Part shown: positions 1-64,000 of the stretch, in pieces
Position numbering within the stretch: position 1 is the stretch's first letter
Layout of the letters: every line of letters starts with the position of its first letter
Assembly (NCBI RefSeq): GCF_001968985.1
Contig: NZ_MOEN01000002.1
Location: 1 to 64,000 of the forward strand
Length of the DNA: 64,000 bases
DNA from: Desulfurobacterium indicum
GTDB lineage: Bacteria > Aquificota > Aquificia > Desulfurobacteriales > Desulfurobacteriaceae
Reading direction: 5' to 3'
Notes under the pieces: generated by a model
Database searches by the model: none
The model's input: the letters and a program-made list of their open reading frames with translations, nothing else
What the model was told of the DNA's origin: nothing
Made by a program: the position numbers and the translations under genes

Positions 1-378
1 TATTTCCTCTAAGGTTACCTGCGATATTTTGCTTATGGTTGAGGGTGAGTATTTAAGTTCAAACACGCTTTCAAGAGCCTGGGCTACTGCTCTTGCACTC
101 ATACCAGAGGCAAACATCCCAAGTATTAAGTCTTCAAGATTGATATCTCTTCTTCTATAAGGTTCTATCAACTTTGTTCTGAATTTTCCCTCTCTATCTC
201 TTGGAATTCTCAGATTTTCAAGCTTACCGATAACAGTATCTAAGTTTCTAACGTAAAAGCCGTTCTTTGTTCCTCCATGTTCTTTAAGAAACACTTCTCT
301 TTCAGCCGTCATGATTGACTCTAAGGTTTGCTTTACCACTTCCTTAACTAGGTCTGGTAAAATCTTCTGTAGTTCCAT
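1..378 (-). CDS. IS256-family (mutator type) transposase, N-terminal part
   Basis: This is the amino-terminal 126 residues of a DDE transposase of the IS256/MULE type; the rest lies beyond the window. The frame is open throughout. The diagnostic block is seen at about residues 58-75: a DREGKF motif, then a basic EPYRRRD segment and the GMFASGMSARAVAQAL helix typical of the family. The start ATG at 378 follows a strong Shine-Dalgarno (AGGAGG). The catalytic DDE residues lie in the missing part, so activity cannot be judged. Confidence 0.85.
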   Translation of the reverse strand, partial: MELQKILPDLVKEVVKQTLESIMTAEREVFLKEHGGTKNGFYVRNLDTVIGKLENLRIPRDREGKFRTKLIEPYRRRDINLEDLILGMFASGMSARAVAQALESVFELKYSPSTISKISQVTLEEI

Positions 379-462
379 TTTTGCCTCCTGGGGTTGGTAT
401 TTGTGGGGTGTTCCCCAGGAGGTTATCCCATTTCTCAAGCTTACACAAAATATCGTACACTA
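1..462 (-). mobile_element. IS256-family insertion sequence, 5' part
   Basis: The element enters the window from the left and reads on the minus strand. It holds the first 126 codons of an IS256-family transposase and a short leader. Its outer end lies at about 440-462. There the minus strand reads TGTACGATATTTTGTGTAAG, which resembles the terminal inverted repeats of IS256 elements (several share a GTGTAA block). The exact end and the target duplication (8-9 bp in this family) cannot be fixed because the other end is outside the window. The element sits inside a beta-helix protein gene. Confidence 0.75.
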
Positions 463-965
463 CCGACGGTAACGGCGTTATCTATTACGAGAATGTTTCC
501 GTCATCATCTGCGGCACCGCTGTATCCCGAATATCCTGAATCTGCTCCACCGTACTCTACGGTACAGTTTTCAAGAAGCCCTTCTGTAAGACTGTTTTCA
601 AAAATAATACCTATCCATTGACCTTTTGATTTGTTTACAGTTGTGAATGTTGAATTGTAAGCTTTAAGCCCGCCTGGGTCATTTCCAACATTTATAGAGC
701 TTCCGCCTGCCATCACCACGGTTGTGTCTCTTATTTCAAGGGTTGGTGCGGGTGGGTTTCCGTTATTGTCTATGTAAAGATCACCATTAACATAGTATGG
801 AATACCGACATTTTCCCATGTTCCGTTATCTGTAACTTTCCATCCATCTCCTGAGCCAAGTTGCGTGTTAACTAAAATTCTAAACATTTTGTCTTCAGAG
901 GACTTCAGAGAATGTTTCATCAAGGTTTTAATTTTTACTGCTTTGTTATAATTCTTCCGTTTCAA
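441..965 (-). pseudogene. Remnant of a right-handed beta-helix repeat protein, interrupted by the IS
   Basis: The frame encodes short beta-strand and turn segments (for example LEIRDTTVVMAGGSSINVG and LLENCTVEYGGADSGY) like those of right-handed parallel beta-helix surface proteins. Its last few codons (VRYFV and the stop) come from the IS terminal repeat, so the gene was cut by the insertion near 463. The 5' end is not convincing either. The first possible start (TTG at 965) has no ribosome-binding site, and the first 30 or so residues carry no signal peptide. The piece therefore looks like an internal fragment of a larger extracellular protein. Family assignment is by repeat character only. 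Confidence 0.6.
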
Positions 966-990
966 AGCAAGAGTTTTTAAGGAGAGGCTT

Positions 991-2028
991 ATGAAAGATC
1001 ATCCAATACTTAAAGCGGCAAAAGGAGAGAAAACTGATTACACGCCTATATGGATTATGCGACAGGCGGGTAGATATTCTGCTAAATACAGAGAAATAAG
1101 GGCAAAGGCCGGTTCATTTATGGATTTGTGTAGAAATCCTGAACTTGCGGCTGAGGTTACTCTTCTTCCGATAGAGGAGATAGGCGTCGATGCTGCGATT
1201 CTTTTTTCTGATATTTTCGTTCCTGTTGAGAAGATGGGTATAAATATAGAGTTTGTTTCTGGAAAAGGTCCTGTCCTTTCTCCGGTCATCAAGACGGTTG
1301 AAGATGTGGAAAATTTGAAGATTCCTGTTCCGGAAGATGATTTAGATTATGTTCTTGAAACTATAAGTATAATAAAGAGTAAGTTGACTGATAAGCCGCT
1401 TATAGGATTTTCAGGGGCTCCTTTTACGCTTGCAAGTTATATTCTTGAAGGAGGGAGCACCAAAGATTACAGAGCTGCAAAAACAACAATGTGGAATAAT
1501 TCTAAGTTGTGGCAGGCTCTGATGGATAAGTTAACTGCCGTTGTTATAGAATATTTGTCGTCTCAGATAAATGCCGGTGTTGATCTTGTTCAGATTTTTG
1601 ATTCGTGGATGGGTGTTCTTTCAGCAGAAGATTATAAAAATTACGTTTTCCCTTATACGAAAAAGATAGTTGATTCTTTAAAAGATAGGCATCCGGATAC
1701 GCCTGTTATCCATTTTGGGGTGAATAGCTCTCACCTGATAGAGATTAATAACCGGTTAAATATTGATGTTATAGGGCTTGACTGGAGGACGGAAATTCCT
1801 TTTGCTCTTGAAAGAACAGATAAGTCAATTCAGGGGAATCTTGATCCCGTTGCTCTTTTTGCTGATGAGAAAATAATAGAGGAAAAGGTGAGGAAAATAC
1901 TTATAGAAGGTTTAAGAGCAAAAGGCCATATTTTTAATCTCGGTCATGGGATACTTCCTCAGACTGATCCGAAAAAGGCAAAATTTCTTGTTGAAACGGT
2001 TCACAGGATAGGAAAAGAAATAAGATAA
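991..2028 (+). CDS. hemE: Uroporphyrinogen decarboxylase
   Basis: The enzyme removes the four acetate carboxyls of uroporphyrinogen III to give coproporphyrinogen III in cytoplasmic heme synthesis. At 345 residues it has the usual length. Signature 1 is seen at residues 19-29 (PIWIMRQAGRY), which supplies the catalytic arginine loop. The conserved Asp follows in AAILFSDIFV, and signature 2 appears as GFSGAPFTLASYILEGG. The Pro common just after signature 1 is absent (SAKY instead of LPEY). The ATG is preceded by AAGGAG. The gene stands alone between the disrupted beta-helix gene and a strong terminator at 2036-2067. Confidence 0.95.
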   Translation: MKDHPILKAAKGEKTDYTPIWIMRQAGRYSAKYREIRAKAGSFMDLCRNPELAAEVTLLPIEEIGVDAAILFSDIFVPVEKMGINIEFVSGKGPVLSPVIKTVEDVENLKIPVPEDDLDYVLETISIIKSKLTDKPLIGFSGAPFTLASYILEGGSTKDYRAAKTTMWNNSKLWQALMDKLTAVVIEYLSSQINAGVDLVQIFDSWMGVLSAEDYKNYVFPYTKKIVDSLKDRHPDTPVIHFGVNSSHLIEINNRLNIDVIGLDWRTEIPFALERTDKSIQGNLDPVALFADEKIIEEKVRKILIEGLRAKGHIFNLGHGILPQTDPKKAKFLVETVHRIGKEIR

Positions 2029-2035
2029 TTCATGA

Positions 2036-2067
2036 AAGCCCGAAAATCTTTCGGGCTTCTGTTTTTT
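2036..2067 (+). terminator. Rho-independent terminator of hemE
   Basis: A perfect 10-bp stem (AAGCCCGAAA / TTTCGGGCTT) with a 3-base loop is followed, after CTG, by six T. It starts eight bases after the hemE stop codon. Confidence 0.9.
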
Positions 2068-2074
2068 AGTGATA

Positions 2075-2104
2075 TTGAAAAAATATTAGCTATTATTGTA
2101 TAAT
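2075..2104 (+). promoter_or_regulatory. Sigma-70 type promoter of the liv operon
   Basis: TTGAAA (2075-2080) and a consensus TATAAT (2099-2104) are separated by 18 bases. The predicted transcription start lies near 2111, about 48 bases before the livK start codon. The site lies directly after the hemE terminator. Confidence 0.7.
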
Positions 2105-2158
2105 ATATCAGCTATTTAAAAACTAACTTTAAAACTTCACTGCAGGAGGGCTTGCGGA

Positions 2159-3502
2159 ATGAAAAAAGGGGACTTCAAAAAACTCCTTTCTGTAGTTTTC
2201 CTCCTCGTTCTTGCCGTGGTCTCTTTTTCCTGTTTTTCAAAGAGTGAGAACAAAGAGGAAAAAACTACAACTGAGACGACAACATCAGCTGTTGAGCAGG
2301 GACAAAAGGCGGAATCTTCAGGAAAAGATGTCATAGTTATAGGTTATACTTCATCGCAAACGGGTAAATTTGCTACAGAAAGTCGTGAGCAGTCTAATGG
2401 TCTTAAACTTTGGGTTAAAGATGTAAATGCTAATGGTGGAATATACGTTAAGGATTTGGGCAAAAAGCTTAAAGTTGTTCTCAAGAGCTATGATGATGAG
2501 AGTTCAAAAGATAGGGTTCAACAGCTTTACACAAGGTTGATAAACGAGGATCAGGCAGACTTCCTTATTTCACCTTATTCTTCAGGTCTTACAGCTTCTG
2601 CGGCAGTTGTTACCGAGCAGTATGGGAAAATCCTTATTGCAACAGGTGCTGCTTCTGACAAGATCTTTTCTAAGGGTTACGAGTATGTTTATCAGATTTA
2701 CACACCAGCATCACGTTACTTGACCGATGCTGTGGATATTCTAAAGCAGAAAGATCCTGAGGTTAAAAAGATAGCTATTGTTTATGAAAACTCAAACTTT
2801 GCTAAAAGTGTTGCTACAGCTGCTAAAAAGTATGCTGAGGAGAACGGATTCAAGGTTGTTCTTTTCGAAAGTTATGAACCAGGAACTACTGACTTCACAT
2901 CTATGATTAACAAGATAAAGGCTTCTGGAGCTAAAGCAGTTATTGGCGGTGGTCACTTTACAGATGGTGAAACACTTGCCAAGCAGATTAACGATGCCAA
3001 ATTGAAAATCGATCTTCTTTCTATCCTTGTTGCTCCTGCTCTTCCAGAGTTTAGTGAAATCGGTAAAGCTGCTCTTTACGTTACTGGTCCTTCCCAGTGG
3101 GAATCAAAAGTTAAGTTTTCTAAAGAGACAACACCTTCAGGCTATGAGTTTTTCGGAATTTCAGCAGCTCAGTTTGTAAAAGAGTATAAAAATGCTTACG
3201 GAAATGTACCAGGTTATCATGCGGCTGGTGGATATACGGCAGGCCTTGTTCTTGAGAGAGCCATAGAGGACGCCGGAACGCTTAATAGTAATAAAGTTAA
3301 AGCAGCTCTTGATAATATGGACATTTACACGCTTTTCGGACATATCAAATTTGATACAGGTGAATACCACGGAAGACAGATAGGTCATACCATGGTTATA
3401 ATCCAGTGGCTTAATAAGAATGGTAAGTTAAGCAAGGAAATTGTTTATCCTGAAAAAGCAGCAACAGCAAAGATAGTTATTCCTTATTGCTCTAAGTTTT
3501 AA
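2159..3502 (+). CDS. livK: Branched-chain amino acid type ABC transporter, substrate-binding lipoprotein
   Basis: This is a periplasmic-binding protein of the leucine/isoleucine/valine-binding family (type I fold) that delivers substrate to the LivHM-LivGF importer. The N-terminus is basic (MKKGDFKK) followed by a hydrophobic stretch ending VVSFSCF. This is a plausible lipobox with Cys at about residue 25, so a lipid-anchored protein is likely. A Thr/Glu-rich linker (residues 33-60) comes before the folded domain, which starts at IVIGYTSSQTGKFA. At 447 residues it is somewhat longer than typical LivK. The start has a strong GGAGG. The substrate cannot be read from sequence; amides, urea or other acids are possible in this family. 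Confidence 0.88.
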   Translation: MKKGDFKKLLSVVFLLVLAVVSFSCFSKSENKEEKTTTETTTSAVEQGQKAESSGKDVIVIGYTSSQTGKFATESREQSNGLKLWVKDVNANGGIYVKDLGKKLKVVLKSYDDESSKDRVQQLYTRLINEDQADFLISPYSSGLTASAAVVTEQYGKILIATGAASDKIFSKGYEYVYQIYTPASRYLTDAVDILKQKDPEVKKIAIVYENSNFAKSVATAAKKYAEENGFKVVLFESYEPGTTDFTSMINKIKASGAKAVIGGGHFTDGETLAKQINDAKLKIDLLSILVAPALPEFSEIGKAALYVTGPSQWESKVKFSKETTPSGYEFFGISAAQFVKEYKNAYGNVPGYHAAGGYTAGLVLERAIEDAGTLNSNKVKAALDNMDIYTLFGHIKFDTGEYHGRQIGHTMVIIQWLNKNGKLSKEIVYPEKAATAKIVIPYCSKF

Positions 3503-3504
3503 TT

Positions 3505-3521
3505 GAGGGGGGCTCCCCCTC
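3505..3521 (+). other. Hairpin between livK and livH
   Basis: A 7-bp stem GAGGGGG / CCCCCTC with a 3-base loop follows the livK stop at once. It lacks a proper T run (TTATTCCC follows). It is more likely an attenuator or an mRNA-protecting hairpin that keeps binding-protein levels above permease levels than a full terminator. Confidence 0.6.
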
Positions 3522-3601
3522 TTATTCCCTGATGATCCCTGAAAGGGTGGTTTAGTGTGTTTTTCCACTCTTTTAGAGATTATCAGAGTGGGAGGTTTGC
3601 T

Positions 3602-4432
3602 TTGAACGTTTATGTTGATGCGTTGATTAATGGCGTTTTGCTGGGTCTTATTTATGGCCTTGCTGCCATGGGATTGGCTTTAATCTGGGGAGTGATGAAA
3701 GTTATAAATCTGTCTCACGGAGCTTTTATAACGTTAGGAATGTTTTTCTCTTATGTGGTGTTTACTTCCCTTCATTTTCCTCCTTATATTTCAGTTTTTA
3801 TGGCTATTATTGTTGGATTGCTAGCAGGTGTGATTACTTACTTTACCGCACTTCACAGAGTTCTGAATGCAGGAGAGCTTTCTACACTTCTTTCGACTTA
3901 TTCTGTTAGTTTAATAATTATTGGTCTTTTAATGTTTGTGTTTGCTACAACTCCGAAAGCCCTTAATCTTGGTATGAATATTTTTACTGCCAAAATGGTA
4001 GCTGCAGGTTTTTCTTTTGTTTTTTCTGTTATTCTTTATTATTTCCTTTACAAGACCGATACTGGTATGGCAATTAGAGCTGTTTCTCAGCATCCTGATG
4101 CATCAAAGCTTATGGGAATAGATACTGTTAAGATATTGGCTTTTTCTTTTGGCCTTGGTGTTGCTCTTGCAATGGCAGCAGGAACTTTGATTTCGATGAT
4201 ATTCCCTTTTTCTGTTTTATCAGGTGGACTTTATGAACTTAAAAGTTTTGTAATTTGTGTAATTGGAGGATTGGGAAATCCTTTGGGTGCTTTAATTGGT
4301 GGCATTGTTCTCGGGATTCTGGAGAATGTATTTGGACTTTTTGTTAATCAAGGGATTGTTCCTTTCATAGAGTTTACGATTCTTATTTTAATTCTTCTTT
4401 ATAAGCCTCAAGGTCTTCTTGGAGGACACTGA
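3602..4432 (+). CDS. livH: Branched-chain amino acid type ABC transporter, permease LivH
   Basis: This is one of two membrane subunits of the importer. It is strongly hydrophobic with about eight membrane segments and carries the family opening ALINGVLLGLIYGLAAMGLA, followed by VMKVINLSHGAFITLGMF. I chose the TTG at 3602 because GGGAGG ends six bases upstream and the resulting N-terminus (MNVYVDALING) matches the family. An in-frame GTG at 3557 would add 15 polar residues with a poor ribosome-binding site. The product is 276 residues. Its stop overlaps the livM start by one base. Confidence 0.9.
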   Translation: MNVYVDALINGVLLGLIYGLAAMGLALIWGVMKVINLSHGAFITLGMFFSYVVFTSLHFPPYISVFMAIIVGLLAGVITYFTALHRVLNAGELSTLLSTYSVSLIIIGLLMFVFATTPKALNLGMNIFTAKMVAAGFSFVFSVILYYFLYKTDTGMAIRAVSQHPDASKLMGIDTVKILAFSFGLGVALAMAAGTLISMIFPFSVLSGGLYELKSFVICVIGGLGNPLGALIGGIVLGILENVFGLFVNQGIVPFIEFTILILILLYKPQGLLGGH

Positions 4433-5397
4433 TGAAAAAACATCTGGGATTTATAGTTTCCTTGTTAATCATACTTGCCTGTGGCGCTTATCCGATTGTT
4501 ACCGGTTCTCCTATGGCAAGGGAAGATATGTTTGTTATGTTGAGTTACATAGGTCTGGCTCTTTCTCTTAATGTGTTAATGGGCTTTACAGGTTATGTTT
4601 CATTCGGTCATGTCGTATTCTTCGGCATTGGTGGATATATTACGTTTGCTCTCATCTATCACTATGGAATTGGGCTAATTCCGGCTCTTATTGCAGGAGG
4701 AATTGTTGCCGCTCTTATAGCGGGACTTCTGGGGATGGCTGTTTTAAATTTAAGAGGTGCTTACTTTGCAATAGCCACCATAGGTATTAATGAAGCGTTT
4801 AAGACTTTAATCTCGAACATAGATTACCTTGGCGGTGCTGAAGGTCTTTTCTTTAACCTTAGGAAAGCTTATTCTCCTTATGGGGGTTCTCAAAAGGCAC
4901 TCTGGTATTCGTTTATCTTGCTTGTTATTGTTACTCTTGCGGCTCTGATTGTTAGCTTTCTGGTTAAGCGTTCAAAGTTTGGATTGGGTCTTTTTTCGAT
5001 TAGGGAAGATGAAGATGCTGCTAAAGTTTTAGGTATAAATACGAAGCTTTATAAGACAATTGCCTTTATGATTTCTGCATTTTTCCCGGGTATGATAGGC
5101 GGTCTTTTCTTTTTTAAAAACGGAAGTATTGATCCGAACAGTGCTTTTCATCTGCTGAAGTCTGTTGAGATGATTTTTATGGTTATGCTTGGAGGAATCG
5201 GAACGATATTCGGTCCGGTTGTCGGAGCTCTTACTTACGAGGAAATTCGTTCGTATCTACTTCTCAATCCTGCATTTAAGGATCTTCATCTGGCGATTTC
5301 AGGCGTAATTCTTCTTCTTATTGTTCTGTTTATTCCTGATGGTATTGTCGGTTTTTTAAGAAGAAAGATAAAGTTTTTCAAAGAGGTATTTGAGTAG
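4432..5397 (+). CDS. livM: Branched-chain amino acid type ABC transporter, permease LivM
   Basis: This is the second membrane subunit, pairing with LivH in the inner membrane. It has 321 residues and about nine hydrophobic segments. Family blocks include NVLMGFTGYVSFGHVVFFGI and LRGAYFAIATIGINEA, and the EAA-like coupling region SIREDEDAAKVLGINTKLYK. Its ATG overlaps the livH stop (TGATG), so translation is likely coupled. livG starts 11 bases downstream. Confidence 0.92.
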   Translation: MKKHLGFIVSLLIILACGAYPIVTGSPMAREDMFVMLSYIGLALSLNVLMGFTGYVSFGHVVFFGIGGYITFALIYHYGIGLIPALIAGGIVAALIAGLLGMAVLNLRGAYFAIATIGINEAFKTLISNIDYLGGAEGLFFNLRKAYSPYGGSQKALWYSFILLVIVTLAALIVSFLVKRSKFGLGLFSIREDEDAAKVLGINTKLYKTIAFMISAFFPGMIGGLFFFKNGSIDPNSAFHLLKSVEMIFMVMLGGIGTIFGPVVGALTYEEIRSYLLLNPAFKDLHLAISGVILLLIVLFIPDGIVGFLRRKIKFFKEVFE

Positions 5398-5408
5398 AGG
5401 GAGATAAA

Positions 5409-6176
5409 ATGGCGGAAATTATTTTAAAGGTTGAAAATCTGACCAAACGTTTTAAAGGTCTTGTTGCTTTAAATAAGGTGTCTTTTCAGGTAGAAAAAAG
5501 AAAAATCCTTGGCATTATAGGGCCTAACGGTGCAGGTAAAACGACACTTTTTAAGTGTATAACGTCTGTTTATAAACCTACTGAAGGTAAGGTTTATTTT
5601 AAAGGTCAGGATATTACGGATCTTCCGACGTTTAAGAAGGCAAGACTGGGTATTGCAAGAACGCACCAGATAGTTCGTCCTTTGAAAGAGCTTACGGTTC
5701 TTAAAAATGTAATGGTAGGGGCATGTTTTGGTAAACGGTATGCTTCTTTAAAGGAAGCGGAAGAGATCGCGATTGACGTTTTGAAGTTTGTGAAGCTTTA
5801 TGACAAAAAGGATATTGAGGCTGGGAAGCTTAACGTTCCTCAGAAGAAAAGACTTGAGCTTGCCAGGGCTCTTGCCGGGGAACCGGAACTTCTTCTTCTT
5901 GATGAGGTTTTGGCAGGGCTTACTCCCGGTGAAGTTAAAGAGATGGTTGAGATTATAAAAGAGATAAGAAACCTCGGAATAACAATTCTTATGATCGAGC
6001 ACCTGATGCACGCTATTATGAATGTTTCTGACAGGATAATTGTTCTTGATTACGGTCAAAAGATAGCAGATGGGACACCGGAAGAGGTTGCCAATGATCC
6101 TAAAGTAATAGAAGCTTATCTGGGGGATCCCGAGATGGCTCTTAAACTCCTGAAGGAGAAGAGAGATGGCGAATGA
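5409..6176 (+). CDS. livG: Branched-chain amino acid type ABC transporter, ATPase LivG
   Basis: This is a cytoplasmic ATPase subunit of the importer. Walker A is GPNGAGKT (about residues 38-45), Walker B is LLLLDEV and the switch His is in MIEHLMHAI. The signature region reads LNVPQKKRLELARALA, lacking the usual LSGGQ and carrying DEV in place of DEP. LivG-type ATPases often have a relaxed signature, so the protein is probably functional and relies on the canonical partner LivF. It has 255 residues. Its 3' end overlaps livF by 11 bases. Confidence 0.9.
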   Translation: MAEIILKVENLTKRFKGLVALNKVSFQVEKRKILGIIGPNGAGKTTLFKCITSVYKPTEGKVYFKGQDITDLPTFKKARLGIARTHQIVRPLKELTVLKNVMVGACFGKRYASLKEAEEIAIDVLKFVKLYDKKDIEAGKLNVPQKKRLELARALAGEPELLLLDEVLAGLTPGEVKEMVEIIKEIRNLGITILMIEHLMHAIMNVSDRIIVLDYGQKIADGTPEEVANDPKVIEAYLGDPEMALKLLKEKRDGE

Positions 6177-6885
6177 TATTGTCCTTGAAGTTAAAAATCT
6201 TGAAGCTGGATATGATGATGTTCAAGTTTTGTGGGGAGTTAATCTAAAAGTTAGAAGACATTCTCTTACCACTATAATAGGTGCAAACGGTGCAGGTAAA
6301 ACAACAACACTTAAATCTATCTGTGGACTTCTTAAAAATGTGAGAGGAACGGTAATTTTAAATGGAGAGGATATTTCTGCTCTTCCTACTCATAAGAGAG
6401 TGGATAGAGGTCTTGTTATGGTTCCTGAGGGCAGGTGGCTTTTCCCTGAAATGACAGTTCTTGAAAATTTAAGGATGGGTGCTTTCACTAAAAGAGCAAG
6501 GGCAAAGAGAGATGAAACATTAGAGTGGGTTTACACACTTTTCCCGAGGTTGAAAGAGAGAGCTAACCAGAAGGCAGGTACGCTTTCAGGCGGTGAGCAG
6601 CAGATGGTTGCAATAGGAAGAGGACTCATGGCGTTGCCGGAGGTTCTTATTCTTGATGAACCGAGTCTCGGCCTTGCTCCAAATCTTGTTCTTGATATTT
6701 TCAAAATTATTCAGGAACTTAAAAATGAAGGATTAACGGTTTTACTGGTTGAACAGAATGTTCATCTGGGACTTGCAATATCCGATTACGCTTACGTGAT
6801 GGAAAATGGAAAGATAATTATGGAAGGAACAGGTTCAGAGCTGGAAAATGATCCTAAAGTAAAAGAAGCTTATCTGGGGCTTTGA
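6166..6885 (+). CDS. livF: Branched-chain amino acid type ABC transporter, ATPase LivF
   Basis: This is the second ATPase subunit. It has 239 residues with canonical motifs: Walker A GANGAGKT, signature LSGGEQQMVAIGRGL, Walker B VLILDEPSLGL and the H-loop in LVEQNVHLGL. The LivF-specific start LEAGYDDVQVLWGVNLKV is seen. It is the last gene of the livKHMGF operon. No terminator is visible before the NERD-domain gene, which starts seven bases later and may be cotranscribed. Confidence 0.93.
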   Translation: MANDIVLEVKNLEAGYDDVQVLWGVNLKVRRHSLTTIIGANGAGKTTTLKSICGLLKNVRGTVILNGEDISALPTHKRVDRGLVMVPEGRWLFPEMTVLENLRMGAFTKRARAKRDETLEWVYTLFPRLKERANQKAGTLSGGEQQMVAIGRGLMALPEVLILDEPSLGLAPNLVLDIFKIIQELKNEGLTVLLVEQNVHLGLAISDYAYVMENGKIIMEGTGSELENDPKVKEAYLGL

Positions 6886-6891
6886 ATTAGA

Positions 6892-7035
6892 ATGAGTATA
6901 TTCAGAAAGTTTGTTAAAATCTTTGATTTTTCTAAACCGCCTGGTAAATCTTTTCTCTCAAAATATGGAGAAGCTGCCGAAGATTATCTAAGGACTATTC
7001 TTTCAAAGTCAGGATATGTCTATTATTTTAATTAA
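6892..7035 (+). pseudogene. 5' piece of the NERD-domain gene, out of frame with the rest
   Basis: From the ATG at 6892 a 47-codon frame runs to a TAA at 7033-7035. Its end (KYGEAAEDYLRTILSKSGY) is the expected first helix of a NERD domain (G-E-x-x-V-x-x-x-L). The rest of the domain continues in the +1 frame from about 7020. Together the two frames give one coherent N-terminus, so a single-base indel in the AT-rich stretch 7021-7035 is the simplest explanation. It could be a real mutation or a sequencing error. Confidence 0.6.
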
Positions 7036-7855
7036 TAGGCTTATTCCCGATAAGAAAAATTATAGATGGTTTGGTGAGATAGATGCTGTTATTTACGGAG
7101 AGGGCAATGTCTATTGTGTAGAGGTTAAGCGGTATAAGGGAATTATTGATTTTTTGCAAAAGAAAAGAGTAATAACGAAAAAATCTTTAATTTTTAAACG
7201 GGAAATAGAAATAGAGTCAGGAGAAATAGATGATTCGAAAATAGTAGTTTATCGAAAGACATACGATTATGAAGATTCGAAAATATATCCGAATCCGATG
7301 TTAAGAACAAAATCTCGGATAGAAAAATTGAAAGAATATTTAATCAGCAAAGATAGGCGGTTTGTGAAAGTTGCCTTTATTCCTGTGGTTGCTTTTTGTG
7401 ATGGAGATTCTGATATATCTAAGATTCACTCGTTCGATAAAGGATTTATTTATGTTTCTGAGATTCTTGATTTTATTAAATTTTGCAAGAATAAGAGGTT
7501 CGCTGAAGTATATCAGTCTTGGATAAAAGATGGAATAGAGTCTCTTCCAACGTGGGACTACATTAAGAATACAGAAGGAGAATGGATTTACGGTGAATTA
7601 GTGGAAGATGAATTTTCCTGCAAAACGCGGGAGGATGGTATTTACCGGATACCTTACTGTGATGTTAGGGCAATTTTTGTTCACGATTTAGATTCTCATT
7701 ATCTTTTGGTAGTGAGAAAGCTTGACGGAAGTAGTGAAGAGATTCCTGTAACAAAGGGAAAAGTCAAATTCAACAAATTTGATCGTATTTGCGAGTTTTC
7801 TTTAAAACATATAAAAGAGATTTATGTAGGAACAAAAAATTTTAGTTTTGGTTAA
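7016..7855 (+). CDS. NERD (nuclease-related) domain protein, N-terminus frameshifted
   Basis: The readable main frame gives 279 residues. The core WFGEIDAVIYGEGNVYCVEV followed by KRYKG carries the E-I-D and E-x-K residues of the PD-(D/E)XK-like active site of NERD domains. These proteins are predicted DNA-processing enzymes; the cellular role is unknown. The C-terminal 120 residues are not recognised. The ATG at 7016 is internal and has no clear ribosome-binding site. The natural start is probably 6892 in another frame. The stop overlaps that of the convergent permease gene through a shared TTAA. Confidence 0.65.
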   Translation: MSIILINRLIPDKKNYRWFGEIDAVIYGEGNVYCVEVKRYKGIIDFLQKKRVITKKSLIFKREIEIESGEIDDSKIVVYRKTYDYEDSKIYPNPMLRTKSRIEKLKEYLISKDRRFVKVAFIPVVAFCDGDSDISKIHSFDKGFIYVSEILDFIKFCKNKRFAEVYQSWIKDGIESLPTWDYIKNTEGEWIYGELVEDEFSCKTREDGIYRIPYCDVRAIFVHDLDSHYLLVVRKLDGSSEEIPVTKGKVKFNKFDRICEFSLKHIKEIYVGTKNFSFG

Positions 7856-8373
7856 ACGGTTTGATATTTGACAAATTTTTCGATAATCAGACTCATTATA
7901 ATTACGAAGAAAACTGTCAGTATTAGTCTTGCTATCATGAATTTAAATCCCAGAAATTGAAGTTCTACCATTTCCTGAGGAATTTTTATACACGCCCATG
8001 CCGATAAAAATGCAACGATGCATGAGATTCTTGCTCCTTTTTTAAGAAGCGCCGAAGCCATTGGAAATGCAACATACAGAGGTCCTGTTGGAAGTGTTCC
8101 TAAAAGTATGCCTAAAAGGATTGCTTTTAAACCTGCCGTTTCTCCTAAATGTTTTATTATCAGGTCATTAGGAACAAAAACGGCAAAAAGTCCCATAAGT
8201 ATCATAACGGCAGGAAGTATTGATACCATTTCGAAGAAAAACTTCCAGGAGGTTGTTAAAACAACAGCTCTTTTTGAAGGGAATGTGTAAAGTAAAAAGA
8301 TAGTTGCGATAATGGTAATAATTAAAGCTATTATGTCTTGTTTAAGCTTCTTTTTGTCTTCTGCCTTGTTCAT
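7852..8373 (-). CDS. Half-size permease, YraQ/ArsP-like, second of a pair
   Basis: This is a membrane protein of 173 residues with about five hydrophobic segments and a basic N-terminal tail. It resembles half of the YraQ/DUF318 (ArsP_1) permease family, with the block LGETAGLKAILLGILLG, then FPMASALLKKGARIS. A closely similar block is found in the gene just upstream, so the two are paralogous halves, likely acting as a heterodimer. Start and stop overlap as ATGA with that gene. The substrate is unknown; ArsP members export organoarsenicals, but I see no arsenic genes nearby. Confidence 0.7.
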   Translation of the reverse strand: MNKAEDKKKLKQDIIALIITIIATIFLLYTFPSKRAVVLTTSWKFFFEMVSILPAVMILMGLFAVFVPNDLIIKHLGETAGLKAILLGILLGTLPTGPLYVAFPMASALLKKGARISCIVAFLSAWACIKIPQEMVELQFLGFKFMIARLILTVFFVIIMSLIIEKFVKYQTV

Positions 8374-8852
8374 AGTATTGCTCCCATTATAAGACCTATT
8401 ATTATGGCAATTATGAAACTAAATCCGTTTCTTAGTAGTGCCAGTTTTTTTCCTAATTCTCTTATTTCAAGGGGAAGTGTGACGATCCCTATCATTGTGA
8501 GTGTTGTTATAAAAACAGCAACTGATGTGATAGAGGCTCCACTTTTTAACAGAGATGCAGCAAGAGGAAACGAAATAAGAGAAGGTATGTGGAGTATTGC
8601 TCCGACGAAAGCGACGACAATTATTCCTTTGAGTCCTGCTTTTTCACCAACAATTCTGGCAATGGTGACTTTTGGTATGAAACCAAGCATTAATCCGATA
8701 ATCAGGATAACCATGATTACCATTGGAGCCATTCTTAAAGAAGCTTTAAGTGCTATTTTAAGTGCTTTTTTTGCTTTTTGTCTGTCCTTTTTGAATGCGA
8801 AAATGAGGCATAAAAGCGTTAGTCCATTTATTATAAGAGCTGTAGAATTCAC
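8370..8852 (-). CDS. Half-size permease, YraQ/ArsP-like, first of a pair
   Basis: This is a 160-residue membrane protein with about four or five hydrophobic segments. It begins with one segment, then a basic loop (KKDRQKAKKALK) and the block VGEKAGLKGIIVVAFVG, then FPLAASLLKSGASIT, which mirrors the downstream partner. Full-length YraQ family proteins (about 300 residues) contain both halves in one chain, so this looks like a split form. It is probably the first gene of a two-gene operon. No metal-binding Cys or His clusters are visible. Confidence 0.7.
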   Translation of the reverse strand: MNSTALIINGLTLLCLIFAFKKDRQKAKKALKIALKASLRMAPMVIMVILIIGLMLGFIPKVTIARIVGEKAGLKGIIVVAFVGAILHIPSLISFPLAASLLKSGASITSVAVFITTLTMIGIVTLPLEIRELGKKLALLRNGFSFIIAIIIGLIMGAIL

Positions 8853-8959
8853 GATGCCTCCGATTTTGATTTTCGTTCAGTTTATCAAATTGGGATAGTT
8901 TTTTCTTTGATCTGGAGCAAATTATTTAAGAAACTGAATCTGGAAGGAGTTCTTGGGGA

Positions 8960-8982
8960 AAAGGTGGGAGACTCCCACCTTT
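8960..8982 (-). terminator. Rho-independent terminator after the tolC-like gene
   Basis: A 10-bp stem AAAGGTGGGA / TCCCACCTTT with a 3-base loop lies five bases beyond the stop of the minus-strand tolC-like gene and is followed on that strand by TTCCCC. It sits in the 135-base gap between the exporter operon and the permease pair, where I see nothing else. Confidence 0.75.
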
Positions 8983-8987
8983 CAGTG

Positions 8988-10286
8988 TCATTTGATAGGA
9001 GGTTGGCTAGCAGGAAGTCCCCCTGTAAAGTATTCGAGTTCGGCCAGGGATCTATTATAGTCAGCAATGGCTGAATTTAGCGTTCCTTCGGCTTTCACAT
9101 AGTAAGCAATGGCATCACAGACTTCCGTGGATGTTCCTACATGTGCCTTGTAACGTTCTTTTGAGTCTCTTAAAAGTTCTTTTGCTTGTTCTACCATAGT
9201 TTGAGCAGTTTTTATTCTTGATTCAGCACTTTTAAGTTGTGAAAATGCGGCTATAATTCCAAGCTTGATTTTATCTTTTGCCTGTTTAAGTGTTAAAGAT
9301 ACTTTTTTGCTGTTTTCTTTTGCTTCAAGTGTTCTCCAGTATCTTTGAGTTCCCTCGAATATTGGTATTTGAACAACCAGTGCTCCGAATGTTTCGTCAA
9401 ATTCTCCTATTCCAGGATACTGGTCTGTTTTTTCGTATCCCATAATAACGGAAATTTTAGGTAAGAATTGAGAATAGGACATTTTAACGCCATAATTAGC
9501 TCCTTCTTTCATTTTTCTTAGTGCCATTAAAAGTGGGTTGCTTTGAAAGGCTTTTTCTATGAGTTCTGATTCGTTGTAGTTTACAGGTTTGTAAGAAAGC
9601 TTATCCACTTCAATGTTTTCTTCTTGAATGCCGGTGTCTGTTTTTAATTTCTCAAGAGCAACGGTGTAAAAGCTTTTTGCCTTTGTTAATGCTTCCAGAG
9701 CTTCTCTGTATTTAACTTCCGCTTCCAGGTAGTCTCTCCTTGCGACTATTCCTTCGTCGTAAAAAGCTTTTGCGTCTCTTAAATGATTTTTTGCTGCCTT
9801 TACATAATCTTCTGCAATTTTAACGGCTGTTTTTGCTTCTGATAGGGTGTAATAATCTTTCTTAACCTCTGCTATTACTTTTGCCACACAGTCCTGAAAC
9901 TTGTAAAATTGAGCGGTTTCTGCGGCTTTTTTAAGTTTTGCGTTGTAAAAAAGGTAGCCTCCCGTAAAGAGAGGCTGGGTTAAAGTAGCCTGGAAGTCGT
10001 GGTAGTGCTTCTCCAGTAAAGGAAAGCTTGTTGGAGGGAGCGGTGGAAGCGAAAAACTCATTTCAGGCGCATCAGAATGAGAAAATTTTTTGTATTCAAG
10101 GTTTATAGAAGGAAAAAATTTACCTATAGCTTCTCGATATTGATACTGACTTATCTTCTCTTCTTTTCTTGCTATTTTTATTTCCGGATTGTTGGTAATT
10201 GCTTTTTCTATAAGCTGACTTAGTGTCAGTCCTTTAGCCATTGACAGTGACGGAATCATCAGCAGTGCTGCTACTACCTTCTTCAC
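8988..10286 (-). CDS. TolC-family outer-membrane efflux protein
   Basis: This is the outer-membrane channel of a tripartite exporter. It has 432 residues, with a signal peptide (MKKVVAALLMIPSLSMA, cleavage near residue 17). Two OEP-type repeats follow, rich in long amphipathic helices, with the usual opening LTLSQLIEKAITNNPEIKIARKE cut into a first repeat and a second starting at ESELIEKAFQSNPLLMALRK. The GTG start is preceded by GGAGG and lies 53 bases inside the 3' end of the MFS gene. Third gene of an emrA-emrB-tolC operon. Part of the partner choice is inferred from order alone. Confidence 0.9.
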   Translation of the reverse strand: MKKVVAALLMIPSLSMAKGLTLSQLIEKAITNNPEIKIARKEEKISQYQYREAIGKFFPSINLEYKKFSHSDAPEMSFSLPPLPPTSFPLLEKHYHDFQATLTQPLFTGGYLFYNAKLKKAAETAQFYKFQDCVAKVIAEVKKDYYTLSEAKTAVKIAEDYVKAAKNHLRDAKAFYDEGIVARRDYLEAEVKYREALEALTKAKSFYTVALEKLKTDTGIQEENIEVDKLSYKPVNYNESELIEKAFQSNPLLMALRKMKEGANYGVKMSYSQFLPKISVIMGYEKTDQYPGIGEFDETFGALVVQIPIFEGTQRYWRTLEAKENSKKVSLTLKQAKDKIKLGIIAAFSQLKSAESRIKTAQTMVEQAKELLRDSKERYKAHVGTSTEVCDAIAYYVKAEGTLNSAIADYNRSLAELEYFTGGLPASQPPIK

Positions 10287-11805
10287 TTTTTTCCTCCTTC
10301 GGCTTTATGAAAATAGCGGGAATAATTGAGAGAATACCACAAACTGTTGCAAAGAAGAAAACATCTCTGAAAGATATCCAGAAAGCATTTTTTAAGAACA
10401 GAAAGCCAAGTATCGCTTTTGCTTTAGCTTCAAGTAGAGGTAAGGGAGTTGAACGGAAATAGTATAAATAAGCTTTTACCTTTGCCATGTAATCTGTTAT
10501 CTGAGGGGCTGCACTGGATATTCTTTCGGTCATATTTACAGAGTGTCCGTCTTTTGTTGAAGTTAATATAAATGTTGCGAGTGATGTTCCTATGCTGCCT
10601 CCCACGAGTCTTAGTAGATTTTGGAGTGCTGAGGACTGTCTCAACATTTCTCCTTTGAAATCGGCAAGAGCTACCTGTGCCAGAGCGGGGAAGAATATTC
10701 CCATTCCTATACCCCATGGCAAAAGCAGGAGAATTATCTGCGTTTTTCCCATTACAAGGTCAAGTCTGGACTGTAAATGTGTACCGTAGATAAATATTAA
10801 GATTCCAGAAATAATGGCTGTTTTAAGGCTTATCAATTTCTTGTCTATCAAAACTCCTGTAATTAAACTGACAATTCCGGTTAAAAATGCAGGAAAAAAC
10901 AGAATCTCTCCGGCATCAATTGTAGAGAAACCTCTAAGCCTTTCAAGATATAGCGGAAGCATAAAATAGGATGCATATAGTCCCATTCCGAATAGAACTC
11001 TTGAAATGGAGCTGTATGTGAAGAAGTCATACTTAAAAAGTTTCAGGTTTATAAGAGGTGATTTGACCTTTAGTTCCACATAGACAAAAGCTACTGCTGT
11101 AATTATGGATGTGTAAAACAGAAGAACAACTTTTTCGCTGTGCCATCCCCAACTGTTGCCTTTGGAAAGTGCTATTAAAAGGGTTGTTAAAGAGATTGAA
11201 AGAAGGCTAAATCCTGTTATGTCGAAAAGGTCATCGTGTTCCTCTTCTTTCACGTTTTCAAGGAGTAGTGTAAGGAAATAAACAACCAGAATTCCGGGAA
11301 TTACATTAACGTAAAATACCCACCGCCAATCCATGTGTTCTGTAAGGTATCCACCTATTGTAGGTCCCAGTGAAGGTCCGAAGGCAGCTCCGATTGCATA
11401 CATTCCCATGGCGAGTCCTTTTTTATCAGGGGGGAAAATTTCAAACAGAAGCGTTAAGGCCATCGGCACTGCGAGCCCTTCTCCGACACCCTGAATAACT
11501 CTTCCCAGAATCATTGATTGTAAGTTAGGAGCAATACCGCAAAGAGCACTCATCGTTGTAAAAAGAGAAATCCCAAGGATGTATGTATTTCTGTGGCCTA
11601 TTTTTCCGCCGAGCCATCCTACTACCGGCATTGAGACGGCGGATGCTATCATGTATGCGATTATGACCCACTGAACGTCTTCTGTTTTTGCGTCAAAAGC
11701 ACTCATCATGTGGGGAATGACAATATCAACGATTGTAGTATCAAGGAGTGTCATGAACATTCCCATAACTATTAGAAGACCTATTATCAGCGTCTTTCTA
11801 TTCAT
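10234..11805 (-). CDS. emrB: EmrB/QacA-type (DHA2) MFS drug exporter
   Basis: This is an inner-membrane proton-coupled drug exporter with 14 predicted segments and 523 residues. DHA2 hallmarks include MTLLDTTIVDIVIPHMM (motif D1) near the N-terminus, GWLGGKIGHRNTYILG (motif A), RVIQGVGEGLAVPMAL (motif B) and GAAFGPSLGPTIGGYL (motif C, antiporter). I start at the ATG 11805, two bases after the upstream gene's stop and behind AAGGAAGG. A longer frame from 11856 lies inside the upstream gene. Its C-terminus overlaps the tolC-like gene by 53 bases. The substrate is not predictable. Confidence 0.9.
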   Translation of the reverse strand: MNRKTLIIGLLIVMGMFMTLLDTTIVDIVIPHMMSAFDAKTEDVQWVIIAYMIASAVSMPVVGWLGGKIGHRNTYILGISLFTTMSALCGIAPNLQSMILGRVIQGVGEGLAVPMALTLLFEIFPPDKKGLAMGMYAIGAAFGPSLGPTIGGYLTEHMDWRWVFYVNVIPGILVVYFLTLLLENVKEEEHDDLFDITGFSLLSISLTTLLIALSKGNSWGWHSEKVVLLFYTSIITAVAFVYVELKVKSPLINLKLFKYDFFTYSSISRVLFGMGLYASYFMLPLYLERLRGFSTIDAGEILFFPAFLTGIVSLITGVLIDKKLISLKTAIISGILIFIYGTHLQSRLDLVMGKTQIILLLLPWGIGMGIFFPALAQVALADFKGEMLRQSSALQNLLRLVGGSIGTSLATFILTSTKDGHSVNMTERISSAAPQITDYMAKVKAYLYYFRSTPLPLLEAKAKAILGFLFLKNAFWISFRDVFFFATVCGILSIIPAIFIKPKEEKSEEGSSSTADDSVTVNG

Positions 11806-11807
11806 GC

Positions 11808-13076
11808 TCAATCCTTCCTTATATAAACGGTAACGCTTGTTCCAGGCTTGATGCATACTTTCGGAACGTCTTTCAGTTTTATTTTTACGGGAATTCGCTG
11901 TGTAACTTTTGTAAATTCTCCCTGAGATGTGTCTCTCGGGATAAGGGCAAAGGTTGAGCCTGCTGCCGTTCCTATGGAAGTTACTTTCCCTTTGAATGTT
12001 TTACCGCATACTTCAAGTTCAGCTTCAGTGTAGGCTCCAACCTTAAAGTTTTTAATGCGGTCTTCTTCTATCCATGCTAACACGTAAAAAGTTTTTGGGT
12101 CATATACAGAATATACAGGGAGTCCCGGTGTTACAAAATCTCCGTTTTCTCTCCACTTTTTAGCTACTACGCCGTTTATTGGTGATTTTACAAGTGTATG
12201 TGACAGAAGAATTTTTGCCTTTCCAAGTTCTGCTTTTGTTGCTTCAATTTCTTTCTCAAGGGCCTTTATAGAGTTTTTAAGTTCATCTATTGATTTTAAA
12301 GTTGCTTTTGCAACCGTTATCTGTTTCCTTGTGGCTGCGATTTTTGCTTCGAGAGCTTTTCTCTCTTTTCTTACAATGGAAACGTTGTTTATCAGTGATT
12401 TAGCTTCTTTCAGTCCTTCCTGTGCGTTTTTAAGTTCTGCCAGAGCTTTCTGGTATTTAAATTGTGCTGCGCTGTAGGCACTTTCGATTTCTTCAAACTG
12501 CTGTTTTGAGATTATGCCTTTTTTGTAAAGCTCTTTGAATCTTTTATACTGATTTTCCCATCTTTTAAGATCTGTTTTAGCAGCTTCAACACCTTTTTCT
12601 GCAGCTTCAACACCGCTTTTTGCCTTTTCAACACCAGCTTTATAGTTAATGAATGCCATTGCTTCCTTATTTTGAAGCATGGAGAGTTGTTGCAGTTCGG
12701 CTTTTAGCTTGTCTTGAGCCATTTTGACCTGTTGGGGAATTTGCACTTTTATCTGAGATAGTTTATTTTCAAGAGACTTTTTCTTGAATTTAAGAGCGTC
12801 CAGTTTTTCTTTCAGCATTTTTACCTGTTTTTTGTAGAGAGCATCATCTACTTTAAAGAGAGGTTCTCCTTTTCTTACATTCTGGTATTCCTTCACGAAC
12901 AGCTTTTTGATGTTTCCTGATACATCTTCTGTGGATACTGTTACTATATTTGCTTTTTGAAAGGCGTCTTCAGAGATTACGTAAATGTGACGAAGATAAA
13001 AGTAGTGTCCCAACCAGATTGTTGCACCAATTGCTATTAAAAGTCCTGCTGCTGAAAAAATCTTTTTTCTGTCCAT
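11808..13076 (-). CDS. emrA: EmrA/HlyD-family periplasmic adaptor
   Basis: This adaptor links the MFS pump to the TolC channel. It has 422 residues: one N-terminal membrane segment (GLLIAIGATIWLGHYFYL), a first biotinyl-lipoyl half (VSGNIKKLFVKEYQNVRKG-type motif around residue 45), a long Lys/Glu/Ala-rich coiled coil (about residues 75-285), and the second lipoyl half and beta-barrel (LVKSPINGVVAKKWRENGD). I chose the ATG at 13076, preceded by AGAGG, over an in-frame start at 13109. It is the first gene of the exporter operon. I see no TetR or MarR regulator beside it. Confidence 0.9.
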   Translation of the reverse strand: MDRKKIFSAAGLLIAIGATIWLGHYFYLRHIYVISEDAFQKANIVTVSTEDVSGNIKKLFVKEYQNVRKGEPLFKVDDALYKKQVKMLKEKLDALKFKKKSLENKLSQIKVQIPQQVKMAQDKLKAELQQLSMLQNKEAMAFINYKAGVEKAKSGVEAAEKGVEAAKTDLKRWENQYKRFKELYKKGIISKQQFEEIESAYSAAQFKYQKALAELKNAQEGLKEAKSLINNVSIVRKERKALEAKIAATRKQITVAKATLKSIDELKNSIKALEKEIEATKAELGKAKILLSHTLVKSPINGVVAKKWRENGDFVTPGLPVYSVYDPKTFYVLAWIEEDRIKNFKVGAYTEAELEVCGKTFKGKVTSIGTAAGSTFALIPRDTSQGEFTKVTQRIPVKIKLKDVPKVCIKPGTSVTVYIRKD

Positions 13077-13192
13077 TGCCTTTCCTCTCCGTAATGAATA
13101 ATGAATCACCGTTCATCATAAAATTTATCATAAGCGGTGGAAAAATCAACCGGTTTTACTTGAATTTTTATTTATTTTTTCAATATTCTGGA

Positions 13193-13222
13193 TTAGTGAT
13201 AATAATGAGTTTATGTTACAAT
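13193..13222 (+). promoter_or_regulatory. Possible promoter of the polar amino acid transporter operon
   Basis: TTAGTG (13193-13198) and TACAAT (13217-13222) are 18 bases apart and about 33 bases upstream of the binding-protein start codon. The -35 match is weak. The call rests on position in the divergent gap with emrA. Confidence 0.35.
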
Positions 13223-13254
13223 AAAATAAAATCAAAACCTATGGAGGTAGTCAG

Positions 13255-14055
13255 ATGAAAAGGGTGAAAAAGCTTTATTTAACCTTGCTTGCCCTGCTTG
13301 TTGCTTTTGTTTCGTTCCTTCCGGTAAAGGCTGGAACGCTTGATAAGATAAAGCAACGTGGATACATGATCGTGGGTGTTAAGTATGACTTTAAGCCTTT
13401 TGGATTTGTAAATGAGAAAGGTGAGGTTGTAGGATTTGATGTTGATCTTGTTAAGTACATTGCTAAAAAGCTTGGAGTTAAGCTTAAACTTGTTCAGGTT
13501 ACATCTAAAACGAGAATTCCGATGCTTGAAAGTGGAACTGTTGATCTTGTTGCTGCTTCAATGACTCATAAAAGGAAAAGGGATCTTCCTATAGACTTTA
13601 CTATTAGCTACTACTTTGATGGTCAGGCTATTTTAGCAAGGAGTGACTGCACTGCAAAAAGCTATAAGGACTTTGCGGGTAAGAGAGTTGCTGCAATTCA
13701 AGGTGCCACAAGCGGTCCGAACTTTAAAAAGGTTCAACCGAAAGCCCAAATTGTTTACTTCCAGGAGTATCCTCAGGCTCTTATGGCTTTGATGAAAGGG
13801 AAGGTGGATGCTATTACAACCGATTATACCTGGTGTGCTACTCAAGCAAAAGATTCTCACGGAAGACTTAAGGTTATAGGTGAACCGTTCACTTATGAAC
13901 CTTACGGTATGGGTGTTAGAGAGAACGACAGTGACTTTAGAGATGCCATTAACTTTGCCATTCAGGATGCTGTTATGGATGGCACTTATGCTAAAATCTA
14001 TAAAAAATGGTTCGGTAAGGAGCCTACAAGACTTCCTGAAGTATGGCCTAAGTAA
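13255..14055 (+). CDS. Polar amino acid ABC transporter, substrate-binding protein
   Basis: This is a family 3 (GlnH/HisJ-like) periplasmic-binding protein of 266 residues. A signal peptide ends near VKAGT (residue 27). The domain begins TLDKIKQRGYMIVGVKYDF and carries the family's GFDVDLVKYIAKKLGVKLK block and a carboxylate-binding arginine region near KTRIPMLESGTVDLV. Binding pocket details do not fix the ligand: glutamine, glutamate/aspartate or a basic residue are all possible. Strong GGAGG-like start. It is followed 14 bases later by two permease genes and an ATPase, a complete importer. Confidence 0.9.
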   Translation: MKRVKKLYLTLLALLVAFVSFLPVKAGTLDKIKQRGYMIVGVKYDFKPFGFVNEKGEVVGFDVDLVKYIAKKLGVKLKLVQVTSKTRIPMLESGTVDLVAASMTHKRKRDLPIDFTISYYFDGQAILARSDCTAKSYKDFAGKRVAAIQGATSGPNFKKVQPKAQIVYFQEYPQALMALMKGKVDAITTDYTWCATQAKDSHGRLKVIGEPFTYEPYGMGVRENDSDFRDAINFAIQDAVMDGTYAKIYKKWFGKEPTRLPEVWPK

Positions 14056-14069
14056 TAGAGGTTTGTTGA

Positions 14070-14777
14070 ATGATTGTTGATTTGTTGATTGAGTTTAGAA
14101 ACTTAATAATCCAAGGATTTTTAACTACGGTAAAGCTATCCCTTATTGGGATAGCTTTATCTACCATCTGGGGATTTATCATAGGTTTTTTCAGAAATTC
14201 CCGTTCGGAATGGTTGAGAATTTTCGGTTATTACTACGTTGAACTTTTCAGGAACATACCTCTTATCGTTCAGATTTTCTTTATCTACTTTTCCTTTAAC
14301 ATTGTTGATGTTTTTCCGGTCTTGAAAGTTGTAGCTAAAGTTCTTCATGTAGAAGATCCAAACGCTTTTTTCTCTGCTTTAATAGCTCTTGTTCTTTACA
14401 CTTCTGCCTACATTTCTGAAGTTGTAAGGTCGGGACTTAACGCTATTCCCTATTCTCAGATAGAAGCAGCGATGAGTCTCGGTTTTACAAGACTTCAAAC
14501 AATAATGTATGTTATCATTCCGGAACTTTTCCTCGTTATTATTCCAGCTCTTACCAATCAGTATCTTAACCTTATAAAAAACTCTTCGCTGGCCATGACA
14601 ATAGGTGTTGCAGAGTTAACTTTTGTTACGCAGCAAATAGATGCAGAGACATTCAGAGGTTTTGAAGCGGCAACCATAGTGACGATACTTTACATATTTT
14701 TGACGCTTACAACGTCGCTTATTATGAGTCTTGTTAATAGGTGGGTTTCTAAAAATGGCAGGCGCGTATTTGCATGA
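14070..14777 (+). CDS. Polar amino acid ABC transporter, permease 1
   Basis: This is a HisM/GlnP-type membrane subunit of 235 residues with five predicted segments. It carries the family start LIIQGFLTTVKLSLIGIALS, the FRNIPLIVQIFF block and the EAA coupling loop (SQIEAAMSLGFTRLQT). AGAGG precedes the ATG. Its 3' end overlaps the second permease by 23 bases. With two unlike permeases the transporter is likely a heterodimer, as in glutamate/aspartate importers (GltJK). Confidence 0.92.
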   Translation: MIVDLLIEFRNLIIQGFLTTVKLSLIGIALSTIWGFIIGFFRNSRSEWLRIFGYYYVELFRNIPLIVQIFFIYFSFNIVDVFPVLKVVAKVLHVEDPNAFFSALIALVLYTSAYISEVVRSGLNAIPYSQIEAAMSLGFTRLQTIMYVIIPELFLVIIPALTNQYLNLIKNSSLAMTIGVAELTFVTQQIDAETFRGFEAATIVTILYIFLTLTTSLIMSLVNRWVSKNGRRVFA

Positions 14778-15555
14778 AAACAAGAGAAAAGAACGCCTAA
14801 TTCATTTAGGTTCTATGTTAATACTTGCGGTGTTGATGTTTTTTTACTTTAAACATCTTAATCTCAAACCGGTTTTAACAAAGGATAATATTCGTTTTCT
14901 GTTGCTTGGAATGCCCGATCAAATAGGTGGTTTGGCTCTTACTATTTTGATGACCGTTATTCTCATTCCAGTTACGCTCGTCTGGGGTGCTGTTCTTGCC
15001 GTTATGAGAAATTCTAAATTCTTTAAATGGTTTGCCACTGTCTATATTGAAATCGTAAGGGCGACACCTTTAATAATGGTGATTTTCTGGGTTTATTTTG
15101 CCATTCCTATCTTTGTTAAAAGTGTGACAGGGGAAGATATATCTGTTCAACCGGTAATTGCTGCTCTGATCGCCTTTTCTATATTTACTTCTGCTTATAT
15201 TGCAGAAATTGTAAGGAGCGGTCTTAATTCAATTTCAAAAGGGATAAAAGAAGCCGGAGAGAGCCTGGGTTTTACCAAATTCCAGATCTATTTCTATATC
15301 ATTATGCCTCTTGTTATTAAGAGGATGCTTCCTGCCTTGATTTCCCAATATATTGCGATGTTTAAGGATACTTCACTTGCCTATATTATCGGTGTTATAG
15401 AGTTTTTCCGTGCTGCGACGATTTTAAATAACCGTCTCTTCCTCAGTATGGAAATTTTTACGATTGTTGCTATTGTTTACTTTATTATTGCCTTTACCAT
15501 GAGCAGATTTGCCAGATATCTTGAGGTTAAGTGGAGGAAGCAGTTAAGTGACTAA
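14755..15555 (+). CDS. Polar amino acid ABC transporter, permease 2
   Basis: This is a second HisM/GlnP-type subunit of 266 residues. It has an extra N-terminal segment (residues about 15-32) before the common five-segment core, which begins [20 protein letters not shown]. The [15 protein letters not shown] block and the EAA loop ([16 protein letters not shown]) are intact. I chose the ATG at 14755 behind GGTGGG; a TTG at 14731 has no ribosome-binding site. It overlaps both neighbours: 23 bases with permease 1, and its stop falls before the ATPase's better start. Confidence 0.9.
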
Positions 15556-15565
15556 GGAGAACGTA

Positions 15566-16294
15566 ATGGAAGAAAAAATTATAGAGTTTATTCATGTCGG
15601 TAAGTACTTTGGTGATTTCAAAGTTCTTGATGATATAAATTTTGATGTAAAAAAGTCTGAAATTATAGTGATATGCGGCCCAAGTGGGAGCGGTAAATCA
15701 ACGATGATTCGCTGTATAAACAGGCTTGAAGAGATAGACGAGGGTAAAATTCTGTTTCACGGTAAAGATATAAGAGATATTAAGCCTATAGAATTAAGAA
15801 AGAAGATAGGTATGGTTTTTCAGCACTTTAATTTGTTCCCACATTTGACTGTTCTTGAGAATGTGATGCTTCCACTTGTTAAGGTTCAGAAGAAAAAGAA
15901 GAAAGAGGCAGAGCAGATAGCTGTTGAAACCCTTGAGCGGGTCAGAATGGGGGATCAGCTTCACAAGTATCCGAGCGAGCTTTCGGGAGGTCAGAAGCAG
16001 AGAGTTGCTATAGCCAGAGTGCTTGCCATGAAGCCGGAAGTTATGCTTTTCGATGAGCCTACTTCTGCGCTTGATCCTGAGATGGTGAATGAAGTTCTTG
16101 ATGTTATGAAAGGACTTGCCAGAGAAGATATTACCATCCTTTGTGTTACTCATGAGATGGGTTTTGCAAGGGAAGTTGCTGATAGAATAATTTTTATGGA
16201 TAAAGGTAAAATAGTGGAAAATACAGACGTGGAGACATTTTTCAAACACACGGATAATCCGCGGATAAAAGAGTTTCTCTCGAAGATAATGTAA
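15566..16294 (+). CDS. Polar amino acid ABC transporter, ATPase
   Basis: This is a GlnQ-type ATPase of 242 residues. Walker [11 protein letters not shown]-loop [18 protein letters not shown], signature [16 protein letters not shown], Walker [16 protein letters not shown] and H-loop [16 protein letters not shown] are all canonical for the polar amino acid subfamily. The ATG at 15566 is six bases after AAGGAG. A GTG 18 bases earlier is in frame but lies within the upstream permease gene and has no good site. Last gene of the operon. Confidence 0.93.
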
Positions 16295-16367
16295 AGAATG
16301 TAGAGTTTGTAAATTATCAAGTCGGGATATAGATTACCTTTAACACTTTTAAATTTTTGGAGGAAAT

Positions 16368-16724
16368 ATGTCTGAAGTAATCAAAAAAGCAGCTGAGCTT
16401 GCTGACGCTATCGCTAAGTCAGACGAGCTTAAAAACCTTAGAAGTGCAGAGCAAGAACTCCTTGCCGATCCTGAAGCAATGGAACTTTACAATGAGTTTC
16501 AGAGACTTCAGCAGATGGCTCAAATGGCCGGGACTCCAGAAGTAATGCAACAGCTTGAGGAAGCTTACAAGAAATTTGCTGAGAATGAAAAGGCAAAAGC
16601 TTTTCTTGAAGCTAACCAGCAATTTGGAGCTATGCTTGAGACTATAAATAAAATGCTTCAAGAAGCTATTGAAGGTCCTAAGCAACACGGAAGTTGTGGA
16701 AGCTGCGGTGGTTGTGGCGTCTAA
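16368..16724 (+). CDS. YlbF/YmcA-family protein with a cysteine-rich tail
   Basis: This is a 118-residue, mostly helical protein of the YlbF (Com_YlbF, DUF964) family. The family core ELADAIAKSDELKNLRSAEQ through PEAMELYNEFQRLQQ is clear at residues 8-50. In Bacillus subtilis, YlbF and YmcA work with YaaT on RNase Y and are reported to carry Fe-S clusters. The last residues here read HGSCGSCGGCGV, three Cys in a Gly-rich tail that could bind metal or a cluster. The role in this organism is unknown. GGAGG lies five bases before the ATG. It is monocistronic, closed by the terminator at 16749. Confidence 0.8.
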   Translation: MSEVIKKAAELADAIAKSDELKNLRSAEQELLADPEAMELYNEFQRLQQMAQMAGTPEVMQQLEEAYKKFAENEKAKAFLEANQQFGAMLETINKMLQEAIEGPKQHGSCGSCGGCGV

Positions 16725-16748
16725 TTTCTTATTTGAATTGATTACAGT

Positions 16749-16780
16749 AAGGCCCCGAATTTTCGGGGCCTTATTATTTT
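16749..16780. terminator. Bidirectional terminator between the ylbF-like gene and dapE
   Basis: An 11-bp GC-rich stem AAGGCCCCGAA / TTCGGGGCCTT has a very short loop and an AT-rich tail on each side (TTATTATTTT on the plus strand, TTACTGTAAT on the minus). It lies between convergent genes. Confidence 0.85.
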
Positions 16781-17844
16781 GATAAGAAACTCTTTAAAAT
16801 TTCGTAATTTTTTTGTAGTTTTTCTATTTCTATATACTCGTTTTTCTGGTGTGCCTGGGAAGGTTGTCCAGGGCCGAAATTAACAGCATCTATTCCCCAC
16901 TGGGAAAACCTCGCTACATCTGTCCATGCCTGTTTAGGTTCCACCTGTAAGTTGTGGCTTTTTATAAAATTTTCAAGGATTGGATTATCAAGGCATACTC
17001 TTCCTGAAGGTGACAAATCTCTCCACTCCAGTTCGTCAACTCCAGCTTCTTTTCCTAATTTTTCCAGATCTTTTACCGCTTCATCTAACGTTTTTGATGG
17101 TGAAAATCTGTAGTTCACATTAACGGTAAAGCTGTCTGGAATAATATTTCTAGCACCTGTGAAATCCACCATTGTTGCGTTCATTACTTCTTGGTATATT
17201 AGCCCGTGGAATTCGTATTTTTCAGGTTTCTTTTCAGACAGAATTTTAAGTAGCTTCCATCCCTTGTGAATAGCATTTTCTCCCTGCCACGGTCTTGCAG
17301 AGTGGGCTCTCTTTCCTTTAAATGTCATTCCGCAGTGGATTACTCCCAGACAACCTACCTGAACAGCGTTGTTGGTAGGTTCAAGGATTATTGCAAGGTT
17401 TATTTTCTCAATGAGATGTTTGTATTTCTCATATAAAGGAATTAATCCGCTTTCAAGGTAAGGACCTTCTTCTTTTTCATAAAATATGTATACCATGTTG
17501 TATGGTGTTTTTAGATTTTCTTTTCCTGAATCTTCAATGATTTTCAATATCACTGCATCTCCGCCCTTCATGTCACTGGCACCGAGGCCATAAAGTTTCC
17601 CGTCGATAATTTTTCCAGTAAATTCGTTTGTTCCAGGAACAGTATCAAGGTGTCCCACTAAGGCTATTGTCGGTTTTTCGTCGTTGATTTCCGTATGTGC
17701 AATAATTGTGTTTGAAACTCTTCCTACTTTAAGAGAAGGGTTGTTTTCTTTTATGAAATTTTCTGTAAAGTCGGCGATTTCTTTTTCATTTCCGTATGTT
17801 GAGGGAATATTTATCAGTTCTTTAAGTATTTCTAAAAGTTTCAT
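16774..17844 (-). CDS. dapE: Succinyl-diaminopimelate desuccinylase (M20 family)
   Basis: This cytoplasmic zinc hydrolase removes succinate from N-succinyl-LL-diaminopimelate in lysine and peptidoglycan precursor synthesis. It has 356 residues in two domains. Metal and catalytic motifs seen are VGHLDTVPG (first His and catalytic Asp), LYGLGASDMKGGDA (bridging Asp), YEKEEGPYLESGL (general base Glu and metal Glu) and a C-terminal His in PSQAHQKNEY. M20 peptidases are easily confused, so an ArgE-like deacylase is the alternative. It is transcribed alone, divergently from uvrC. Confidence 0.82.
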   Translation of the reverse strand: MKLLEILKELINIPSTYGNEKEIADFTENFIKENNPSLKVGRVSNTIIAHTEINDEKPTIALVGHLDTVPGTNEFTGKIIDGKLYGLGASDMKGGDAVILKIIEDSGKENLKTPYNMVYIFYEKEEGPYLESGLIPLYEKYKHLIEKINLAIILEPTNNAVQVGCLGVIHCGMTFKGKRAHSARPWQGENAIHKGWKLLKILSEKKPEKYEFHGLIYQEVMNATMVDFTGARNIIPDSFTVNVNYRFSPSKTLDEAVKDLEKLGKEAGVDELEWRDLSPSGRVCLDNPILENFIKSHNLQVEPKQAWTDVARFSQWGIDAVNFGPGQPSQAHQKNEYIEIEKLQKNYEILKSFLSK

Positions 17845-17924
17845 CTGTCACCTCTCATCTTTTGATTATTTGAATATAGCTCTTTCTACTTGTTTTACCC
17901 TTTTCATAGTTTATCTTTTATCTT

Positions 17925-19697
17925 ATGAGTGTAAAGCGATTTGAGGAAAAGTTAAAAGCAGTTCCTGATCTTCCCGGTGTCTATATGTTTTATGATGATG
18001 ACGGTAAGGTTGTTTATGTTGGAAAGGCGCGTTCTTTGAAAAAGCGCATAGCTTCTCATTTGAAAGCTACGGATCCTTCCGATAAGAGTTACAGGATTGT
18101 AAAGGCTTCTTCTGATTTTGATTTCGTAGTTGTCAGGAATGAACGGGAAGCACTGGCTCTGGAAGCGGAACTTATAAAAAAGCACCTTCCTAAATTCAAT
18201 GTTCTTATGAAGGATGATAAAAGTTATCCTTTCCTTCTGATTACCGATGAATCTTTTCCTTCTGTAAGGCTTGTTAGAAAGACGGATAAACTTTCGGGCC
18301 GCCGCTTCGGTCCGTTTATACCGGCAAAGAATGCACGTTTAACCATGGATTTAATTCACAGACTTTTCAGGCTCAGGAAATGTAAAGAGCTTAAAAAACG
18401 AGATCGGCCGTGTATTCAGTATCATATGGAAAGATGTTGTGCACCGTGTTGTAGATATGTTTCTAAAAGAGAGTATATGGAGCAGGTAAGTGGTGCAATA
18501 TCCTTTCTGGAGGGAAACGTTAAATCTTACCTTCAACGGTTATATGAGCATATAGAGGATCTGGCTCAGAGGCAGGAATTTGAAAGGGCAGCTTTCCTTA
18601 GGGATCAGTTTGTTGCGATAAAAAATCTTTATGAAAAATATGCCGTTTTTATGGATGAGTATAAGGATTGTGATATTTTTTATCTTGAAGAGAAGGCTGG
18701 CCTTTTTGAAGGTATTCATATTATTGTTCGTCACGGTATTATAATGGGGAGGGAAACTTTCTCATTTGATCCATTTGAGCCCTGGGATACTGATACTGTG
18801 AGGGAACTTTTTTCCGACACTACTGCCGGGATTGATGTTATAGGTTCTATATGGCTCAGGAACTATTTCGAAAGTAGAGGAATTCCTCCTCATGTTTTTG
18901 CAAATTTTGTTCCTTCCGGACTTTCCATTAATGTGAAGCCGATACCAGAAGAGATGTTGAAGATTGTGTTTCAGAATAAGAAAAAGAGAGACAAAATTTA
19001 CCTGAATATAGATTTTGAGGCTTTATCGGCAGAATACGAGTCTGTTTTTATGGATTCTTTTCCTGAGAGGGTGGAAGTCTTTGATATTTCAACTCTTCAG
19101 GGAGAAGCTACCGTCGCTTCTTGCATTGTCTGGGAAAAAGGAAGATTTGTTAAAGACGATTATAGACGTTACAGGATAAAAACGGTAAAAGGTGTTAATG
19201 ATTATGCCTCTATGGAGGAGGTTTTAACACGTCGTTTTCGCTCCATAAAGGATAAAAAAGTGAAAATGCCTTCACTTATACTTATAGATGGAGGTATCGG
19301 TCAACTTAATGTAGCTATTAAAATTAGAGAGCTTTTTGGTTTTTCTTTCAGGGTTTTTTCCATAGCCAAAAGAGAGGAGATAATTTATACTGATGAAGGA
19401 GAGGTTGTTGAAACAAAGAAGTATCCTTACCTGTTTAGATTTTTTACTGTTTTGAGAGATGAGGCTCACAGGTTTGCAATCACTTATAATAGATATTTGA
19501 GGAGTAAAAAACTCAGGAAGAGTATTTTTGATGATGTGAAAGGTCTGGGAATGAAGAGGAGAAGAATAATAGAGAAATTCTATCCGGATGTTAAAGAACT
19601 TGCTACAGTTACGGTTGATGAGCTGAGGCAGATTGGTATTCCGGAGAAGGTTGCTGTTCAATTGATAAAGAGAGTTAAAGAAGTTTATGGAGAATGA
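17925..19697 (+). CDS. uvrC: Excinuclease ABC subunit C
   Basis: This is the nuclease that cuts on both sides of lesions in nucleotide excision repair with UvrA and UvrB. It has 590 residues: a GIY-YIG domain (LPGVYMFYDDDGKVVYVGKA, residues 16-35), then a four-Cys cluster region (RKCKELKKRDRPC and RCCAPC, about residues 149-175), a UVR motif (EDLAQRQEFERAAFLRDQ), an RNase H-like C-terminal nuclease and HhH motifs at the end. It is probably the first gene of the long run to 27648. Its stop overlaps an in-frame ATG just before the HIT gene. Confidence 0.95.
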   Translation: MSVKRFEEKLKAVPDLPGVYMFYDDDGKVVYVGKARSLKKRIASHLKATDPSDKSYRIVKASSDFDFVVVRNEREALALEAELIKKHLPKFNVLMKDDKSYPFLLITDESFPSVRLVRKTDKLSGRRFGPFIPAKNARLTMDLIHRLFRLRKCKELKKRDRPCIQYHMERCCAPCCRYVSKREYMEQVSGAISFLEGNVKSYLQRLYEHIEDLAQRQEFERAAFLRDQFVAIKNLYEKYAVFMDEYKDCDIFYLEEKAGLFEGIHIIVRHGIIMGRETFSFDPFEPWDTDTVRELFSDTTAGIDVIGSIWLRNYFESRGIPPHVFANFVPSGLSINVKPIPEEMLKIVFQNKKKRDKIYLNIDFEALSAEYESVFMDSFPERVEVFDISTLQGEATVASCIVWEKGRFVKDDYRRYRIKTVKGVNDYASMEEVLTRRFRSIKDKKVKMPSLILIDGGIGQLNVAIKIRELFGFSFRVFSIAKREEIIYTDEGEVVETKKYPYLFRFFTVLRDEAHRFAITYNRYLRSKKLRKSIFDDVKGLGMKRRRIIEKFYPDVKELATVTVDELRQIGIPEKVAVQLIKRVKEVYGE

Positions 19698-19708
19698 AGG
19701 AGGAAAAT

Positions 19709-20209
19709 ATGGAAATACTCTGGGCTCCATGGAGGTTGTCTTACGTTCAGAAAGTCACGGAGAGTAAAGGTAGCGGTTGCTTTATATGCGATGCTTTTAA
19801 CGATAGTCCTGAAAATGATAAAAAAAATCTTCTTCTCCACAGAGGTAAAAAAGCTCTGGTTATTTTGAATAGATTTCCGTATAACACTGCGCATCTTATG
19901 ATATGTCCTGTTCGGCATACCGGGGATTTTGAAACCCTGCTTCCTGAGGAAATGGCGGAGATTGACGAACTTTTGAAAAAATCGATAAGAGTGATAAGGA
20001 GAGCTTACAATCCTGATGGTTTTAATGTGGGCCTTAATCTCGGGAAACCTTCCGGAGGAAGCCACGATACACACATTCATTATCATATCGTTCCGAGGTG
20101 GAACGGGGATACAAATTTTATGCCGATAATAGGTGGTGTTAAGGTTATTCCACAGTCTCTTGAGGAGACTTACGACATACTGAAAAAATTCTGGAGTGAT
20201 AATGATTAA
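19709..20209 (+). CDS. HIT-family nucleotide-binding protein
   Basis: This is a histidine-triad hydrolase or transferase of 166 residues. The triad is THIHYHIVPRW with the catalytic middle His, near residue 110. The opening WAPWR and CFICDAF, with a zinc-type Cys pair, place it with the Ap4A-phosphorylase/FHIT-like branch found in many bacteria. The true substrate is unknown. I start at the ATG 19709 because AAGGAGG lies five bases upstream. An ATG at 19694 overlapping the uvrC stop is possible but less well placed. It is cotranscribed with uvrC and the next gene. Confidence 0.85.
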   Translation: MEILWAPWRLSYVQKVTESKGSGCFICDAFNDSPENDKKNLLLHRGKKALVILNRFPYNTAHLMICPVRHTGDFETLLPEEMAEIDELLKKSIRVIRRAYNPDGFNVGLNLGKPSGGSHDTHIHYHIVPRWNGDTNFMPIIGGVKVIPQSLEETYDILKKFWSDND

Positions 20210-21260
20210 TCCTTTCAGCTGGCTCGGGAAAAAGGGTAAGAGAATAGATAGAAGGGTGGAAAGTTTCCTTAAAAATCTTTCTATAAACAGAATTGACACA
20301 TTAAAAGAACTGCCTGATCTTGATATTGACAAACCGTTTAACGCTTATGTTACGCTTGCTATTCTACTGAGAGAAAAAGGGGAATTCCACAAGGCTATAA
20401 AACTGCTTGAGAATCTGCTCTCCGGGGAACTTTCGGTAGATGATGAAAAGCTTGTAATACTTAACCTTGCTATTACGTATAAGCTGGCCGGATTTGTTGA
20501 TAGGGCAGAACAAATTATAAGAGAAGGTATAGAGAGATTTCCTGCAGAAGGGTATTTTTACTATGAGCTTGCCAAGCTGAAGCAGATGTATAATGATTGG
20601 GAAGAGGCAGTTAAGAACTTTGAAATTGCAAACGGACTTAACGGCATATTTCAAGAAGAGCTTTTTTACACGAAACTTTTCTATATAAATAAGCTTCTTG
20701 ACAGCGGAAAGATAGACAAGGCATTTAAGGTTATGAAAACTCTTAAAAATATTCTGTTAGTTCCCTTTTTCTACTATACGCTGGCAAGGATCTACTTTGA
20801 AATAGGTGATAGTGATAGAGCTTACAGGAATGTTGTTACGGGCATGAGACTTTCTGAAAAGCAATCCGACATGTTTTTAAAGCTACTTGAGAAGTATCAG
20901 AGCCTTGATGTGGAGGAGCTTGAAAGACTTATAGATAAAGTTGGACTTATCTATCCTGTTGCACTTAGATATGTGGAGCTTCTTTCAGGAAGAGGTGATG
21001 ATGAAAAGGCTCTGGAAGTTATTAATAAGGTTGCTGAAAAATATCCTCTTAAAGCAGAAGTTAAAGAACATCAGCTCAGACTTATGTGGAAACTTGGTAA
21101 GAGAAAACAGGTTGTAGATGTTATCGTTTCATCTCTTGAAAGGCTTAAAAAAGAGAGAAAAAAATACGTTTGTGAAAATTGCGGTTACAAAACGGATACT
21201 TTTGATTGGTGTTGTCCAAAGTGTAAATCCTGGGAAACCTTGAGGCTGGATATAGATTGA
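20202..21260 (+). CDS. LapB/YciM-like TPR protein with C-terminal zinc ribbon
   Basis: This protein has 352 residues. About seven TPR-like helical pairs (from residue 38, for example KPFNAYVTLAILLREKGEFH) lead to a rubredoxin-type metal site at the C-terminus (YVCENCGY then WCCPKCKSW). That arrangement is known from LapB (YciM), which controls LpxC levels in lipid A synthesis. E. coli LapB has an N-terminal membrane anchor; this one begins MINPFSWLGKKGKRIDRR with no hydrophobic stretch, so it would be soluble. It lies just upstream of tamB, in line with an envelope role. The ATG at 20202 follows GGAG; it overlaps the HIT gene by eight bases. Confidence 0.75.
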   Translation: MINPFSWLGKKGKRIDRRVESFLKNLSINRIDTLKELPDLDIDKPFNAYVTLAILLREKGEFHKAIKLLENLLSGELSVDDEKLVILNLAITYKLAGFVDRAEQIIREGIERFPAEGYFYYELAKLKQMYNDWEEAVKNFEIANGLNGIFQEELFYTKLFYINKLLDSGKIDKAFKVMKTLKNILLVPFFYYTLARIYFEIGDSDRAYRNVVTGMRLSEKQSDMFLKLLEKYQSLDVEELERLIDKVGLIYPVALRYVELLSGRGDDEKALEVINKVAEKYPLKAEVKEHQLRLMWKLGKRKQVVDVIVSSLERLKKERKKYVCENCGYKTDTFDWCCPKCKSWETLRLDID

Positions 21261-21261
21261 T

Positions 21262-24200
21262 ATGAGGGATAGGGTAAGATCTTTTTTTCATTCGCTTTTA
21301 AGGGGTAGGCTCCACTACTTTATCAGGTTTTGTTTTTTTGTTCTTTTCCTGTTTTTTACCTTTAAGATTTCCCTGAAAATGATTGACTATTACCTTGATA
21401 AGTTAAAAGGTTACGGTATTTATGTAGAAAACCTGCATATTCAGCCGGGAAGTCGCTTCGCCGTTACGTTTGGCGGAATTGAGTATAAAAGTAAAAGTGT
21501 GGAATTTCACGGTGGAAGAGGGGAAGTAATCCTTGATCTTATTGAGTCTTTAAAAGAAAAAAGGCCAGTTGTTTTTAGAGCTTCTATTGATTATTTTTCC
21601 TTATCTTTTAATGAAAATGATAAAAAGGGAGCACTTGTTTTACCGAACATTTCTTCTGTTCCTTTTGGTATCGTGGTAAAGAATCTTCACGTCGGAAGAG
21701 GAAACATATATTCCCGGAATTTTTTAGCCGATTTTGGTGGATTGGATTGGGGTAACGGGAAGTTTTTGTTGCGTAAGACAGATGGAAGGATAAAGGGTAA
21801 ACCGTTTTACCTTTCAGATATTGTTGGAGTTCTTCAAAAGGATACAGTTAAAACCGATCCGTTTGATTTTTCATGGGATTCGCTTTCTTTGAGTGGTAAG
21901 ATGATGTTTTCTCTTGATTTTCGTGATGTCAGGTTTGATGGGAAACTTTTGCTTCCCGGAAAAAAGGTTGCTTTAGTTTTGATTAAGGAAACTAGCAAAA
22001 TTAAAGCATCAGGAAATATTGCCTTTGAAACTTTCAAAAAACGGTTTGATTTTTCTCTTGATGCCTATCTGGATGGGGAAGCAAAGTTTAATGGAAAGAT
22101 TTCTGAGGAGGGCGAGCCTTTTAAACTTTCTTTTAAAGGTTTTTTTGACGGAGAGCAGATTTCTATTGAGGGAGATTCTATCGGTGATTTTACTTTTGAA
22201 AATAAATTTTTTGTTAAAGGTATGAATGTTTCTTACAGTTTTAGCGGGAAGCCGGACTGTTTAAGTGGTTTTATAAACGGTAAGATAGACGATGTTTCTT
22301 TTGACAGAAGAAACTTTAGAAATTTATTCGTTTCCGTTAAATTAAAAGATTCGAATTATTTGGATGCGGATTTTTCCTGGCATGATGGAAACAGCGGTAA
22401 AGTTAAGATATCGGGCAACCTTGCTTTAAAAAACTTTTCCGTTGTGGCGGATATTAAAAAATTCGACTTAAAATCGGATCCTTTAATTGCTTCTCTTTCT
22501 CCTTCTATTAGAGAATGGATTCCAGAAGTTGAAGGGGACGTATCTCTTAAAGGGAAGGTTGAAAAGGGGGAGGTAAAAGAAGCCAATGTAACTTTTAATA
22601 TTTCCCGTTTTAATTTTAGAGGTTTTGACGGTAAAGGTTATCTGATTTTAAGGACGAAAAACGGTAGATTTCCTGTGTCCTTTAAAATATCGGGATATAA
22701 TGGAACGGTGGGATTTAGCGGATATTTTAATCCATCTCAGGTTTCTGTAAACGGAAATCTTTTTTATAACAATTTCCAGCTGGCTTCTCTCGACTTTTTA
22801 TCTTCTGAAGGGCTTGAAGGAGCGGTTACAGGTGGAGGGAAGATTTTTGGTAAATTGATTGCCTTAAGAGGAAATTTCAGATACAAAGCCCGGGAACTTT
22901 CCTATTTTGGGGAAAAGTTTGAAGATGTTTCTGGTATTATTAATCTTGATTATCCTTCTCTTATTGTGGAAGCCAGGGATTCAAAAGGCAGGCTTGATTT
23001 AAAAAGGGTTTCTCTAAAGTTTGCTCCTGTCTTTGCGATAGATGTGGTAGCTTCCGTTAAAGGTTTTCATCTTGGAACGATTGAGAAAGTTACGGGTAGA
23101 TACGGTATCAAAATGCCTGTTAAGTTGAGCGGGACAGCTGACGGTAGCGTTTCCCTCTCTTTTAAGCATGGTGAAAAGAATCCTTTTAAGATGAGTGTAA
23201 TCATTGATAAATATGATTCCCACTATGCCCTGGGAGATACTATTTCAGGAAATGCAACAGGGGCAGGTAGCGTTGCTTTTGACAGGCAATTATCGATTTC
23301 CCTTCACGGAAGTTCTAAGGATGCTACAATTGCTGGCTTGAAATTTTTTGGCGGAAGTTACCGTTTTGTAATGAGGGGAAAAGATATTAATGTTTCTGGA
23401 GAAAATTTCTCTTCTTCCCTTTTTGACAAAAGCTCAGTTAGCTTTTCTGTTGCTCTGGATGCAGAAAAAGAGTCAATGAACGGTGAATTTATATTAAAAG
23501 GGCACAAAAAGCTTTCTCACCTTGCAACGGATGTTAACCTTAGCGGAAAAATTGAAGGATATTTTGACAACTTTACTGTACCTATCAAAGGGAATGCCTT
23601 TGTTGTTTCAGATTACTTAAAGGATAAAATTGCCGTTAAATTTTCTGGCAGGTTTCATGAACCTGACAACAACGGAGAGATTGATTTTATTTCAAATAAA
23701 GGTAGAGTTTATGCAAAGATAAACGGTAAGGATCTTACATTAAGAGGCACTCTTAAAAACTTGGAATTTGGACTGGAGAAGGTTAAGGGAACGGCAGGTT
23801 TAGTTGTTTTTAATCTCAATGTGAAAAATTTTGATTTTGAACATTTAAACGGTGTTGTTGGAATTCCGATTTTGTCTATCTTTCCGGAAAATTTACCAGA
23901 GATAGATTCTATTTCAGGGATTTACTTAAATTTTAGCAATGGGAACATTAAAGTGAGTGATGCCGCTTTCTCTTTCCCTGGCGGTTGGATTAATCTGAAT
24001 CTTTCATTTGTTAACCGTCAACTTTCAGGGAACTTTAAAGGTTCTGTCAGTGCCAGAGCCATTGCCAGAAGGTTTTTACCTTCTGTTCTTGTGAAAGAAG
24101 GTGATTTCAACGTTTCAGGTACATTTGAATATGAAAAAAAATTTACTTATTCGGTTGAGGTTAAAGCGGGCGGTATAGTTGGCAGAACGGATTATCTTCT

Positions 24201-25275
24201 GGGAACGGTAAAGATTGATAAGTTTTCTCTAAATGTTAAGGACGGAAAGTTGAAATATCTATTTACTGCGATAGAGGTGGAAGACGGAAACATTGTGGTT
24301 TCCGGCGGTGATGTAATTACAGCTTCGATATTTAACGTGCCTGTTGGTCAAAGGGGTATCTGGCGTGCCCGTATAACGGGAAATTTAAAATTTGTAAATA
24401 AAAAATTGACTGGAGCAATTAATATCTCTCGTCCGGTCATTCTAAAACTTACTGCGGAGAAAAAGAAAGGTTCTCCTTCATTTTCCATACCGTTCGATGT
24501 TGATGTAAACCTTGATTTTCTTGAACCCCTTGAATTCAAAACGGACGTTTGGAGTATAAAAATTCTTCCTATTATGAAAGTTACTGTGAACGATGGAATA
24601 CCTGTTGTTTCTGGTAATTTCTTTGTTCTGGACGGAAAGATAAAATATATGGGAAAAGAGTTTGTTGTTTCTTACGGTTCTGGTATTGTTGACAATCTTC
24701 TTGAATTAAAAGGTGATTTAAATATTGCTGCTATTTCACGGATAGGGGATTATTATGTTTACATGTTTATCAGGGGAAATCTTTCTTCCCCTGTTCTCTA
24801 CTTTTCCTCTGAGCCTCCTTTGACAAAGGAGGAAATTTTAAGTCTCATAATGACAGGGGCGACGCCGTCGGAGATGGAAAGGAGTAATGAGCTATTTCCG
24901 GTTGTTCAGGTAGCTTATTATGCTACTTCCACCTTTTTAAAACCTGTAGAAAAAACCTTTTCAAAGTTGCTGAAACTTGAGTCTTTTTCATTAGAGCCTT
25001 ACATAACCAGGTATGGTGAAACGGTCATAAAATTTTCGGTGGCAAAGAGGATAGGCGATAGGTTAAGGCTCATAGGTTATCAGACAACAGGTCAGGATCC
25101 TGAATTTAGTATAGGTGCTCAGTATTTCATAGGTCATTATAAAAATGTTTATCTTGAATATCAGTATAGTAATTACTACCATAACGAATATGGTATTGGA
25201 TTTGATTTCAGAGTTAAGGATTGGATATGGTTAGAAGAGAAGATAAAAAGGAAAATTCAAGGATTGAAGAAGTAG
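21262..25275 (+). CDS. tamB: TamB/DUF490-type translocation and assembly module protein
   Basis: This is a very large AsmA-like periplasmic protein of 1337 residues anchored by one N-terminal membrane segment (about residues 17-38). It bridges inner and outer membranes, and the family moves phospholipids or helps outer-membrane protein insertion. The middle is a long series of beta strands. The DUF490 C-terminal domain is clear: YGSGIVDNLLELKGDLNI, LYFSSEPPLTKEEILSLIM, and a final beta segment with alternating aromatic residues (LEYQYSNYYHNEYGIGFDF). The usual partner TamA, or BamA, is not in the window. It follows the LapB-like gene by one base. Its 3' end overlaps rnhC by 49 bases. Confidence 0.88.
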   Translation: MRDRVRSFFHSLLRGRLHYFIRFCFFVLFLFFTFKISLKMIDYYLDKLKGYGIYVENLHIQPGSRFAVTFGGIEYKSKSVEFHGGRGEVILDLIESLKEKRPVVFRASIDYFSLSFNENDKKGALVLPNISSVPFGIVVKNLHVGRGNIYSRNFLADFGGLDWGNGKFLLRKTDGRIKGKPFYLSDIVGVLQKDTVKTDPFDFSWDSLSLSGKMMFSLDFRDVRFDGKLLLPGKKVALVLIKETSKIKASGNIAFETFKKRFDFSLDAYLDGEAKFNGKISEEGEPFKLSFKGFFDGEQISIEGDSIGDFTFENKFFVKGMNVSYSFSGKPDCLSGFINGKIDDVSFDRRNFRNLFVSVKLKDSNYLDADFSWHDGNSGKVKISGNLALKNFSVVADIKKFDLKSDPLIASLSPSIREWIPEVEGDVSLKGKVEKGEVKEANVTFNISRFNFRGFDGKGYLILRTKNGRFPVSFKISGYNGTVGFSGYFNPSQVSVNGNLFYNNFQLASLDFLSSEGLEGAVTGGGKIFGKLIALRGNFRYKARELSYFGEKFEDVSGIINLDYPSLIVEARDSKGRLDLKRVSLKFAPVFAIDVVASVKGFHLGTIEKVTGRYGIKMPVKLSGTADGSVSLSFKHGEKNPFKMSVIIDKYDSHYALGDTISGNATGAGSVAFDRQLSISLHGSSKDATIAGLKFFGGSYRFVMRGKDINVSGENFSSSLFDKSSVSFSVALDAEKESMNGEFILKGHKKLSHLATDVNLSGKIEGYFDNFTVPIKGNAFVVSDYLKDKIAVKFSGRFHEPDNNGEIDFISNKGRVYAKINGKDLTLRGTLKNLEFGLEKVKGTAGLVVFNLNVKNFDFEHLNGVVGIPILSIFPENLPEIDSISGIYLNFSNGNIKVSDAAFSFPGGWINLNLSFVNRQLSGNFKGSVSARAIARRFLPSVLVKEGDFNVSGTFEYEKKFTYSVEVKAGGIVGRTDYLLGTVKIDKFSLNVKDGKLKYLFTAIEVEDGNIVVSGGDVITASIFNVPVGQRGIWRARITGNLKFVNKKLTGAINISRPVILKLTAEKKKGSPSFSIPFDVDVNLDFLEPLEFKTDVWSIKILPIMKVTVNDGIPVVSGNFFVLDGKIKYMGKEFVVSYGSGIVDNLLELKGDLNIAAISRIGDYYVYMFIRGNLSSPVLYFSSEPPLTKEEILSLIMTGATPSEMERSNELFPVVQVAYYATSTFLKPVEKTFSKLLKLESFSLEPYITRYGETVIKFSVAKRIGDRLRLIGYQTTGQDPEFSIGAQYFIGHYKNVYLEYQYSNYYHNEYGIGFDFRVKDWIWLEEKIKRKIQGLKK

Positions 25276-26066
25276 CGAAAGCTTTAGAAAGTGCTGGTGC
25301 TGTTTCCGAAAATCCACCACAACATGCGATTTACAGGTTCAGACTTGGAGATGGGATTGTTACGATTTATAAATCTGGTTCTATCGTTTATGGAGGAAAA
25401 GGGGACGATAAAGAGATTCTCAAAAGTATTGTTGATAGTGTTTTAACTGAAAATGTAGATATTACTCCAAGAATAGGCTGTGATGAAGCTGGTAAAGGTG
25501 AATATGCGGGGCCACTGGTTGTCGCGTGTATCTATTGTGATGAACCTGCTGTTAAAGAGCTAATAAAACTTGGTGTTAAAGATTCTAAAAAACTTTCTGA
25601 TGAGAAAGTTTTGAGGCTTGCTGATGAAATTAAGAAAGTTGCACACGGTGCTGTTAGAGTTTTGATGCCGCAGGAATATAACAGACTCTATGCTAATTAC
25701 AAAAATATAAATAGACTGCTTGATGTTGTTTATCTTTCTCTTATAGATAAACTTGTGAAAAAGTATAAACCTAAACGTGTGATTGTTGATAAATACGGTA
25801 GCGGTATTAAAAAGAAGCTTTGTGACAATTTACCTGATTCTGTTGATATTGTTGTTGTTGAGAAAGCCGAGAGTGATCCGGTTGTTGCTGCAGCTTCCAT
25901 CGTTGCCAGAGCGGAAAAATTGAAAGGATGCCAGCTGTTGGAGAAAAAGTTTGGAGTTAAGATTCCTTCTGGTAATAATAAAGATCAGATTTCCCATTTT
26001 CTTCAGTCCGTATCTGAGAATATGTTACCATATCTTGTTAAAATGCATTTCAATATGAATGTGTAA
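25227..26066 (+). CDS. rnhC: Ribonuclease HIII
   Basis: This enzyme removes RNA from RNA-DNA hybrids. The N-terminal TBP-like substrate-binding domain (YRFRLGDGIVTIYKSGSIVY, residues about 39-58) separates HIII from HII. The catalytic domain carries GCDEAGKGEYAGPLVVACIY (D-E-G motif), VDKYGSG and AESDPVVAAASIVAR with the later acidic residues. It has 279 residues from the ATG at 25227, which is preceded by AAGGA. An in-frame TTG six bases earlier is less likely. The start lies inside the 3' end of tamB, so translation may be coupled. Confidence 0.92.
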   Translation: MVRREDKKENSRIEEVAKALESAGAVSENPPQHAIYRFRLGDGIVTIYKSGSIVYGGKGDDKEILKSIVDSVLTENVDITPRIGCDEAGKGEYAGPLVVACIYCDEPAVKELIKLGVKDSKKLSDEKVLRLADEIKKVAHGAVRVLMPQEYNRLYANYKNINRLLDVVYLSLIDKLVKKYKPKRVIVDKYGSGIKKKLCDNLPDSVDIVVVEKAESDPVVAAASIVARAEKLKGCQLLEKKFGVKIPSGNNKDQISHFLQSVSENMLPYLVKMHFNMNV

Positions 26067-26078
26067 CGGAGGTCTTAG

Positions 26079-26951
26079 TTGAGGAAATTCCAGAAATTTT
26101 TGACGATGTTGGGAGCAGTTTCCCTCCTTATTATCTTTTTTAGCTTAATACGTTTCTTTTTCTCAACAGGTATTCCTTCGCATAAAGGAATAGCTATTCT
26201 TAGGGTGAAAGGTGTAATAACGGAGACAGATTACTACATAAAAGAGCTTGAGAAGCTTTCTAAAAATAAAAATGTTAAAGCGATCGTTTTGAGAGTTGAT
26301 TCTCCTGGTGGAGCTGTTGTTCCTTGTCAGGAATTATATGACGAAATTTTAAGAGTTAAGAAAAAAAAGCCTATTGTTGTTTCAATGGGTTCTGTTGCTG
26401 CTTCCGGAGGACTTTATATTTCCGTTGCTGCCAACAAGATAGTTGCGGATCCGGCTACCATTACGGGAAGTATTGGTGTGATAATGCAAACAATGAATTT
26501 CAGAAAATTAGCTGATAAAATAGGTATAAAAGTTGTTACGATCAAAAGCGGTCCTCACAAAGACCTCCTTAATCCTTTTAAGAAAGTTGATCCAGGAGAT
26601 GTTGCTATTGTCCAAAATGTTATAAACGATACTTACCAGCAGTTTTTAGAAGTTGTTTCAAAGGGAAGGCATATCCCTATTGATAAACTTAAACCAATAG
26701 CCGACGGTAGAATATTTTCAGGAAGAGAAGCTCAAAAACTTGGACTTGTTGACGAACTTGGAGATCTTCACAAAGCTGTTTCTGTTGCAAGAAAACTTGC
26801 CCATTCACCTGATGCAAAGCCGTTTGAGGTTAAAAAAGAGCAGCCTTTCATTGATAAGATTCTTGGCGGTCAGGCTTCTATTTTCTTTGATAAAATTTCT
26901 TCAATATTGAAAGGAGAGATAGAAAAGAAAAATTTGATGTATCTTTACTGA
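26079..26951 (+). CDS. sppA: Signal peptide peptidase SppA
   Basis: This is a membrane-bound serine protease that degrades cleaved signal peptides. It has 290 residues, the short form of the family. One N-terminal segment (LGAVSLLIIFFSLIRFFF) leads to the ClpP-like fold. VDSPGG (residues 76-81) forms the oxyanion region, GSVAASGGLYIS carries the nucleophilic Ser, and KSGPHKDLLNPFK supplies the general-base Lys. The TTG start is supported by GGAGG eight bases upstream. A secretion-linked gene, but far from secA. It is in the same run as rnhC and the PilZ gene. Confidence 0.92.
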   Translation: MRKFQKFLTMLGAVSLLIIFFSLIRFFFSTGIPSHKGIAILRVKGVITETDYYIKELEKLSKNKNVKAIVLRVDSPGGAVVPCQELYDEILRVKKKKPIVVSMGSVAASGGLYISVAANKIVADPATITGSIGVIMQTMNFRKLADKIGIKVVTIKSGPHKDLLNPFKKVDPGDVAIVQNVINDTYQQFLEVVSKGRHIPIDKLKPIADGRIFSGREAQKLGLVDELGDLHKAVSVARKLAHSPDAKPFEVKKEQPFIDKILGGQASIFFDKISSILKGEIEKKNLMYLY

Positions 26952-26961
26952 CGGAGGGCTT

Positions 26962-27648
26962 GTGGATTCGTTCAATAAACTGGTAATGGAGTGGCTTAGA
27001 GAAAAAACGGAGAAAAGAGAACCTCTTGAAATTATAAGTTTCTATAATGAGATGCCTGTAAGAGTAAAAATGAATCCTTTATCAATAGAAAATAAAGTAG
27101 TTGGTTGGAAGGGTAACCCTAAAATTATTCCGGCTATAGATCAGACACAAAAGTTTTATATAACTTTTCTTCATCCAGAATACAGGGAAAAAAGGATACT
27201 TTCTGCAGGGGTTCTTTACTACAATGATGATTATATAGAGACGACGTTTCCTTCCCTTGCTGTTGAACCCAAATTTAACCGCAGTGCTGTCAGAATAACT
27301 GTTTCAGAAATGAAGCCTATCTATGTTGATGTAGAAGATAAAGATGTTTCGTTTTCTACGCGAGCTCTTGATATAAGCGAAGGAGGGGTAGGAATAATAA
27401 TAAACAAAGGTCTTCTTGGACTAAATCAAGAGGTAAATGTTACTTTAAAATTTCCTTCAGGTGATGTAATAAATAATATTCCTGCAAAGGTTGTTCGCGT
27501 TGAAGAGCTATCCGGTAGAAAGAAAGAAGAAAAGGCCGGGTTGGCATTCGTATCCTTAAAGGAAAGAGATAGAAACATTATAAGTAGGTATATTATTCAA
27601 CGTCAGAGAGAAATTATTAACGAATTTAAAATGCTGACGGGAGAATAA
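26962..27648 (+). CDS. PilZ-domain protein, YcgR-like
   Basis: This is a 228-residue cytoplasmic protein, likely a cyclic di-GMP receptor. An N-terminal YcgR-type beta domain (residues 15-100) is followed by a PilZ domain with both ligand motifs: RSAVR (R-x-x-x-R, about residue 108) and DISEGGVGI (D-x-S-x-x-G, about residue 138). The GTG start has a GGAGG seven bases upstream. YcgR brakes flagella and other PilZ proteins act on type IV pili. Here the pilus-tip cluster starts 147 bases downstream, behind its own promoter, so a link to twitching is plausible but is inference. Confidence 0.85.
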   Translation: MDSFNKLVMEWLREKTEKREPLEIISFYNEMPVRVKMNPLSIENKVVGWKGNPKIIPAIDQTQKFYITFLHPEYREKRILSAGVLYYNDDYIETTFPSLAVEPKFNRSAVRITVSEMKPIYVDVEDKDVSFSTRALDISEGGVGIIINKGLLGLNQEVNVTLKFPSGDVINNIPAKVVRVEELSGRKKEEKAGLAFVSLKERDRNIISRYIIQRQREIINEFKMLTGE

Positions 27649-27718
27649 TTAAAACCAGGGGAATTCAAGTAATAATTAAATAGATGAATTTTCTATTTTC
27701 TGTGACAGTTATTTACAG

Positions 27719-27746
27719 TTGACGAAGATAAAATTAATGCTAAAAT
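27719..27746 (+). promoter_or_regulatory. Promoter of the PilY1/minor pilin cluster
   Basis: TTGACG (27719-27724) and TAAAAT (27741-27746) are separated by 16 bases, in the 146-base gap before the cluster. The predicted start is near 27753, which gives a leader of about 42 bases. A palindromic site overlaps the start (next entry). Confidence 0.55.
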
Positions 27747-27774
27747 TTAATTAATGATTAGTAGTGATTAAATT
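27744..27774. repeat. Inverted repeat over the predicted start of the pilus cluster transcript
   Basis: AATTTAAT (27744-27751) and ATTAAATT (27767-27774) are perfect inverted copies separated by 15 bases. They cover the -10 edge and the start region. Position and spacing suit a repressor operator, but AT-rich palindromes also arise by chance. Confidence 0.35.
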
Positions 27775-27794
27775 ATTTGTTTTGGAGCATTATT

Positions 27795-28085
27795 ATGAAC
27801 TTTAAAGAGAGGATACCTTACATTATAATAATTACCTTTTTTGTTTGTTTTTCATTTTCTAAGTTATCAGCAGAGCATCTTCCATATAAGGATATTGTTG
27901 AACCTGTTCATGTTGTTGCAAAAGTAGTTTCTGAAAGGCCTTTAAAAATAAGGATTATTACATATCCTTATAAAGGAATGGTACTTAGCTTGGATTCTAA
28001 GGAAACCTTTGATATAGGAAAATTGCTTTTTTGTAAAATCAGTTCGAAAGGAATTAAATGTAAAGTTTTTGGAGTTCATAAATGA
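27795..28085 (+). CDS. Small secreted protein preceding PilY1
   Basis: I do not recognise this 96-residue protein. It begins with a basic stretch and a hydrophobic signal-like segment (IPYIIIITFFVCFSFSKLSA). Then come about 70 residues rich in beta-forming residues, including VHVVAKVVSERPLKIRII and a pair of Cys near the C-terminus (LLFCKISSKGIKCK) that could form a disulfide. Its stop overlaps the pilY1 start (ATGA), so the two are translationally coupled and probably act together. GGAG precedes the ATG; an in-frame TTG 18 bases earlier is less likely. Confidence 0.7.
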   Translation: MNFKERIPYIIIITFFVCFSFSKLSAEHLPYKDIVEPVHVVAKVVSERPLKIRIITYPYKGMVLSLDSKETFDIGKLLFCKISSKGIKCKVFGVHK

Positions 28086-31000
28086 GAAAAATAGAACTTC
28101 TTTTAATACTTTGCTTAGGAATTTTGATTTTTCCTCTAAATTCATTTTCTATATCAAATCCTTATACTGCTATTCCTCCATTTTTACAACAGGGAAAGTA
28201 TGCGAATTTAATGCTTGCTCTTGATTATAGTGGGAGTATGAGTGATTATGCTTATAAAGAAGATGAATACGATAGTAGCAAAACATATATAGGTTACTTT
28301 ATTCCTGATGCTAAATATTCGTATTTTAAAGGGGTATTTTACAAGGATAAAAATGGTTCTTATACTGGAAATGAACTTAATTACTCATATATGACAAAAC
28401 TGGATATTTTGAAGTGGATATTAACAGGGGGAGGGCCTGTTGTAAAACTTACCGATGGGAAAAAGTATCTTCATGCAGATGGTTTTCTTATTCCTGTTAA
28501 TGATGTAAGTACTTATAATCAAAAAACTGGAAAATTAGAAGGAATTTTACAGAAAATTGAAAGACTTTCTGAGCATCCAAGAATAGGACTTGAGATATAT
28601 TCTCTTAGAAAGGGTTCTGTTGTTCAGGATTGGGTTTATCCCTCTTATGAATATAGAAAATTGATACGCACAATAAATAGAGAATATGCATATGGAGGTA
28701 CTCCAACAGGGGAAGCTCTTGATGAAATCAGAAGATATTTTTCCCGTGAAAGTGGAGTTTGGGGAGGGTTTAGTAAGACGGATTCGAACTATGTTGATCC
28801 TTATAAGTTCAACATAAAAGGAACGTTAATGGATGTTCATTGTGCAAAGAATTATGTTCTTTTAATCAGTGACGGTGCTTGGAACGGACATAGATTTGCT
28901 AATAGTTTATGGGATCTTTCATGTGAAAAATCCTATGGAGCTTACATAGTAGTTGATCCAGTAGATGCCGGATATAATTATGCCTGTACAATAGATCCAG
29001 TTCAGCCTGCTTACGAAATGTGGGAAGGGGGACAGGCTGATTTGGTTCCTGATCTTAAAGGAAAACAGAACGTTAAAGTATATACAGTATCTGCCTTTAT
29101 GGGAAATTCTACGTTTTCAGACAGAGTAGGTTTAAATGCCCTTGAAAATGTAGCTATTTTTGGGGGATACAAATCCGATTCTTCAGATAGCCTACCGTCA
29201 GGTTACTCTTCAGTTCCACCAGATCCAGTGTGTTCTGTAACACAAGCTCCACCTTGTGGTTCTTTTGTTAACCTTCCATCTTCGTCTTCTGATTGGGATG
29301 CAAATGGTGATGGAAGGCCTGATGATTTTTATCCTGGGAACGATCCGTTAGCTCTTAAAAAAGCTATAGAAAACATTTTAGCAGCCATATTAAAGGATGC
29401 ATTTTCAGGAACATCAGCAGGTATTCTACCAGAAAGGAAAAAATCCGGCGTTGTAGCAGAACAGACGCTATTTTATCCTCGTAAAGATTTTTCAGGAAAG
29501 AATGTTGATTGGCCTGGTTATCTATATACCTGGTGGTTTTTAAATAAGAAGAATGCTCAAAATCTCAGAGAGGATACAAACTTAAATAAAATCCTTGATA
29601 TTGAGGACGATCGTATTTTGAAATGGAGAGTGGATCCTGATACCGGTAAGGTTCATATAGATCTGTACGGCAGTTATGCAAACGGTACAGAAAAAAGTAA
29701 ATTGGCTACTTATGACACGTTTGATAATTTGCATCCTGTCTGGGAAGCAGGAGAAAATCTTGCGTTTACGTCTCCTGATAGTAGGACAATTTACACGGAT
29801 GTGAAGGGTATGCTTGTTGAGTTTAACGATTTCAACAAAAACCTTATAAGTAATTATGTGGGGAATTTAACTGAGCCTTCATGTTTAAATGATGATGTGG
29901 CAAACTTGATTGCCTTTATCAGAGGAAAAGATGTAAAAGGATGTAGAATCAGGGATATAGATGATTCCGGCGATACATGGAAATTAGGTGATATTATCTA
30001 TTCATCTCCCACCGTTGTTAAGTATCCTGGTTACAGTGTCGTATATGTAGGTGCTAATGATGGAATGCTTCACGCTTTCAGGCTTGGATATGTTAAAGAT
30101 TTAAACAACAGCCTTCATCCTGTTAAATTAACAGATAGTTCTTCTTCATCGTCTAGAGCATTAGTTGGTCAAGAGATATGGGCATTTATTCCTTCTAACG
30201 CTTTACCTTATTTGAAATATCTTGCTGATCCGGAATATCAGCATACCTATTATGTAGATTTAAAACCGTTTGTTGTTACCTATCAGAATAGAGTAATCTT
30301 AATAGGTGGTATGAGATTTGGCGGTGTTCCCGGTAATTCTCCAACGTTGACTCCACCTGTAAACGATGCAGATATTGGTTATTCATCCTATTTTGCACTT
30401 GACATAACAGATCCCGAAAATCCGAAGTTTCTGTGGGAATTTACCACTAAGGATCTTGGATTTACATATTCAGGTCCTGCAGTTATAAATAAGGGAAGTA
30501 AAGCTTATGTCATGTTTGCTTCAGGTCCTACCGATTATAACGGTGATGTTAATCAGCCGCTTTTCGTTTACATTCTAGATCTGTTGACAGGAAAAAGCGT
30601 TAGGAATATTACCTTTAGCAATTTACAAAACACCTTTGCAGGACGCCTTTTTACAGATGGCCTTGATGTTGATGAAGATGGAAAGACAGACTATGTCTTT
30701 TTTGGTTATTTAAAAAAAGGGACAGATATGCAAGATTGGAAGGGTGGAATAATTGTTGCGGATGTTAGGAGCAGTGATCCTTCGGACTGGAAATTTGATA
30801 CGTATCTTGAGGATAAAATTCCACCTGTGACTTCAAGAGTTGTTGCCGGCAAGTATTTTGGAAGATATTACATATTTTTTGGTACCGGAAGATGGTTTTA
30901 TAAAGAAGATAATCCAGACCCTTCACAAGCAAATAGGATTTACGGTATTCCGTTAATTCATTCAGGAAAAAATTGGACTTTGCCTGATGAGAGTTCTATA

Positions 31001-31498
31001 GTTGACGTTACTACATCTTCATTTTCTGTTTGTTCTGCTTCATCTTCGTCACCGAAAGGTTGGTATATAAGGCTTAACACGGATGATAGTGGATATTTAA
31101 AAGAGCGTTTAATTTCAGATCCAACAACGACCGATTTAAATGTTGTTGCATTTGTAACTACAGAGCCGACTGCAGATGTCTGTGGCTTTGGAGGACGTTC
31201 AAGGATCTGGCTTTTAAATGGGGCTACGGGAAGTAGCATTTTTGACAACTGCACCACATACTCACTTGATCACGAGAAATTAAAAGGCACACTGCTTGTT
31301 CAGCTTTCCACCGCTGCAATTCATAAAGTTGACTTGAGCAGCGCAGCTTCAATGTTTGATAACTCAACAGGCAAAAGAACTACTTTAAATTCCGCTACAG
31401 GTTCCAGCTGGTTTGTCGGTGTGGCACCTGAAGGTGGGGCTAAGTTTGTATCTCCGGCAGGAGGAAAAGGTGAACTATTGTTATGGATGGAAAAATAA
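28082..31498 (+). CDS. pilY1: PilY1/PilC-type type IV pilus tip adhesin
   Basis: This is a secreted 1138-residue protein at the type IV pilus tip or outer membrane. Order of parts: signal peptide (residues 1-24), a von Willebrand A-like half with a MIDAS-type DYSGSM motif near residue 49, and a PilC beta-propeller half (from about residue 640) containing SSPTVVKYPGYSVVYVGAND. A Ca-binding loop DVDEDGKTD (about residue 861) matches the D-x-D-x-D/N type known to control pilus retraction in PilY1. Several Cys may form disulfides. In many bacteria pilY1 follows the minor pilin genes; here it comes first. Confidence 0.88.
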   Translation: MRKIELLLILCLGILIFPLNSFSISNPYTAIPPFLQQGKYANLMLALDYSGSMSDYAYKEDEYDSSKTYIGYFIPDAKYSYFKGVFYKDKNGSYTGNELNYSYMTKLDILKWILTGGGPVVKLTDGKKYLHADGFLIPVNDVSTYNQKTGKLEGILQKIERLSEHPRIGLEIYSLRKGSVVQDWVYPSYEYRKLIRTINREYAYGGTPTGEALDEIRRYFSRESGVWGGFSKTDSNYVDPYKFNIKGTLMDVHCAKNYVLLISDGAWNGHRFANSLWDLSCEKSYGAYIVVDPVDAGYNYACTIDPVQPAYEMWEGGQADLVPDLKGKQNVKVYTVSAFMGNSTFSDRVGLNALENVAIFGGYKSDSSDSLPSGYSSVPPDPVCSVTQAPPCGSFVNLPSSSSDWDANGDGRPDDFYPGNDPLALKKAIENILAAILKDAFSGTSAGILPERKKSGVVAEQTLFYPRKDFSGKNVDWPGYLYTWWFLNKKNAQNLREDTNLNKILDIEDDRILKWRVDPDTGKVHIDLYGSYANGTEKSKLATYDTFDNLHPVWEAGENLAFTSPDSRTIYTDVKGMLVEFNDFNKNLISNYVGNLTEPSCLNDDVANLIAFIRGKDVKGCRIRDIDDSGDTWKLGDIIYSSPTVVKYPGYSVVYVGANDGMLHAFRLGYVKDLNNSLHPVKLTDSSSSSSRALVGQEIWAFIPSNALPYLKYLADPEYQHTYYVDLKPFVVTYQNRVILIGGMRFGGVPGNSPTLTPPVNDADIGYSSYFALDITDPENPKFLWEFTTKDLGFTYSGPAVINKGSKAYVMFASGPTDYNGDVNQPLFVYILDLLTGKSVRNITFSNLQNTFAGRLFTDGLDVDEDGKTDYVFFGYLKKGTDMQDWKGGIIVADVRSSDPSDWKFDTYLEDKIPPVTSRVVAGKYFGRYYIFFGTGRWFYKEDNPDPSQANRIYGIPLIHSGKNWTLPDESSIVDVTTSSFSVCSASSSSPKGWYIRLNTDDSGYLKERLISDPTTTDLNVVAFVTTEPTADVCGFGGRSRIWLLNGATGSSIFDNCTTYSLDHEKLKGTLLVQLSTAAIHKVDLSSAASMFDNSTGKRTTLNSATGSSWFVGVAPEGGAKFVSPAGGKGELLLWMEK

Positions 31499-31919
31499 AA
31501 AAGCTTTTACTCTACTTGAGCTTTTGATAGTTATAGCGTTGATAGCTGTTTTATCTTTTATGAGTATCATGAAATATAGAAGTTGGATAGAATCAAATGC
31601 TATAAATACTGAAATTCGAAGAATAGCTTCAATGCTTCAAAGTTTAAGAATGGAAGCATTTTCTCAGAAAAAGCGGTTCAGGATTCGTGTAAGTTCAGAC
31701 AGGCATAAGTTGTTGATTGATGTTTGGGACGATGGCAGTTGGAAAAGTTATAAGGCTTATAATTTAAAGGAGCCTTTCATTTTAACGGCTCCTGTTTCTG
31801 TTACAGAAAAAGGGACCTTTAATGCAACTTCTAAAATTATTTATAACGGAACTTTTAATTATCAAGGTGATGATTGTATAGTTATATATAGGACGGATGT
31901 GAGGTTAAAGCATTGTTAA
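31470..31919 (+). CDS. Type IV minor (pseudo)pilin, GspH/FimT-like
   Basis: This is a 149-residue prepilin. The class III leader MNYCYGWKNKKA is followed by FTLLELLIVIALIAVLSF, with Glu at position 5 of the mature protein. The residue before the cleavage point is Ala, not the usual Gly. A GspH/FimT-like helix (IASMLQSLRMEAFSQKKRF) comes next. The start is the GTG at 31470: GGAGG ends five bases upstream, inside the 3' end of pilY1, in a different frame (29-base overlap). Its role is to prime pilus assembly together with the following minor pilins. Confidence 0.8.
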   Translation: MNYCYGWKNKKAFTLLELLIVIALIAVLSFMSIMKYRSWIESNAINTEIRRIASMLQSLRMEAFSQKKRFRIRVSSDRHKLLIDVWDDGSWKSYKAYNLKEPFILTAPVSVTEKGTFNATSKIIYNGTFNYQGDDCIVIYRTDVRLKHC

Positions 31920-32338
31920 TGAAAAGAGCATTTACACTGCTTGAGGTTTTGATAGCACTTGTAATTTTTTCCTTGGTAATGATTGCTTTGCTTGATTCTG
32001 CCGGATTCTATTATCGTGTTAGCACTAGGAATGATCTGCTAAATGCTGCTTCAAAAATTGCAAGGGAAAATCTGGAGTTTGTTCGTAATATAGATTATGC
32101 CGATATTACGAAGGCAGAGCTTGACAACGGAACCAATTCTTGTAAGGAGGCTTTGGCAACTGGTAAGAATATTGAATTGGTTCAGTTGAGAAATCAAAAT
32201 TATATGTTTGGAAAATATTTTGATGTTGTTGCGGATCCTAGTTTGGATATAAAACAGGTTACTGTGTATGTTTGCTGGAATTATAACAGAAAATTTCATC
32301 AGCTAAATTATTCCACAATTATAAGGAAAGAGGAATGA
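31919..32338 (+). CDS. Type IV minor pilin, PilV-like
   Basis: This is a 139-residue prepilin with the very short leader MKRA and the segment FTLLEVLIALVIFSLVMIAL, the typical PilV/GspI opening. Two Cys (near residues 77 and 121) could form a disulfide. The ATG overlaps the stop of the upstream gene (TAATG), with only a distant GAGG, so coupled translation is likely. It overlaps the next gene by four bases. Confidence 0.8.
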   Translation: MKRAFTLLEVLIALVIFSLVMIALLDSAGFYYRVSTRNDLLNAASKIARENLEFVRNIDYADITKAELDNGTNSCKEALATGKNIELVQLRNQNYMFGKYFDVVADPSLDIKQVTVYVCWNYNRKFHQLNYSTIIRKEE

Positions 32339-33273
32339 GAAAAGCACTTACTTTACTTGAGCTGCTAGTAGCCATATTTGCAGCTACGCTTGTTATGTCA
32401 GCTGTTTATGTTGTATATACAAATTTGTTGGGAACGTATACTCAGGAATCTTCATATCAAACTTCAGATATAAAAAGGGTTTTGGGACTTGAGATATTAA
32501 GACAAGATATAGAACACGCAGGACTTGGTGTAGGGATAAATGAAACGGCTCTTCCGATAGAATGGAATAGCACCAAGGCTGAATTAACATTGAGGAGTCT
32601 TTATGATATTCTAGATCAAAAAACATCAGCATGGCAAATTATAGATTGTTCTTCCAGCAGTGCCAATATTTTAGTAAATAAGTTTTTCCCTGGATTGTCC
32701 GTGACGAAAGCTGTTTACCTTTCTATTAACGGAACTATTAAGAGCGGATTAGCTAACTATTTAACCTGTCCAGGTAACGGCACTTATATCGTTTATCCTG
32801 CTTTTATTACCGCAGCGCCGTCAGCGTGTTTTCTACAGTATTGTAGAGGTATAACATACCAGATTTTAAATGTCGGGGTTCCTGATTACTGTGCCAATGG
32901 GACTGGAGAACTGGTTCGCGGGATTAAAGGAACATCTCAACAAGATCCAATACTTGATTGTGTTGCTGATTTTGATGTCAGATTTGACTGGGACTTGAAT
33001 GGAGACGGTATCATTGAGCAAAATGAAAAATACTTACCTATTTCTAAAATAGGCACTTTATCAGCCGCTGAAGAAAGAAAAAGACTTAAACTTGTTACTG
33101 TTTTCGTAGTTGTTCAGCAGGGAAAACGAAACAGGAAGTATAAATTTGTAAATCAGCTTAAAAATAACGGAGTGGATTTCAGTAATAGAGTGAAAGCAAA
33201 AGTAGGTAAAAATTGGCAGCAGTATGACTGGAGATTAATTAGATTTTCCGTTAAGCCGATGGATTTGATGTGA
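32335..33273 (+). CDS. Type IV minor pilin, PilW-like
   Basis: This is a 312-residue prepilin: leader MRKA followed by LTLLELLVAIFAATLVMSAV. The length and the position after a PilV-like gene match PilW. Mature residue 1 is Leu rather than Phe. Between about residues 100 and 210 lie six or more Cys, and near residue 220 is DLNGDGIIEQNEKY, an EF-hand-like loop (D-x-N-x-D-G) that may bind calcium. The start overlaps the previous stop as ATGA, behind GAGG. Confidence 0.8.
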   Translation: MRKALTLLELLVAIFAATLVMSAVYVVYTNLLGTYTQESSYQTSDIKRVLGLEILRQDIEHAGLGVGINETALPIEWNSTKAELTLRSLYDILDQKTSAWQIIDCSSSSANILVNKFFPGLSVTKAVYLSINGTIKSGLANYLTCPGNGTYIVYPAFITAAPSACFLQYCRGITYQILNVGVPDYCANGTGELVRGIKGTSQQDPILDCVADFDVRFDWDLNGDGIIEQNEKYLPISKIGTLSAAEERKRLKLVTVFVVVQQGKRNRKYKFVNQLKNNGVDFSNRVKAKVGKNWQQYDWRLIRFSVKPMDLM

Positions 33274-33286
33274 TGCTGGAGGAAGT

Positions 33287-33697
33287 TTGAAACAGAGAAA
33301 AGGTTTAGTTTTGATAGTAACATTGATTGTAACTTTTATCGCTTCGGCATTTATTGCTGCACTTTTGTATATGCTTTTTAACAATGTTGTAACTATTGGA
33401 AGTAAAAAACGTTATTCAGGTTCTCTTGAGGTTGCTAAAGGAGTTTCTTCATATTTAATGGAATTAATGGACGATGATAAGTTGTGTTCATATACCGACT
33501 GTTCAAAGACAAATCAACCGATACAGTTGGGTTCTTATTCTTCTTTTGGGAATTATAATGCAACTGCTACGCTTATTAAGCGTATAGATCTAAACAATAA
33601 AGGAGAAGGTGTTGTGTATTCTGTGGAAGTTATAGTTAGAAATCAAAAAATTCCTTCCGAACACTCTGTAATAGATTTTGTTTATAGGGTTTATTAG
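33287..33697 (+). CDS. PilX-like minor pilin component
   Basis: This is a 136-residue protein starting MKQRKGLVLIVTLIVTFIAS, a short basic leader and a long hydrophobic helix with the PilX-type opening; the Glu at position 5 is missing, as in GspK/PilX-class proteins. It is the last gene of the cluster. The TTG start is supported by GGAGG eight bases upstream. The assignment rests on the N-terminus and gene order. Confidence 0.65.
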   Translation: MKQRKGLVLIVTLIVTFIASAFIAALLYMLFNNVVTIGSKKRYSGSLEVAKGVSSYLMELMDDDKLCSYTDCSKTNQPIQLGSYSSFGNYNATATLIKRIDLNNKGEGVVYSVEVIVRNQKIPSEHSVIDFVYRVY

Positions 33698-33875
33698 TAT
33701 ACCCTTTTGCCAGACGTAATTACTTGAATGGTCTTTAAGATTATGGAAATATCATTGCCAAAAGCAATATATTTAAGGTAGAGAACTATTCTGTTTCTTC
33801 GGTTACTATGATGTAGCCTCAGCCTCGGAATGACGTAAGTGGGAAGCTCTCAGGATGATGGTAGGATGATGGATA
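33698..33875. other. Gap between converging clusters, with a short tandem repeat
   Basis: No gene or clear terminator is seen in this 178-base stretch. It contains a GC-richer segment (about 33815-33850, with CCTCAGCCTCGGAATGACG) and two direct copies of AGGATGATGG (33852-33861 and 33863-33872) near the stop of the LysM gene. The GC-richer part may be a dispersed intergenic repeat. Confidence 0.4.
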
Positions 33876-35111
33876 TTAGTAAATTATTAAGTTTATACCT
33901 CTTGCGACCATATAGGGGATTTCTTCCGGTTTTTCGACGCCGGGTATTACGAAATAATGGTTTTTAGGTGTATCTATCGAAAAACCTCTGATTTCAAATT
34001 TTGAACGTTTGCCCTCTGTTCCCGGTGGTTCTACTATTATCAGTCTTATTTTCTGTATTGCGAAAGGAATTGCGTTGACAGCTTCTCTTATATTTTTTCT
34101 CATGTCTGGATATATTTTTACGATTGTGAATCCTGCCATTTTCTTTTTTGTTATCTCTTCCGGCGAGGTCATTTCTTTCACTACAAAGATCTTAAGTTTA
34201 TTGAAGCTGTACCCGCCTCCGTCCTTTACAGCTCTTTCTCCTGTTAAGATGTGTATTAATTCTATAATTTTTTCTATGTTTGTCCCTGTTAAAATTTTAA
34301 CAGTACCAGGGTTTCCTCTTTCAACTTTGATTTTAGGTTGTTCCACTGTAATTCCGTATGCTGCGAGGAGATTTTTTAACTCTTTTGGGGTGTCCGGTGT
34401 CATGTTGAATATTTTTGTGCTACCCGTTTCCATATCATATATGAGGTAGTCATAGTGGTAAGTTAGCTTGTCAAAGATGCCTAATTTTATTGTTCCGTTT
34501 GCTTCAAAAGAACCGAATGTATTCAGGATGTTTTCTTCGACGAGTTTCCGGAGCTGCTTTTTATTTTTTATTATTTTATACCCAACATTTTGTAGTTCTT
34601 TTACTTCCTGCTTCGTTAAGTTTCTGTTCAAATCAATTATATAACTATTGCCTGCAATTGTTATAACAGGATTTTGTTGAAGGTTAATCGTGCCTGAGTT
34701 TAAAAGAATCATACCTTTTTTATATATTTTTGAGCCTCTTCCATTTATTACAGGAGAAAAATCGGGCATTACATTTTTACTAATCCTAAACCTTTTTTTG
34801 TTTTTGTTTTTCTTAACGCCCGGAAGGGGAATTTTTAAAACTTGCCCCTTTAGTATTAAATTTGGATTTTTAATTTTATTTAATTTTATCACTTCACCGA
34901 TCATTTTAAGAGGAAGTCCGTATTTTTTAAGTATTCCGTAAAGAGTATCTCCCGGTTTAACCTTGTAATAGATGATGTGTTTTCCTGTTTTTTGTTCAGC
35001 TTTTCTAACTTTTATGATATTTATTTTGTAAATGTTTTCCTTACAGTAAGCTGAAGCGGATAAAATTACCGCAGCTGTTGTTATGGTTGTTATAAAACGT
35101 TTCCAGCCCAT
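33876..35111 (-). CDS. LysM-domain secreted protein of unknown function
   Basis: This protein has 411 residues. A signal peptide ([21 protein letters not shown]) precedes a LysM peptidoglycan-binding domain at residues 47-92 ([20 protein letters not shown]). The remaining 300 residues are not recognised. They are rich in Lys and Ile, and include paired alpha-beta units around residues 165-300 (for example [20 protein letters not shown]). No catalytic motif is visible. Its start lies 22 bases inside the 3' end of trmFO, the last overlap of a five-gene minus-strand run. Confidence 0.75.
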
Positions 35112-36391
35112 TCTTTTATATCCTTTAGAGCTTTTTCAGCCTGTATTTTCCTTCTTGCTCTTTTTCCTTTTGCTTTGACTACTGGAAGAAGTCCAAAGTT
35201 TGCATTCATAGGTTGAAACCTGTCAGGATCAGCTTCTGTTATGTATTTTAACAAACCGCCTATTATTGTTGTAGGTGGTGGATATACCGGTTCGGTATTT
35301 TTTATGAGTTTTTCCGCGTTTATGCCGGCTATTATACCGGTTGCGGCGGATTCTGGATAGCCTTCAACGCCTGTTATTTGTCCTGCAAAAAGGATATTGG
35401 CATTTTTATTTAGTTGGAGTGTGGGCAGTAGAAGTTTTGGGGAATTTATGAAAGTGTTTCTGTGAATACTTCCGTATCTTGCAAATTCTACGTTTTCAAG
35501 CCCAGGTATAAGTCTAAAAACTTTTTTCTGGGCCGGATAGGTGAGTTTTGTCTGAAATCCTACAAGGTTCAACAGTGTGCCTTCTTTGTTTTCTTTTCTG
35601 AGCTGAACTACTGCATAAGGCCTTTTCCCTGTTTTCGGATTTGTAAGCCCTACGGGTTTAAGGGGGCCAAAGAGTAGTGTTTCTTTTCCCCTTTCTGCCA
35701 TTTCTTCTATTGGCATGCAACCTTCAAAGTATGCTTCTTTTTCGAATTCTTTTAGAGGAACTTTTTCTGCTTCCATGAGTGCGTTGTAGAATCGTTCGTA
35801 TTCCTCCTTTGTCATAGGACAGTTGAGGTAATCGTCTCCTCCTTTGCCGTAGCGAGAGCCCCAGAAACATTTAGAATAATCTATTGTATCTGCATATACA
35901 ATGGGGGCTATTGCGTCGTAAAAGGAGAGGGATTGTTCTCCTAAAAATTCTATTAAGTATCTGGAGAAAGTATCTGACGTTAAAGGGCCTGTTGCCACTA
36001 TTGTGATTTCGTTTTCTGGAATTTTTGTTACTTCTTCTCTTATAATTTCTATGAGAGGATGCTGAGACAATTTTTCTGTTATATATGCTGCAAAGTCCTG
36101 TCTATTTACGGCAAGGGCACCGCCTGCCGGAACTGCTGTTTTTTTCGCAGCTTCTACTATGAGAGAGTTAAAAATTTCCATCTCTTTTTTCAAGAGGCCT
36201 CTTGCCGTTGTTACGTCAATTCCGCCAAGTGTGTTGCTACAAACCAATTCTCCGAAAAGGTCGGTTCTGTGAGCGGGAGTAAATTTTTTGGGTCTCATTT
36301 CATAAAGAACTACCGGAATACCTTTACGTGCCAGATACCAGGCTGCTTCACTTCCTGCCAGTCCTGCGCCTATGATGTGAACTTTTTTCAT
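35090..36391 (-). CDS. trmFO: Folate-dependent tRNA uracil-54 methyltransferase
   Basis: This flavoprotein makes 5-methyluridine at position 54 of tRNA using methylene-tetrahydrofolate and FAD. It has 433 residues. An N-terminal FAD dinucleotide motif ([16 protein letters not shown], residues 5-20) leads to the family block [16 protein letters not shown], containing the catalytic Cys. A second conserved Cys lies in [13 protein letters not shown]-terminal family features include [14 protein letters not shown]. It overlaps prfA by four bases (ATGA), which places it in a translation-linked operon with def and prfA. Confidence 0.95.
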
Positions 36392-37482
36392 TCGTTATCC
36401 TTTGAAACAAGATTTTCTATTTTCTTCGCCTGTTCAGCAGCAACAAGTGCATCTATCATTTCATCCATTTCACCATCTAAAAATTGTTCAAGATTATACA
36501 GGGTTAGTTTAATTCTGTGATCTGTCACTCTGTTTTCCGGGAAGTTGTAAGTTCTGATTTTTTCGCTTCTATCTCCGCTACCTATCTGTGAGCGGCGGGT
36601 AGAATCGAGGTGTTCTTTTTGCTGTCTTTCGTAGAGTTCTTTTAGCCTTGCTCGTAGGATTTTCATAGCTTTTATCCTGTTTTGAATCTGGGAACGTTCG
36701 TTAGAGCAGGTTACAACTATTCCAGTTGGTATGTGGGTTATTCTAACTGCTGAATCTGTTGTGTTGACGTGTTGTCCGCCTGCCCCAGATGAGCGGTAAG
36801 TGTCGATTTTCAGGTCTTTTTCATCTATTTTTATTTCAACATCTTCAGCTTCCGGAAGGATTGCTACTGTTGCTGCTGATGTGTGAATTCTACCGCCGGA
36901 TTCTGTAACAGGGACTCTTTGAACTCTGTGAACACCGCTTTCGTATTTTAGTCTGCTGTAGGCTCCCTTCCCGGATATTAGGGCAGATATTTCCTTATAT
37001 CCTCCGAGCCCTGTTTCATTTGCTGAGAGAATCTCTATTTTCCAGCCTTTCCTTTCAGCATATCTTGAATACATTCTGAACAGATCTGCTGCAAAAAGTG
37101 CTGCTTCTTCTCCACCTGTTCCTGCACGGATTTCAAGGATAACGTTCTTTTCATCGTTCGGATCTTTGGGAATCAGGAGCATTTTTAATTGATTTTCAAG
37201 TTCTTTTGCTTCTTTTTCGAGTTCTTTTTTCTCTTCCTTTGCAAGTTCTATAAAGTCTTCATCTTCTCCTGAATGGATTACGTCTATTGCTTCCTGAATA
37301 CCGCTGGCTATTTTTCTATATTTCTGGTAAGTTTCGTATATTGGTTGAAGTTCTTTATGTTCCCTTGCAAGTTTTTTATACTTTCCGCTGTCCGATATGA
37401 CATCCGGGTTACTTAAAAGGCCTTCTATCTCTTTAAATCTTTTACTTATCTCTTCCAGTCTTTCTATTATGACTTTTTCCAT
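36388..37482 (-). CDS. prfA: Peptide chain release factor 1
   Basis: RF1 releases the finished peptide at UAA and UAG. It has 364 residues. The stop-codon recognition loop holds the RF1-type P-x-T ([17 protein letters not shown], about residue 180), and the catalytic GGQ is in [16 protein letters not shown] (about residue 235). RF2-type SPF is absent. It lies 17 bases after def and overlaps trmFO by four bases. Confidence 0.96.
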
Positions 37483-37499
37483 TTTCGGATGCCCTCCAG

Positions 37500-38024
37500 T
37501 TATCTCTTCTTCATTTTTCTTTCGTATTCTCTTTTTAGCTTTTTGTAGCGTTGAAGAGCAAGTCTTCTTTGAAGAGGAGATAACCTGTCTATGAAAACTA
37601 TTCCGTTTAAGTGGTCTATTTCGTGTTGAAGAGCTCTTGCCAATAAATCTTCACCTTCTATTTCAAAATCTTCACCGTCAACGTTTTGGGCTTTTACCTT
37701 TACATAGGCTGCTCTTTTGACCTTTTTGTAAAGGCCGGGTAGTGAGAGGCATCCTTCTTGATTAAGCTGTTCTCCTTCCATCGTTATGATTTCGGGATTT
37801 ATGAGAACAATCTGGTTTTTTCCTTCCGTTTCTTTTCCAGCATTAAGGTCAATAACAACAATGCGTTTTAAAATGCCTACCTGATTGCCTGCCAATCCGA
37901 GGCCCCCTTTCTCATACATTGTTTCAAACATCTGGTTTACGATGTTCCTTATCTCTTCGTTGAACTCTTCCACTTTTTCGGCATGTTTTTTAAGCGCTTC
38001 ATCAGGATATATTCGTATTTCCAT
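37500..38024 (-). CDS. def: Peptide deformylase
   Basis: This metalloenzyme removes the formyl group from nascent proteins. It has 174 residues. Motif 1 reads [10 protein letters not shown] (Gly in place of the second Ala of the common GLAAxQ), motif 2 is EGCLSLPG with the metal Cys, and motif 3 is QHEIDHLNG with the two metal His and the catalytic Glu. The ATG lies 23 bases inside the 3' end of the upstream gene. It forms a translation-related cluster with prfA and trmFO. Confidence 0.95.
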
Positions 38025-38796
38025 TGTTATCTCCTGTTAAATTGTTTGTTAGGAATTGGAATGATTTTAGCTGATCTTCTTCCGTTTTTGCTTCAAGTGT
38101 AAGAATAAGAGAATCGGAAGTTTCCGTTTTTAGATATGAGAATAGATCGCTGAAATCTATTGTGCCACTCCCGGCAGCGATGTGGAGGTCGTTAACGCCA
38201 TCGTTGTCGTGGATGTGGAATTCAAAAATTTTATTATTGAAACGATTTAGCCAGTCTTTTAAAGGAAATTTTGAAAAGAGATTTAAATGCCCTACGTCTA
38301 TACATACGCCGATGTTTTCGGTATTAACTTTTTCTAGAATTTCATTCAAATAATCTGGAACTTCGTCAAAAACGTTTTCAACGGCAATTTTGAAATCGGG
38401 AAACATATCACACACCTGTTTGAAGGTTTCTACACAGTTTTTTATCCATCTGTCGTAAACTGGAAGGATTTTTCTGGGATGGAATCCCGAATGAAAAACG
38501 ATAACTTCAGGATTCAAAATTTTTGCGACAGGTTGAAGTTCTTTAAATCGCTTAATGGTTGCTTCTCTCACGTATCTGTCTATCGCTCCAGGGTTTAGAT
38601 CCATGAATGGAGCATGGAATGTTATAGGTTTGGTTCCCACCATCTCTGCTAATTTGGAAAAGAATTTCATAGGGACATTTTCTAGAACGTCCGCAGTTAT
38701 CTGTAGCTCTATTCCGAACTTCCTGTTCAATGTTCGGTATATTCTTTCGGGATTATTTATTATGTCTCTTCCCGGAATGTGCGCTGTAACTTTCAT
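38002..38796 (-). CDS. Sugar phosphate isomerase/epimerase-like TIM-barrel protein
   Basis: This is a 264-residue protein of the xylose isomerase-like/AP endonuclease 2 fold. Metal-site residues fall where expected: TFHAPFMDLNPG (His), VFHSGFHPR, AVENVFDEVPD (Glu), GVCIDVGHLNLF (Asp and His), FEFHIHDNDGVNDLHIA (His) and LILTLEAKTEED (Glu). The substrate cannot be read; sugar isomerisation or an endonuclease IV-like activity are the family options. It is the first gene of the def-prfA-trmFO run, divergent from fadL. Confidence 0.75.
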   Translation of the reverse strand: MKVTAHIPGRDIINNPERIYRTLNRKFGIELQITADVLENVPMKFFSKLAEMVGTKPITFHAPFMDLNPGAIDRYVREATIKRFKELQPVAKILNPEVIVFHSGFHPRKILPVYDRWIKNCVETFKQVCDMFPDFKIAVENVFDEVPDYLNEILEKVNTENIGVCIDVGHLNLFSKFPLKDWLNRFNNKIFEFHIHDNDGVNDLHIAAGSGTIDFSDLFSYLKTETSDSLILTLEAKTEEDQLKSFQFLTNNLTGDNNGNTNIS

Positions 38797-38959
38797 GTTT
38801 TATCCTCTCGGCACTAACGTAAAAAGAAATTTATGCAGTTATTGACTTTAGGGCAAGAATGGATTGCACTGCCTGCTGGAAAGTTTCTCCGGCTTTCCTT
38901 TTTCATCTATTTGTATATGATAAAATCTCCATAATTATTATCTTTTTGAGGAGGAAGGG

Positions 38960-40237
38960 ATGCGGAAACTGTTGCTGTTTTTATCCTGTTTCTTTGCCGT
39001 TTCTTCTGTTGCGTACGGCGGTAATGTGGATACGTTTGGTATAGGTTCTGCAGAAACGGCACTCGGTGGTGCGTATTCTGCTACGGCAGATGATCCTTAT
39101 GCTGTTTATTATAACCCTGCCGGTTTGATGCAGCTTGAGGGCCAAATTGTTTCTTTTGGTTTTGAAGTTCTAGATCCGACTCTGCGGATTCACGATTTTA
39201 CTGCCGTTGACGGAGGTGGTAATGCTGTTTTGCCTTCAGACGTAACATTTTCTGATGTCTCGGATACGCTTCTGGTTCCTTTTGCTGGTTACGGTGCAAA
39301 AATAAATGAAAACTTTGCATTAGGTATTGCTGCTTATGTTCCTTACGGTCTTCATATTAAATGGAATTCAGATCCTTCTGTCAATCCTGCTGCGTATAAC
39401 TGTTTTGAATCTTATTACATAAGAGGTGTTGTTACGCCGACGGTGGCTTTTAGGTTGACAGACAATTTAACGTTTGGTTTCGGTGTTTCTCTTGGTCGTT
39501 CTGATGCAGGTACACAGAGAAGAATTTATGCTCCGACTTTACCGTCTTTAAATAACAAGATTATTAAGTCTGAGTTTTCCGATAACTTTAACGTTTCATA
39601 TAACTTTGGTCTTATGTATAAACCTTCGAAAAAGGTTGCTCTTGGTTTGACTTATCGTTCAAGGGCGAAAACTGATTTTACCGGAAGTGTTGAAATTGAA
39701 GGGACTTCTTACTATACCAATGCAACTACGAAAATTGATCATCCGGAGCAGATACAGGGCGGTATAAGATACACACCTGATGATAAGCTTTCTATTGAAC
39801 TTGATGTTGTATGGACGCACTGGAGCACAATAGATAAGTATGTTGTTAGCTTTGAAACACCTATCCTGGGAAAGACGCATGAAGTTTTTGTAAGAGATTG
39901 GCAGGATACAAGGCAGGTTAGGGTTGGTGTTTCTTATGCTGTGAACGATGTTGTTACTTTAAGGGGAGGATATTTTTACGATCCTTCACCTATTCCGGAT
40001 CATACTTTTGATATGGCCTGGCCTGACGCTGATAAGAAAACTTACTCTTTTGGCGCTGGATTTAATTTTGGTCGTGTAAAAGTAGATACCGTTGTTCAGT
40101 ATAGTGTTGCTGAAAGCAAGCGAGAAATAGGTGGAGAGAGTGTTGAGCTTAATGAGAGTTATGATGACGGAAACGTTTCTCTTTCTGCCGATGGTCATCT
40201 CTGGGGATACGGCGTAACTGTTAGCTATACATTTTAA
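38960..40237 (+). CDS. FadL/OmpP1-family outer-membrane porin
   Basis: This is an outer-membrane beta-barrel of 425 residues that transports long-chain fatty acids or other hydrophobic compounds. The signal peptide ends at about residue 20 (SVAYG). The N-terminal hatch begins NVDTFGIGSAETALGGAYSA, with the family's N-P-A motif in YAVYYNPAGLMQLEG. Alternating strands follow and the chain ends in YGVTVSYTF with a C-terminal Phe, the barrel-assembly signal. GAGGAGG precedes the ATG. It is followed 12 bases later by a surface lipase gene. Confidence 0.88.
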   Translation: MRKLLLFLSCFFAVSSVAYGGNVDTFGIGSAETALGGAYSATADDPYAVYYNPAGLMQLEGQIVSFGFEVLDPTLRIHDFTAVDGGGNAVLPSDVTFSDVSDTLLVPFAGYGAKINENFALGIAAYVPYGLHIKWNSDPSVNPAAYNCFESYYIRGVVTPTVAFRLTDNLTFGFGVSLGRSDAGTQRRIYAPTLPSLNNKIIKSEFSDNFNVSYNFGLMYKPSKKVALGLTYRSRAKTDFTGSVEIEGTSYYTNATTKIDHPEQIQGGIRYTPDDKLSIELDVVWTHWSTIDKYVVSFETPILGKTHEVFVRDWQDTRQVRVGVSYAVNDVVTLRGGYFYDPSPIPDHTFDMAWPDADKKTYSFGAGFNFGRVKVDTVVQYSVAESKREIGGESVELNESYDDGNVSLSADGHLWGYGVTVSYTF

Positions 40238-40249
40238 CGGAGGTAAACG

Positions 40250-42124
40250 ATGAGAAAGTGGATTGCACTTTTAACTATAATGGTTGCAGTTAGTTCATGT
40301 GGCACTAAGCTTGCCGAAACGGAAAACGCACCTTCGGTTCCGGGGACTGAGATGGCAGTGGATAAGAATGGTCTTGTTTTTGACCCTTCAGCTCAGGAAA
40401 TACCGTTTCCAAATGATATTATCTGGGCTCAATATGGTGGCAATGTAACGCTTCCGGTTGATAAAGCGTCGGATAATGCTACAAAATTACTTTACAGGGC
40501 AATTAATGCTCTTCATATAAAAGGCTTTAGTCCGAATATGTTTATTGCCGTTCCTTTGATAAATGATAAGACTTTAACTGATGTTGCGGAACATTATAAG
40601 CTTATAGATCTTACAGATTTTTATACTTGTGCTGTGTCTAACGGAACGTCTTCGGCTTGTTTGGATGTGGATGAAACATCAAAGCTCACGTTTCGTCAGG
40701 ATGGGAACTTTTTAAAATTTTATCCTGTAAAGCATCTAGATGCCGGTCATCAGTATATTTTTGCTCTTGAGAATGGCATAAAGGATGGCTCCGGTGATAT
40801 TTTGGAGCCAGCCATTTATAAGGAGCTTGAGTCGAACAACACACTTGTTGATCCTCAACTTGAGGCTTTGAGGGAGAAGTATAAACCGATTTATGATTCT
40901 GTCCTGCCGAATTTTGGCTTAACCAGAGATAATGTTCTGGAGATGTTTACGTTTACTGCGGCAAATAAGACTCTGTCTGTAAATGATTTTGAAGTTATAA
41001 AGAGAGCTCTGACAAACAGCACCATTGCGGATAATCTTGAAAGTTTCATTACCGGTTTGAATTATGCCAGTGTTCCTCTTGAGTATAGAGGCATAGAAGC
41101 TTCCGTTATGTCAAGTGCTGCTGCGTCGTATATTGGATTTGTTAACGGAACAAATAGTACTATTATGACTTTTAATATAGGAGAGCAATCTCTGGAAGCT
41201 GTTCCTTATTCCATTTATAATGGTGCTAATTATGCTGTTTACAATGATACTGTCTATATATTTCTGCACGGTTTAGGGGGAAACAGGACGGTTGCTCAGT
41301 TGTTAACAGCTGATGTTCCGTATGCAGTTGTTGCAATAGATTTGCCGGATCACGGTGATAGAGTAGAAGCAACGGATAATCCTTATACCTCTTGTTTTGA
41401 AAATGTTTCCGGAAGTTGCTTTCTTACGGAAAATCCGGGAAGTGATAGATTGAATTTTTATCAATCAATATTTGATACGAGAGTTCTGCTAAGGTCACTT
41501 GCCGACGGTAATTTTGATATTGATGGTGATGGTGTAAATGATGTTCCAAAGAATATTGATTTTGTCGGAATGTCACTTGGAAGTATAGTTGGCAGCTCTC
41601 TTTTAGGTATAGATAGTGTTACTAACAATACGATTTCCAGAGCAGTTTTGAATGTTGGAGCGGCAAATCTTGTTTCTATTCTTGATACTGCAACGAATGA
41701 GATGATAGCCGGAATGGTAAAAACACTTGGAGTTGAAAGAAATTCAATGGATTATTTCATTACAATGGCTGTTTTTCAGACATTACTTGATCCTTCGGAT
41801 CCTGCTTATCTGGCAAGTAGTAGCTCCGTTAGTAAAACGATAATTCAGTCAGCTTATGGAGATTCTATTCTTCCTTATGTTTCAAACCTTTCTCTGGCAA
41901 GAGTATCAGGGTTTAATAACTATACGACTATTGATTTTTCAAATGTTACAGCTGCTTCTGGATGGTATATGTTTGGTAATGCATCGGCTTACGTGAATCA
42001 TGGATTTTTATTGACAACGAATATCTCTTATTATCCTGAAGTTTCTGATTATTTAGCTGATCAAACAGTTTTACAGGATGCACAAAAAGCTGCAAGAGAA
42101 CAAATAAAGGATTTCTTCCAGTAA
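40250..42124 (+). CDS. VolA/Pla-1-type extracellular lipase lipoprotein
   Basis: This is an alpha/beta-hydrolase of 624 residues. A lipoprotein signal peptide ends at Cys17 (MVAVSSCG), so surface or periplasmic lipid anchoring is likely. The nucleophile elbow is GMSLGS with Ser442, and the oxyanion region is FLHGLGGNRT with His340. The N-terminal 250 residues match the Pla-1/cef lipase layout (FDPSAQEIPFPNDI). In Vibrio, the lipase VolA is encoded beside FadL and frees fatty acids for it. The same pairing here suggests the two work together. GGAGG precedes the ATG. Confidence 0.8.
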   Translation: MRKWIALLTIMVAVSSCGTKLAETENAPSVPGTEMAVDKNGLVFDPSAQEIPFPNDIIWAQYGGNVTLPVDKASDNATKLLYRAINALHIKGFSPNMFIAVPLINDKTLTDVAEHYKLIDLTDFYTCAVSNGTSSACLDVDETSKLTFRQDGNFLKFYPVKHLDAGHQYIFALENGIKDGSGDILEPAIYKELESNNTLVDPQLEALREKYKPIYDSVLPNFGLTRDNVLEMFTFTAANKTLSVNDFEVIKRALTNSTIADNLESFITGLNYASVPLEYRGIEASVMSSAAASYIGFVNGTNSTIMTFNIGEQSLEAVPYSIYNGANYAVYNDTVYIFLHGLGGNRTVAQLLTADVPYAVVAIDLPDHGDRVEATDNPYTSCFENVSGSCFLTENPGSDRLNFYQSIFDTRVLLRSLADGNFDIDGDGVNDVPKNIDFVGMSLGSIVGSSLLGIDSVTNNTISRAVLNVGAANLVSILDTATNEMIAGMVKTLGVERNSMDYFITMAVFQTLLDPSDPAYLASSSSVSKTIIQSAYGDSILPYVSNLSLARVSGFNNYTTIDFSNVTAASGWYMFGNASAYVNHGFLLTTNISYYPEVSDYLADQTVLQDAQKAAREQIKDFFQ

Positions 42125-42131
42125 TTTAAGG

Positions 42132-42158
42132 AAAGGGGGAGAATAAATTCCCCCTTTT
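42132..42158. terminator. Bidirectional terminator between the lipase gene and ilvD
   Basis: The stem AAAGGGGGA / TCCCCCTTT has a loop of about eight bases and T-rich sequence on both outer sides. It lies between convergent genes. Confidence 0.85.
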
Positions 42159-42159
42159 A

Positions 42160-43812
42160 TCAGATCTCCTGAACAGCACCTTTTGAGGCGGAAGATACAA
42201 GTTTCGCATATTTTCTTAGGAGTTTTGATTTCACTTCTTTTTGAAGAGGTTTGAAGTTTTCAAGCCTCTTCTTAATTTCTTCTTCCGGAACCAGAAGTTC
42301 CAGTTTTCTTTCAGGGATATTAAGGTATATTTCGTCTCCATCTTCTATTATACCTATGATACCGCCTTCAGTAGCTTCCGGTGAGATATGTCCAACGCAA
42401 GGGCCGTGCGTTCCCCCTGAAAATCTTCCATCTGTTATGAGGGCAACAGATTCTCCAAGTCCCATTCCCATAACAGCAGCAGTAACTGCTAACATTTCTC
42501 TCATGCCGGGACCGCCTTTTGGCCCTTCATATCTGATAACTATCACGTGCCCCGGCTTTATTTCTCCGTTCATTACGGCTTTCATAGCGTCTTCTTCACA
42601 GTTGAAAACTTTTGCTGTTCCTTTAAAGATTTTCATTTTGTCACTTACGGCACCCTGTTTGATAACAGCACCTTCTGGAGCAATATTTCCGTAGAGAATC
42701 GCCAGACCACCTTCTTTCTTGTATGGGTTGTCCATTGGTCTTATTACATCTTCATCAAATATTCTACCACTTGATGCAATTTCTTTAATGAATTTGCCTG
42801 AAACGGTTGGATTGTCTTCAATTAATGTTTGCAATCTTTTTAAAACTCCGGGAATTCCACCGGCGTAGTGAAGGTCTTCCATAAGATATTTTCCACCAGG
42901 CCTCATGCTGCATATCTTGGGAGTTTCACGACCTAAGTCGTCAAATAGTTTAATATCAAAGGGAACTCCTGCTTCGTAAGCAATAGCGGGAAGGTGAAGA
43001 ACGGTATTTGTTGAGCCACCAAGGGCAAGGTCAACTCTTATTGCGTTTCTGAAGGCTTTAGGCGTTAAGATGTCTCTTGCCTTTATGCCTTTTTTTACAA
43101 GTTCTACAATTTTTTCACCTGAAGCTTCTGCGATCCTTTTTTTTTCGGCAAGAGGTGCTGGCGATGTTCCACAGTAGGGAAGAGACATTCCTAAAGCTTC
43201 GGTAAGGCATGCCATTGTGTTTGCTGTGAACATTCCCTGACATGCACCTGAAGATGGACATGCTGTTTGTTCATACTCCAGAAGCTCTTCTAATGTTAGC
43301 TCTCCAGCTTTGTATTTTCCTATAGCTTCAAATGTGTGAGTAACGAGGTCTAACCTTTCTTTTCCTCTTCTTCCGGCAAGCATCGGTCCTGCTGTTACAA
43401 TTATTGCGGGAATATTCACTCTTGCCGCTCCCATTAGCATACCGGGAGTTATTTTGTCGCATGCTGTTAGAAGAACTATGCCGTCAAGCTGATGTGCATT
43501 AACAACATCTTCAACAGAGTCGGCTATGATTTCCCTCAAAGGAAGAGAAAATCTCATTCCTTCATGTCCCATTGCTATGCCGTCACATATAGCTGGGACT
43601 CTAACAATAAAAGGAGTGCCGCCGGCGGCAGCAACTCCTCTTTCTATGAATCTTTCAAGAGCATACATGTCAGCGTGGCCTGGTACAAGGTCGGTATAAC
43701 TTGAAATTATTCCAATTAAAGGTTTATCAATGTCTTCTCTTCTAATGCCTGTTGCCATCATTAGTGCACGAGCCGGAAGTTTTTCAAATTCTCTTAAAAC
43801 ATCACTTCTCAT
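42160..43812 (-). CDS. ilvD: Dihydroxy-acid dehydratase
   Basis: This Fe-S enzyme makes the 2-keto acids that are precursors of valine, isoleucine and leucine. It has 550 residues, the usual length. Cluster ligands are in [12 protein letters not shown] and [18 protein letters not shown], with a third Cys upstream in [16 protein letters not shown]. The family C-terminal motif [16 protein letters not shown] is intact. It is the last gene of a tsaB-rimI-DUF465-ilvD run; it starts 11 bases inside the DUF465 gene. Confidence 0.96.
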
Positions 43813-44038
43813 TACTTTTAGCCTCCTGAGCCTTTTTAATAAGCATTACCATCTCATCTCTAAGCCTTAACCTTTCCTTTTTCATCCTGTCGAGTTCGGC
43901 TTCTTCAGATGGTGTTAGGAAGGCTTTCTTTTCTAATTTATCTATAATGTCGTCGAGTTCCTGATGTTTCCTTTCAAGTGTTGCGAAGTGGTGGAACTTT
44001 TCCCTGGCCAGTTTTTTCAGGTTTTCGTCTCTGTACAT
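43802..44038 (-). CDS. DUF465/YdcH-family small coiled-coil protein
   Basis: This protein has 78 residues. It is almost entirely charged helix with a heptad pattern ([19 protein letters not shown], then [19 protein letters not shown]). The family is widespread, and its function is not known. The start has GGAGG and sits 65 bases inside the 3' end of rimI, in another frame; it overlaps ilvD by 11 bases at the other end. Nested overlaps on both sides support a real, cotranslated gene. Confidence 0.85.
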
Positions 44039-44489
44039 CTTTTACCTCCGTGGGGTTTATTTTGAGCATTAAAACAAGAGCATTGTCTCCGTTTTTATAG
44101 TAGTTTTTTCTAACGGCTACTTTTTTGAAGCCAAAGAGCTGGTAAAGTTTTAGTGCAGGTATGTTTTTTTCTGATACCTCTAAAAAGATAGTGAACGGTT
44201 TCTGTAAAGAAGCAAGTTCATCTATAATGGAGGCCATAAGTGCTTTTCCGATACTCCTTTTCCTGTAGTTTTTGTCAACTATAACAGCATGTATTTCAAC
44301 TTCATTCTCTAATATCCAGTATAAAACAAAACCGACAATTTTTCCATCGGTTAGAGCTACTTTTCCAGTGTATAGTTGAGAAAAGAAATCCCTTTTTACA
44401 TTACCAGTGTAAGTTGAAATTTGTCTCAAGAGTTTTTCCACTTCTTCCAGATCTTTAATCTGCCATGTTCTTATTTGAAGGTTTTGCAT
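43974..44489 (-). CDS. rimI: Ribosomal protein alanine N-acetyltransferase (GNAT)
   Basis: This is a GNAT-fold acetyltransferase of 171 residues. The acetyl-CoA loop is seen as VDKNYRKRSIGKALM (R/Q-x-x-G-x-G/A type), and RimI-like residues are NIPALKLYQLFGFKKVAVRK and the C-terminal YYKNGDNALVLML. The last 20 residues, where it overlaps the DUF465 gene, look like unstructured tail. Pairing with tsaB is common in bacteria. It overlaps tsaB by 35 bases. RimI acetylates the N-terminus of ribosomal protein S18 in E. coli; other targets are possible. Confidence 0.88.
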   Translation of the reverse strand: MQNLQIRTWQIKDLEEVEKLLRQISTYTGNVKRDFFSQLYTGKVALTDGKIVGFVLYWILENEVEIHAVIVDKNYRKRSIGKALMASIIDELASLQKPFTIFLEVSEKNIPALKLYQLFGFKKVAVRKNYYKNGDNALVLMLKINPTEVKDVQRRKPEKTGQGKVPPLRNT

Positions 44490-45123
44490 CCGGTTGCCTT
44501 ATATAAATGGGTTCAAGGGAGTTTCTGAAACCGTATTTTGCTGCGTAGAGGGCCGCATTTAGTGCGATTGACGTGTTTGCTGTTTTTTCTATTAATCTGT
44601 TCGAAGAGTGTATGTAATTTCCTATCTCGGAATTGGACGTGTAGTTGCCGGTAACTATTAGATTGCCAGGGATGTTTTCTATCTCTTCTATTACTTGCTG
44701 GATGGTTAAGTCTTTTGGTTTTACGATTACTTCGTAACGGTTGCGGCAGTATATATAGTATTTGTTTTTTCTTCCTTCCATGATTACAAATACTGGTGTT
44801 TTTTCATTCAGGAAACTAAAAGATAAAGCTTCCAGCGTTGAGACCGTTCCGATTTTTTCATTTCCGAGGATTTCTTTGAAAGCTTTTGCAAGAGATAAAC
44901 AGATTCTTATACCGGTGAAAGAACCGGGTCCTGCGGTAAAAATTATTAAGTCAATGGGTTCGAATCTGTTTTTTCCTGTCCCTAAAATAGAGTTAAGCGC
45001 TTCAAATACTTTTGATATATGTTCCTTTGGTGAGTTCCAGCTTCTTGACAACAGGACACTTTTGTCATCGATGAGAGCGACACTTCCAAGAGGCAGACAA
45101 GTATCAACACCTAGAATTTTCAT
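44455..45123 (-). CDS. tsaB: tRNA t6A37 synthesis protein TsaB
   Basis: This is the ASKHA-fold partner of TsaD in threonylcarbamoyl-adenosine formation on tRNA. It has 222 residues and begins MKILGVDTCLPLGSVAL. The family block FTAGPGSFTGIRICLSLAKA is at about residues 64-83. The protein is a catalytically inactive scaffold in known systems. I chose the ATG at 45123 because the N-terminus matches the family; an in-frame start at 45135 adds four residues. It is the first gene of the operon, behind an extended -10 promoter. Confidence 0.93.
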   Translation of the reverse strand: MKILGVDTCLPLGSVALIDDKSVLLSRSWNSPKEHISKVFEALNSILGTGKNRFEPIDLIIFTAGPGSFTGIRICLSLAKAFKEILGNEKIGTVSTLEALSFSFLNEKTPVFVIMEGRKNKYYIYCRNRYEVIVKPKDLTIQQVIEEIENIPGNLIVTGNYTSNSEIGNYIHSSNRLIEKTANTSIALNAALYAAKYGFRNSLEPIYIRQPDAKPSNKNMAD

Positions 45124-45165
45124 CCAATTTACCACCCATCAGTTAATATTGGTTTATCCTTATAA

Positions 45166-45174
45166 ATTATACCA
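45166..45174 (-). promoter_or_regulatory. Extended -10 promoter of the tsaB operon
   Basis: The minus strand reads TGGTATAAT, an extended -10 with a perfect TATAAT, about 43 bases upstream of the tsaB ATG. No good -35 is seen, as is common for this class. It lies just beyond the stop of hemW. Confidence 0.6.
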
Positions 45175-45190
45175 ATTTTTTTGGAAGAAT

Positions 45191-46312
45191 TCATAAAAAT
45201 TGTTCTTCAATTTCATTTATTATTTTTCCGATAATATTTGTTGACAGTAAGAAATAGTCTGGATTTAGTTTCAAAATTTCGTTCTCAAAATTAATTATAT
45301 CGCTTGACAACAGAGTTTGGAGAACTGAACTTTTTCTAACGGCAGATAAGAAAATATTTTTTTCTTCAGGATTCAGTTTAATTCCTCTGTTTTTTCTCAA
45401 TCCCATTGCAATCTTTATTTTAACAAATTCTTTATCGTTAAAAGTCAGATTCTCTTCAAGTATTGGGTTTCCAGAAAGTATGCCTTCCTTGTATTTTTTA
45501 TAATCACTGATGTTTTTAAAGTATGTTTTTGAAAGCATTGAAGCGGCAGAAGGTCCTATACCAAGATAACTTTTTAGTTTCCAGTATGCAAGGTTATGTT
45601 TACATTCAAATCCTGGCTTGGAGAAATTTGATATTTCGTATTGAGCAAATCCTTTGTTTTGCAATATTTTTGTGGTTTTCCCGTAGTATTTGCTGAATTT
45701 TTCTTCTGAAGGTAATTCTAATCTGCCTTTTTTAACCTGTTCGTAGAATGGAGTTTCTTCGTAGACTGTGAGTGCATAACAGGATATGTGAGTTATAGGA
45801 AAATCGGTAGCCGTTAAAAGATCTTTTTCCAGATTATTTTCATCCTGACCTGGTATGCCAAACATAATGTCTACCGAGACGTTGTTAAATATAGAAGTTG
45901 CTGTATGTAAACTTTTGAGTGCTTTTTCAGAATCGTGCCTGCGGTTAAGCATTTTTAGGAGTTTTTCCTGAAATGTTTGAATACCGATACTGATTCTATT
46001 TATACCTGCTGATTTTAAGGCTTTTAAATATTGAAATGTAACATCGTCAGGGTTTATTTCCACTGTTATTTCTTTTGCTGACGGAAAAATATTCAATATT
46101 GATTCAAAGAAGAATGGCGGCATGAGTGAAGGAGTGCCGCCGCCAAAATATATTGTTTCGGGCATAACTGTAATTTTTCTTATTTCAAGTTCTTTCTTGA
46201 GTAGATATAAATAATCCTCAGCATTGGCTACCTCTATAGTCGAAAAAAAGTCACAATACGAACATTTAGTTCTGCAAAATGGAACGTGGACGTATAAGTG
46301 TTTTACTATCAT
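45191..46312 (-). CDS. hemW: HemW-type radical SAM protein
   Basis: This is a heme chaperone-like radical SAM protein of 373 residues. The cluster motif VPFCRTKCSYCDFF (C-x3-C-x2-C, residues 11-24) has Phe where coproporphyrinogen oxidase HemN has a fourth Cys, which points to HemW. Other features are FGGGTPSLM and EINPDDVT, then RISIGIQTF. HemW is thought to insert heme into respiratory proteins. The ATG follows the upstream stop by one base with no ribosome-binding site, so translation probably depends on reinitiation. Confidence 0.88.
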   Translation of the reverse strand: MIVKHLYVHVPFCRTKCSYCDFFSTIEVANAEDYLYLLKKELEIRKITVMPETIYFGGGTPSLMPPFFFESILNIFPSAKEITVEINPDDVTFQYLKALKSAGINRISIGIQTFQEKLLKMLNRRHDSEKALKSLHTATSIFNNVSVDIMFGIPGQDENNLEKDLLTATDFPITHISCYALTVYEETPFYEQVKKGRLELPSEEKFSKYYGKTTKILQNKGFAQYEISNFSKPGFECKHNLAYWKLKSYLGIGPSAASMLSKTYFKNISDYKKYKEGILSGNPILEENLTFNDKEFVKIKIAMGLRKNRGIKLNPEEKNIFLSAVRKSSVLQTLLSSDIINFENEILKLNPDYFLLSTNIIGKIINEIEEQFL

Positions 46313-46313
46313 C

Positions 46314-46778
46314 TTATTTAAAACTATATGAGACAGTAATTACTGGAAACGGTATAAAGTCGGCTCCGAAAAATTTGCTGAAGAAGTAAACACCTCCGCC
46401 TATGGAGAAAGCTCCGTTTTCTCCCGTAGGATCATCTCCGTTCGGAAGATCGTATTCTATTCCTCCGCCGAAATATGGGTAGATTATTGTTGCCGTTCCA
46501 CCTTCAAGGTAAGGATGAACTGCCTGCAATTCGTCGTTTACTGTAAAGTAATATCTGAAACCAAATCCTAGCCCTGCTGTTACACCGTAAAGATATTTAG
46601 GAGCTCCGTTACCGTCTCTTTCCAGCCTTCCTGCAAATATTGTGTCAAGGCCGACACGCCACTGATTTCCTGGTAGATTAATGGTGGTTTGTGTTTCGTT
46701 TTCGGCCGCATAACAGGTTGTGTATAGTGCAGACATGGCTATTAATGTGATAGCTCCTGTGATCAATGCTTTTTTCAT
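46314..46778 (-). CDS. Small outer-membrane beta-barrel-like protein, function unknown
   Basis: This protein has 154 residues. A signal peptide ends near CYA (residue 24). The mature part has alternating strands rich in Gly and aromatic residues (GVTAGLGFGFRYYFTV, HPYLEGGTATIIYPYFGGGI) and ends VITVSYSFK, with an aromatic near the C-terminus, all typical of small outer-membrane barrels. I do not recognise the family. GGGAGG precedes the ATG. It is the first gene of a pair with hemW and is divergent from ppsA. Confidence 0.7.
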   Translation of the reverse strand: MKKALITGAITLIAMSALYTTCYAAENETQTTINLPGNQWRVGLDTIFAGRLERDGNGAPKYLYGVTAGLGFGFRYYFTVNDELQAVHPYLEGGTATIIYPYFGGGIEYDLPNGDDPTGENGAFSIGGGVYFFSKFFGADFIPFPVITVSYSFK

Positions 46779-46814
46779 GATTCCTCCCGTTAAAATATTC
46801 AGTAAAAGTTATAA

Positions 46815-46842
46815 TTGCATTATAGGACTGTCATACTATAAA
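46815..46842 (+). promoter_or_regulatory. Possible promoter of ppsA
   Basis: TTGCAT (46815-46820) and TATAAA (46837-46842) are 16 bases apart in the 82-base divergent gap. Transcription would start near 46849, only about 12 bases before the start codon. Other AT-rich choices exist here. Confidence 0.35.
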
Positions 46843-46860
46843 TATGGGGGGTTTTTGAAA

Positions 46861-49287
46861 ATGGACAATAGAAATGTTCTCTGGTTAAGGGATGTAACTT
46901 TGAAAGATGTGCACCTGGTAGGAGGGAAAAACGCTTCTTTAGGAGAAATGCTTAACGTTCTTTCTTTTAAAGGAATAAATGTGCCGGATGGGTTTGTGGT
47001 AACGGCTAATGCCTACTTCAGATTTATCGATTTTAATAACCTTCGTGAAAAGATAGAAGAAGTGATAGCTTCCATAGATGTGAAAGATGTTGAGGATTTG
47101 CAGCGCAAAGCCGGTGTTATAAGAGCGCTTATTAGGGAGGGAAAGTTTCCTGAAAAAATGGAGAGGGAAATCCTTAGTTATTATCGAGCGCTTGGTGAGA
47201 AGTATAACATGGAGAATGTAGATGTTGCAGTACGTTCTTCTGCAACTGCTGAGGATCTTCCAGATGCCTCTTTTGCCGGACAACAGGATACTTACCTGAA
47301 TATAAAGGGGGAGTCTGCCCTCCTTGATGCAGTTAAAAGATGTTTTGCTTCATTATTTACCGCCAGGGCTATTTCTTATAGAGAAAGTTTTGGATTTGAT
47401 CATTTTAAAGTCGGAATTTCCGTAGGTATTCAAAAAATGGTTCGTTCTGATCTTGGTGCTTCTGGTGTTTGTTTCTCTCTCGATACAGAGACAGGATTTG
47501 AAAATGTTGTTTTGATAACAGGTATTTATGGGCTCGGAGAGTTGATTGTTGGTGGAGAAGTGGTTCCTGATGAATTTCTGGTATTTAAGCCGACTCTAAA
47601 GAAAGGATATAAAGCCATAATAGAAAAGAAGCTGGGAGATAAAGAGAAAAAGCTTATATATACCGATGACGGTGAAGGAACAGTAGTGGATATTGTTCCA
47701 GAGAAAGAGAGAGAAAAGTTTTGTCTTTCAGATGAAGAGGTTTTGAAGCTGGCTGACTGGGTTTTAAAAATAGAGGAGCATTATTCCAATCTTTACGGTC
47801 GCTGGTGTCCGATGGATGTTGAATGGGCAAAGGACGGGATAAGCGGGGAGTTATTCGTGGTCCAGGCTCGTCCTGAAACTGTTCAGTCAAGAAAAGATAG
47901 AAGTAAATTGACCGTGTATAAAATAGAGCTTTCTCCTGAAGAAAAAAATAAAAAATTACTTCTTAAAGGTACTGCTGTTGGAAGCAAGATAGCATCGGGA
48001 AAAGTGAGGAAGCTTTCCTCTCCGGAAAATGCATCTTCTTTTAATGAGGGTGAAATTCTTGTTGCTGAGATAACTGATCCTGATTGGGAACCTATAATGA
48101 AAAAAGCTGCAGCTATTATTACCGAAAGAGGCGGAAGAACCTGTCATGCTGCTATTGTTGCAAGGGAACTTGGTGTTCCTGCAGTTGTTGGAGCAAAAAG
48201 TGCCCTTGATGTCTTAGAGAATGGGCAAACTGTGACGGTTTCCTGCGCGGAAGGTAGTGACGGTTACGTTTATGAGGGGGCAGTTCCTTATTCGGTAGAA
48301 GAAGTTGATATCTCTGAAATTCCTGAGGTTAAGACTCCTATAATGTTTAATGTTGCTACTCCAGACAAAGCCTTTGAACTTTCGTTTTTGCCTAACGAAG
48401 GAGTAGGCCTTGCAAGGGAGGAATTCATAATAAATAACTATATAGGAATTCATCCCCTTGCGCTGATCCATTTTGATTTTATTGAAAAAGAGGATTCAGA
48501 AATTGCAGAGTTGATAAAAGAAAAGACATTCGGATATGACAATCCGGTCGATTACTATGTCGATAAACTTTCTTATGGTATTGCCAAAATTGCTGCGGCA
48601 TTTTATCCTAAGCCGGTAATAGTAAGATTTTCCGATTTTAAATCTAATGAGTACGCAAACCTTTTAGGTGGATCCCATTTTGAGCCTAAGGAAGAAAATC
48701 CTATGCTTGGTTGGAGGGGGGCTTCAAGATATTATTCTGAAAAATTTAAAGAGGCTTTTGGTCTGGAGTGCATTGCTATAAAACGTGTCAGGGAAGAGAT
48801 GGGACTTGACAATGTTATTGTTATGATTCCGTTTTGTCGCACTCCCGAAGAGGGCAAGAAAGTGCTGAATGTTATGGAAGAGTATGGCCTTGAGCGTGGC
48901 AAAAACAGCCTTAAAGTTTACGTTATGTGTGAAATTCCGTCCAATGTAATTTTAGCTGAGCAGTTTTCCGAAATCTTTGATGGCTTTTCAATAGGTTCGA
49001 ATGATCTGACACAGTTAACGCTTGGTCTTGACAGAGATTCCGAGCTTGTTGCTTCCATATATGATGAAAGGAACGATGCAGTTAAGTTTATGGTTGCCAC
49101 AGTTATAGATAAAGCCAAAAAGCTTGGACGAAAAGTGGGTATATGTGGACAGGCTCCTTCCGATTATCCTGAGTTTGCCGAATTTCTGGTGGAGAAAGGG
49201 ATAGATACAATTTCTATTAATCCTGATGCTCTTTTGAAAACAAGAAAGGCTGTGGCTGAAATAGAACGGAAACTGAAGCTGGATTAA
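46861..49287 (+). CDS. ppsA: Phosphoenolpyruvate synthase
   Basis: This enzyme makes PEP from pyruvate, ATP and water, feeding gluconeogenesis in autotrophs and organic-acid users. It has 808 residues. An N-terminal ATP-grasp part (LVGGKNASLGEML, then RSSATAEDLPDASFAGQQDTY) leads to the swivelling His domain (RGGRTCHAAIVARELGVPAV) and the C-terminal PEP/pyruvate barrel (GSNDLTQLTLGLDRD and ICGQAPSDYPEF with the catalytic Cys). I start at the ATG 46861. The frame is open 47 codons further upstream, but that stretch crosses the divergent gene and lacks a start site. Confidence 0.95.
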   Translation: MDNRNVLWLRDVTLKDVHLVGGKNASLGEMLNVLSFKGINVPDGFVVTANAYFRFIDFNNLREKIEEVIASIDVKDVEDLQRKAGVIRALIREGKFPEKMEREILSYYRALGEKYNMENVDVAVRSSATAEDLPDASFAGQQDTYLNIKGESALLDAVKRCFASLFTARAISYRESFGFDHFKVGISVGIQKMVRSDLGASGVCFSLDTETGFENVVLITGIYGLGELIVGGEVVPDEFLVFKPTLKKGYKAIIEKKLGDKEKKLIYTDDGEGTVVDIVPEKEREKFCLSDEEVLKLADWVLKIEEHYSNLYGRWCPMDVEWAKDGISGELFVVQARPETVQSRKDRSKLTVYKIELSPEEKNKKLLLKGTAVGSKIASGKVRKLSSPENASSFNEGEILVAEITDPDWEPIMKKAAAIITERGGRTCHAAIVARELGVPAVVGAKSALDVLENGQTVTVSCAEGSDGYVYEGAVPYSVEEVDISEIPEVKTPIMFNVATPDKAFELSFLPNEGVGLAREEFIINNYIGIHPLALIHFDFIEKEDSEIAELIKEKTFGYDNPVDYYVDKLSYGIAKIAAAFYPKPVIVRFSDFKSNEYANLLGGSHFEPKEENPMLGWRGASRYYSEKFKEAFGLECIAIKRVREEMGLDNVIVMIPFCRTPEEGKKVLNVMEEYGLERGKNSLKVYVMCEIPSNVILAEQFSEIFDGFSIGSNDLTQLTLGLDRDSELVASIYDERNDAVKFMVATVIDKAKKLGRKVGICGQAPSDYPEFAEFLVEKGIDTISINPDALLKTRKAVAEIERKLKLD

Positions 49288-49291
49288 TTTG

Positions 49292-49320
49292 ACAGGCGGG
49301 TAGCTCCCGCCTGTATTTTG
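49292..49320 (+). terminator. Terminator of ppsA
   Basis: The 9-bp stem ACAGGCGGG / CCCGCCTGT with a 5-base loop is followed by ATTTTG, right after the ppsA stop. It separates ppsA from the short ORF and secA, which therefore need their own promoter. Confidence 0.85.
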
Positions 49321-49344
49321 AAGATTGTGATAATCTCCGAAGTT

Positions 49345-49373
49345 TTGACACTTCTCGTTTATTGGTGTATCTT
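49345..49373 (+). promoter_or_regulatory. Strong promoter of the short ORF and secA, near-leaderless
   Basis: A perfect TTGACA (49345-49350), a 17-base spacer and TATCTT (49368-49373) form one of the best sigma-70 type promoters in the window. The expected start (about 49380) is only two to four bases before the ATG at 49383, so the mRNA would be leaderless or nearly so. Confidence 0.7.
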
Positions 49374-49382
49374 TAAACCACC

Positions 49383-49679
49383 ATGAAAAAGTTCAGAATT
49401 AATACCATTATAGTTGGATTTATATTTTTAACAGTTTTTACCTGCGGTGAAACACCAGCAGAAGTCCTTTCTTCTGTTAACTTTTCCGTTGAGCAGATAG
49501 AGGTTGTTAATAACAAAAGAGATTTGAAAATTAAATCAGAAAAAAGTGTCTTTTTACCTATTAAGCAACTTTTCAAAGATTATAAAGAAAATTATGGTTT
49601 TTCAGATGTTTACACTCAGTTTTCTTTCTGTTCTTTTGCGATAAAATCCTTGCCTCCCAGAGCTTCTCCGCTTTCTTAA
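49383..49679 (+). CDS. Candidate SecM-like secretion monitor (arrest peptide)
   Basis: This is a 98-residue protein ending 54 bases before secA. The N-terminus is signal-like: MKKFR, then a hydrophobic core (INTIIVGFIFLTVFT) and a possible cleavage or lipid site near Cys21. The middle is charged and unremarkable. Residues 80-96 read FSFCSFAIKSLPPRASP. They align without gaps to the SecM arrest segment of E. coli (residues 150-166, motif FxxxxWIxxxxGIRAGP): F80 at F150, F85 at W155, and R93, A94 and P96 at R163, A164 and P166. The RAPP/RAPG-type arrest peptides reported in other bacteria share the same R-A core. I, G and G positions of SecM differ. The ATG is the only possible start and has no Shine-Dalgarno. 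Stalling itself is a prediction. Confidence 0.65.
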   Translation: MKKFRINTIIVGFIFLTVFTCGETPAEVLSSVNFSVEQIEVVNNKRDLKIKSEKSVFLPIKQLFKDYKENYGFSDVYTQFSFCSFAIKSLPPRASPLS

Positions 49680-49728
49680 TCAGGGTTTTCAGTTTTTAAC
49701 TTAAATCTTAAATGAAAAATCAGGAGGT
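49652..49728 (+). promoter_or_regulatory. Possible hairpin hiding the secA ribosome-binding site
   Basis: GCCTCC (49652-49657, within the codons for Leu90, Pro91 and Pro92 of the short ORF) can pair with GGAGGT (49723-49728), the secA Shine-Dalgarno, giving five Watson-Crick pairs plus one G-U. A ribosome stalled at Ser95-Pro96 would cover the left arm and free the site, as in the E. coli secM-secA mRNA. The stem is short and its loop long, so structure probing is required to confirm it. Confidence 0.45.
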
Positions 49729-49733
49729 TTTAA

Positions 49734-52322
49734 ATGATAGATATTGTCCTTACTAAGCTTTTTGGTAGCAAGAACGAAAGAGTTGTTAAAAAAATGAGGC
49801 CTATTGTTGAAAAGATAAACGCATTGGAGCCGGAATTTGAGAAGAAAAGTAAAGAAGAACTTCAAGCTCTTACGGCAAAGTGGAGAGAAGAGCTTTCAAA
49901 AATAAAAGATGCGAAAGAGCAATTTAAGTATATGGATAAGATTTTACCTGAAGCTTTTGCAGCAGTTCGTGAGGCAGCAAAAAGAACTTTAGGTATGAGA
50001 CATTATGATGTTCAGCTTATAGGTGGTATGGTCCTTCATCAGGGGAAGGTTGCCGAAATGAAAACAGGTGAAGGGAAGACCCTTGTTGCTACGCTTCCTG
50101 TATATTTAAATGCACTTGCCGGAAGAGGCGTTCACGTTGTTACAGTTAACGATTACCTTGCCAAGAGAGATGCCGAATGGATGGGACCTGTTTATAACTA
50201 TCTCGGTATAACGGTTGGCTATCTCCAGAACAATATGGAGAAACCGGAAAGAAAAGAGATGTATATGAAAGATGTAACTTATGGAACGAACAGTGAGTTT
50301 GGATTTGATTATCTCCGTGATAACATGGCGTTTTCAAAAGATGAGAGAGTACAGAGGGATCTTTTTTATGCGATAGTTGACGAGGCAGATTCTATTCTTA
50401 TTGATGAGGCTAGGACGCCGCTTATTATTTCTGGACCTTCAGAAGAAAATGTCGATATCTATTACATAGCAGATTCTATTGTTAGACAGCTGAAAAAAGA
50501 AAAACATTTTACGGTTGATGAGAAAAACAAGACAGCTGTTTTAACCGATGAAGGAATCAGGGAAGTTGAAAAGATAGTTAGTAAAATGACGGATATAAAG
50601 GACTTTAACCTTTATGACCCTAAATTTGCCGATCTTCTTCACGGTATTATCCAGTCTTTGAGAGCTCATCATTTGTTCAAAAGAGATGTGGATTATGTTG
50701 TAAAAGATGGGAAGGTGATCATAGTTGATGAATTTACTGGAAGAATAATGCCGGGGAGACGCTGGAGCGATGGACTCCATCAGGCGGTAGAAGCGAAAGA
50801 GAAAGTAAAAATAGAAGCAGAAAACCAGACACTTGCGACTATAACCATTCAAAACTATTTCCGTCTATATAAAAAACTTGCCGGAATGACGGGAACTGCC
50901 GAAACGGAAGCGGCTGAACTTAAAGAAATCTATGGACTTGATGTTGTTGTTATTCCGACTAATAAGCCTGTTATAAGAAAAGATCATCCGGATGTTATTT
51001 ACAAGACAATGAAAGCCAAGTATGATGCTGTTGTTAAGGAAATTGAGAAGAACTATAAAGTGGGAAGACCTGTTCTTGTTGGGACCAACTCTATTGAGGC
51101 TTCTGAGTATCTTTCAATGCTATTAAAGAAAAAGGGTATTCCTCACAACGTTCTTAATGCCAAGTATCATGAAAGAGAAGCCGAAATCGTTGCTCAAGCG
51201 GGGCGGCTCGGAGCTGTTACGATAGCTACAAACATGGCTGGTCGTGGAACGGATATTCTGCTTGGTGGTAATCCGGAATACATGGCAAAACAGGAGCTTA
51301 AAAAGCGTGGAATAACGCCAGAGAAAGTCGGTGAAGAGAAATATGAAGAGCTGCTAAAAGAAGAGACGGAAAAATTCAGAAAAATAACGGAAGAAGAAAA
51401 GAAAAAGGTAATAGAACTTGGCGGACTTTATATTATTGGAACGGAGAGAAACGAAGCTCGCCGTATAGATAACCAGTTAAGAGGTCGTGCAGGAAGACAG
51501 GGAGACCCGGGAGAATCAAGATTTTTCCTTTCTCTTGAAGATGATCTTTTAAGGTTGTTTGGTTCTGACAGAATTAAGAAATTAATGGAAATGATGAATG
51601 TTCCCGATGATGAGCCTATAACTCACAAGATGGTTTCAAAGGCTCTTGAAAATGCCCAGAAACGTGTTGAAGATCAGAACTTCCAGATAAGAAAGAGGCT
51701 TTTAGAGTATGACGAAGTTTACAACGTTCAGAGGAAGGTAATCTATGAGCAGAGAAACAAGCTCCTTGACGGAGAAGATTTCAAAGAGGATATTCTCTAT
51801 ATGATTGAAGAAGTTGTCTGGAAGCTTATAGATCTTTATGCTCCTGAAAATATTGTTCCTGACGAGTGGGATTTTGAAGGTTTGAAAAAGGCGCTGGAAT
51901 TACGTTTCGGCCTTGAATTTGTTATTCCGTCATCATTTAAAGAGCTTATGGAAATGAAGGTTGAGGGGGCGGTTGACGAGAGAGATAAGCTGTTCCATCT
52001 GATCTATGACAGGCTCGTTAAAGAGTATGAGGAAAAAGAGAAACTTATAGGTAGCCAGCAACTCAGAGAAATAGAAAGGCTAATAATGCTTCAAACGCTT
52101 GATCATTACTGGAGACAACACCTGAGGGCTCTTGATCACATCAAGGAGAGTATCGGATGGAGAGGATATGCTCAGAAAGATCCGATTGTTGAATTCAAGA
52201 AAGAGGCGTTTATCCTGTTTGAGGAGCTTATTTCTAACATAGAGGATGCTACGGTTGACGGTATATTTAACTACTTCAAATATGTGGAAAGCCAAATGGA
52301 GCAAAATGAAAATAAGGCCTGA
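49734..52322 (+). CDS. secA: Protein translocase ATPase SecA
   Basis: This is the motor that drives secreted proteins through SecYEG. It has 862 residues. Motifs seen: MRHYDVQLIGGMVLHQGKVA, Walker A MKTGEGKT, VDEADSILIDEARTPL (DEAD), VKDGKVIIVDEFTGRIMPGR, TNMAGRGTDI, and RGRAGRQGDPGESRFFLSLE of nucleotide-binding fold 2. The scaffold and wing domains and a two-helix finger (around residue 780) follow. It ends at YFKYVESQMEQNENKA and lacks the C-terminal Cys-rich zinc tail that binds SecB in many bacteria. It has a strong AGGAGG at 49722. Confidence 0.96.
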   Translation: MIDIVLTKLFGSKNERVVKKMRPIVEKINALEPEFEKKSKEELQALTAKWREELSKIKDAKEQFKYMDKILPEAFAAVREAAKRTLGMRHYDVQLIGGMVLHQGKVAEMKTGEGKTLVATLPVYLNALAGRGVHVVTVNDYLAKRDAEWMGPVYNYLGITVGYLQNNMEKPERKEMYMKDVTYGTNSEFGFDYLRDNMAFSKDERVQRDLFYAIVDEADSILIDEARTPLIISGPSEENVDIYYIADSIVRQLKKEKHFTVDEKNKTAVLTDEGIREVEKIVSKMTDIKDFNLYDPKFADLLHGIIQSLRAHHLFKRDVDYVVKDGKVIIVDEFTGRIMPGRRWSDGLHQAVEAKEKVKIEAENQTLATITIQNYFRLYKKLAGMTGTAETEAAELKEIYGLDVVVIPTNKPVIRKDHPDVIYKTMKAKYDAVVKEIEKNYKVGRPVLVGTNSIEASEYLSMLLKKKGIPHNVLNAKYHEREAEIVAQAGRLGAVTIATNMAGRGTDILLGGNPEYMAKQELKKRGITPEKVGEEKYEELLKEETEKFRKITEEEKKKVIELGGLYIIGTERNEARRIDNQLRGRAGRQGDPGESRFFLSLEDDLLRLFGSDRIKKLMEMMNVPDDEPITHKMVSKALENAQKRVEDQNFQIRKRLLEYDEVYNVQRKVIYEQRNKLLDGEDFKEDILYMIEEVVWKLIDLYAPENIVPDEWDFEGLKKALELRFGLEFVIPSSFKELMEMKVEGAVDERDKLFHLIYDRLVKEYEEKEKLIGSQQLREIERLIMLQTLDHYWRQHLRALDHIKESIGWRGYAQKDPIVEFKKEAFILFEELISNIEDATVDGIFNYFKYVESQMEQNENKA

Positions 52323-52347
52323 AGCTGAAAAGGTTTTAGGCCTTTAC
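52314..52347 (+). terminator. Weak terminator after secA
   Basis: AAGGCCT (52314-52320) and AGGCCTT (52338-52344) form a 7-bp stem with a 17-base loop, followed by a short T run. It overlaps the secA stop codon. Confidence 0.45.
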
Positions 52348-52397
52348 AAAACTGTTAATTTATGTTATGGTTAATGTGGGTTAAGGGAGGGAAAATG

Positions 52398-53276
52398 ATG
52401 AGGAAATTAATGCTAACGGTGGCTTTACTCGTTCTGCCAGTAGCTGCAAGGGCAGATTTATATATAGTGAAAAGAGGCGATTCCCTCTATAAAATAGCCC
52501 GCAAATATCACACAAGTGTTGAGACGATAAGACGTCTAAACGGTATAAGGGGAAAACTTTTAAGACCCGGCCAGCGATTAATTGTTCCCGGAAGAAGTCG
52601 ATTTGCGAAGCCAAGGAAAAGTGTTGCTACTATTAACTTGCTTGAGAATGAAGCGAAAGAGCTTTCTACGGAAGTTTCAGAGAAAGATCAGGCTATAAAA
52701 ACGCTTTCCGAACTTAATTCCCAAGATATCTATTCCATAACTGATACAATAGAAACGGAATCAGAACTTCTGTCAGATGCAATATCAACGCCTCTTAATG
52801 TTTCTTATGATAACTGGAGTCTTTCTATTTTAAATCTTCCTCAGTATAAAAGTTCTTTGCTAAAGATACTGGCGAGCATATTTAAACGTTACAAGAATAC
52901 ACCTTACGTATTTGGATACAACAATCCAGCTATGGGGCTTGATTGTTCTTCTTTTACCATGAGAGTTTACAGAAAATTGGGAATTCATCTTCCGCGGACT
53001 GCGCGAGGGCAGTTTAACGTAGGAGTGCCTGTTGATAGGGAGCATTTGAAAGTTGGTGATCTGGTATTTTTCAGAACTTATGCAAGATTTCCTTCCCACG
53101 TTGGTATTTATATAGGTGACGGAAAGTTTGTCCATTTTTCATCCTCAAACCATGGTCTTGCTATTTCTTCTCTTAATAGCAGATATTTCAGGAGAAGATT
53201 TATCGGAGCCAAGAGAGTGTTAAGTGAGAAAAAAGTGAGAGAGGTGGTGGCAAAGTTAAAAGGAAGTTTACGATAA
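52398..53276 (+). CDS. Secreted LysM and NlpC/P60 peptidoglycan hydrolase
   Basis: This is a cell-wall endopeptidase of 292 residues. A signal peptide (MRKLMLTVALLVLPVAARA) leads to a LysM domain (LYIVKRGDSLYKIARKYHTS, residues 21-64). A linker of about 70 residues with acidic and Ser/Thr content follows, then a C-terminal NlpC/P60 domain. Catalytic Cys in GLDCSSFTMRVYRKLG, His in PSHVGIYIGDG and a later polar residue (FVHFSSSNHG) make the triad. I start at the second of two adjacent ATG codons, seven bases after GGAGG; the first is three bases earlier. The upstream frame from 52362 has no site. Confidence 0.88.
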   Translation: MRKLMLTVALLVLPVAARADLYIVKRGDSLYKIARKYHTSVETIRRLNGIRGKLLRPGQRLIVPGRSRFAKPRKSVATINLLENEAKELSTEVSEKDQAIKTLSELNSQDIYSITDTIETESELLSDAISTPLNVSYDNWSLSILNLPQYKSSLLKILASIFKRYKNTPYVFGYNNPAMGLDCSSFTMRVYRKLGIHLPRTARGQFNVGVPVDREHLKVGDLVFFRTYARFPSHVGIYIGDGKFVHFSSSNHGLAISSLNSRYFRRRFIGAKRVLSEKKVREVVAKLKGSLR

Positions 53277-53323
53277 ACTGCAGGATAAAAACAATAAAAA
53301 CACTGCAAAAAAGGAGGTAAGCG

Positions 53324-54763
53324 ATGAACACAAGACAGCTCTTAAAAGTGGCAGTTTTGACTACCGTTGCAGCAGTATCTTTCTCAATGCCGGTAAAGGC
53401 ACAGGTTAATGTAACACCGGAAGATTATAGGGTAGCTCTTTCTCTTCAGAAGGTTATTGAATCTGTGGCAGAGAAAGTAAGACCTGCAGTTGTCGATATT
53501 ACATCTGTATCAACTGTTAAGTTCCAGCATCCTGCTATTCCGCCTGAGTTCAGGGATTTTTTCAGACAGTTCGGCTTTCCTATGCCTCAGTTTCCCGATA
53601 TGCCGAAAGAGTTTGAAAGGAAATCTCTAGGTTCAGGGTTCATAGTGAAGGTTAAGAATGGCTGGGCTTACATTTTAACCAACAATCATGTTATAGATAA
53701 GGCCAAAAAAATCCGTGTAAAACTTTACAACGGAGATGTTTATACCGCAAAGGTTGTCGGTGCTGATCCAAAAACGGATGTTGCCCTTATAAAGATTAAA
53801 GTCGGCAACAAAAAGGTTCCTGTCGCAAAGCTCGGAGATTCTGACAAAATAAAAATAGGAGAACTTGTTATTGCTATAGGTAACCCTTATAGATTAGATG
53901 GTTCTGTGACTCATGGAATTATTTCCGCAAAAGGAAGACATGGCCTTGGATTGAATCCGATAGAGAACTTCATACAGACAGACGCTGCAATTAATCCCGG
54001 TAACAGCGGAGGACCTCTCTGCGATATTTACGGTAACGTTATAGGTATTAACACTGCTATAGTTAGAAATGCTCAGGGCCTTGGTTTTGCAGTGCCTATA
54101 AACATAGCGAAGAAAGTTATGCATGATCTTCTTAAATATGGTAAAGTTATAAGGGGATGGCTGGGGGTTTATATTGAAGATGTTTCTCCTGATGTTGCAG
54201 CTAAGTTCGGTATAAAATCAGGAGTTATTGTTACCAAAGTTATAAAGGGGAGCCCTGCTTCAAAAGCCGGGCTGAAGAGCGGTGATATAATCGTTACTTA
54301 TAATGGTGAGCAGGTAAAGGGAGTTTCTGATCTTCAGCTTAAGGTTGTTAATACAAGGCCCGGTGATAGGGTTAGACTTGGCATAATCAGAAACGGAGAG
54401 AGAGAAACTATCACAGTTAAAATAGGACAGATGCCTCAGCATGAGATGATTGCTGATGCACTATCAACGCTTGGCCTTTCCGTTCAAAAGCTGACTCCTG
54501 AGCTGAAACAAAAGCTCGGTATTCCTGAGAATATTTCAGGGCTTGTAGTAACAGATATTAAGCCCGGTTCACCGGCCGATGATGCGGGATTGCAGGAAGG
54601 AGATGTTATCGTCAGTGCCGGAACAAAACCTCAAAATCTTAAGCCTGTGAAAAGCGTTGAGGCTTTTGCAAAGCTTGTTGAAAAAGCCAAAGATAGCGGT
54701 GTTTTGTTGAAAGTTTACAGAAACGGGTTCTCTTTCTTTGTTGTTTTGAAAGCTGAAGAATAA
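53324..54763 (+). CDS. degP: DegP/HtrA-type periplasmic serine protease
   Basis: This is an envelope quality-control protease and chaperone of 479 residues. A signal peptide ends near VKAQ (residue 26). The trypsin-like triad is His122 (NNHVID), Asp152 (TDVALIK) and Ser228 (GNSGGP). Two PDZ domains follow: the first at about residues 275-370, the second from about 395 to the end. The loop before the protease is rich in Pro and Phe, as in DegQ/MucD-type proteins. AAGGAGG precedes the ATG. It lies next to secA and a cell-wall hydrolase, in a secretion and envelope block. Confidence 0.93.
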   Translation: MNTRQLLKVAVLTTVAAVSFSMPVKAQVNVTPEDYRVALSLQKVIESVAEKVRPAVVDITSVSTVKFQHPAIPPEFRDFFRQFGFPMPQFPDMPKEFERKSLGSGFIVKVKNGWAYILTNNHVIDKAKKIRVKLYNGDVYTAKVVGADPKTDVALIKIKVGNKKVPVAKLGDSDKIKIGELVIAIGNPYRLDGSVTHGIISAKGRHGLGLNPIENFIQTDAAINPGNSGGPLCDIYGNVIGINTAIVRNAQGLGFAVPINIAKKVMHDLLKYGKVIRGWLGVYIEDVSPDVAAKFGIKSGVIVTKVIKGSPASKAGLKSGDIIVTYNGEQVKGVSDLQLKVVNTRPGDRVRLGIIRNGERETITVKIGQMPQHEMIADALSTLGLSVQKLTPELKQKLGIPENISGLVVTDIKPGSPADDAGLQEGDVIVSAGTKPQNLKPVKSVEAFAKLVEKAKDSGVLLKVYRNGFSFFVVLKAEE

Positions 54764-54766
54764 TTT

Positions 54767-54789
54767 ACGGGGCTTACGCCCCGTTATTT
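54767..54789 (+). terminator. Terminator of the degP-like gene
   Basis: The 7-bp stem ACGGGGC / GCCCCGT has a 4-base loop and is followed by TATTTA. It lies four bases after the stop. Confidence 0.8.
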
Positions 54790-54816
54790 AACAAATAATT
54801 TTTAATATGTTAAAAT
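54788..54816 (+). promoter_or_regulatory. Possible promoter of the sigma factor gene
   Basis: TTAACA (54788-54793) and TAAAAT (54811-54816) are 17 bases apart. The match is fair, and the site overlaps the end of the preceding terminator. It would leave a leader of about 78 bases. Confidence 0.35.
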
Positions 54817-54900
54817 GCTTTAGGCGGAGGACTTGGAAATTTGAGGTTATTCATATAAAATTCCCCTTTGACTTTAAAAGTTTTCCGAAGGAGTGCAATT

Positions 54901-55860
54901 ATGGGAGAAAAAGAGTTTATTTTTGGAGATGATGAGTTTTTACTTGAAAATATAGATGATGAGAATAACCCTTTTGGTGATGCTTCTGTTTTGAATGCAG
55001 AAATAGACCCTTCTCTTATAGAATCTTTTGTTCCTGATAAAGATTCCCTTGATGCTTTCCTTAAAGCTATTTCAAAAATACCTCTTCTGTCAAGGGAAGA
55101 AGAACTTGAATACGCAAAAAGAGCAAAAGAAGGTGATCAGGAGGCTCTTAAAAAGCTTGTAGAATCAAACCTGAGATTTGTTGTAAGTGTTGCCAAAAAG
55201 TATCTCGGCTGTGGATTGCCACTTCACGATTTAATTGCTGAAGGAATTTTAGGGCTTATAGAAGCTGCCCGCCGTTTTGATCCAGATAAAGGGGTGAAAT
55301 TCATTTCTTATGCCGTCTGGTGGATAAGACAGTCAATTATGCAGGCGCTTGCCCAGCAGACTGGAGCGGTTAAGATACCTGTGAAACAGGCCGTTTTGGT
55401 TAACAAGATTACGCGTTCTTACGGTGAACTTCTCAAGAAGTTAGGGAGAGAGCCGACAACAGAGGAGCTTGCCAATTATCTTGGAATGGAAGCTAAGGAT
55501 ATAGAGAGACTTCTTACCGTTTGTCAGGTTCCGCTTTCTCTGGATACGCCTGTTGGAGACGAAGAGGACACTACTTTTAAAGATTTCTTGAAAGGGGAAG
55601 GCACTGCTGAGGTAGAAGAAAAGGTTGTTCAGGAAGAGCTGAGACACAGCATTAAAGAAATGCTTGAACAGCTTACCCCTCAGGAAAAAAGAATTATCAT
55701 TATGCGTTTTGGACTTGACGGAAACGATCCTAAAACTTTGAGAGAGATTGGAGAAAAGCTTGGCATTTCAAGAGAAAGGGTAAGACAGCTTGAGACAAGG
55801 GCAAAGAAAAAGATGAAAGAGTATGCTCTTAAAAAGAAATTGAATGTCTTTCTTAATTGA
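54901..55860 (+). CDS. Short sigma-70 family factor (RpoD/SigA-related)
   Basis: This is a sigma factor of 319 residues. It has an acidic N-terminal tail (DDEFLLENIDDENN) but no region 1.1 and no long non-conserved region. Regions 1.2 (DSLDAFLKAISKIPLLSREE), 2 (EGILGLIEAARRFDPDKGVK then SYAVWWIRQSIMQALAQQ), 3 and 4.2 (TLREIGEKLGISRERVRQLE) are complete. The residue at the position of E. coli sigma-70 T440, a -10 contact, is Met. That pattern and size resemble the short primary sigma of Bacteroidetes and group 2 factors. The ATG at 54901 follows AAGGAG; a frame from 54868 has no site. Confidence 0.88.
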   Translation: MGEKEFIFGDDEFLLENIDDENNPFGDASVLNAEIDPSLIESFVPDKDSLDAFLKAISKIPLLSREEELEYAKRAKEGDQEALKKLVESNLRFVVSVAKKYLGCGLPLHDLIAEGILGLIEAARRFDPDKGVKFISYAVWWIRQSIMQALAQQTGAVKIPVKQAVLVNKITRSYGELLKKLGREPTTEELANYLGMEAKDIERLLTVCQVPLSLDTPVGDEEDTTFKDFLKGEGTAEVEEKVVQEELRHSIKEMLEQLTPQEKRIIIMRFGLDGNDPKTLREIGEKLGISRERVRQLETRAKKKMKEYALKKKLNVFLN

Positions 55861-55865
55861 TAAAT

Positions 55866-55894
55866 CGGGGCTGTTATTTCAGTCCCGTTTCTTT
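55866..55894. terminator. Terminator between the sigma factor gene and rsuA-like gene
   Basis: The 8-bp stem CGGGGCTG / CAGTCCCG (one G-U pair) has a 6-base loop, followed by TTTCTTTCTT. Its right arm covers the last codons of the convergent gene. Confidence 0.75.
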
Positions 55895-56599
55895 CTTGAG
55901 TTCTTCTACTTCTTCAGCAGTAAGGAATCTGTATTCTCCTTCCGGTAGGTCTCCTAATTTTAGCGGTCCGAAAGCAATTCTCTGAAGTTTTAATACGGAG
56001 TGTCCCACGCTTTCAAACATCCTTTTTACCTGATGATATTTACCTTCCTTGATTTCTATTTCAACTTCTGAAGTTTTTCCTTCCTTTAAAATTTTTACAC
56101 GTGCCGGTTTTGTTGTGAAATCACCAAGATTTATACCTCTTTCAAGTCTTTCTCTTTCTTCTTCTGAAAGTTTCCCTTTTACTATTGCAATGTATGTCTT
56201 TGGAACTTTCCATTTTGGGTGGGTAAGTCTGTGAGCAAGCTCTCCGTCGTTTGTTATGAGAAGCAAACCTGTTGTATCTTTGTCTAATCTTCCAACTGGA
56301 AAAAGGTTTTCAAATCTCGGGATATTACATACAAGTTCCATTACGGTTAGTTCTTTATCTTTTGTTGAAGTTATGTATCCTTCCGGTTTGTTGAGCATTA
56401 TGTAAAAATCGTTTGTGTGAAAAACATCTTTGCCGTCAACGGTTACGTTGTCTGTTTCAGGATCTAACTTAAATGAAGGATTTTTTACGGGGACACCGTT
56501 TACTTCGACGATGCCCCTTTTTATTATCTGCTTTACCTCTTTTCTTGTTCCGTATCCGCTTTCAGCAAGAAAGCGGTCCAGCCTTATTTTAGAAACCAT
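55874..56599 (-). CDS. RsuA/RluB-family pseudouridine synthase
   Basis: This protein has 241 residues: an S4 RNA-binding domain (RLDRFLAESGYGTRKEVKQI, about residues 5-24) followed by the RsuA-type catalytic core with the nucleophilic Asp in PVGRLDKDTTGLLLITNDGE. The family modifies 16S or 23S rRNA; the site cannot be chosen from sequence. A second member lies at 59029. The ATG at 56599 overlaps era by 11 bases, with an in-frame TTG six bases earlier. Confidence 0.88.
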   Translation of the reverse strand: MVSKIRLDRFLAESGYGTRKEVKQIIKRGIVEVNGVPVKNPSFKLDPETDNVTVDGKDVFHTNDFYIMLNKPEGYITSTKDKELTVMELVCNIPRFENLFPVGRLDKDTTGLLLITNDGELAHRLTHPKWKVPKTYIAIVKGKLSEEERERLERGINLGDFTTKPARVKILKEGKTSEVEIEIKEGKYHQVKRMFESVGHSVLKLQRIAFGPLKLGDLPEGEYRFLTAEEVEELKKETGLK

Positions 56600-57503
56600 A
56601 ACCAAGCCTTCTCAGATAGTCTGCTCTGTCTCTCCAGTCTTCTTTTACTTTTACCCACAGTCGAAGGTATACCTTTTTGCCTAATATCTGTTCAAGTTCC
56701 TGTCTCGCAAGAGTTCCTATCTTTTTGAGCTTCTGGCCGTTTTTCCCTATTATTATTGCCTTTTGAGATGGTCTTTCTACGATGATGTCAGCATCAATTA
56801 CCAGCATATCTGGATTTTTATCTCCAGGTTCTATACTTAAAACGTTTACAGTAACTGCATGGGGGATTTCCTGAGATGTAAGAAGCATTATCTTTTCTCT
56901 GATTATTTCGGCAACATACTGTTCAAGGGGTATATCAGTTACCATGTTTTCTTCATAATACTTTGGTCCTTCCGGCAGGTTCTCTACAATGAGGTCAAGA
57001 AGCCTGTCAAGGTTTGTTCCTCTTGCAGCCGATATCGGTATTATTTCGTCAACAAACGGATATTTTTCGTTTATTTCTTCAATGAGTGGTAGGAGTTCTT
57101 CTTTAGGAACGCCGTCTATTTTGTTAATAACCACGAAAACCTTTGTTTCTTTTCTTTTCGTTTCTCCGATCCTATCGAGAATTTTTTTGTCGGCTTCTGT
57201 TAATCCCGTTCTTGCATCTATGAGAAAAAGGATAATATCGGCGTCCGGTATAACGCTAAAAGCTACCTCGTTCATATACCTGTTAAGTTCGAACTTTTCT
57301 TTGTGAATTCCGGGTGTGTCAAGGAAAACAATTTGTGCGTTATCCAGATGCTTTATGCCTATAATTCTGTGTCTTGTTGTTTGTGGTTTATCCGTGACTA
57401 TTGCAACTTTCGTTCCAAGGAAGCTGTTCAAAAGTGTTGATTTTCCTACGTTAGGTCTTCCGAGAATTGCAACGTAACCTGACTTAAATGGTGTTTCACT
57501 CAA
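56589..57503 (-). CDS. era: GTPase Era
   Basis: This is an essential GTPase for 30S subunit maturation. It has 304 residues. G1 GRPNVGKST (residues 15-23), G2 region KPQTTRHRI, G3 DTPGIHKEK, G4 NKIDG and G5 SAARG are all present. A C-terminal KH domain carries KAIIIGKNGQKLKKIG. It follows ribF by 12 bases and overlaps the pseudouridine synthase, so this is a ribosome-centred operon. Confidence 0.96.
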   Translation of the reverse strand: MSETPFKSGYVAILGRPNVGKSTLLNSFLGTKVAIVTDKPQTTRHRIIGIKHLDNAQIVFLDTPGIHKEKFELNRYMNEVAFSVIPDADIILFLIDARTGLTEADKKILDRIGETKRKETKVFVVINKIDGVPKEELLPLIEEINEKYPFVDEIIPISAARGTNLDRLLDLIVENLPEGPKYYEENMVTDIPLEQYVAEIIREKIMLLTSQEIPHAVTVNVLSIEPGDKNPDMLVIDADIIVERPSQKAIIIGKNGQKLKKIGTLARQELEQILGKKVYLRLWVKVKEDWRDRADYLRRLGYGF

Positions 57504-57515
57504 AGTTTCCTCCGT

Positions 57516-58343
57516 TTATTCGTTTAAGATTTTGTCTACGTCTAATTTAATCTGTTTTTTAAGCTCTTCAATAGAGTTAAATCTTCTCTCTTCTCTGACG
57601 AATCTTTTAAAGTCCACTTTTACAAGTGCTTGTTTTTTTATTTCCAGTTTCTTTCCTATTACATGAACTTCCAGAATTGGTTTTTCTCCATTAAAGGTGG
57701 GTCTTGTTCCAAAGTTTGCTATGCCTTTAAATGTTTTTTTGTTATATGTCAATTCAACTTCATATACTCCAAAAGGCAGCAGAAGTTTTTTCTCAGTTTT
57801 AACATTTACAGTTGGGAATCCAATGGTTTTTCCTATTCCCTGTCCTTTAACAGTGACACCCATGGTGAAAAATTTAAAGCCAAGGAGATGATTCGCTTTT
57901 TCTATACTTCCCTGCTTTAAAAGCTCTTTTATCCATGATGTGCTGATTTTTCTGCCGTTTTCCTCTACTGGTGGAACAGGAATGACTTTTATACCATACT
58001 TTTTCCCCAGTATTTTTGCTGTTTCTACGTTACCGCTTCTTCCCTTTCCGAACCGCCAATCAATACCTACAACTAAATATGTGCAATTACAGGTTTTCAA
58101 AAATGCAAAAAATTCTTCGGGGGTAAGATTTTTTATTTCGTCAAATTTTATATTGTTCAATTTCACATTGAACTTTTCTGCAAGGTATTCCCTTTCTTTT
58201 TCTGTAAATAGCAGATTATCACTGTTGGGAGGAGGCCATATTGAAAATATTTCTACAATCTTGGCTAGTTTTCTTGCGTCTTCTATCAGTTTTTGATGTC
58301 CTCTGTGAAAGCTTTCAAACTTCCCTACTATGCATGATTTCAT
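57516..58343 (-). CDS. ribF: Bifunctional riboflavin kinase/FAD synthetase
   Basis: This protein converts riboflavin to FMN and FAD. It has 275 residues, slightly short of the usual 300. The N-terminal adenylyltransferase shows GKFESFHRGHQKLI (H-x-G-H type) and SSxxIR is replaced by STSWIKELL. The C-terminal kinase shows GQGIGKTIGFPTVNV and FGVYEVEL. The start overlaps deoC by 29 bases. Confidence 0.92.
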   Translation of the reverse strand: MKSCIVGKFESFHRGHQKLIEDARKLAKIVEIFSIWPPPNSDNLLFTEKEREYLAEKFNVKLNNIKFDEIKNLTPEEFFAFLKTCNCTYLVVGIDWRFGKGRSGNVETAKILGKKYGIKVIPVPPVEENGRKISTSWIKELLKQGSIEKANHLLGFKFFTMGVTVKGQGIGKTIGFPTVNVKTEKKLLLPFGVYEVELTYNKKTFKGIANFGTRPTFNGEKPILEVHVIGKKLEIKKQALVKVDFKRFVREERRFNSIEELKKQIKLDVDKILNE

Positions 58344-58974
58344 TGGCTATCCTTTCTCCAGAACTTGTGCCTATTCTATCAGCGCCAGCTTCTATAAATT
58401 TTACGGCATCATCAAGGTTCCTTATGCCGCCTGACGCTTTTACTTTTGCTTTCTTTCTTGCTATCGTTTTTAAAAGTTTTACGTCTTCAACGGTAGCACC
58501 ATACTTTCCGTAGCCCGTTGATGTTTTCAGAAAGTCCCAGCCTGTATCAACGGCAATCTGACCTACGGTAATTTTTTCTTCTTCTGTTAGATAGCAACAT
58601 TCCATTATTAGCTTTATAATCTGTTCTTCACTGATTTCTCTAACTCTTATTAGTTCTTTCTCCAGTTTTTGCCATTTTTTCTCTTTTACGAGAGATATGT
58701 TTAGGACAATATCAAGTTCGCTAGCTCCGTCGCTTATGGCTTTTTCGGTTTCAACGATTATGGAGCGAAAAGAAACTCCGTGAAGAGGAAAGCCGATGAC
58801 CGTTGCTATTTTTTCCGACGGCAAAAGTGTTGATGCGAGTTTCACATGTTTAGGTAGTATGCAGAGTGTTGCGAAATTGAATCTCCTTGTAAGTTCGGCA
58901 CCTTTTACTACATCGTCTTCTGTTGTGGTTGCTTTAAGGATTGAATGGTCTATCTTTGAAAGTATCTCTTTCAT
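58315..58974 (-). CDS. deoC: Deoxyribose-phosphate aldolase
   Basis: This enzyme splits 2-deoxyribose 5-phosphate into glyceraldehyde 3-phosphate and acetaldehyde. It has 219 residues, the short thermophile-type length. Schiff-base Lys is in DFLKTSTGYG, with a second Lys in VKASGGIRNLDDAVKFIEAG. The start Asp region is IDHSILKATTT. An ATG at 58974 is next to a GTG at 58977; both lie near AAGGAG. It is the first gene of the deoC-ribF-era-rsuA-like run. Confidence 0.92.
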   Translation of the reverse strand: MKEILSKIDHSILKATTTEDDVVKGAELTRRFNFATLCILPKHVKLASTLLPSEKIATVIGFPLHGVSFRSIIVETEKAISDGASELDIVLNISLVKEKKWQKLEKELIRVREISEEQIIKLIMECCYLTEEEKITVGQIAVDTGWDFLKTSTGYGKYGATVEDVKLLKTIARKKAKVKASGGIRNLDDAVKFIEAGADRIGTSSGERIANEIMHSREV

Positions 58975-59028
58975 CACGGTGTCTCCTTGAAATTTAGAAA
59001 TATTATAACCTTATTGAGGGAGGAAATA

Positions 59029-59769
59029 ATGAGATTAAACAGATTTTTATCATACGCAGGTTTCGGTGCAAGGAGAAAAGTTGAAGAACTTATTAAACAG
59101 CAAAGAGTAACTGTTAACGGGGAAGTTGTTGATTCTCCGGCAGTTGATGTTGATCCAAAAAAAGATGTTGTTCAGGTTGACGGTGAGAGAGTCAGGCTTC
59201 CTAAAAAGTTTGTTTACCTTCTGTTTAATAAGCCACAGAGTGTTTTAACTACAATGGAGAAGGTAGAGGGAGACAGAAGAACAACGGTAAGGGATTTTTT
59301 CAGAAAGTATCCTGTCAGAATTTTCCCCGTTGGAAGGCTTGATTACAATACGGAGGGGCTTCTACTTATGACAAATGATGGAGAGCTTGCAGACAGGCTA
59401 ATGCATCCAAGATACCATGTTCCTAAAACGTATATTGCTAAAGTAAAAGGTAGGGTGACTCCAGCAGAGATAGAACGGATGAAAAAGGGAGCAAAATTGG
59501 AGGATGGATTTGTTAAACCGTTGTCGATTAAATATCTTAAACCAAGCAGGACAGGAAAAAACACTTACCTGGAGATAACAATAGATGTCGGTAGAAATAG
59601 AATAGTTAGAAGATTTTTTCAAAGATTTAAACATCCTGTTCTTAAATTAAAAAGAATTAGCATAGGATCTTTGAAGCTTGGGAATTTACCGAGAGGTTAT
59701 TACAGGGAGCTGACAAGGGAGGAAGTTGAGAAACTGAAAGAAGCAGTAGGTTTGAAAGAGGGGGACTAA
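59029..59769 (+). CDS. rluB: RsuA/RluB-family pseudouridine synthase
   Basis: This protein has 246 residues. It has an S4 domain (MRLNRFLSYAGFGARRKVEE) and a core with the catalytic Asp in PVGRLDYNTEGLLLMTNDGE. It carries the later basic loop (GRNRIVRRFFQRF) common in RluB-type enzymes, which modify U2605 of 23S rRNA in E. coli. The site used here is inferred. I start at ATG 59029, eight bases after GGGAGG. An upstream in-frame start at 58987 overlaps the deoC start region. Confidence 0.87.
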   Translation: MRLNRFLSYAGFGARRKVEELIKQQRVTVNGEVVDSPAVDVDPKKDVVQVDGERVRLPKKFVYLLFNKPQSVLTTMEKVEGDRRTTVRDFFRKYPVRIFPVGRLDYNTEGLLLMTNDGELADRLMHPRYHVPKTYIAKVKGRVTPAEIERMKKGAKLEDGFVKPLSIKYLKPSRTGKNTYLEITIDVGRNRIVRRFFQRFKHPVLKLKRISIGSLKLGNLPRGYYRELTREEVEKLKEAVGLKEGD

Positions 59770-59785
59770 TCCCCCTCGATAAACT
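59758..59785. terminator. Bidirectional terminator between rluB and the aldolase gene
   Basis: The 7-bp stem GAGGGGG / CCCCCTC has a 6-base loop that includes the rluB stop codon. It lies between convergent genes; its T run is weak on the plus side. Confidence 0.7.
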
Positions 59786-59786
59786 T

Positions 59787-61166
59787 TTATTCCGGTTTTT
59801 CAGGAAGCACTTTGACAGGTTTGATGTATTCATCGGTATATTTTTTCGTGTCGTAGACTTTGAGCTGATCGAACAGAAATCTAAACTTTGCTTCTAGTGC
59901 GTCTAATATGTTTTCTTTTATGTCTGACGGTAGATCCCAGAACCGCTTTTTGAACGGTCCAAATCCCTTTTTTCTAAGCTTGTAAATAAACTGTTCTTCT
60001 GTCCAGTCCTCTTTCCACTCGTTGGAGAAGTTTTCTTTCAGGTATACATAAATTTCTTTTTTCATTTCTTCAGGAAGGTGATCGTAAATTATGTTCTGAA
60101 ATCCCGTTGCAAGATGTATTTCAGAAGCTTTCACCTCAGGAAACTTATGGAATAGTTCGTCCGGAAGTGTAGATGCACCGTGCTGAACGGCACCTGACAT
60201 ACTGTATTTTTTCCTTGCCACTTTACCAATGGATTCAAGAACTGAAAAATCAAGTTTAACTTTTGCTACGCTTCCATCAGGGAGAGGAATACCACCGTGT
60301 TCTGTTCCTGTTTGGACGCTGATTTTACTTATGTAAGAGAGATTGTCTCCATATTCTTTTAAGGTTTTCAGGTATCCTTCCATGAAAGCTTCAAATTCTT
60401 CCGGTGTAGAGTTTTTACCACCGATATGTCCTATTTCACCACCGACTGAGACTGTTATTCTTTCTGGTTCGATTTCCCTTATGAATGCTGTCATTTTTGC
60501 GGTGTTAAGGTAGTTGTGATACTGTTGCTCTGTAAGTGTTGGTTTTGAGTAGTCAACAAGTGTTGAAGGATCAATGTCAATGTTGTAAAAGCCAGCTTCT
60601 ATAGCTTCTCTTGTTAAATCCTGAATTGCTTTAAGCTCTTTTTCAGGATCCTCAAAGTAATTTTTTGCCTTAAACTGGAAGTGGTCTCCCTGTATAAAAA
60701 CAGGACCTTTGTAACCTTCTTTTACTGCAGCAGCAAGAGCACATGAGGCATACTCTTCAGGCCTTTGATACGTGTAACCTATTTCGGATTTTGCAATCTC
60801 AAGGATGAAGGCTGTCATATCTTTCTCAACAGCGATTTTGAAAATTCTTCTCATAACGTCGTAAGACATACCTCTTATGTTCATTGCAGGAACAGTGAAC
60901 CATCTGTCCAATTTTTCTTTTCCCATCCCGTCTATGTAAAGATCATGGATGGATGCAGGGATTGCTCCAAAATCAAGGGCAATTGCTCTGATTAGCCATC
61001 GGCTAAATCGCTTTGCTTCCTCATCTCCGAAAACGGCTGTGTAAATTAGATCGTCAATAATGCCTTTCCTTAGAGCCTCTTCGTTGAGTATTTTTACTTC
61101 TTTGTCGTTGACTTCAACGATACCTTTAAGAGATTTTTTAATCTCCTCCACATTTAAAGCTTTCAT
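59787..61166 (-). CDS. Class II aldolase, divergent fructose-bisphosphate aldolase type
   Basis: This is a zinc aldolase of 459 residues, well beyond the 305-360 of usual class II enzymes. Recognisable metal and active-site positions are QGDHFQFKA (His), VGGEIGHIGG (Glu-containing strand), GTEHGGIPLPDG (His) and SGAVQHGASTLPDELF (His), then EIHLATGFQNIIYD near the phosphate site. About 60 extra residues at each end are not recognised. Its job is probably glycolysis or gluconeogenesis. Related aldol reactions are possible. It lies divergent from aroA. Confidence 0.75.
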   Translation of the reverse strand: MKALNVEEIKKSLKGIVEVNDKEVKILNEEALRKGIIDDLIYTAVFGDEEAKRFSRWLIRAIALDFGAIPASIHDLYIDGMGKEKLDRWFTVPAMNIRGMSYDVMRRIFKIAVEKDMTAFILEIAKSEIGYTYQRPEEYASCALAAAVKEGYKGPVFIQGDHFQFKAKNYFEDPEKELKAIQDLTREAIEAGFYNIDIDPSTLVDYSKPTLTEQQYHNYLNTAKMTAFIREIEPERITVSVGGEIGHIGGKNSTPEEFEAFMEGYLKTLKEYGDNLSYISKISVQTGTEHGGIPLPDGSVAKVKLDFSVLESIGKVARKKYSMSGAVQHGASTLPDELFHKFPEVKASEIHLATGFQNIIYDHLPEEMKKEIYVYLKENFSNEWKEDWTEEQFIYKLRKKGFGPFKKRFWDLPSDIKENILDALEAKFRFLFDQLKVYDTKKYTDEYIKPVKVLPEKPE

Positions 61167-61202
61167 AACTTACCTCCCGGCTTTTAAATTATTGAAACTG
61201 CA

Positions 61203-61231
61203 TAGTTTATTTTAATATAGATTGCTATAAT
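61203..61231 (+). promoter_or_regulatory. Promoter of aroA, extended -10
   Basis: TGCTATAAT (61223-61231) gives an extended -10 with a perfect TATAAT, about 40 bases before the aroA ATG. The -35 region (61203-61208, TAGTTT) is weak. Confidence 0.55.
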
Positions 61232-61270
61232 TTTCTTCTGTTTATCAATCTATTTCCAGGGAGTTGGCTT

Positions 61271-62557
61271 ATGTATGAAGTTAAATTTAAAGGAAGTTTA
61301 AAAGGCACCTTGAGAGTTCCATCAGATAAATCTATCTCTCACAGGTCTATTATGCTTGGTTCTATTAATGATGGAGAGGTGGTTGTTAAAAATTTTCTCC
61401 GTTCGGAAGATTGCCTGAATACTCTTAAGGCTTTTAAGGCATTGGGCGTTAACATAGAAGACAACGAGACTCTTATAAAGATACACGGTAAAGGTAAGTT
61501 TTTGAAAGAACCTTTTGATGTTCTTGATGTAGGGAATTCAGGAACTTCAATAAGATTAATATCAGGAATTCTCGCCGGTCAGCCATTCTATTCTGTTCTT
61601 ACCGGTGATAGATATCTGAGAAAAAGGCCTATGGACAGGATAGCTATTCCGTTAAGAATGATGGGAGCTACCATTTTAGGTAGAGAGAACGGGAAATATC
61701 CTCCTCTTACTATTATTGGTAAGAATCCACTGAACGGTATTGATTACAAAAGTCCTAAAGCAAGTGCACAAGTTAAATCTTGTATCCTGCTCGCGGGACT
61801 TTTTACAGATGAAGAAGTAAAAGTAACTGAACCTGCCAGGAGCCGCGATCATACGGAAAGGATGCTTAAAGCGTTTGGAGTAGATGTTGAAGTTGACGGA
61901 TTGACAGTTTCATTGGGGAAAAACAGGGTATTAAAAGCTGATATGGAGATAGATGTTCCTGCGGATATTTCATCTGCGGCATTTTTTATGGTTGCTGCTG
62001 CAATTGTTCCGGGATCTGAGATTATTTTGGAAGATGTAATTCTTAATCCGACAAGAACGGGTATTCTTGATGTTATGGAGAAAATGGGTGTGAATTTTGA
62101 AATTATTAATAAGAGAGTGGTCTCTGGTGAAGAAGTAGGGAATATAAAGGTATCTTATTCTTCTGAATTAAAAGCCATTTCAATTTCAGGAGATATAATT
62201 CCGCGTTTAATAGATGAAATACCAATAATTTCTATTTTGGCTACGCAAGCGGAAGGAAAAACAGTAATTAGAAATGCAGCAGAACTCAGAGTAAAAGAAA
62301 GCGATAGGATAAAATCAATTGTTTCCAACCTTAAGAATTTAGGAATTAACGTGGAAGAATTTGAGGATGGATTTATGATACAAGGAAAATCTAAAATTGC
62401 CGGCGGAGAAGTTAGTGGTTTTGGGGATCATAGAATAGCTATGTCATTTTTAATCGCTTCTTTAATTTCTGAAGATACAATTTATATTGATGATATAGAT
62501 TGTATAGCTACATCTTATCCGAATTTTTTGAGTGATTTAAAATTTCTATTAAAGTGA
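61271..62557 (+). CDS. aroA: 3-phosphoshikimate 1-carboxyvinyltransferase (EPSP synthase)
   Basis: This enzyme joins shikimate 3-phosphate and PEP in chorismate synthesis. It has 428 residues. The substrate Lys/Ser motif is PSDKSISHRSIMLGS (residues 17-31), followed by DVGNSGTSIRLISG, LTGDRYLRKRPM, the PEP Arg region AARSRDHTERML-like (PARSRDHTERML) and the catalytic RVKESDRI near residue 338. It is close to the class II type (no GAP-to-class I features checked). CAGGGAG precedes the ATG. Confidence 0.95.
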   Translation: MYEVKFKGSLKGTLRVPSDKSISHRSIMLGSINDGEVVVKNFLRSEDCLNTLKAFKALGVNIEDNETLIKIHGKGKFLKEPFDVLDVGNSGTSIRLISGILAGQPFYSVLTGDRYLRKRPMDRIAIPLRMMGATILGRENGKYPPLTIIGKNPLNGIDYKSPKASAQVKSCILLAGLFTDEEVKVTEPARSRDHTERMLKAFGVDVEVDGLTVSLGKNRVLKADMEIDVPADISSAAFFMVAAAIVPGSEIILEDVILNPTRTGILDVMEKMGVNFEIINKRVVSGEEVGNIKVSYSSELKAISISGDIIPRLIDEIPIISILATQAEGKTVIRNAAELRVKESDRIKSIVSNLKNLGINVEEFEDGFMIQGKSKIAGGEVSGFGDHRIAMSFLIASLISEDTIYIDDIDCIATSYPNFLSDLKFLLK

Positions 62558-62562
62558 TGCTC

Positions 62563-62592
62563 TTGACATGTGAAGAAAAAATTTCGTAACAT
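62563..62592 (+). promoter_or_regulatory. Promoter of the pilM operon
   Basis: A perfect TTGACA (62563-62568) and TAACAT (62587-62592) are 18 bases apart, immediately after aroA. The start near 62599 leaves a leader of about 62 bases. Confidence 0.6.
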
Positions 62593-62661
62593 TACAGATG
62601 AGAAATGCTGAAAAGAATAGATTTACAGATTTGTTTTAATGATAGAATTAGGGGATGAGGA

Positions 62662-63720
62662 ATGATAAATCTTGACAGTATAATTGGGGTTTTTACCGGA
62701 AGAAAAGTTCTTTTTACAGGTGTTGATATAGGAACGTCGAGTATAAAAGTTTGTAAATTAAGGGAAAGAAAAGGACTTTATAGCGTTGTTAATTACGGAA
62801 AAACCGAATATGAAGAGTCATATATAGTCGGTACCGAAATTATTGATTTTGTTTCTCTTTCTGCTAAAATGAAAGAAAGTGTGCAGACTGTTGCTTCTGA
62901 TACAAAAAATATAGCTGTTCAGGTTCCCCTGTCTTTGTGCTTTTACACTGTTATAAGTGCTTCTCCAACAGAAAATCCCGATAAGATTGCCTCAGAGCAT
63001 ATCAGGGGGATTATTTCTGAAGATGATCTAGATAAAGTAGTTGTCAAATATCAGACGTTGCCCGTTTCCATCTCTGATGATCATATTGATATAGCTATTG
63101 CTGCAGTTAAGAGGGATATACTTGAAGAGTATATTGCTCTTGCAGAGAATGCAGGTCTGAAGATTCAAGTTATAGATATAGAACCTTGTGCTATTAACAA
63201 TCAATTCTATCTTAACTATCCAGATAAAGTGATTGATTGTGTCTGTCTTGTAGATATAGGGGCGACATTTACAAAAATAATTATAAGTTACGGGGGATAT
63301 CCGTATCTTACCAGAAATGTTGAGATGGGAAGTAACACTATAACTGAGCAACTTCAGAAAGAATACCTGATAAGTTATGGGGAAGCTGAAAGGTTGAAAT
63401 TTGGTTATGATCTGGAGTCTATTTCTTACGAAAAGGCTCTGAATGAGGTTATATCAAAAATAATAAGAAAAATATCAACAGAGATAATCTGGGCTATAGA
63501 TAACTTTAATGATCGTTTCGGAAGGAATGTGGAAGAAATCTATCTCTTCGGTGGCGGTGCAAAACAGAAAAATCTTGTTTCTCTTTTAAAAAGTTTTACC
63601 AATAAAAAAATTGAGCTCGGGGAGCCCCTTTACTTTAGTGGGATTGAGGGGGCTCAAGAATATGCCGTTTCTTGCGGACTAAGTCTAAGGTTTAAGGGTG
63701 ACGAACATGTTAAGGTTTAA
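62662..63720 (+). CDS. pilM: Type IV pilus assembly ATPase-fold protein PilM
   Basis: This is a cytoplasmic actin/FtsA-like protein of 352 residues that binds PilN and links it to the pilus motor. Phosphate 1 GVDIGTSSIKVCKL (residues 20-33), phosphate 2 CLVDIGATFTKIIIS and the adenosine region IYLFGGGAKQKNLV are seen. The gene overlaps pilN by 14 bases, as in pilMNOP operons. This is a second pilus locus, 29 kb from the PilY1 cluster. Confidence 0.92.
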   Translation: MINLDSIIGVFTGRKVLFTGVDIGTSSIKVCKLRERKGLYSVVNYGKTEYEESYIVGTEIIDFVSLSAKMKESVQTVASDTKNIAVQVPLSLCFYTVISASPTENPDKIASEHIRGIISEDDLDKVVVKYQTLPVSISDDHIDIAIAAVKRDILEEYIALAENAGLKIQVIDIEPCAINNQFYLNYPDKVIDCVCLVDIGATFTKIIISYGGYPYLTRNVEMGSNTITEQLQKEYLISYGEAERLKFGYDLESISYEKALNEVISKIIRKISTEIIWAIDNFNDRFGRNVEEIYLFGGGAKQKNLVSLLKSFTNKKIELGEPLYFSGIEGAQEYAVSCGLSLRFKGDEHVKV

Positions 63721-64000
63721 TTTCTTAGAAAAAAAAGAAACATTTGTAGAGAAGCTTCTGAAACCCGATGTAATTTTGGCGGTTTTACTTGCTCTTGCAC
63801 TTGCAGGAGGATTAAGCTGGTATACGGGACAACTTAAAATGCAGGAAGCTACTTTAAAGCAGGAAAATGCCAGGCTGGATAAAGAACTGGCAAGGTTGAA
63901 GAAAATTCAGCGGGAAGAAAAAAGGCTTATTAAAACAAGGGAAACACTTCAAAAGAAACTTCAAGTAATAAGTGAATTGGACAGAAAAAGAGATGTTCCT
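63707..64000 (+). CDS. pilN: Type IV pilus assembly protein PilN, partial
   Basis: Only the first 98 codons are in the window. The protein begins with a short cytoplasmic tail (MLRFNFLEKKETFVEKL, the PilM-binding type), a single membrane segment (VILAVLLALALAGGLSWY) and a long Lys/Glu coiled coil (QEATLKQENARLDKELARLK). That layout matches PilN. The ATG lies inside the 3' end of pilM, preceded by AAGGGTG. Confidence 0.88.
   Translation, partial: MLRFNFLEKKETFVEKLLKPDVILAVLLALALAGGLSWYTGQLKMQEATLKQENARLDKELARLKKIQREEKRLIKTRETLQKKLQVISELDRKRDVP

Follow-up and report, generated by a model that had tools for sequence, protein, structure and literature searches.

A probable RAPP-like arrest peptide encoded ahead of secA in Desulfurobacterium indicum and its family

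Several described arrest peptides resemble the product of the short upstream open reading frame (uORF) that precedes secA in Desulfurobacterium indicum. SecM of Escherichia coli and its relatives is a signal-bearing peptide that is likewise encoded before secA with an R-A-x-P end, and the likeness would extend to a stall at the third motif residue and to release of the secA Shine-Dalgarno sequence. SecM is 170 residues long, whereas the uORF encodes 98 and is probably leaderless. The Pasteurellaceae form of SecM, as in Mannheimia, ends in RGSP and shares Ser at the third motif position, but its second residue is Gly rather than the Ala found here and it belongs to the gammaproteobacterial SecM lineage; its stalling has been shown experimentally, as related in PMC10987492. 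ApdP, ApdA, and ApcA (RAPP and RAPG) come from other phyla. Their R-A-P-P recurs in two relatives of the present organism (G002 and G003), for which the same register is expected, whereas most Desulfurobacteriaceae have Ser as the third residue.

The closest described group comes from a screen of 30,175 genomes (PMC10987492; Nat Commun 2024, 15:2711), in which RASP was one of the query motifs. There, the RAPP-like uORFs before secA in the order Desulfurobacteriales are named uA_RQH_Desulfurobacteriales, and the peptide is reported to stall B. subtilis ribosomes efficiently and those of E. coli weakly in vitro, with low arrest indices in vivo in both species. In toeprints of RQH peptides, the P site holds residue three of the motif (R/Q/H)-(A/G/D)-(P/G/S)-(P/G). 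This published summary motif permits Ser at position 3, as in RASP, and the Discussion of the paper leaves the Desulfurobacteriales peptide out of the di-proline motif members, which fits a RASP end. The uORF analyzed here comes from the same order, occupies the same site before secA, and has a signal-like N-terminus and a C-terminal RAPP-like motif; from order, position, and motif, it is almost certainly a member of the group. An arrest peptide before secA in Desulfurobacteriales is already known, described and tested in 2024, and the view of the initial annotation that such a peptide would be new in Aquificota has been overtaken by that work. Its other suggestion, convergence, is in line with the view favored in PMC10987492 for RAPP-like peptides in general. 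The new points are small: a probable leaderless start, arrest codons that serve two purposes in one genus, and a single RASP-to-RAPP change. In the main text of PMC10987492, a leaderless promoter, Shine-Dalgarno pairing of this group, and the RASP-to-RAPP switch were not found.

The window, meaning the whole stretch of DNA that was analyzed, covers positions 1 to 64,000 of contig NZ_MOEN01000002.1. The features around the start of secA are as follows.

49292-49314, forward strand: inverted repeat ACAGGCGGG-TAGCT-CCCGCCTGT, read in the sequence
49345-49373, forward strand: promoter TTGACA-N17-TATCTT, with 9 nt separating its second hexamer from the ATG of the uORF
49383-49679, forward strand: uORF for the putative arrest peptide, 98 aa, ATG to TAA
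49383-49448, forward strand: residues 1-22, signal-like or membrane-targeting segment, consensus M[KR]LKKLIxGIxFITAxxCG
49449-49649, forward strand: residues 23-89, hypervariable spacer, from codon differences to a sister genome
49650-49670, forward strand: putative arrest end L90-P-P-R93-A94-S95-P96, from conservation, with the register taken from the RQH toeprints (PMC10987492)
49652-49657, forward strand: GCCUCC, anti-Shine-Dalgarno stretch within the arrest codons, from a duplex computation
49722-49727, forward strand: AGGAGG, Shine-Dalgarno sequence of secA, read in the sequence
49734-52322, forward strand: secA, 862 aa, with SecA found in 60 of 61 genomes

The full product of the uORF is MKKFRINTIIVGFIFLTVFTCGETPAEVLSSVNFSVEQIEVVNNKRDLKIKSEKSVFLPIKQLFKDYKENYGFSDVYTQFSFCSFAIKSLPPRASPLS. 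Its N-terminus, MKKFRINTIIVGFIFLTVFTC, is basic and then hydrophobic, and its C-terminal end is FSFCSFAIKSLPPRASPLS, followed by the stop codon. From that stop to the secA ATG (49734), the gap is 54 nt, and the short ORF with a signal-like start proposed at this distance from secA exists as the initial annotation described it (49383-49679). By analogy with the RQH toeprints, the ribosome is predicted to stall with the codon for S95 (49665-49667) occupying the P site and P96 the A site. About 73 residues lie between the end of the signal and this site, in keeping with the spacer of more than 30 residues expected of the RQH group. Searches of the window uORF against Pfam and NCBIfam gave no match.

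Ahead of the unit lies a phosphoenolpyruvate synthase/pyruvate dikinase-like gene (46720-49287), and the strong inverted repeat at 49292-49314 is its probable terminator, separating that gene from the uORF-secA unit. A consensus scanner did not list the repeat, probably because of its short T-run; a similar inverted repeat occurs at the same place in locus L003. Following secA, at 52362-54763, translations read as a LysM/NlpC-type protein and then a DegP/DegQ-like PDZ protease; the two make up an envelope-quality group adjoining the putative export sensor.

Conservation was assessed in the family Desulfurobacteriaceae (order Desulfurobacteriales, phylum Aquificota), represented by the window genome and 21 others collected by a SecA search. 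Family uORFs have 84-100 codons, stop 46-78 bases ahead of secA, and lie directly upstream of it wherever the region is assembled. The basic-hydrophobic N-terminus is kept across 17 relatives in sequence comparison. Counts at the C-terminus use the 18 genomes with an assembled ORF end, including G019, whose contig begins inside the uORF and leaves the end alone visible. In all 18, the R, A, and last P of R-A-(S/P)-P are invariant, a constancy well above anything chance would give; the third residue is Ser in 16 and Pro in two. The ends read PPRASP, replaced by PSRASP in one genome and by PTRASP in another, or else SRAPP, and 0-4 further residues come after them. A weaker family extension ahead of RASP, RFxSxPP, aligns differently to SecM.

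The conservation is of residues. Five synonymous codons (AGA, AGG, CGT, CGA, CGC) serve for R across the family, and all four GCN and all four CCN codons for A and P. Over 153 genome pairs, all 292 differences at the R, A, and P codons are synonymous and none is nonsynonymous, and codons 5 to 20 upstream of R differ mostly nonsynonymously. Comparison with the sister genome G001 (SecA identity 97%) gives the same picture within the window uORF: seven of the eight codons of LPPRASPL are changed, with seven synonymous and no nonsynonymous differences, and the first 22 codons show five synonymous and no nonsynonymous differences. The middle, which cannot be aligned among family members, has 53 codon changes, 12 synonymous and 41 nonsynonymous (end against middle, Fisher p 1.3e-4). 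Selection acts on the peptide and only at its two ends, with the signature expected of a monitoring arrest peptide. One refutation offered by the initial annotation was that close relatives would fail to conserve the end of the ORF; with R, A, and P kept in 18 of 18 genomes, the idea survived this comparison.

A search profile built from 17 uORF members matches in 18 of the 22 family genomes and, among 114 other Aquificota genomes, gives no convincing match. The matches in other Aquificota families are weak, the best (6.9e-4) falling inside a 390-codon frame. Of the four family genomes with no match, G012 has no secA that could be found, and G015 and G021 contain only the 3' part of secA, starting at a contig end. 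G010 (L007) does have secA, preceded by a different sequence that lacks the arrest ORF and its promoter; a relocated copy was not found there in a search that lacked its own positive control, though it used the profile that finds 18 genomes. The Shine-Dalgarno sequence of secA in G010 is GGGGG rather than GGAGG. The sister-family member G022 also has secA without the uORF. Across the order, 15 loci before secD and 16 before yidC were surveyed for RAPP-like uORFs with nothing convincing, and an RSSP match in L060 was attributed to chance.

The RAPP end is confined to G002 and G003 (L004, L005), two species of a genus that otherwise has RASP. In the SecA tree these two genomes group together with support of 95/91. 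Because they do so inside a RASP genus, the simplest account is that RASP changed to RAPP once, within Desulfurobacterium.

The uORF appears to have its own promoter, a perfect or near-perfect match to the sigma-70 type. TTGACA-N17-TANNNT, with the second hexamer 6-9 nt from the ATG, is present in 12 of 17 relatives, of which 11 have a perfect TTGACA and all have a spacer of 17 nt; it is carried by the window locus and by L003-L006, L008-L011, L013, L015, and L020. Other ATGs have TANNNT ahead of them at the same spacing in 8.5% of cases, and nearby positions in 10.6% (binomial p 8e-9 for the enrichment, not corrected for relatedness). The usual distance from the second hexamer to the transcript start is 6-8 bases. 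With the hexamer 9 nt from the ATG, the transcript would therefore begin within about 3 nt of the ATG. No Shine-Dalgarno sequence is present ahead of the uORF, which is probably leaderless, while that of secA is a strong AGGAGG. Four fully assembled members of genus g7 (L014, L017, L018, L019) are without a uORF promoter of their own, and their uORF starts at, or a few bases past, the stop of a metallo-beta-lactamase-like gene; G007 likewise lacks the promoter.

The codons of the arrest end may have a second use. In folding computations, the secA Shine-Dalgarno sequence of most relatives pairs with these codons and becomes freer once the footprint of a stalled ribosome is imposed. The pairing is strong in g7 and in several others. 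In g7 the stem can have as many as 14 pairs (GGCUUCACCU... with ...AGGUGAAGCC), and four of five members beat about 99% of synonymous recodings, the fifth 96%. By eye, one pair in this stem is compensatory, G-C in G014, G020, and G009 versus A-U in G019 and G017, and a second is A-U versus C-G in G009. The g7 stem extends almost to the secA start codon. Combining the synonymous shuffles gives p = 3e-6, a value overstated by the relatedness of the genomes, and the per-genus pattern is relied on instead. In the window, the pairing probability of the Shine-Dalgarno sequence with the arrest end rises from 0.11 at 37 C to 0.51 at 65 C. The pairing is not better than chance against synonymous shuffles (fraction 0.32), and the opening under the stalled-ribosome footprint is small, from 0.22 to 0.29 at 65 C. 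For the window genome, the hiding step is thus inferred. A search for known RNA elements at the locus returned one sub-threshold, meaningless microRNA match.

Taken together, the product of the uORF is very probably a RAPP-like (RQH) arrest peptide that monitors Sec, in the Desulfurobacteriaceae form with an R-A-S-P end, and it would control secA. Transcription would start at a promoter belonging to the uORF and leave almost no 5' leader. The ribosome would make the N-terminal signal first, and the hypervariable spacer would let the signal leave the tunnel. When the chain reaches R-A-S, so that Ser occupies the P site and Pro-tRNA the A site, peptide bond formation would stall at S95. Engagement of the signal by Sec would then pull on the chain and free the stall so that translation finishes, after which refolding of the mRNA would bring the codons of the arrest end into pairing with the Shine-Dalgarno sequence of secA. 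Slow export would leave the stalled ribosome masking the arrest codons and the Shine-Dalgarno sequence free, and more SecA would presumably be made.

Three other explanations bear on the same evidence. The uORF could encode an ordinary small secreted or membrane peptide whose conserved end serves another role, such as a binding tail, and does not stall ribosomes. A conserved signal segment and a conserved tail would suit such a peptide, as would the weak arrest in heterologous hosts in vivo. Its spacer, however, is free in sequence and somewhat in length, its tail is exactly a known stall motif placed 0-4 codons from the stop, and it always lies before secA in a group for which stalling has been measured in vitro, so this explanation is quite unlikely. 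Slightly less probable again is control by RNA only, in which the 3' end of the ORF is kept as a Shine-Dalgarno-hiding arm with ordinary translational coupling and the peptide has no effect. The pairing of the arrest-end codons with the Shine-Dalgarno region in most relatives speaks for it, but the R, A, and P codons vary among synonyms, including AGR to CGN, with residues that never change, and several members, the window included, have RASP but pair only weakly.

Common descent with SecM, sharing its FxxxxWIxxxxGIRAGP arrest motif, would also account for the place before secA, the N-terminal signal, and the R-A-x-P end, and the window sequence happens to carry F and F in register. The initial annotation matched the whole motif in register; of that match, only the R, A, and P of R-A-x-P are shared, and the F150 and aromatic-155 positions are not conserved. 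F stands at -13 from R in one of 18 genomes and F or Y at -8 in four, the columns otherwise holding T, S, L, H, N, and others, so the aromatic register is attributed to chance and not to a common feature. The family lacks F150, W155, I156, G161, I162, and G165 of SecM and has no detectable homology to it. Similarity is limited to four residues in a different phylum, the uORFs have 84-100 aa rather than 170, and no SecM model appeared among the Pfam or NCBIfam hits at E up to 1. Common descent is the most improbable of these explanations, and judged from sequence the peptide appears to work like SecM and not to be a SecM homologue.

An RQH-type arrest peptide thus remains the preferred reading. 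Its basis in these genomes is conservation, protein-level selection, promoter position, and pairing potential in relatives; stalling itself is carried over from the in vitro work on uA_RQH_Desulfurobacteriales reported in PMC10987492. The suggestion that an arrest peptide before secA works here as SecM does is well supported by this conservation together with the published stalling of the order-level group. Counting against the preferred reading are the low in vivo indices in both hosts and the weak stalling in E. coli, all with heterologous ribosomes, as well as a window pairing no better than chance and the secA of G010, which has no uORF. The fuller account, that of a leaderless Sec monitor whose arrest codons are both stall code and Shine-Dalgarno-hiding arm, with RASP ancestral and one change to RAPP in Desulfurobacterium, stands a little above an even chance. 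If true, the secA message would start directly with the sensor peptide, which would make up all of its 5' end.

For the biology of the family, the locus confirms that control of secA in a thermophilic lineage of Aquificota probably runs through a nascent-peptide sensor. The 18 genomes form a clean comparative case in which the signal and the last few residues alone are kept. Within one genus, they also offer a natural RASP-to-RAPP pair, together with a probably leaderless arrest ORF, both testable with native ribosomes.

Follow-up and report, generated by a model that had tools for sequence, protein, structure and literature searches.

Most of the Desulfurobacteriales analysed carry a short upstream open reading frame (uORF) in front of secA, and the question raised by the locus of Desulfurobacterium indicum is whether the RNA of that uORF also controls access to the secA Shine-Dalgarno (SD) sequence. 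The stretch analysed, referred to here as the window, comprises 64,000 nucleotides (contig NZ_MOEN01000002.1, positions 1 to 64,000, of assembly GCF_001968985.1). A first-pass annotation of the window proposed that GCCTCC inside two proline codons of the uORF pairs with GGAGGT of the secA SD, and that a ribosome stalled three to five codons further on would cover this arm, so that stalling is coupled to SecA synthesis by the codons of the motif itself. Below, the proposal is considered for the window and then for the family to which it belongs.

An arrest-peptide uORF in front of secA

The features of the locus are collected in Table 1. The uORF stop codon lies 54 nt before the secA ATG. The uORF product matches zero Pfam families at E ≤ 1. 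Its N-terminus, MKKFRINTIIVGFIFLTVFTCGE, is basic and hydrophobic and, judged by eye, signal-like, and similar N-termini recur in the homologues. In nearly all homologous uORFs the hydrophobic stretch is followed by a cysteine (e.g. LTVFTCGE), which by the standard lipobox rule does not stand in a standard lipobox.

Table 1. Coordinates of the uORF, the secA leader and their predicted elements in the window.
Feature	Position	Strand	Basis or remark
Promoter-like TTGACA-17-TATCTT	49345..49373	+	Pattern scan, 10/12 matches; -10 ends 9 nt 5' of uORF ATG
uORF, 98 aa	49383..49679	+	ORF translation; C-terminal SLPPRASPLS
Putative arrest motif codons R93-A94-S95-P96	49659..49670	+	Placed by analogy with RQH-family toeprints (PMC10987492)
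Expected P site (Ser95 codon); expected A site (Pro96 codon)	49665..49667; 49668..49670	+	By analogy
Expected stalled-ribosome footprint, -15 to +16 of P-site codon	49650..49681	+	Inferred from footprint size
Arm proposed in first-pass annotation: last base of Leu90 plus Pro91-Pro92 codons	49652..49657	+	Pairs with 49723-49728 in predicted fold
Second, competing arm UCUCC, Ser95-Pro96 codons	49665..49669	+	Per-codon pairing profile, 65 °C
secA SD AGGAGGT	49722..49728	+	5 nt before ATG
secA, 862 aa	49734..52322	+	ATG at 49734; Pfam SecA_DEAD, P-loop_SecA, SecA_SW, SecA_PP_bind

RQH arrest peptides of the secA-associated kind are recognised by a C-terminal (R/Q/H)(A/G/D)(P/G/S)(P/G) motif, by more than 30 spacer residues separating the arrest site from an N-terminal secretion signal, and by their encoding in a short uORF without known function directly upstream of secA. 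The window uORF ends in RASP, has a spacer of about 70 residues and occupies just this position. Among these peptides, Fujiwara et al. (2024; PMC10987492) define a group named uA_RQH_Desulfurobacteriales, which shares with the window the order, a secA uORF, a RAPP-like C-terminal motif, a hydrophobic N-terminus and a long spacer. The window uORF belongs to this group, and the protein half of the switch is therefore already known. According to the passages of that paper on the group, one member was an efficient staller of B. subtilis ribosomes in vitro (PURE) and a less efficient one of E. coli ribosomes; in living cells of both species its arrest indices were low. In the RQH-family toeprints of the same paper, the P site is occupied by the third residue of the motif, and RASP is one of its query motifs. 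Its passages on the group describe stalling but, unlike the present analysis, no RNA structure.

Pairing with the Shine-Dalgarno in the window

CCUCC at 49653-49657 forms five Watson-Crick pairs with GGAGG at 49723-49727, and G49652-U49728 adds a G-U pair. The complementarity was thus correctly read, with one amendment: the Pro91 and Pro92 codons are CCT (49653-49655) and CCC (49656-49658), and G49652 falls outside both, as the final base of the Leu90 codon. The GCCUCC/GGAGGU pairing is present in the predicted minimum-energy fold of the window RNA. Taken in its entirety, that fold does not outperform shuffled sequences (z +0.50), nor does that of E. coli secM clearly do so (z -0.53); whole-region folding was therefore dropped as evidence and position-specific measures were used. 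A mask of standard ribosome-footprint size was used, which reaches from -15 to +16 around the P-site codon. If Ser95 occupies the P site, as the analogy implies, the arm lies at -12 to -8 from that codon, where a stalled ribosome would be expected to cover it, as had been proposed.

Several comparisons indicate how ordinary this arrangement is within a single genome. Of 40 gene starts with an SD in the window, two, among them secA, have CCTCC at a distance of 21-100 nt upstream. Within the stall footprint, the SD of secA pairs with a probability of 0.42 at 37 °C and 0.41 at 65 °C, the latter temperature standing for thermophilic growth. About 10% (37 °C) and 8% (65 °C) of 230 control gene starts, drawn from 18 genomes and treated with the same footprint mask, equal these values. 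Redrawing the codons synonymously gives p 0.42 for the duplex energy (2000 trials), which is not above chance, and p 0.54 (37 °C) and 0.69 (65 °C) for the SD pairing probability (150 trials each). At 65 °C, the SD is shared between Ser95-Pro96 (UCUCC) and Pro91-Pro92, with about 1.7 and 0.8 expected pairs, respectively. The predicted cost of opening it, free versus stalled, is 5.7 versus 6.1 kcal/mol at 37 °C and 2.2 versus 1.5 kcal/mol at 65 °C.

The pairing thus exists in the window but is not above chance in this genome, whereas across the family it is. Modelled in this way, the window gate is weak and divided between the Pro91-Pro92 and Ser95-Pro96 codons, and stalling is predicted to release almost none of the SD, contrary to the proposal that a stall frees it. 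At the exact coordinates first put forward, the locus is ordinary and the gate unproven.

Pairing beneath the stall site across the family

A search of 24 Desulfurobacteriales genomes for secA yielded 21 loci, 20 of them with readable upstream sequence; three genomes without a secA match (G119, G122, G128) and one locus with only 27 nt upstream (L051) were left out. The arrest uORF that the first-pass annotation placed before secA is present at 18 of the 20 loci, ending in RASP in 16 and RAPP in two, and Pro-Pro precedes the motif in 14 of the 18. One of these uORFs, in G118 (L046), is cut by a contig end; it was counted for motif and pairing and excluded from the promoter count. No uORF lies upstream of secA in G121 and G114. 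In G114 (L050), the secA SD is strongly paired at the same offset all the same, mimicking an SD hairpin, and the partner strand is apparently the SD of a divergent gene.

Beyond the family, a phylum-wide search for the uORF (E ≤ 1) produced matches in 63 of the 136 genomes. Outside the family the matches were weak and mostly lay within longer frames, and consequently the secA loci of Desulfurobacteriales were used instead. Six genomes searched with a Thermovibrio uORF gave no match, and pattern matching at 14 secA loci of other lineages revealed no RAPP-like uORF.

The SD of the 18 loci is paired inside the stall footprint with a median probability of 0.92 (37 °C) and 0.74 (65 °C), compared with 0.002 and 0.014 in the control starts (rank test, p 3e-8 and 2e-10; p values across the family are optimistic, as the tests take no account of relatedness among the genomes). 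The excess persists without Thermovibrio (13 loci; p 1e-5 at 37 °C and 1e-7 at 65 °C). A probability of at least 0.4 is found at 14 of the 18 loci at 37 °C and 15 at 65 °C, against 10.9% and 7.4% of controls; the same footprint measure gives 0.85 for E. coli secM, which served as a positive control. For a 32-nt segment moved along the RNA from -120 to +60 relative to the P-site codon, mean SD pairing is maximal at offset 0 (0.59-0.61), near 0 far upstream and about 0.1 downstream. The signal is not uniform: G131, G132, and G134 have little footprint pairing at 65 °C (0.00-0.20), G124 has none at 37 °C, and four homologues are below 0.4 when longer RNA is folded.

Codon choice lifts this pairing beyond what the peptide sequence dictates (Fisher p 6e-5 at 37 °C and 5e-4 at 65 °C; 0.003 and 0.008 when a single Thermovibrio is retained). 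At 65 °C, synonymous redraws already average 0.42, against 0.67 observed. Thus, the Pro/Ser-rich motif is the main source of the complementarity, to which codon choice contributes further. The cognate combination of arm and SD also beats combinations with swapped SDs (permutation p 0.0006).

A moving arm and covariation in Thermovibrio

A conserved Pro-Pro arm is ruled out, as the position of the arm shifts among homologues. In the 65 °C profile, it corresponds to the Pro-Pro before Arg in G123 and G133, to Ala-Ser of RASP in G127, to Ser-Pro and the next codon in five Thermovibrio (and partly in G125 and the window), and to Pro-Pro of RAPP in G124 and G126. In G129 it consists of codons after the motif, in G130 it lies before Pro-Pro, and in G135 it lies past the stop codon. 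The test set in advance for the original proposal was whether relatives lose the pairing while keeping the uORF. They largely do lose the specific Pro91-Pro92 arm, which is dominant in few of them; what persists is some SD arm within the footprint, in the 15 loci that reach at least 0.4 at 65 °C, and pairing centred on the footprint across the 18 homologues.

The clearest arm is that of Thermovibrio, the name used here for a genus group (g2) of five genomes and taken from one member. Together with the codon that follows, AG[A/G] GCT TC[A/C] CCT is complementary to GGAGG(T)GAAGC[T/C], and the resulting duplex, of about 12 pairs and about -20 to -24 kcal/mol, extends up to the start codon. Two of the 12 pairs change on both sides: one at the Arg wobble position (G-C/A-U) and one at the Ser wobble position (A-U/C-G). 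Standard pairs fill 96.7% of the 60 pair cells, against 35-60% when the strands are slid. The covariation score is reached by 16 of 500 shuffles, and the both-side changes amount to two in five sequences. G115 fits this helix through a one-base bulge. The helix makes the strongest case for one set of codons serving both the peptide and the RNA. Covariation in relatives, which had been suggested as a check, is found for the Thermovibrio motif arm; the exact Pro-Pro arm is not conserved. Likewise, the suggestion of joint selection on the codons gains from the compensatory wobble changes in Thermovibrio, while codon choice and pairing strength in the window carry no signal of selection.

Promoter and start of the uORF

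The promoter-like element of the window recurs in the family. TTGACA-17-TAnnnT, with 7-9 nt between its end and the start codon, precedes 11 of 17 uORFs with a readable start and 2 of 515 control ORFs. With a -10 element so close to the ATG, the uORF mRNA is probably leaderless or nearly so, and the arrest peptide would probably be read from such a message, starting without an SD of its own, whereas secA relies on one. Four Thermovibrio loci (L042, L045, L047, L049) have no such promoter; there, the uORF start overlaps the stop codon of the upstream gene, which suggests coupled translation instead. In G121 (L040) the uORF is absent, and a promoter-like TTGACT-17-TAGTTT is kept; all that comes after it is a tiny ATG frame. 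This genome may represent a natural loss of the arrest peptide.

A literature search found no paper linking a leaderless start with a secA arrest peptide. A search for arrest peptides of Desulfurobacteri* or Thermovibrio likewise found none, a weak negative, as PMC10987492 contains the former only inside compound names. The moving, motif-coded arm and the leaderless-type promoter are both new to us.

Comparison with known systems

The closest parallel is SecM-secA of E. coli, in which an arrest uORF also precedes secA and the secA leader finds its pairing partner in C-terminal uORF codons covered by the stalled ribosome. In E. coli K-12 the arm, CT-CAA-CGC-CTC (-17.5 kcal/mol), starts from the Pro166 codon of RAGP. 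Because it already uses the last codon of the arrest motif, the mechanism considered here is SecM-like, and its use of motif codons differs in degree rather than in principle; the contrast with E. coli drawn by the first-pass annotation was overstated. The differences are that the Desulfurobacteriales arm moves among codons, spans the whole motif in Thermovibrio and belongs to a uORF with a probable leaderless start. Descent from SecM is not supported: the arrest sequence FxxxxWIxxxxGIRAGP is absent from the window uORF, whose C-terminus reads FSFCSFAIKSLPPRASPLS, and the uORF has no likeness to it. A second parallel, from the relevant passages of PMC10987492, is uDF_RQH_Enterobacterales of Alteromonas naphthalenivorans. 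There, RAPP-like arrest opens a stem and exposes the SD of the next gene, as stem mutations show, but the gene controlled is secDF2 rather than secA, and the lineage is another one.

A probable SecM-like gate and its alternatives

We consider it fairly probable that Desulfurobacteriaceae have a SecM-like gate on secA, with an arm that moves under the stalled ribosome. When export is slow, the secreted arrest peptide would stall its ribosome with the third residue of RASP or RAPP in the P site. Without a stall, the secA SD would pair with pyrimidine-rich codons located under the site of stalling; with one, it would be exposed, and SecA synthesis would rise. The Pro, Ser, Ala, and Leu codons at or beside the motif are naturally complementary to GGAGG, and each lineage draws on another stretch: codons upstream of the motif, those of the motif (most evident in Thermovibrio), those downstream of it, or RNA just past the stop. 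We infer occlusion of the SD in cells, its relief by stalling and the resulting SecA feedback. Such a gate is well supported for the family and most striking in Thermovibrio.

The chief competitor, to which we give somewhat less than an even chance, is that the arrest peptide is real and the pairing a by-product: CCN and UCN codons resemble an anti-SD and would pair with any GGAGG, with no role in the window genome. The synonymous null of the window (p 0.42-0.69), the high mean of the family redraws at 65 °C and the lack of conservation of the exact arm all fit this explanation. It accounts less well for the significant pairing that codon choice and cognate SDs add across the family, or for a Thermovibrio helix that covaries and extends past the SD to the last bases before the start codon. 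Alternatively, arrest might act on secA by a route that needs no SD hairpin, such as protecting the mRNA, coupling transcription to translation, or translational coupling through ribosomes that complete the uORF. The related peptides ApcA, ApdA, and ApdP have no SD-hiding hairpin, according to the relevant part of Sakiyama et al. (2021; PMC7897499), and the SD release predicted in the window genome is weak; nevertheless, SD pairing is centred on the footprint in most homologues, and this route appears unlikely. Least probable of all is that the pairing merely sets a low basal or temperature-dependent level of secA, unconnected with arrest. The predicted cost of opening the SD does fall from 37 to 65 °C at all 18 loci, but the position of the pairing under the stall site is then left unexplained.

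A stronger version of the SecM-like gate is that a single stretch holds both halves of the switch: RAxP codons would be inherently anti-SD, a peptide evolving RASP or RAPP ahead of a sec gene would obtain the gate at no extra cost, and Thermovibrio would have refined both through synonymous positions. We regard this version as doubtful, if slightly less so than a route without a hairpin. If it is true, the anti-SD nature of RAxP codons would help to explain why RAPP-like motifs recur upstream of sec genes.

Implications

For the window genome alone, the result is modest. For the family, a published group of arrest peptides, whose downstream mechanism is not described in the passages of PMC10987492 on it, is now tied to a concrete candidate RNA gate on secA. 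This gate would operate in thermophiles distant from E. coli, and it offers a testable reason for the recurrence of proline-rich arrest motifs before sec genes.
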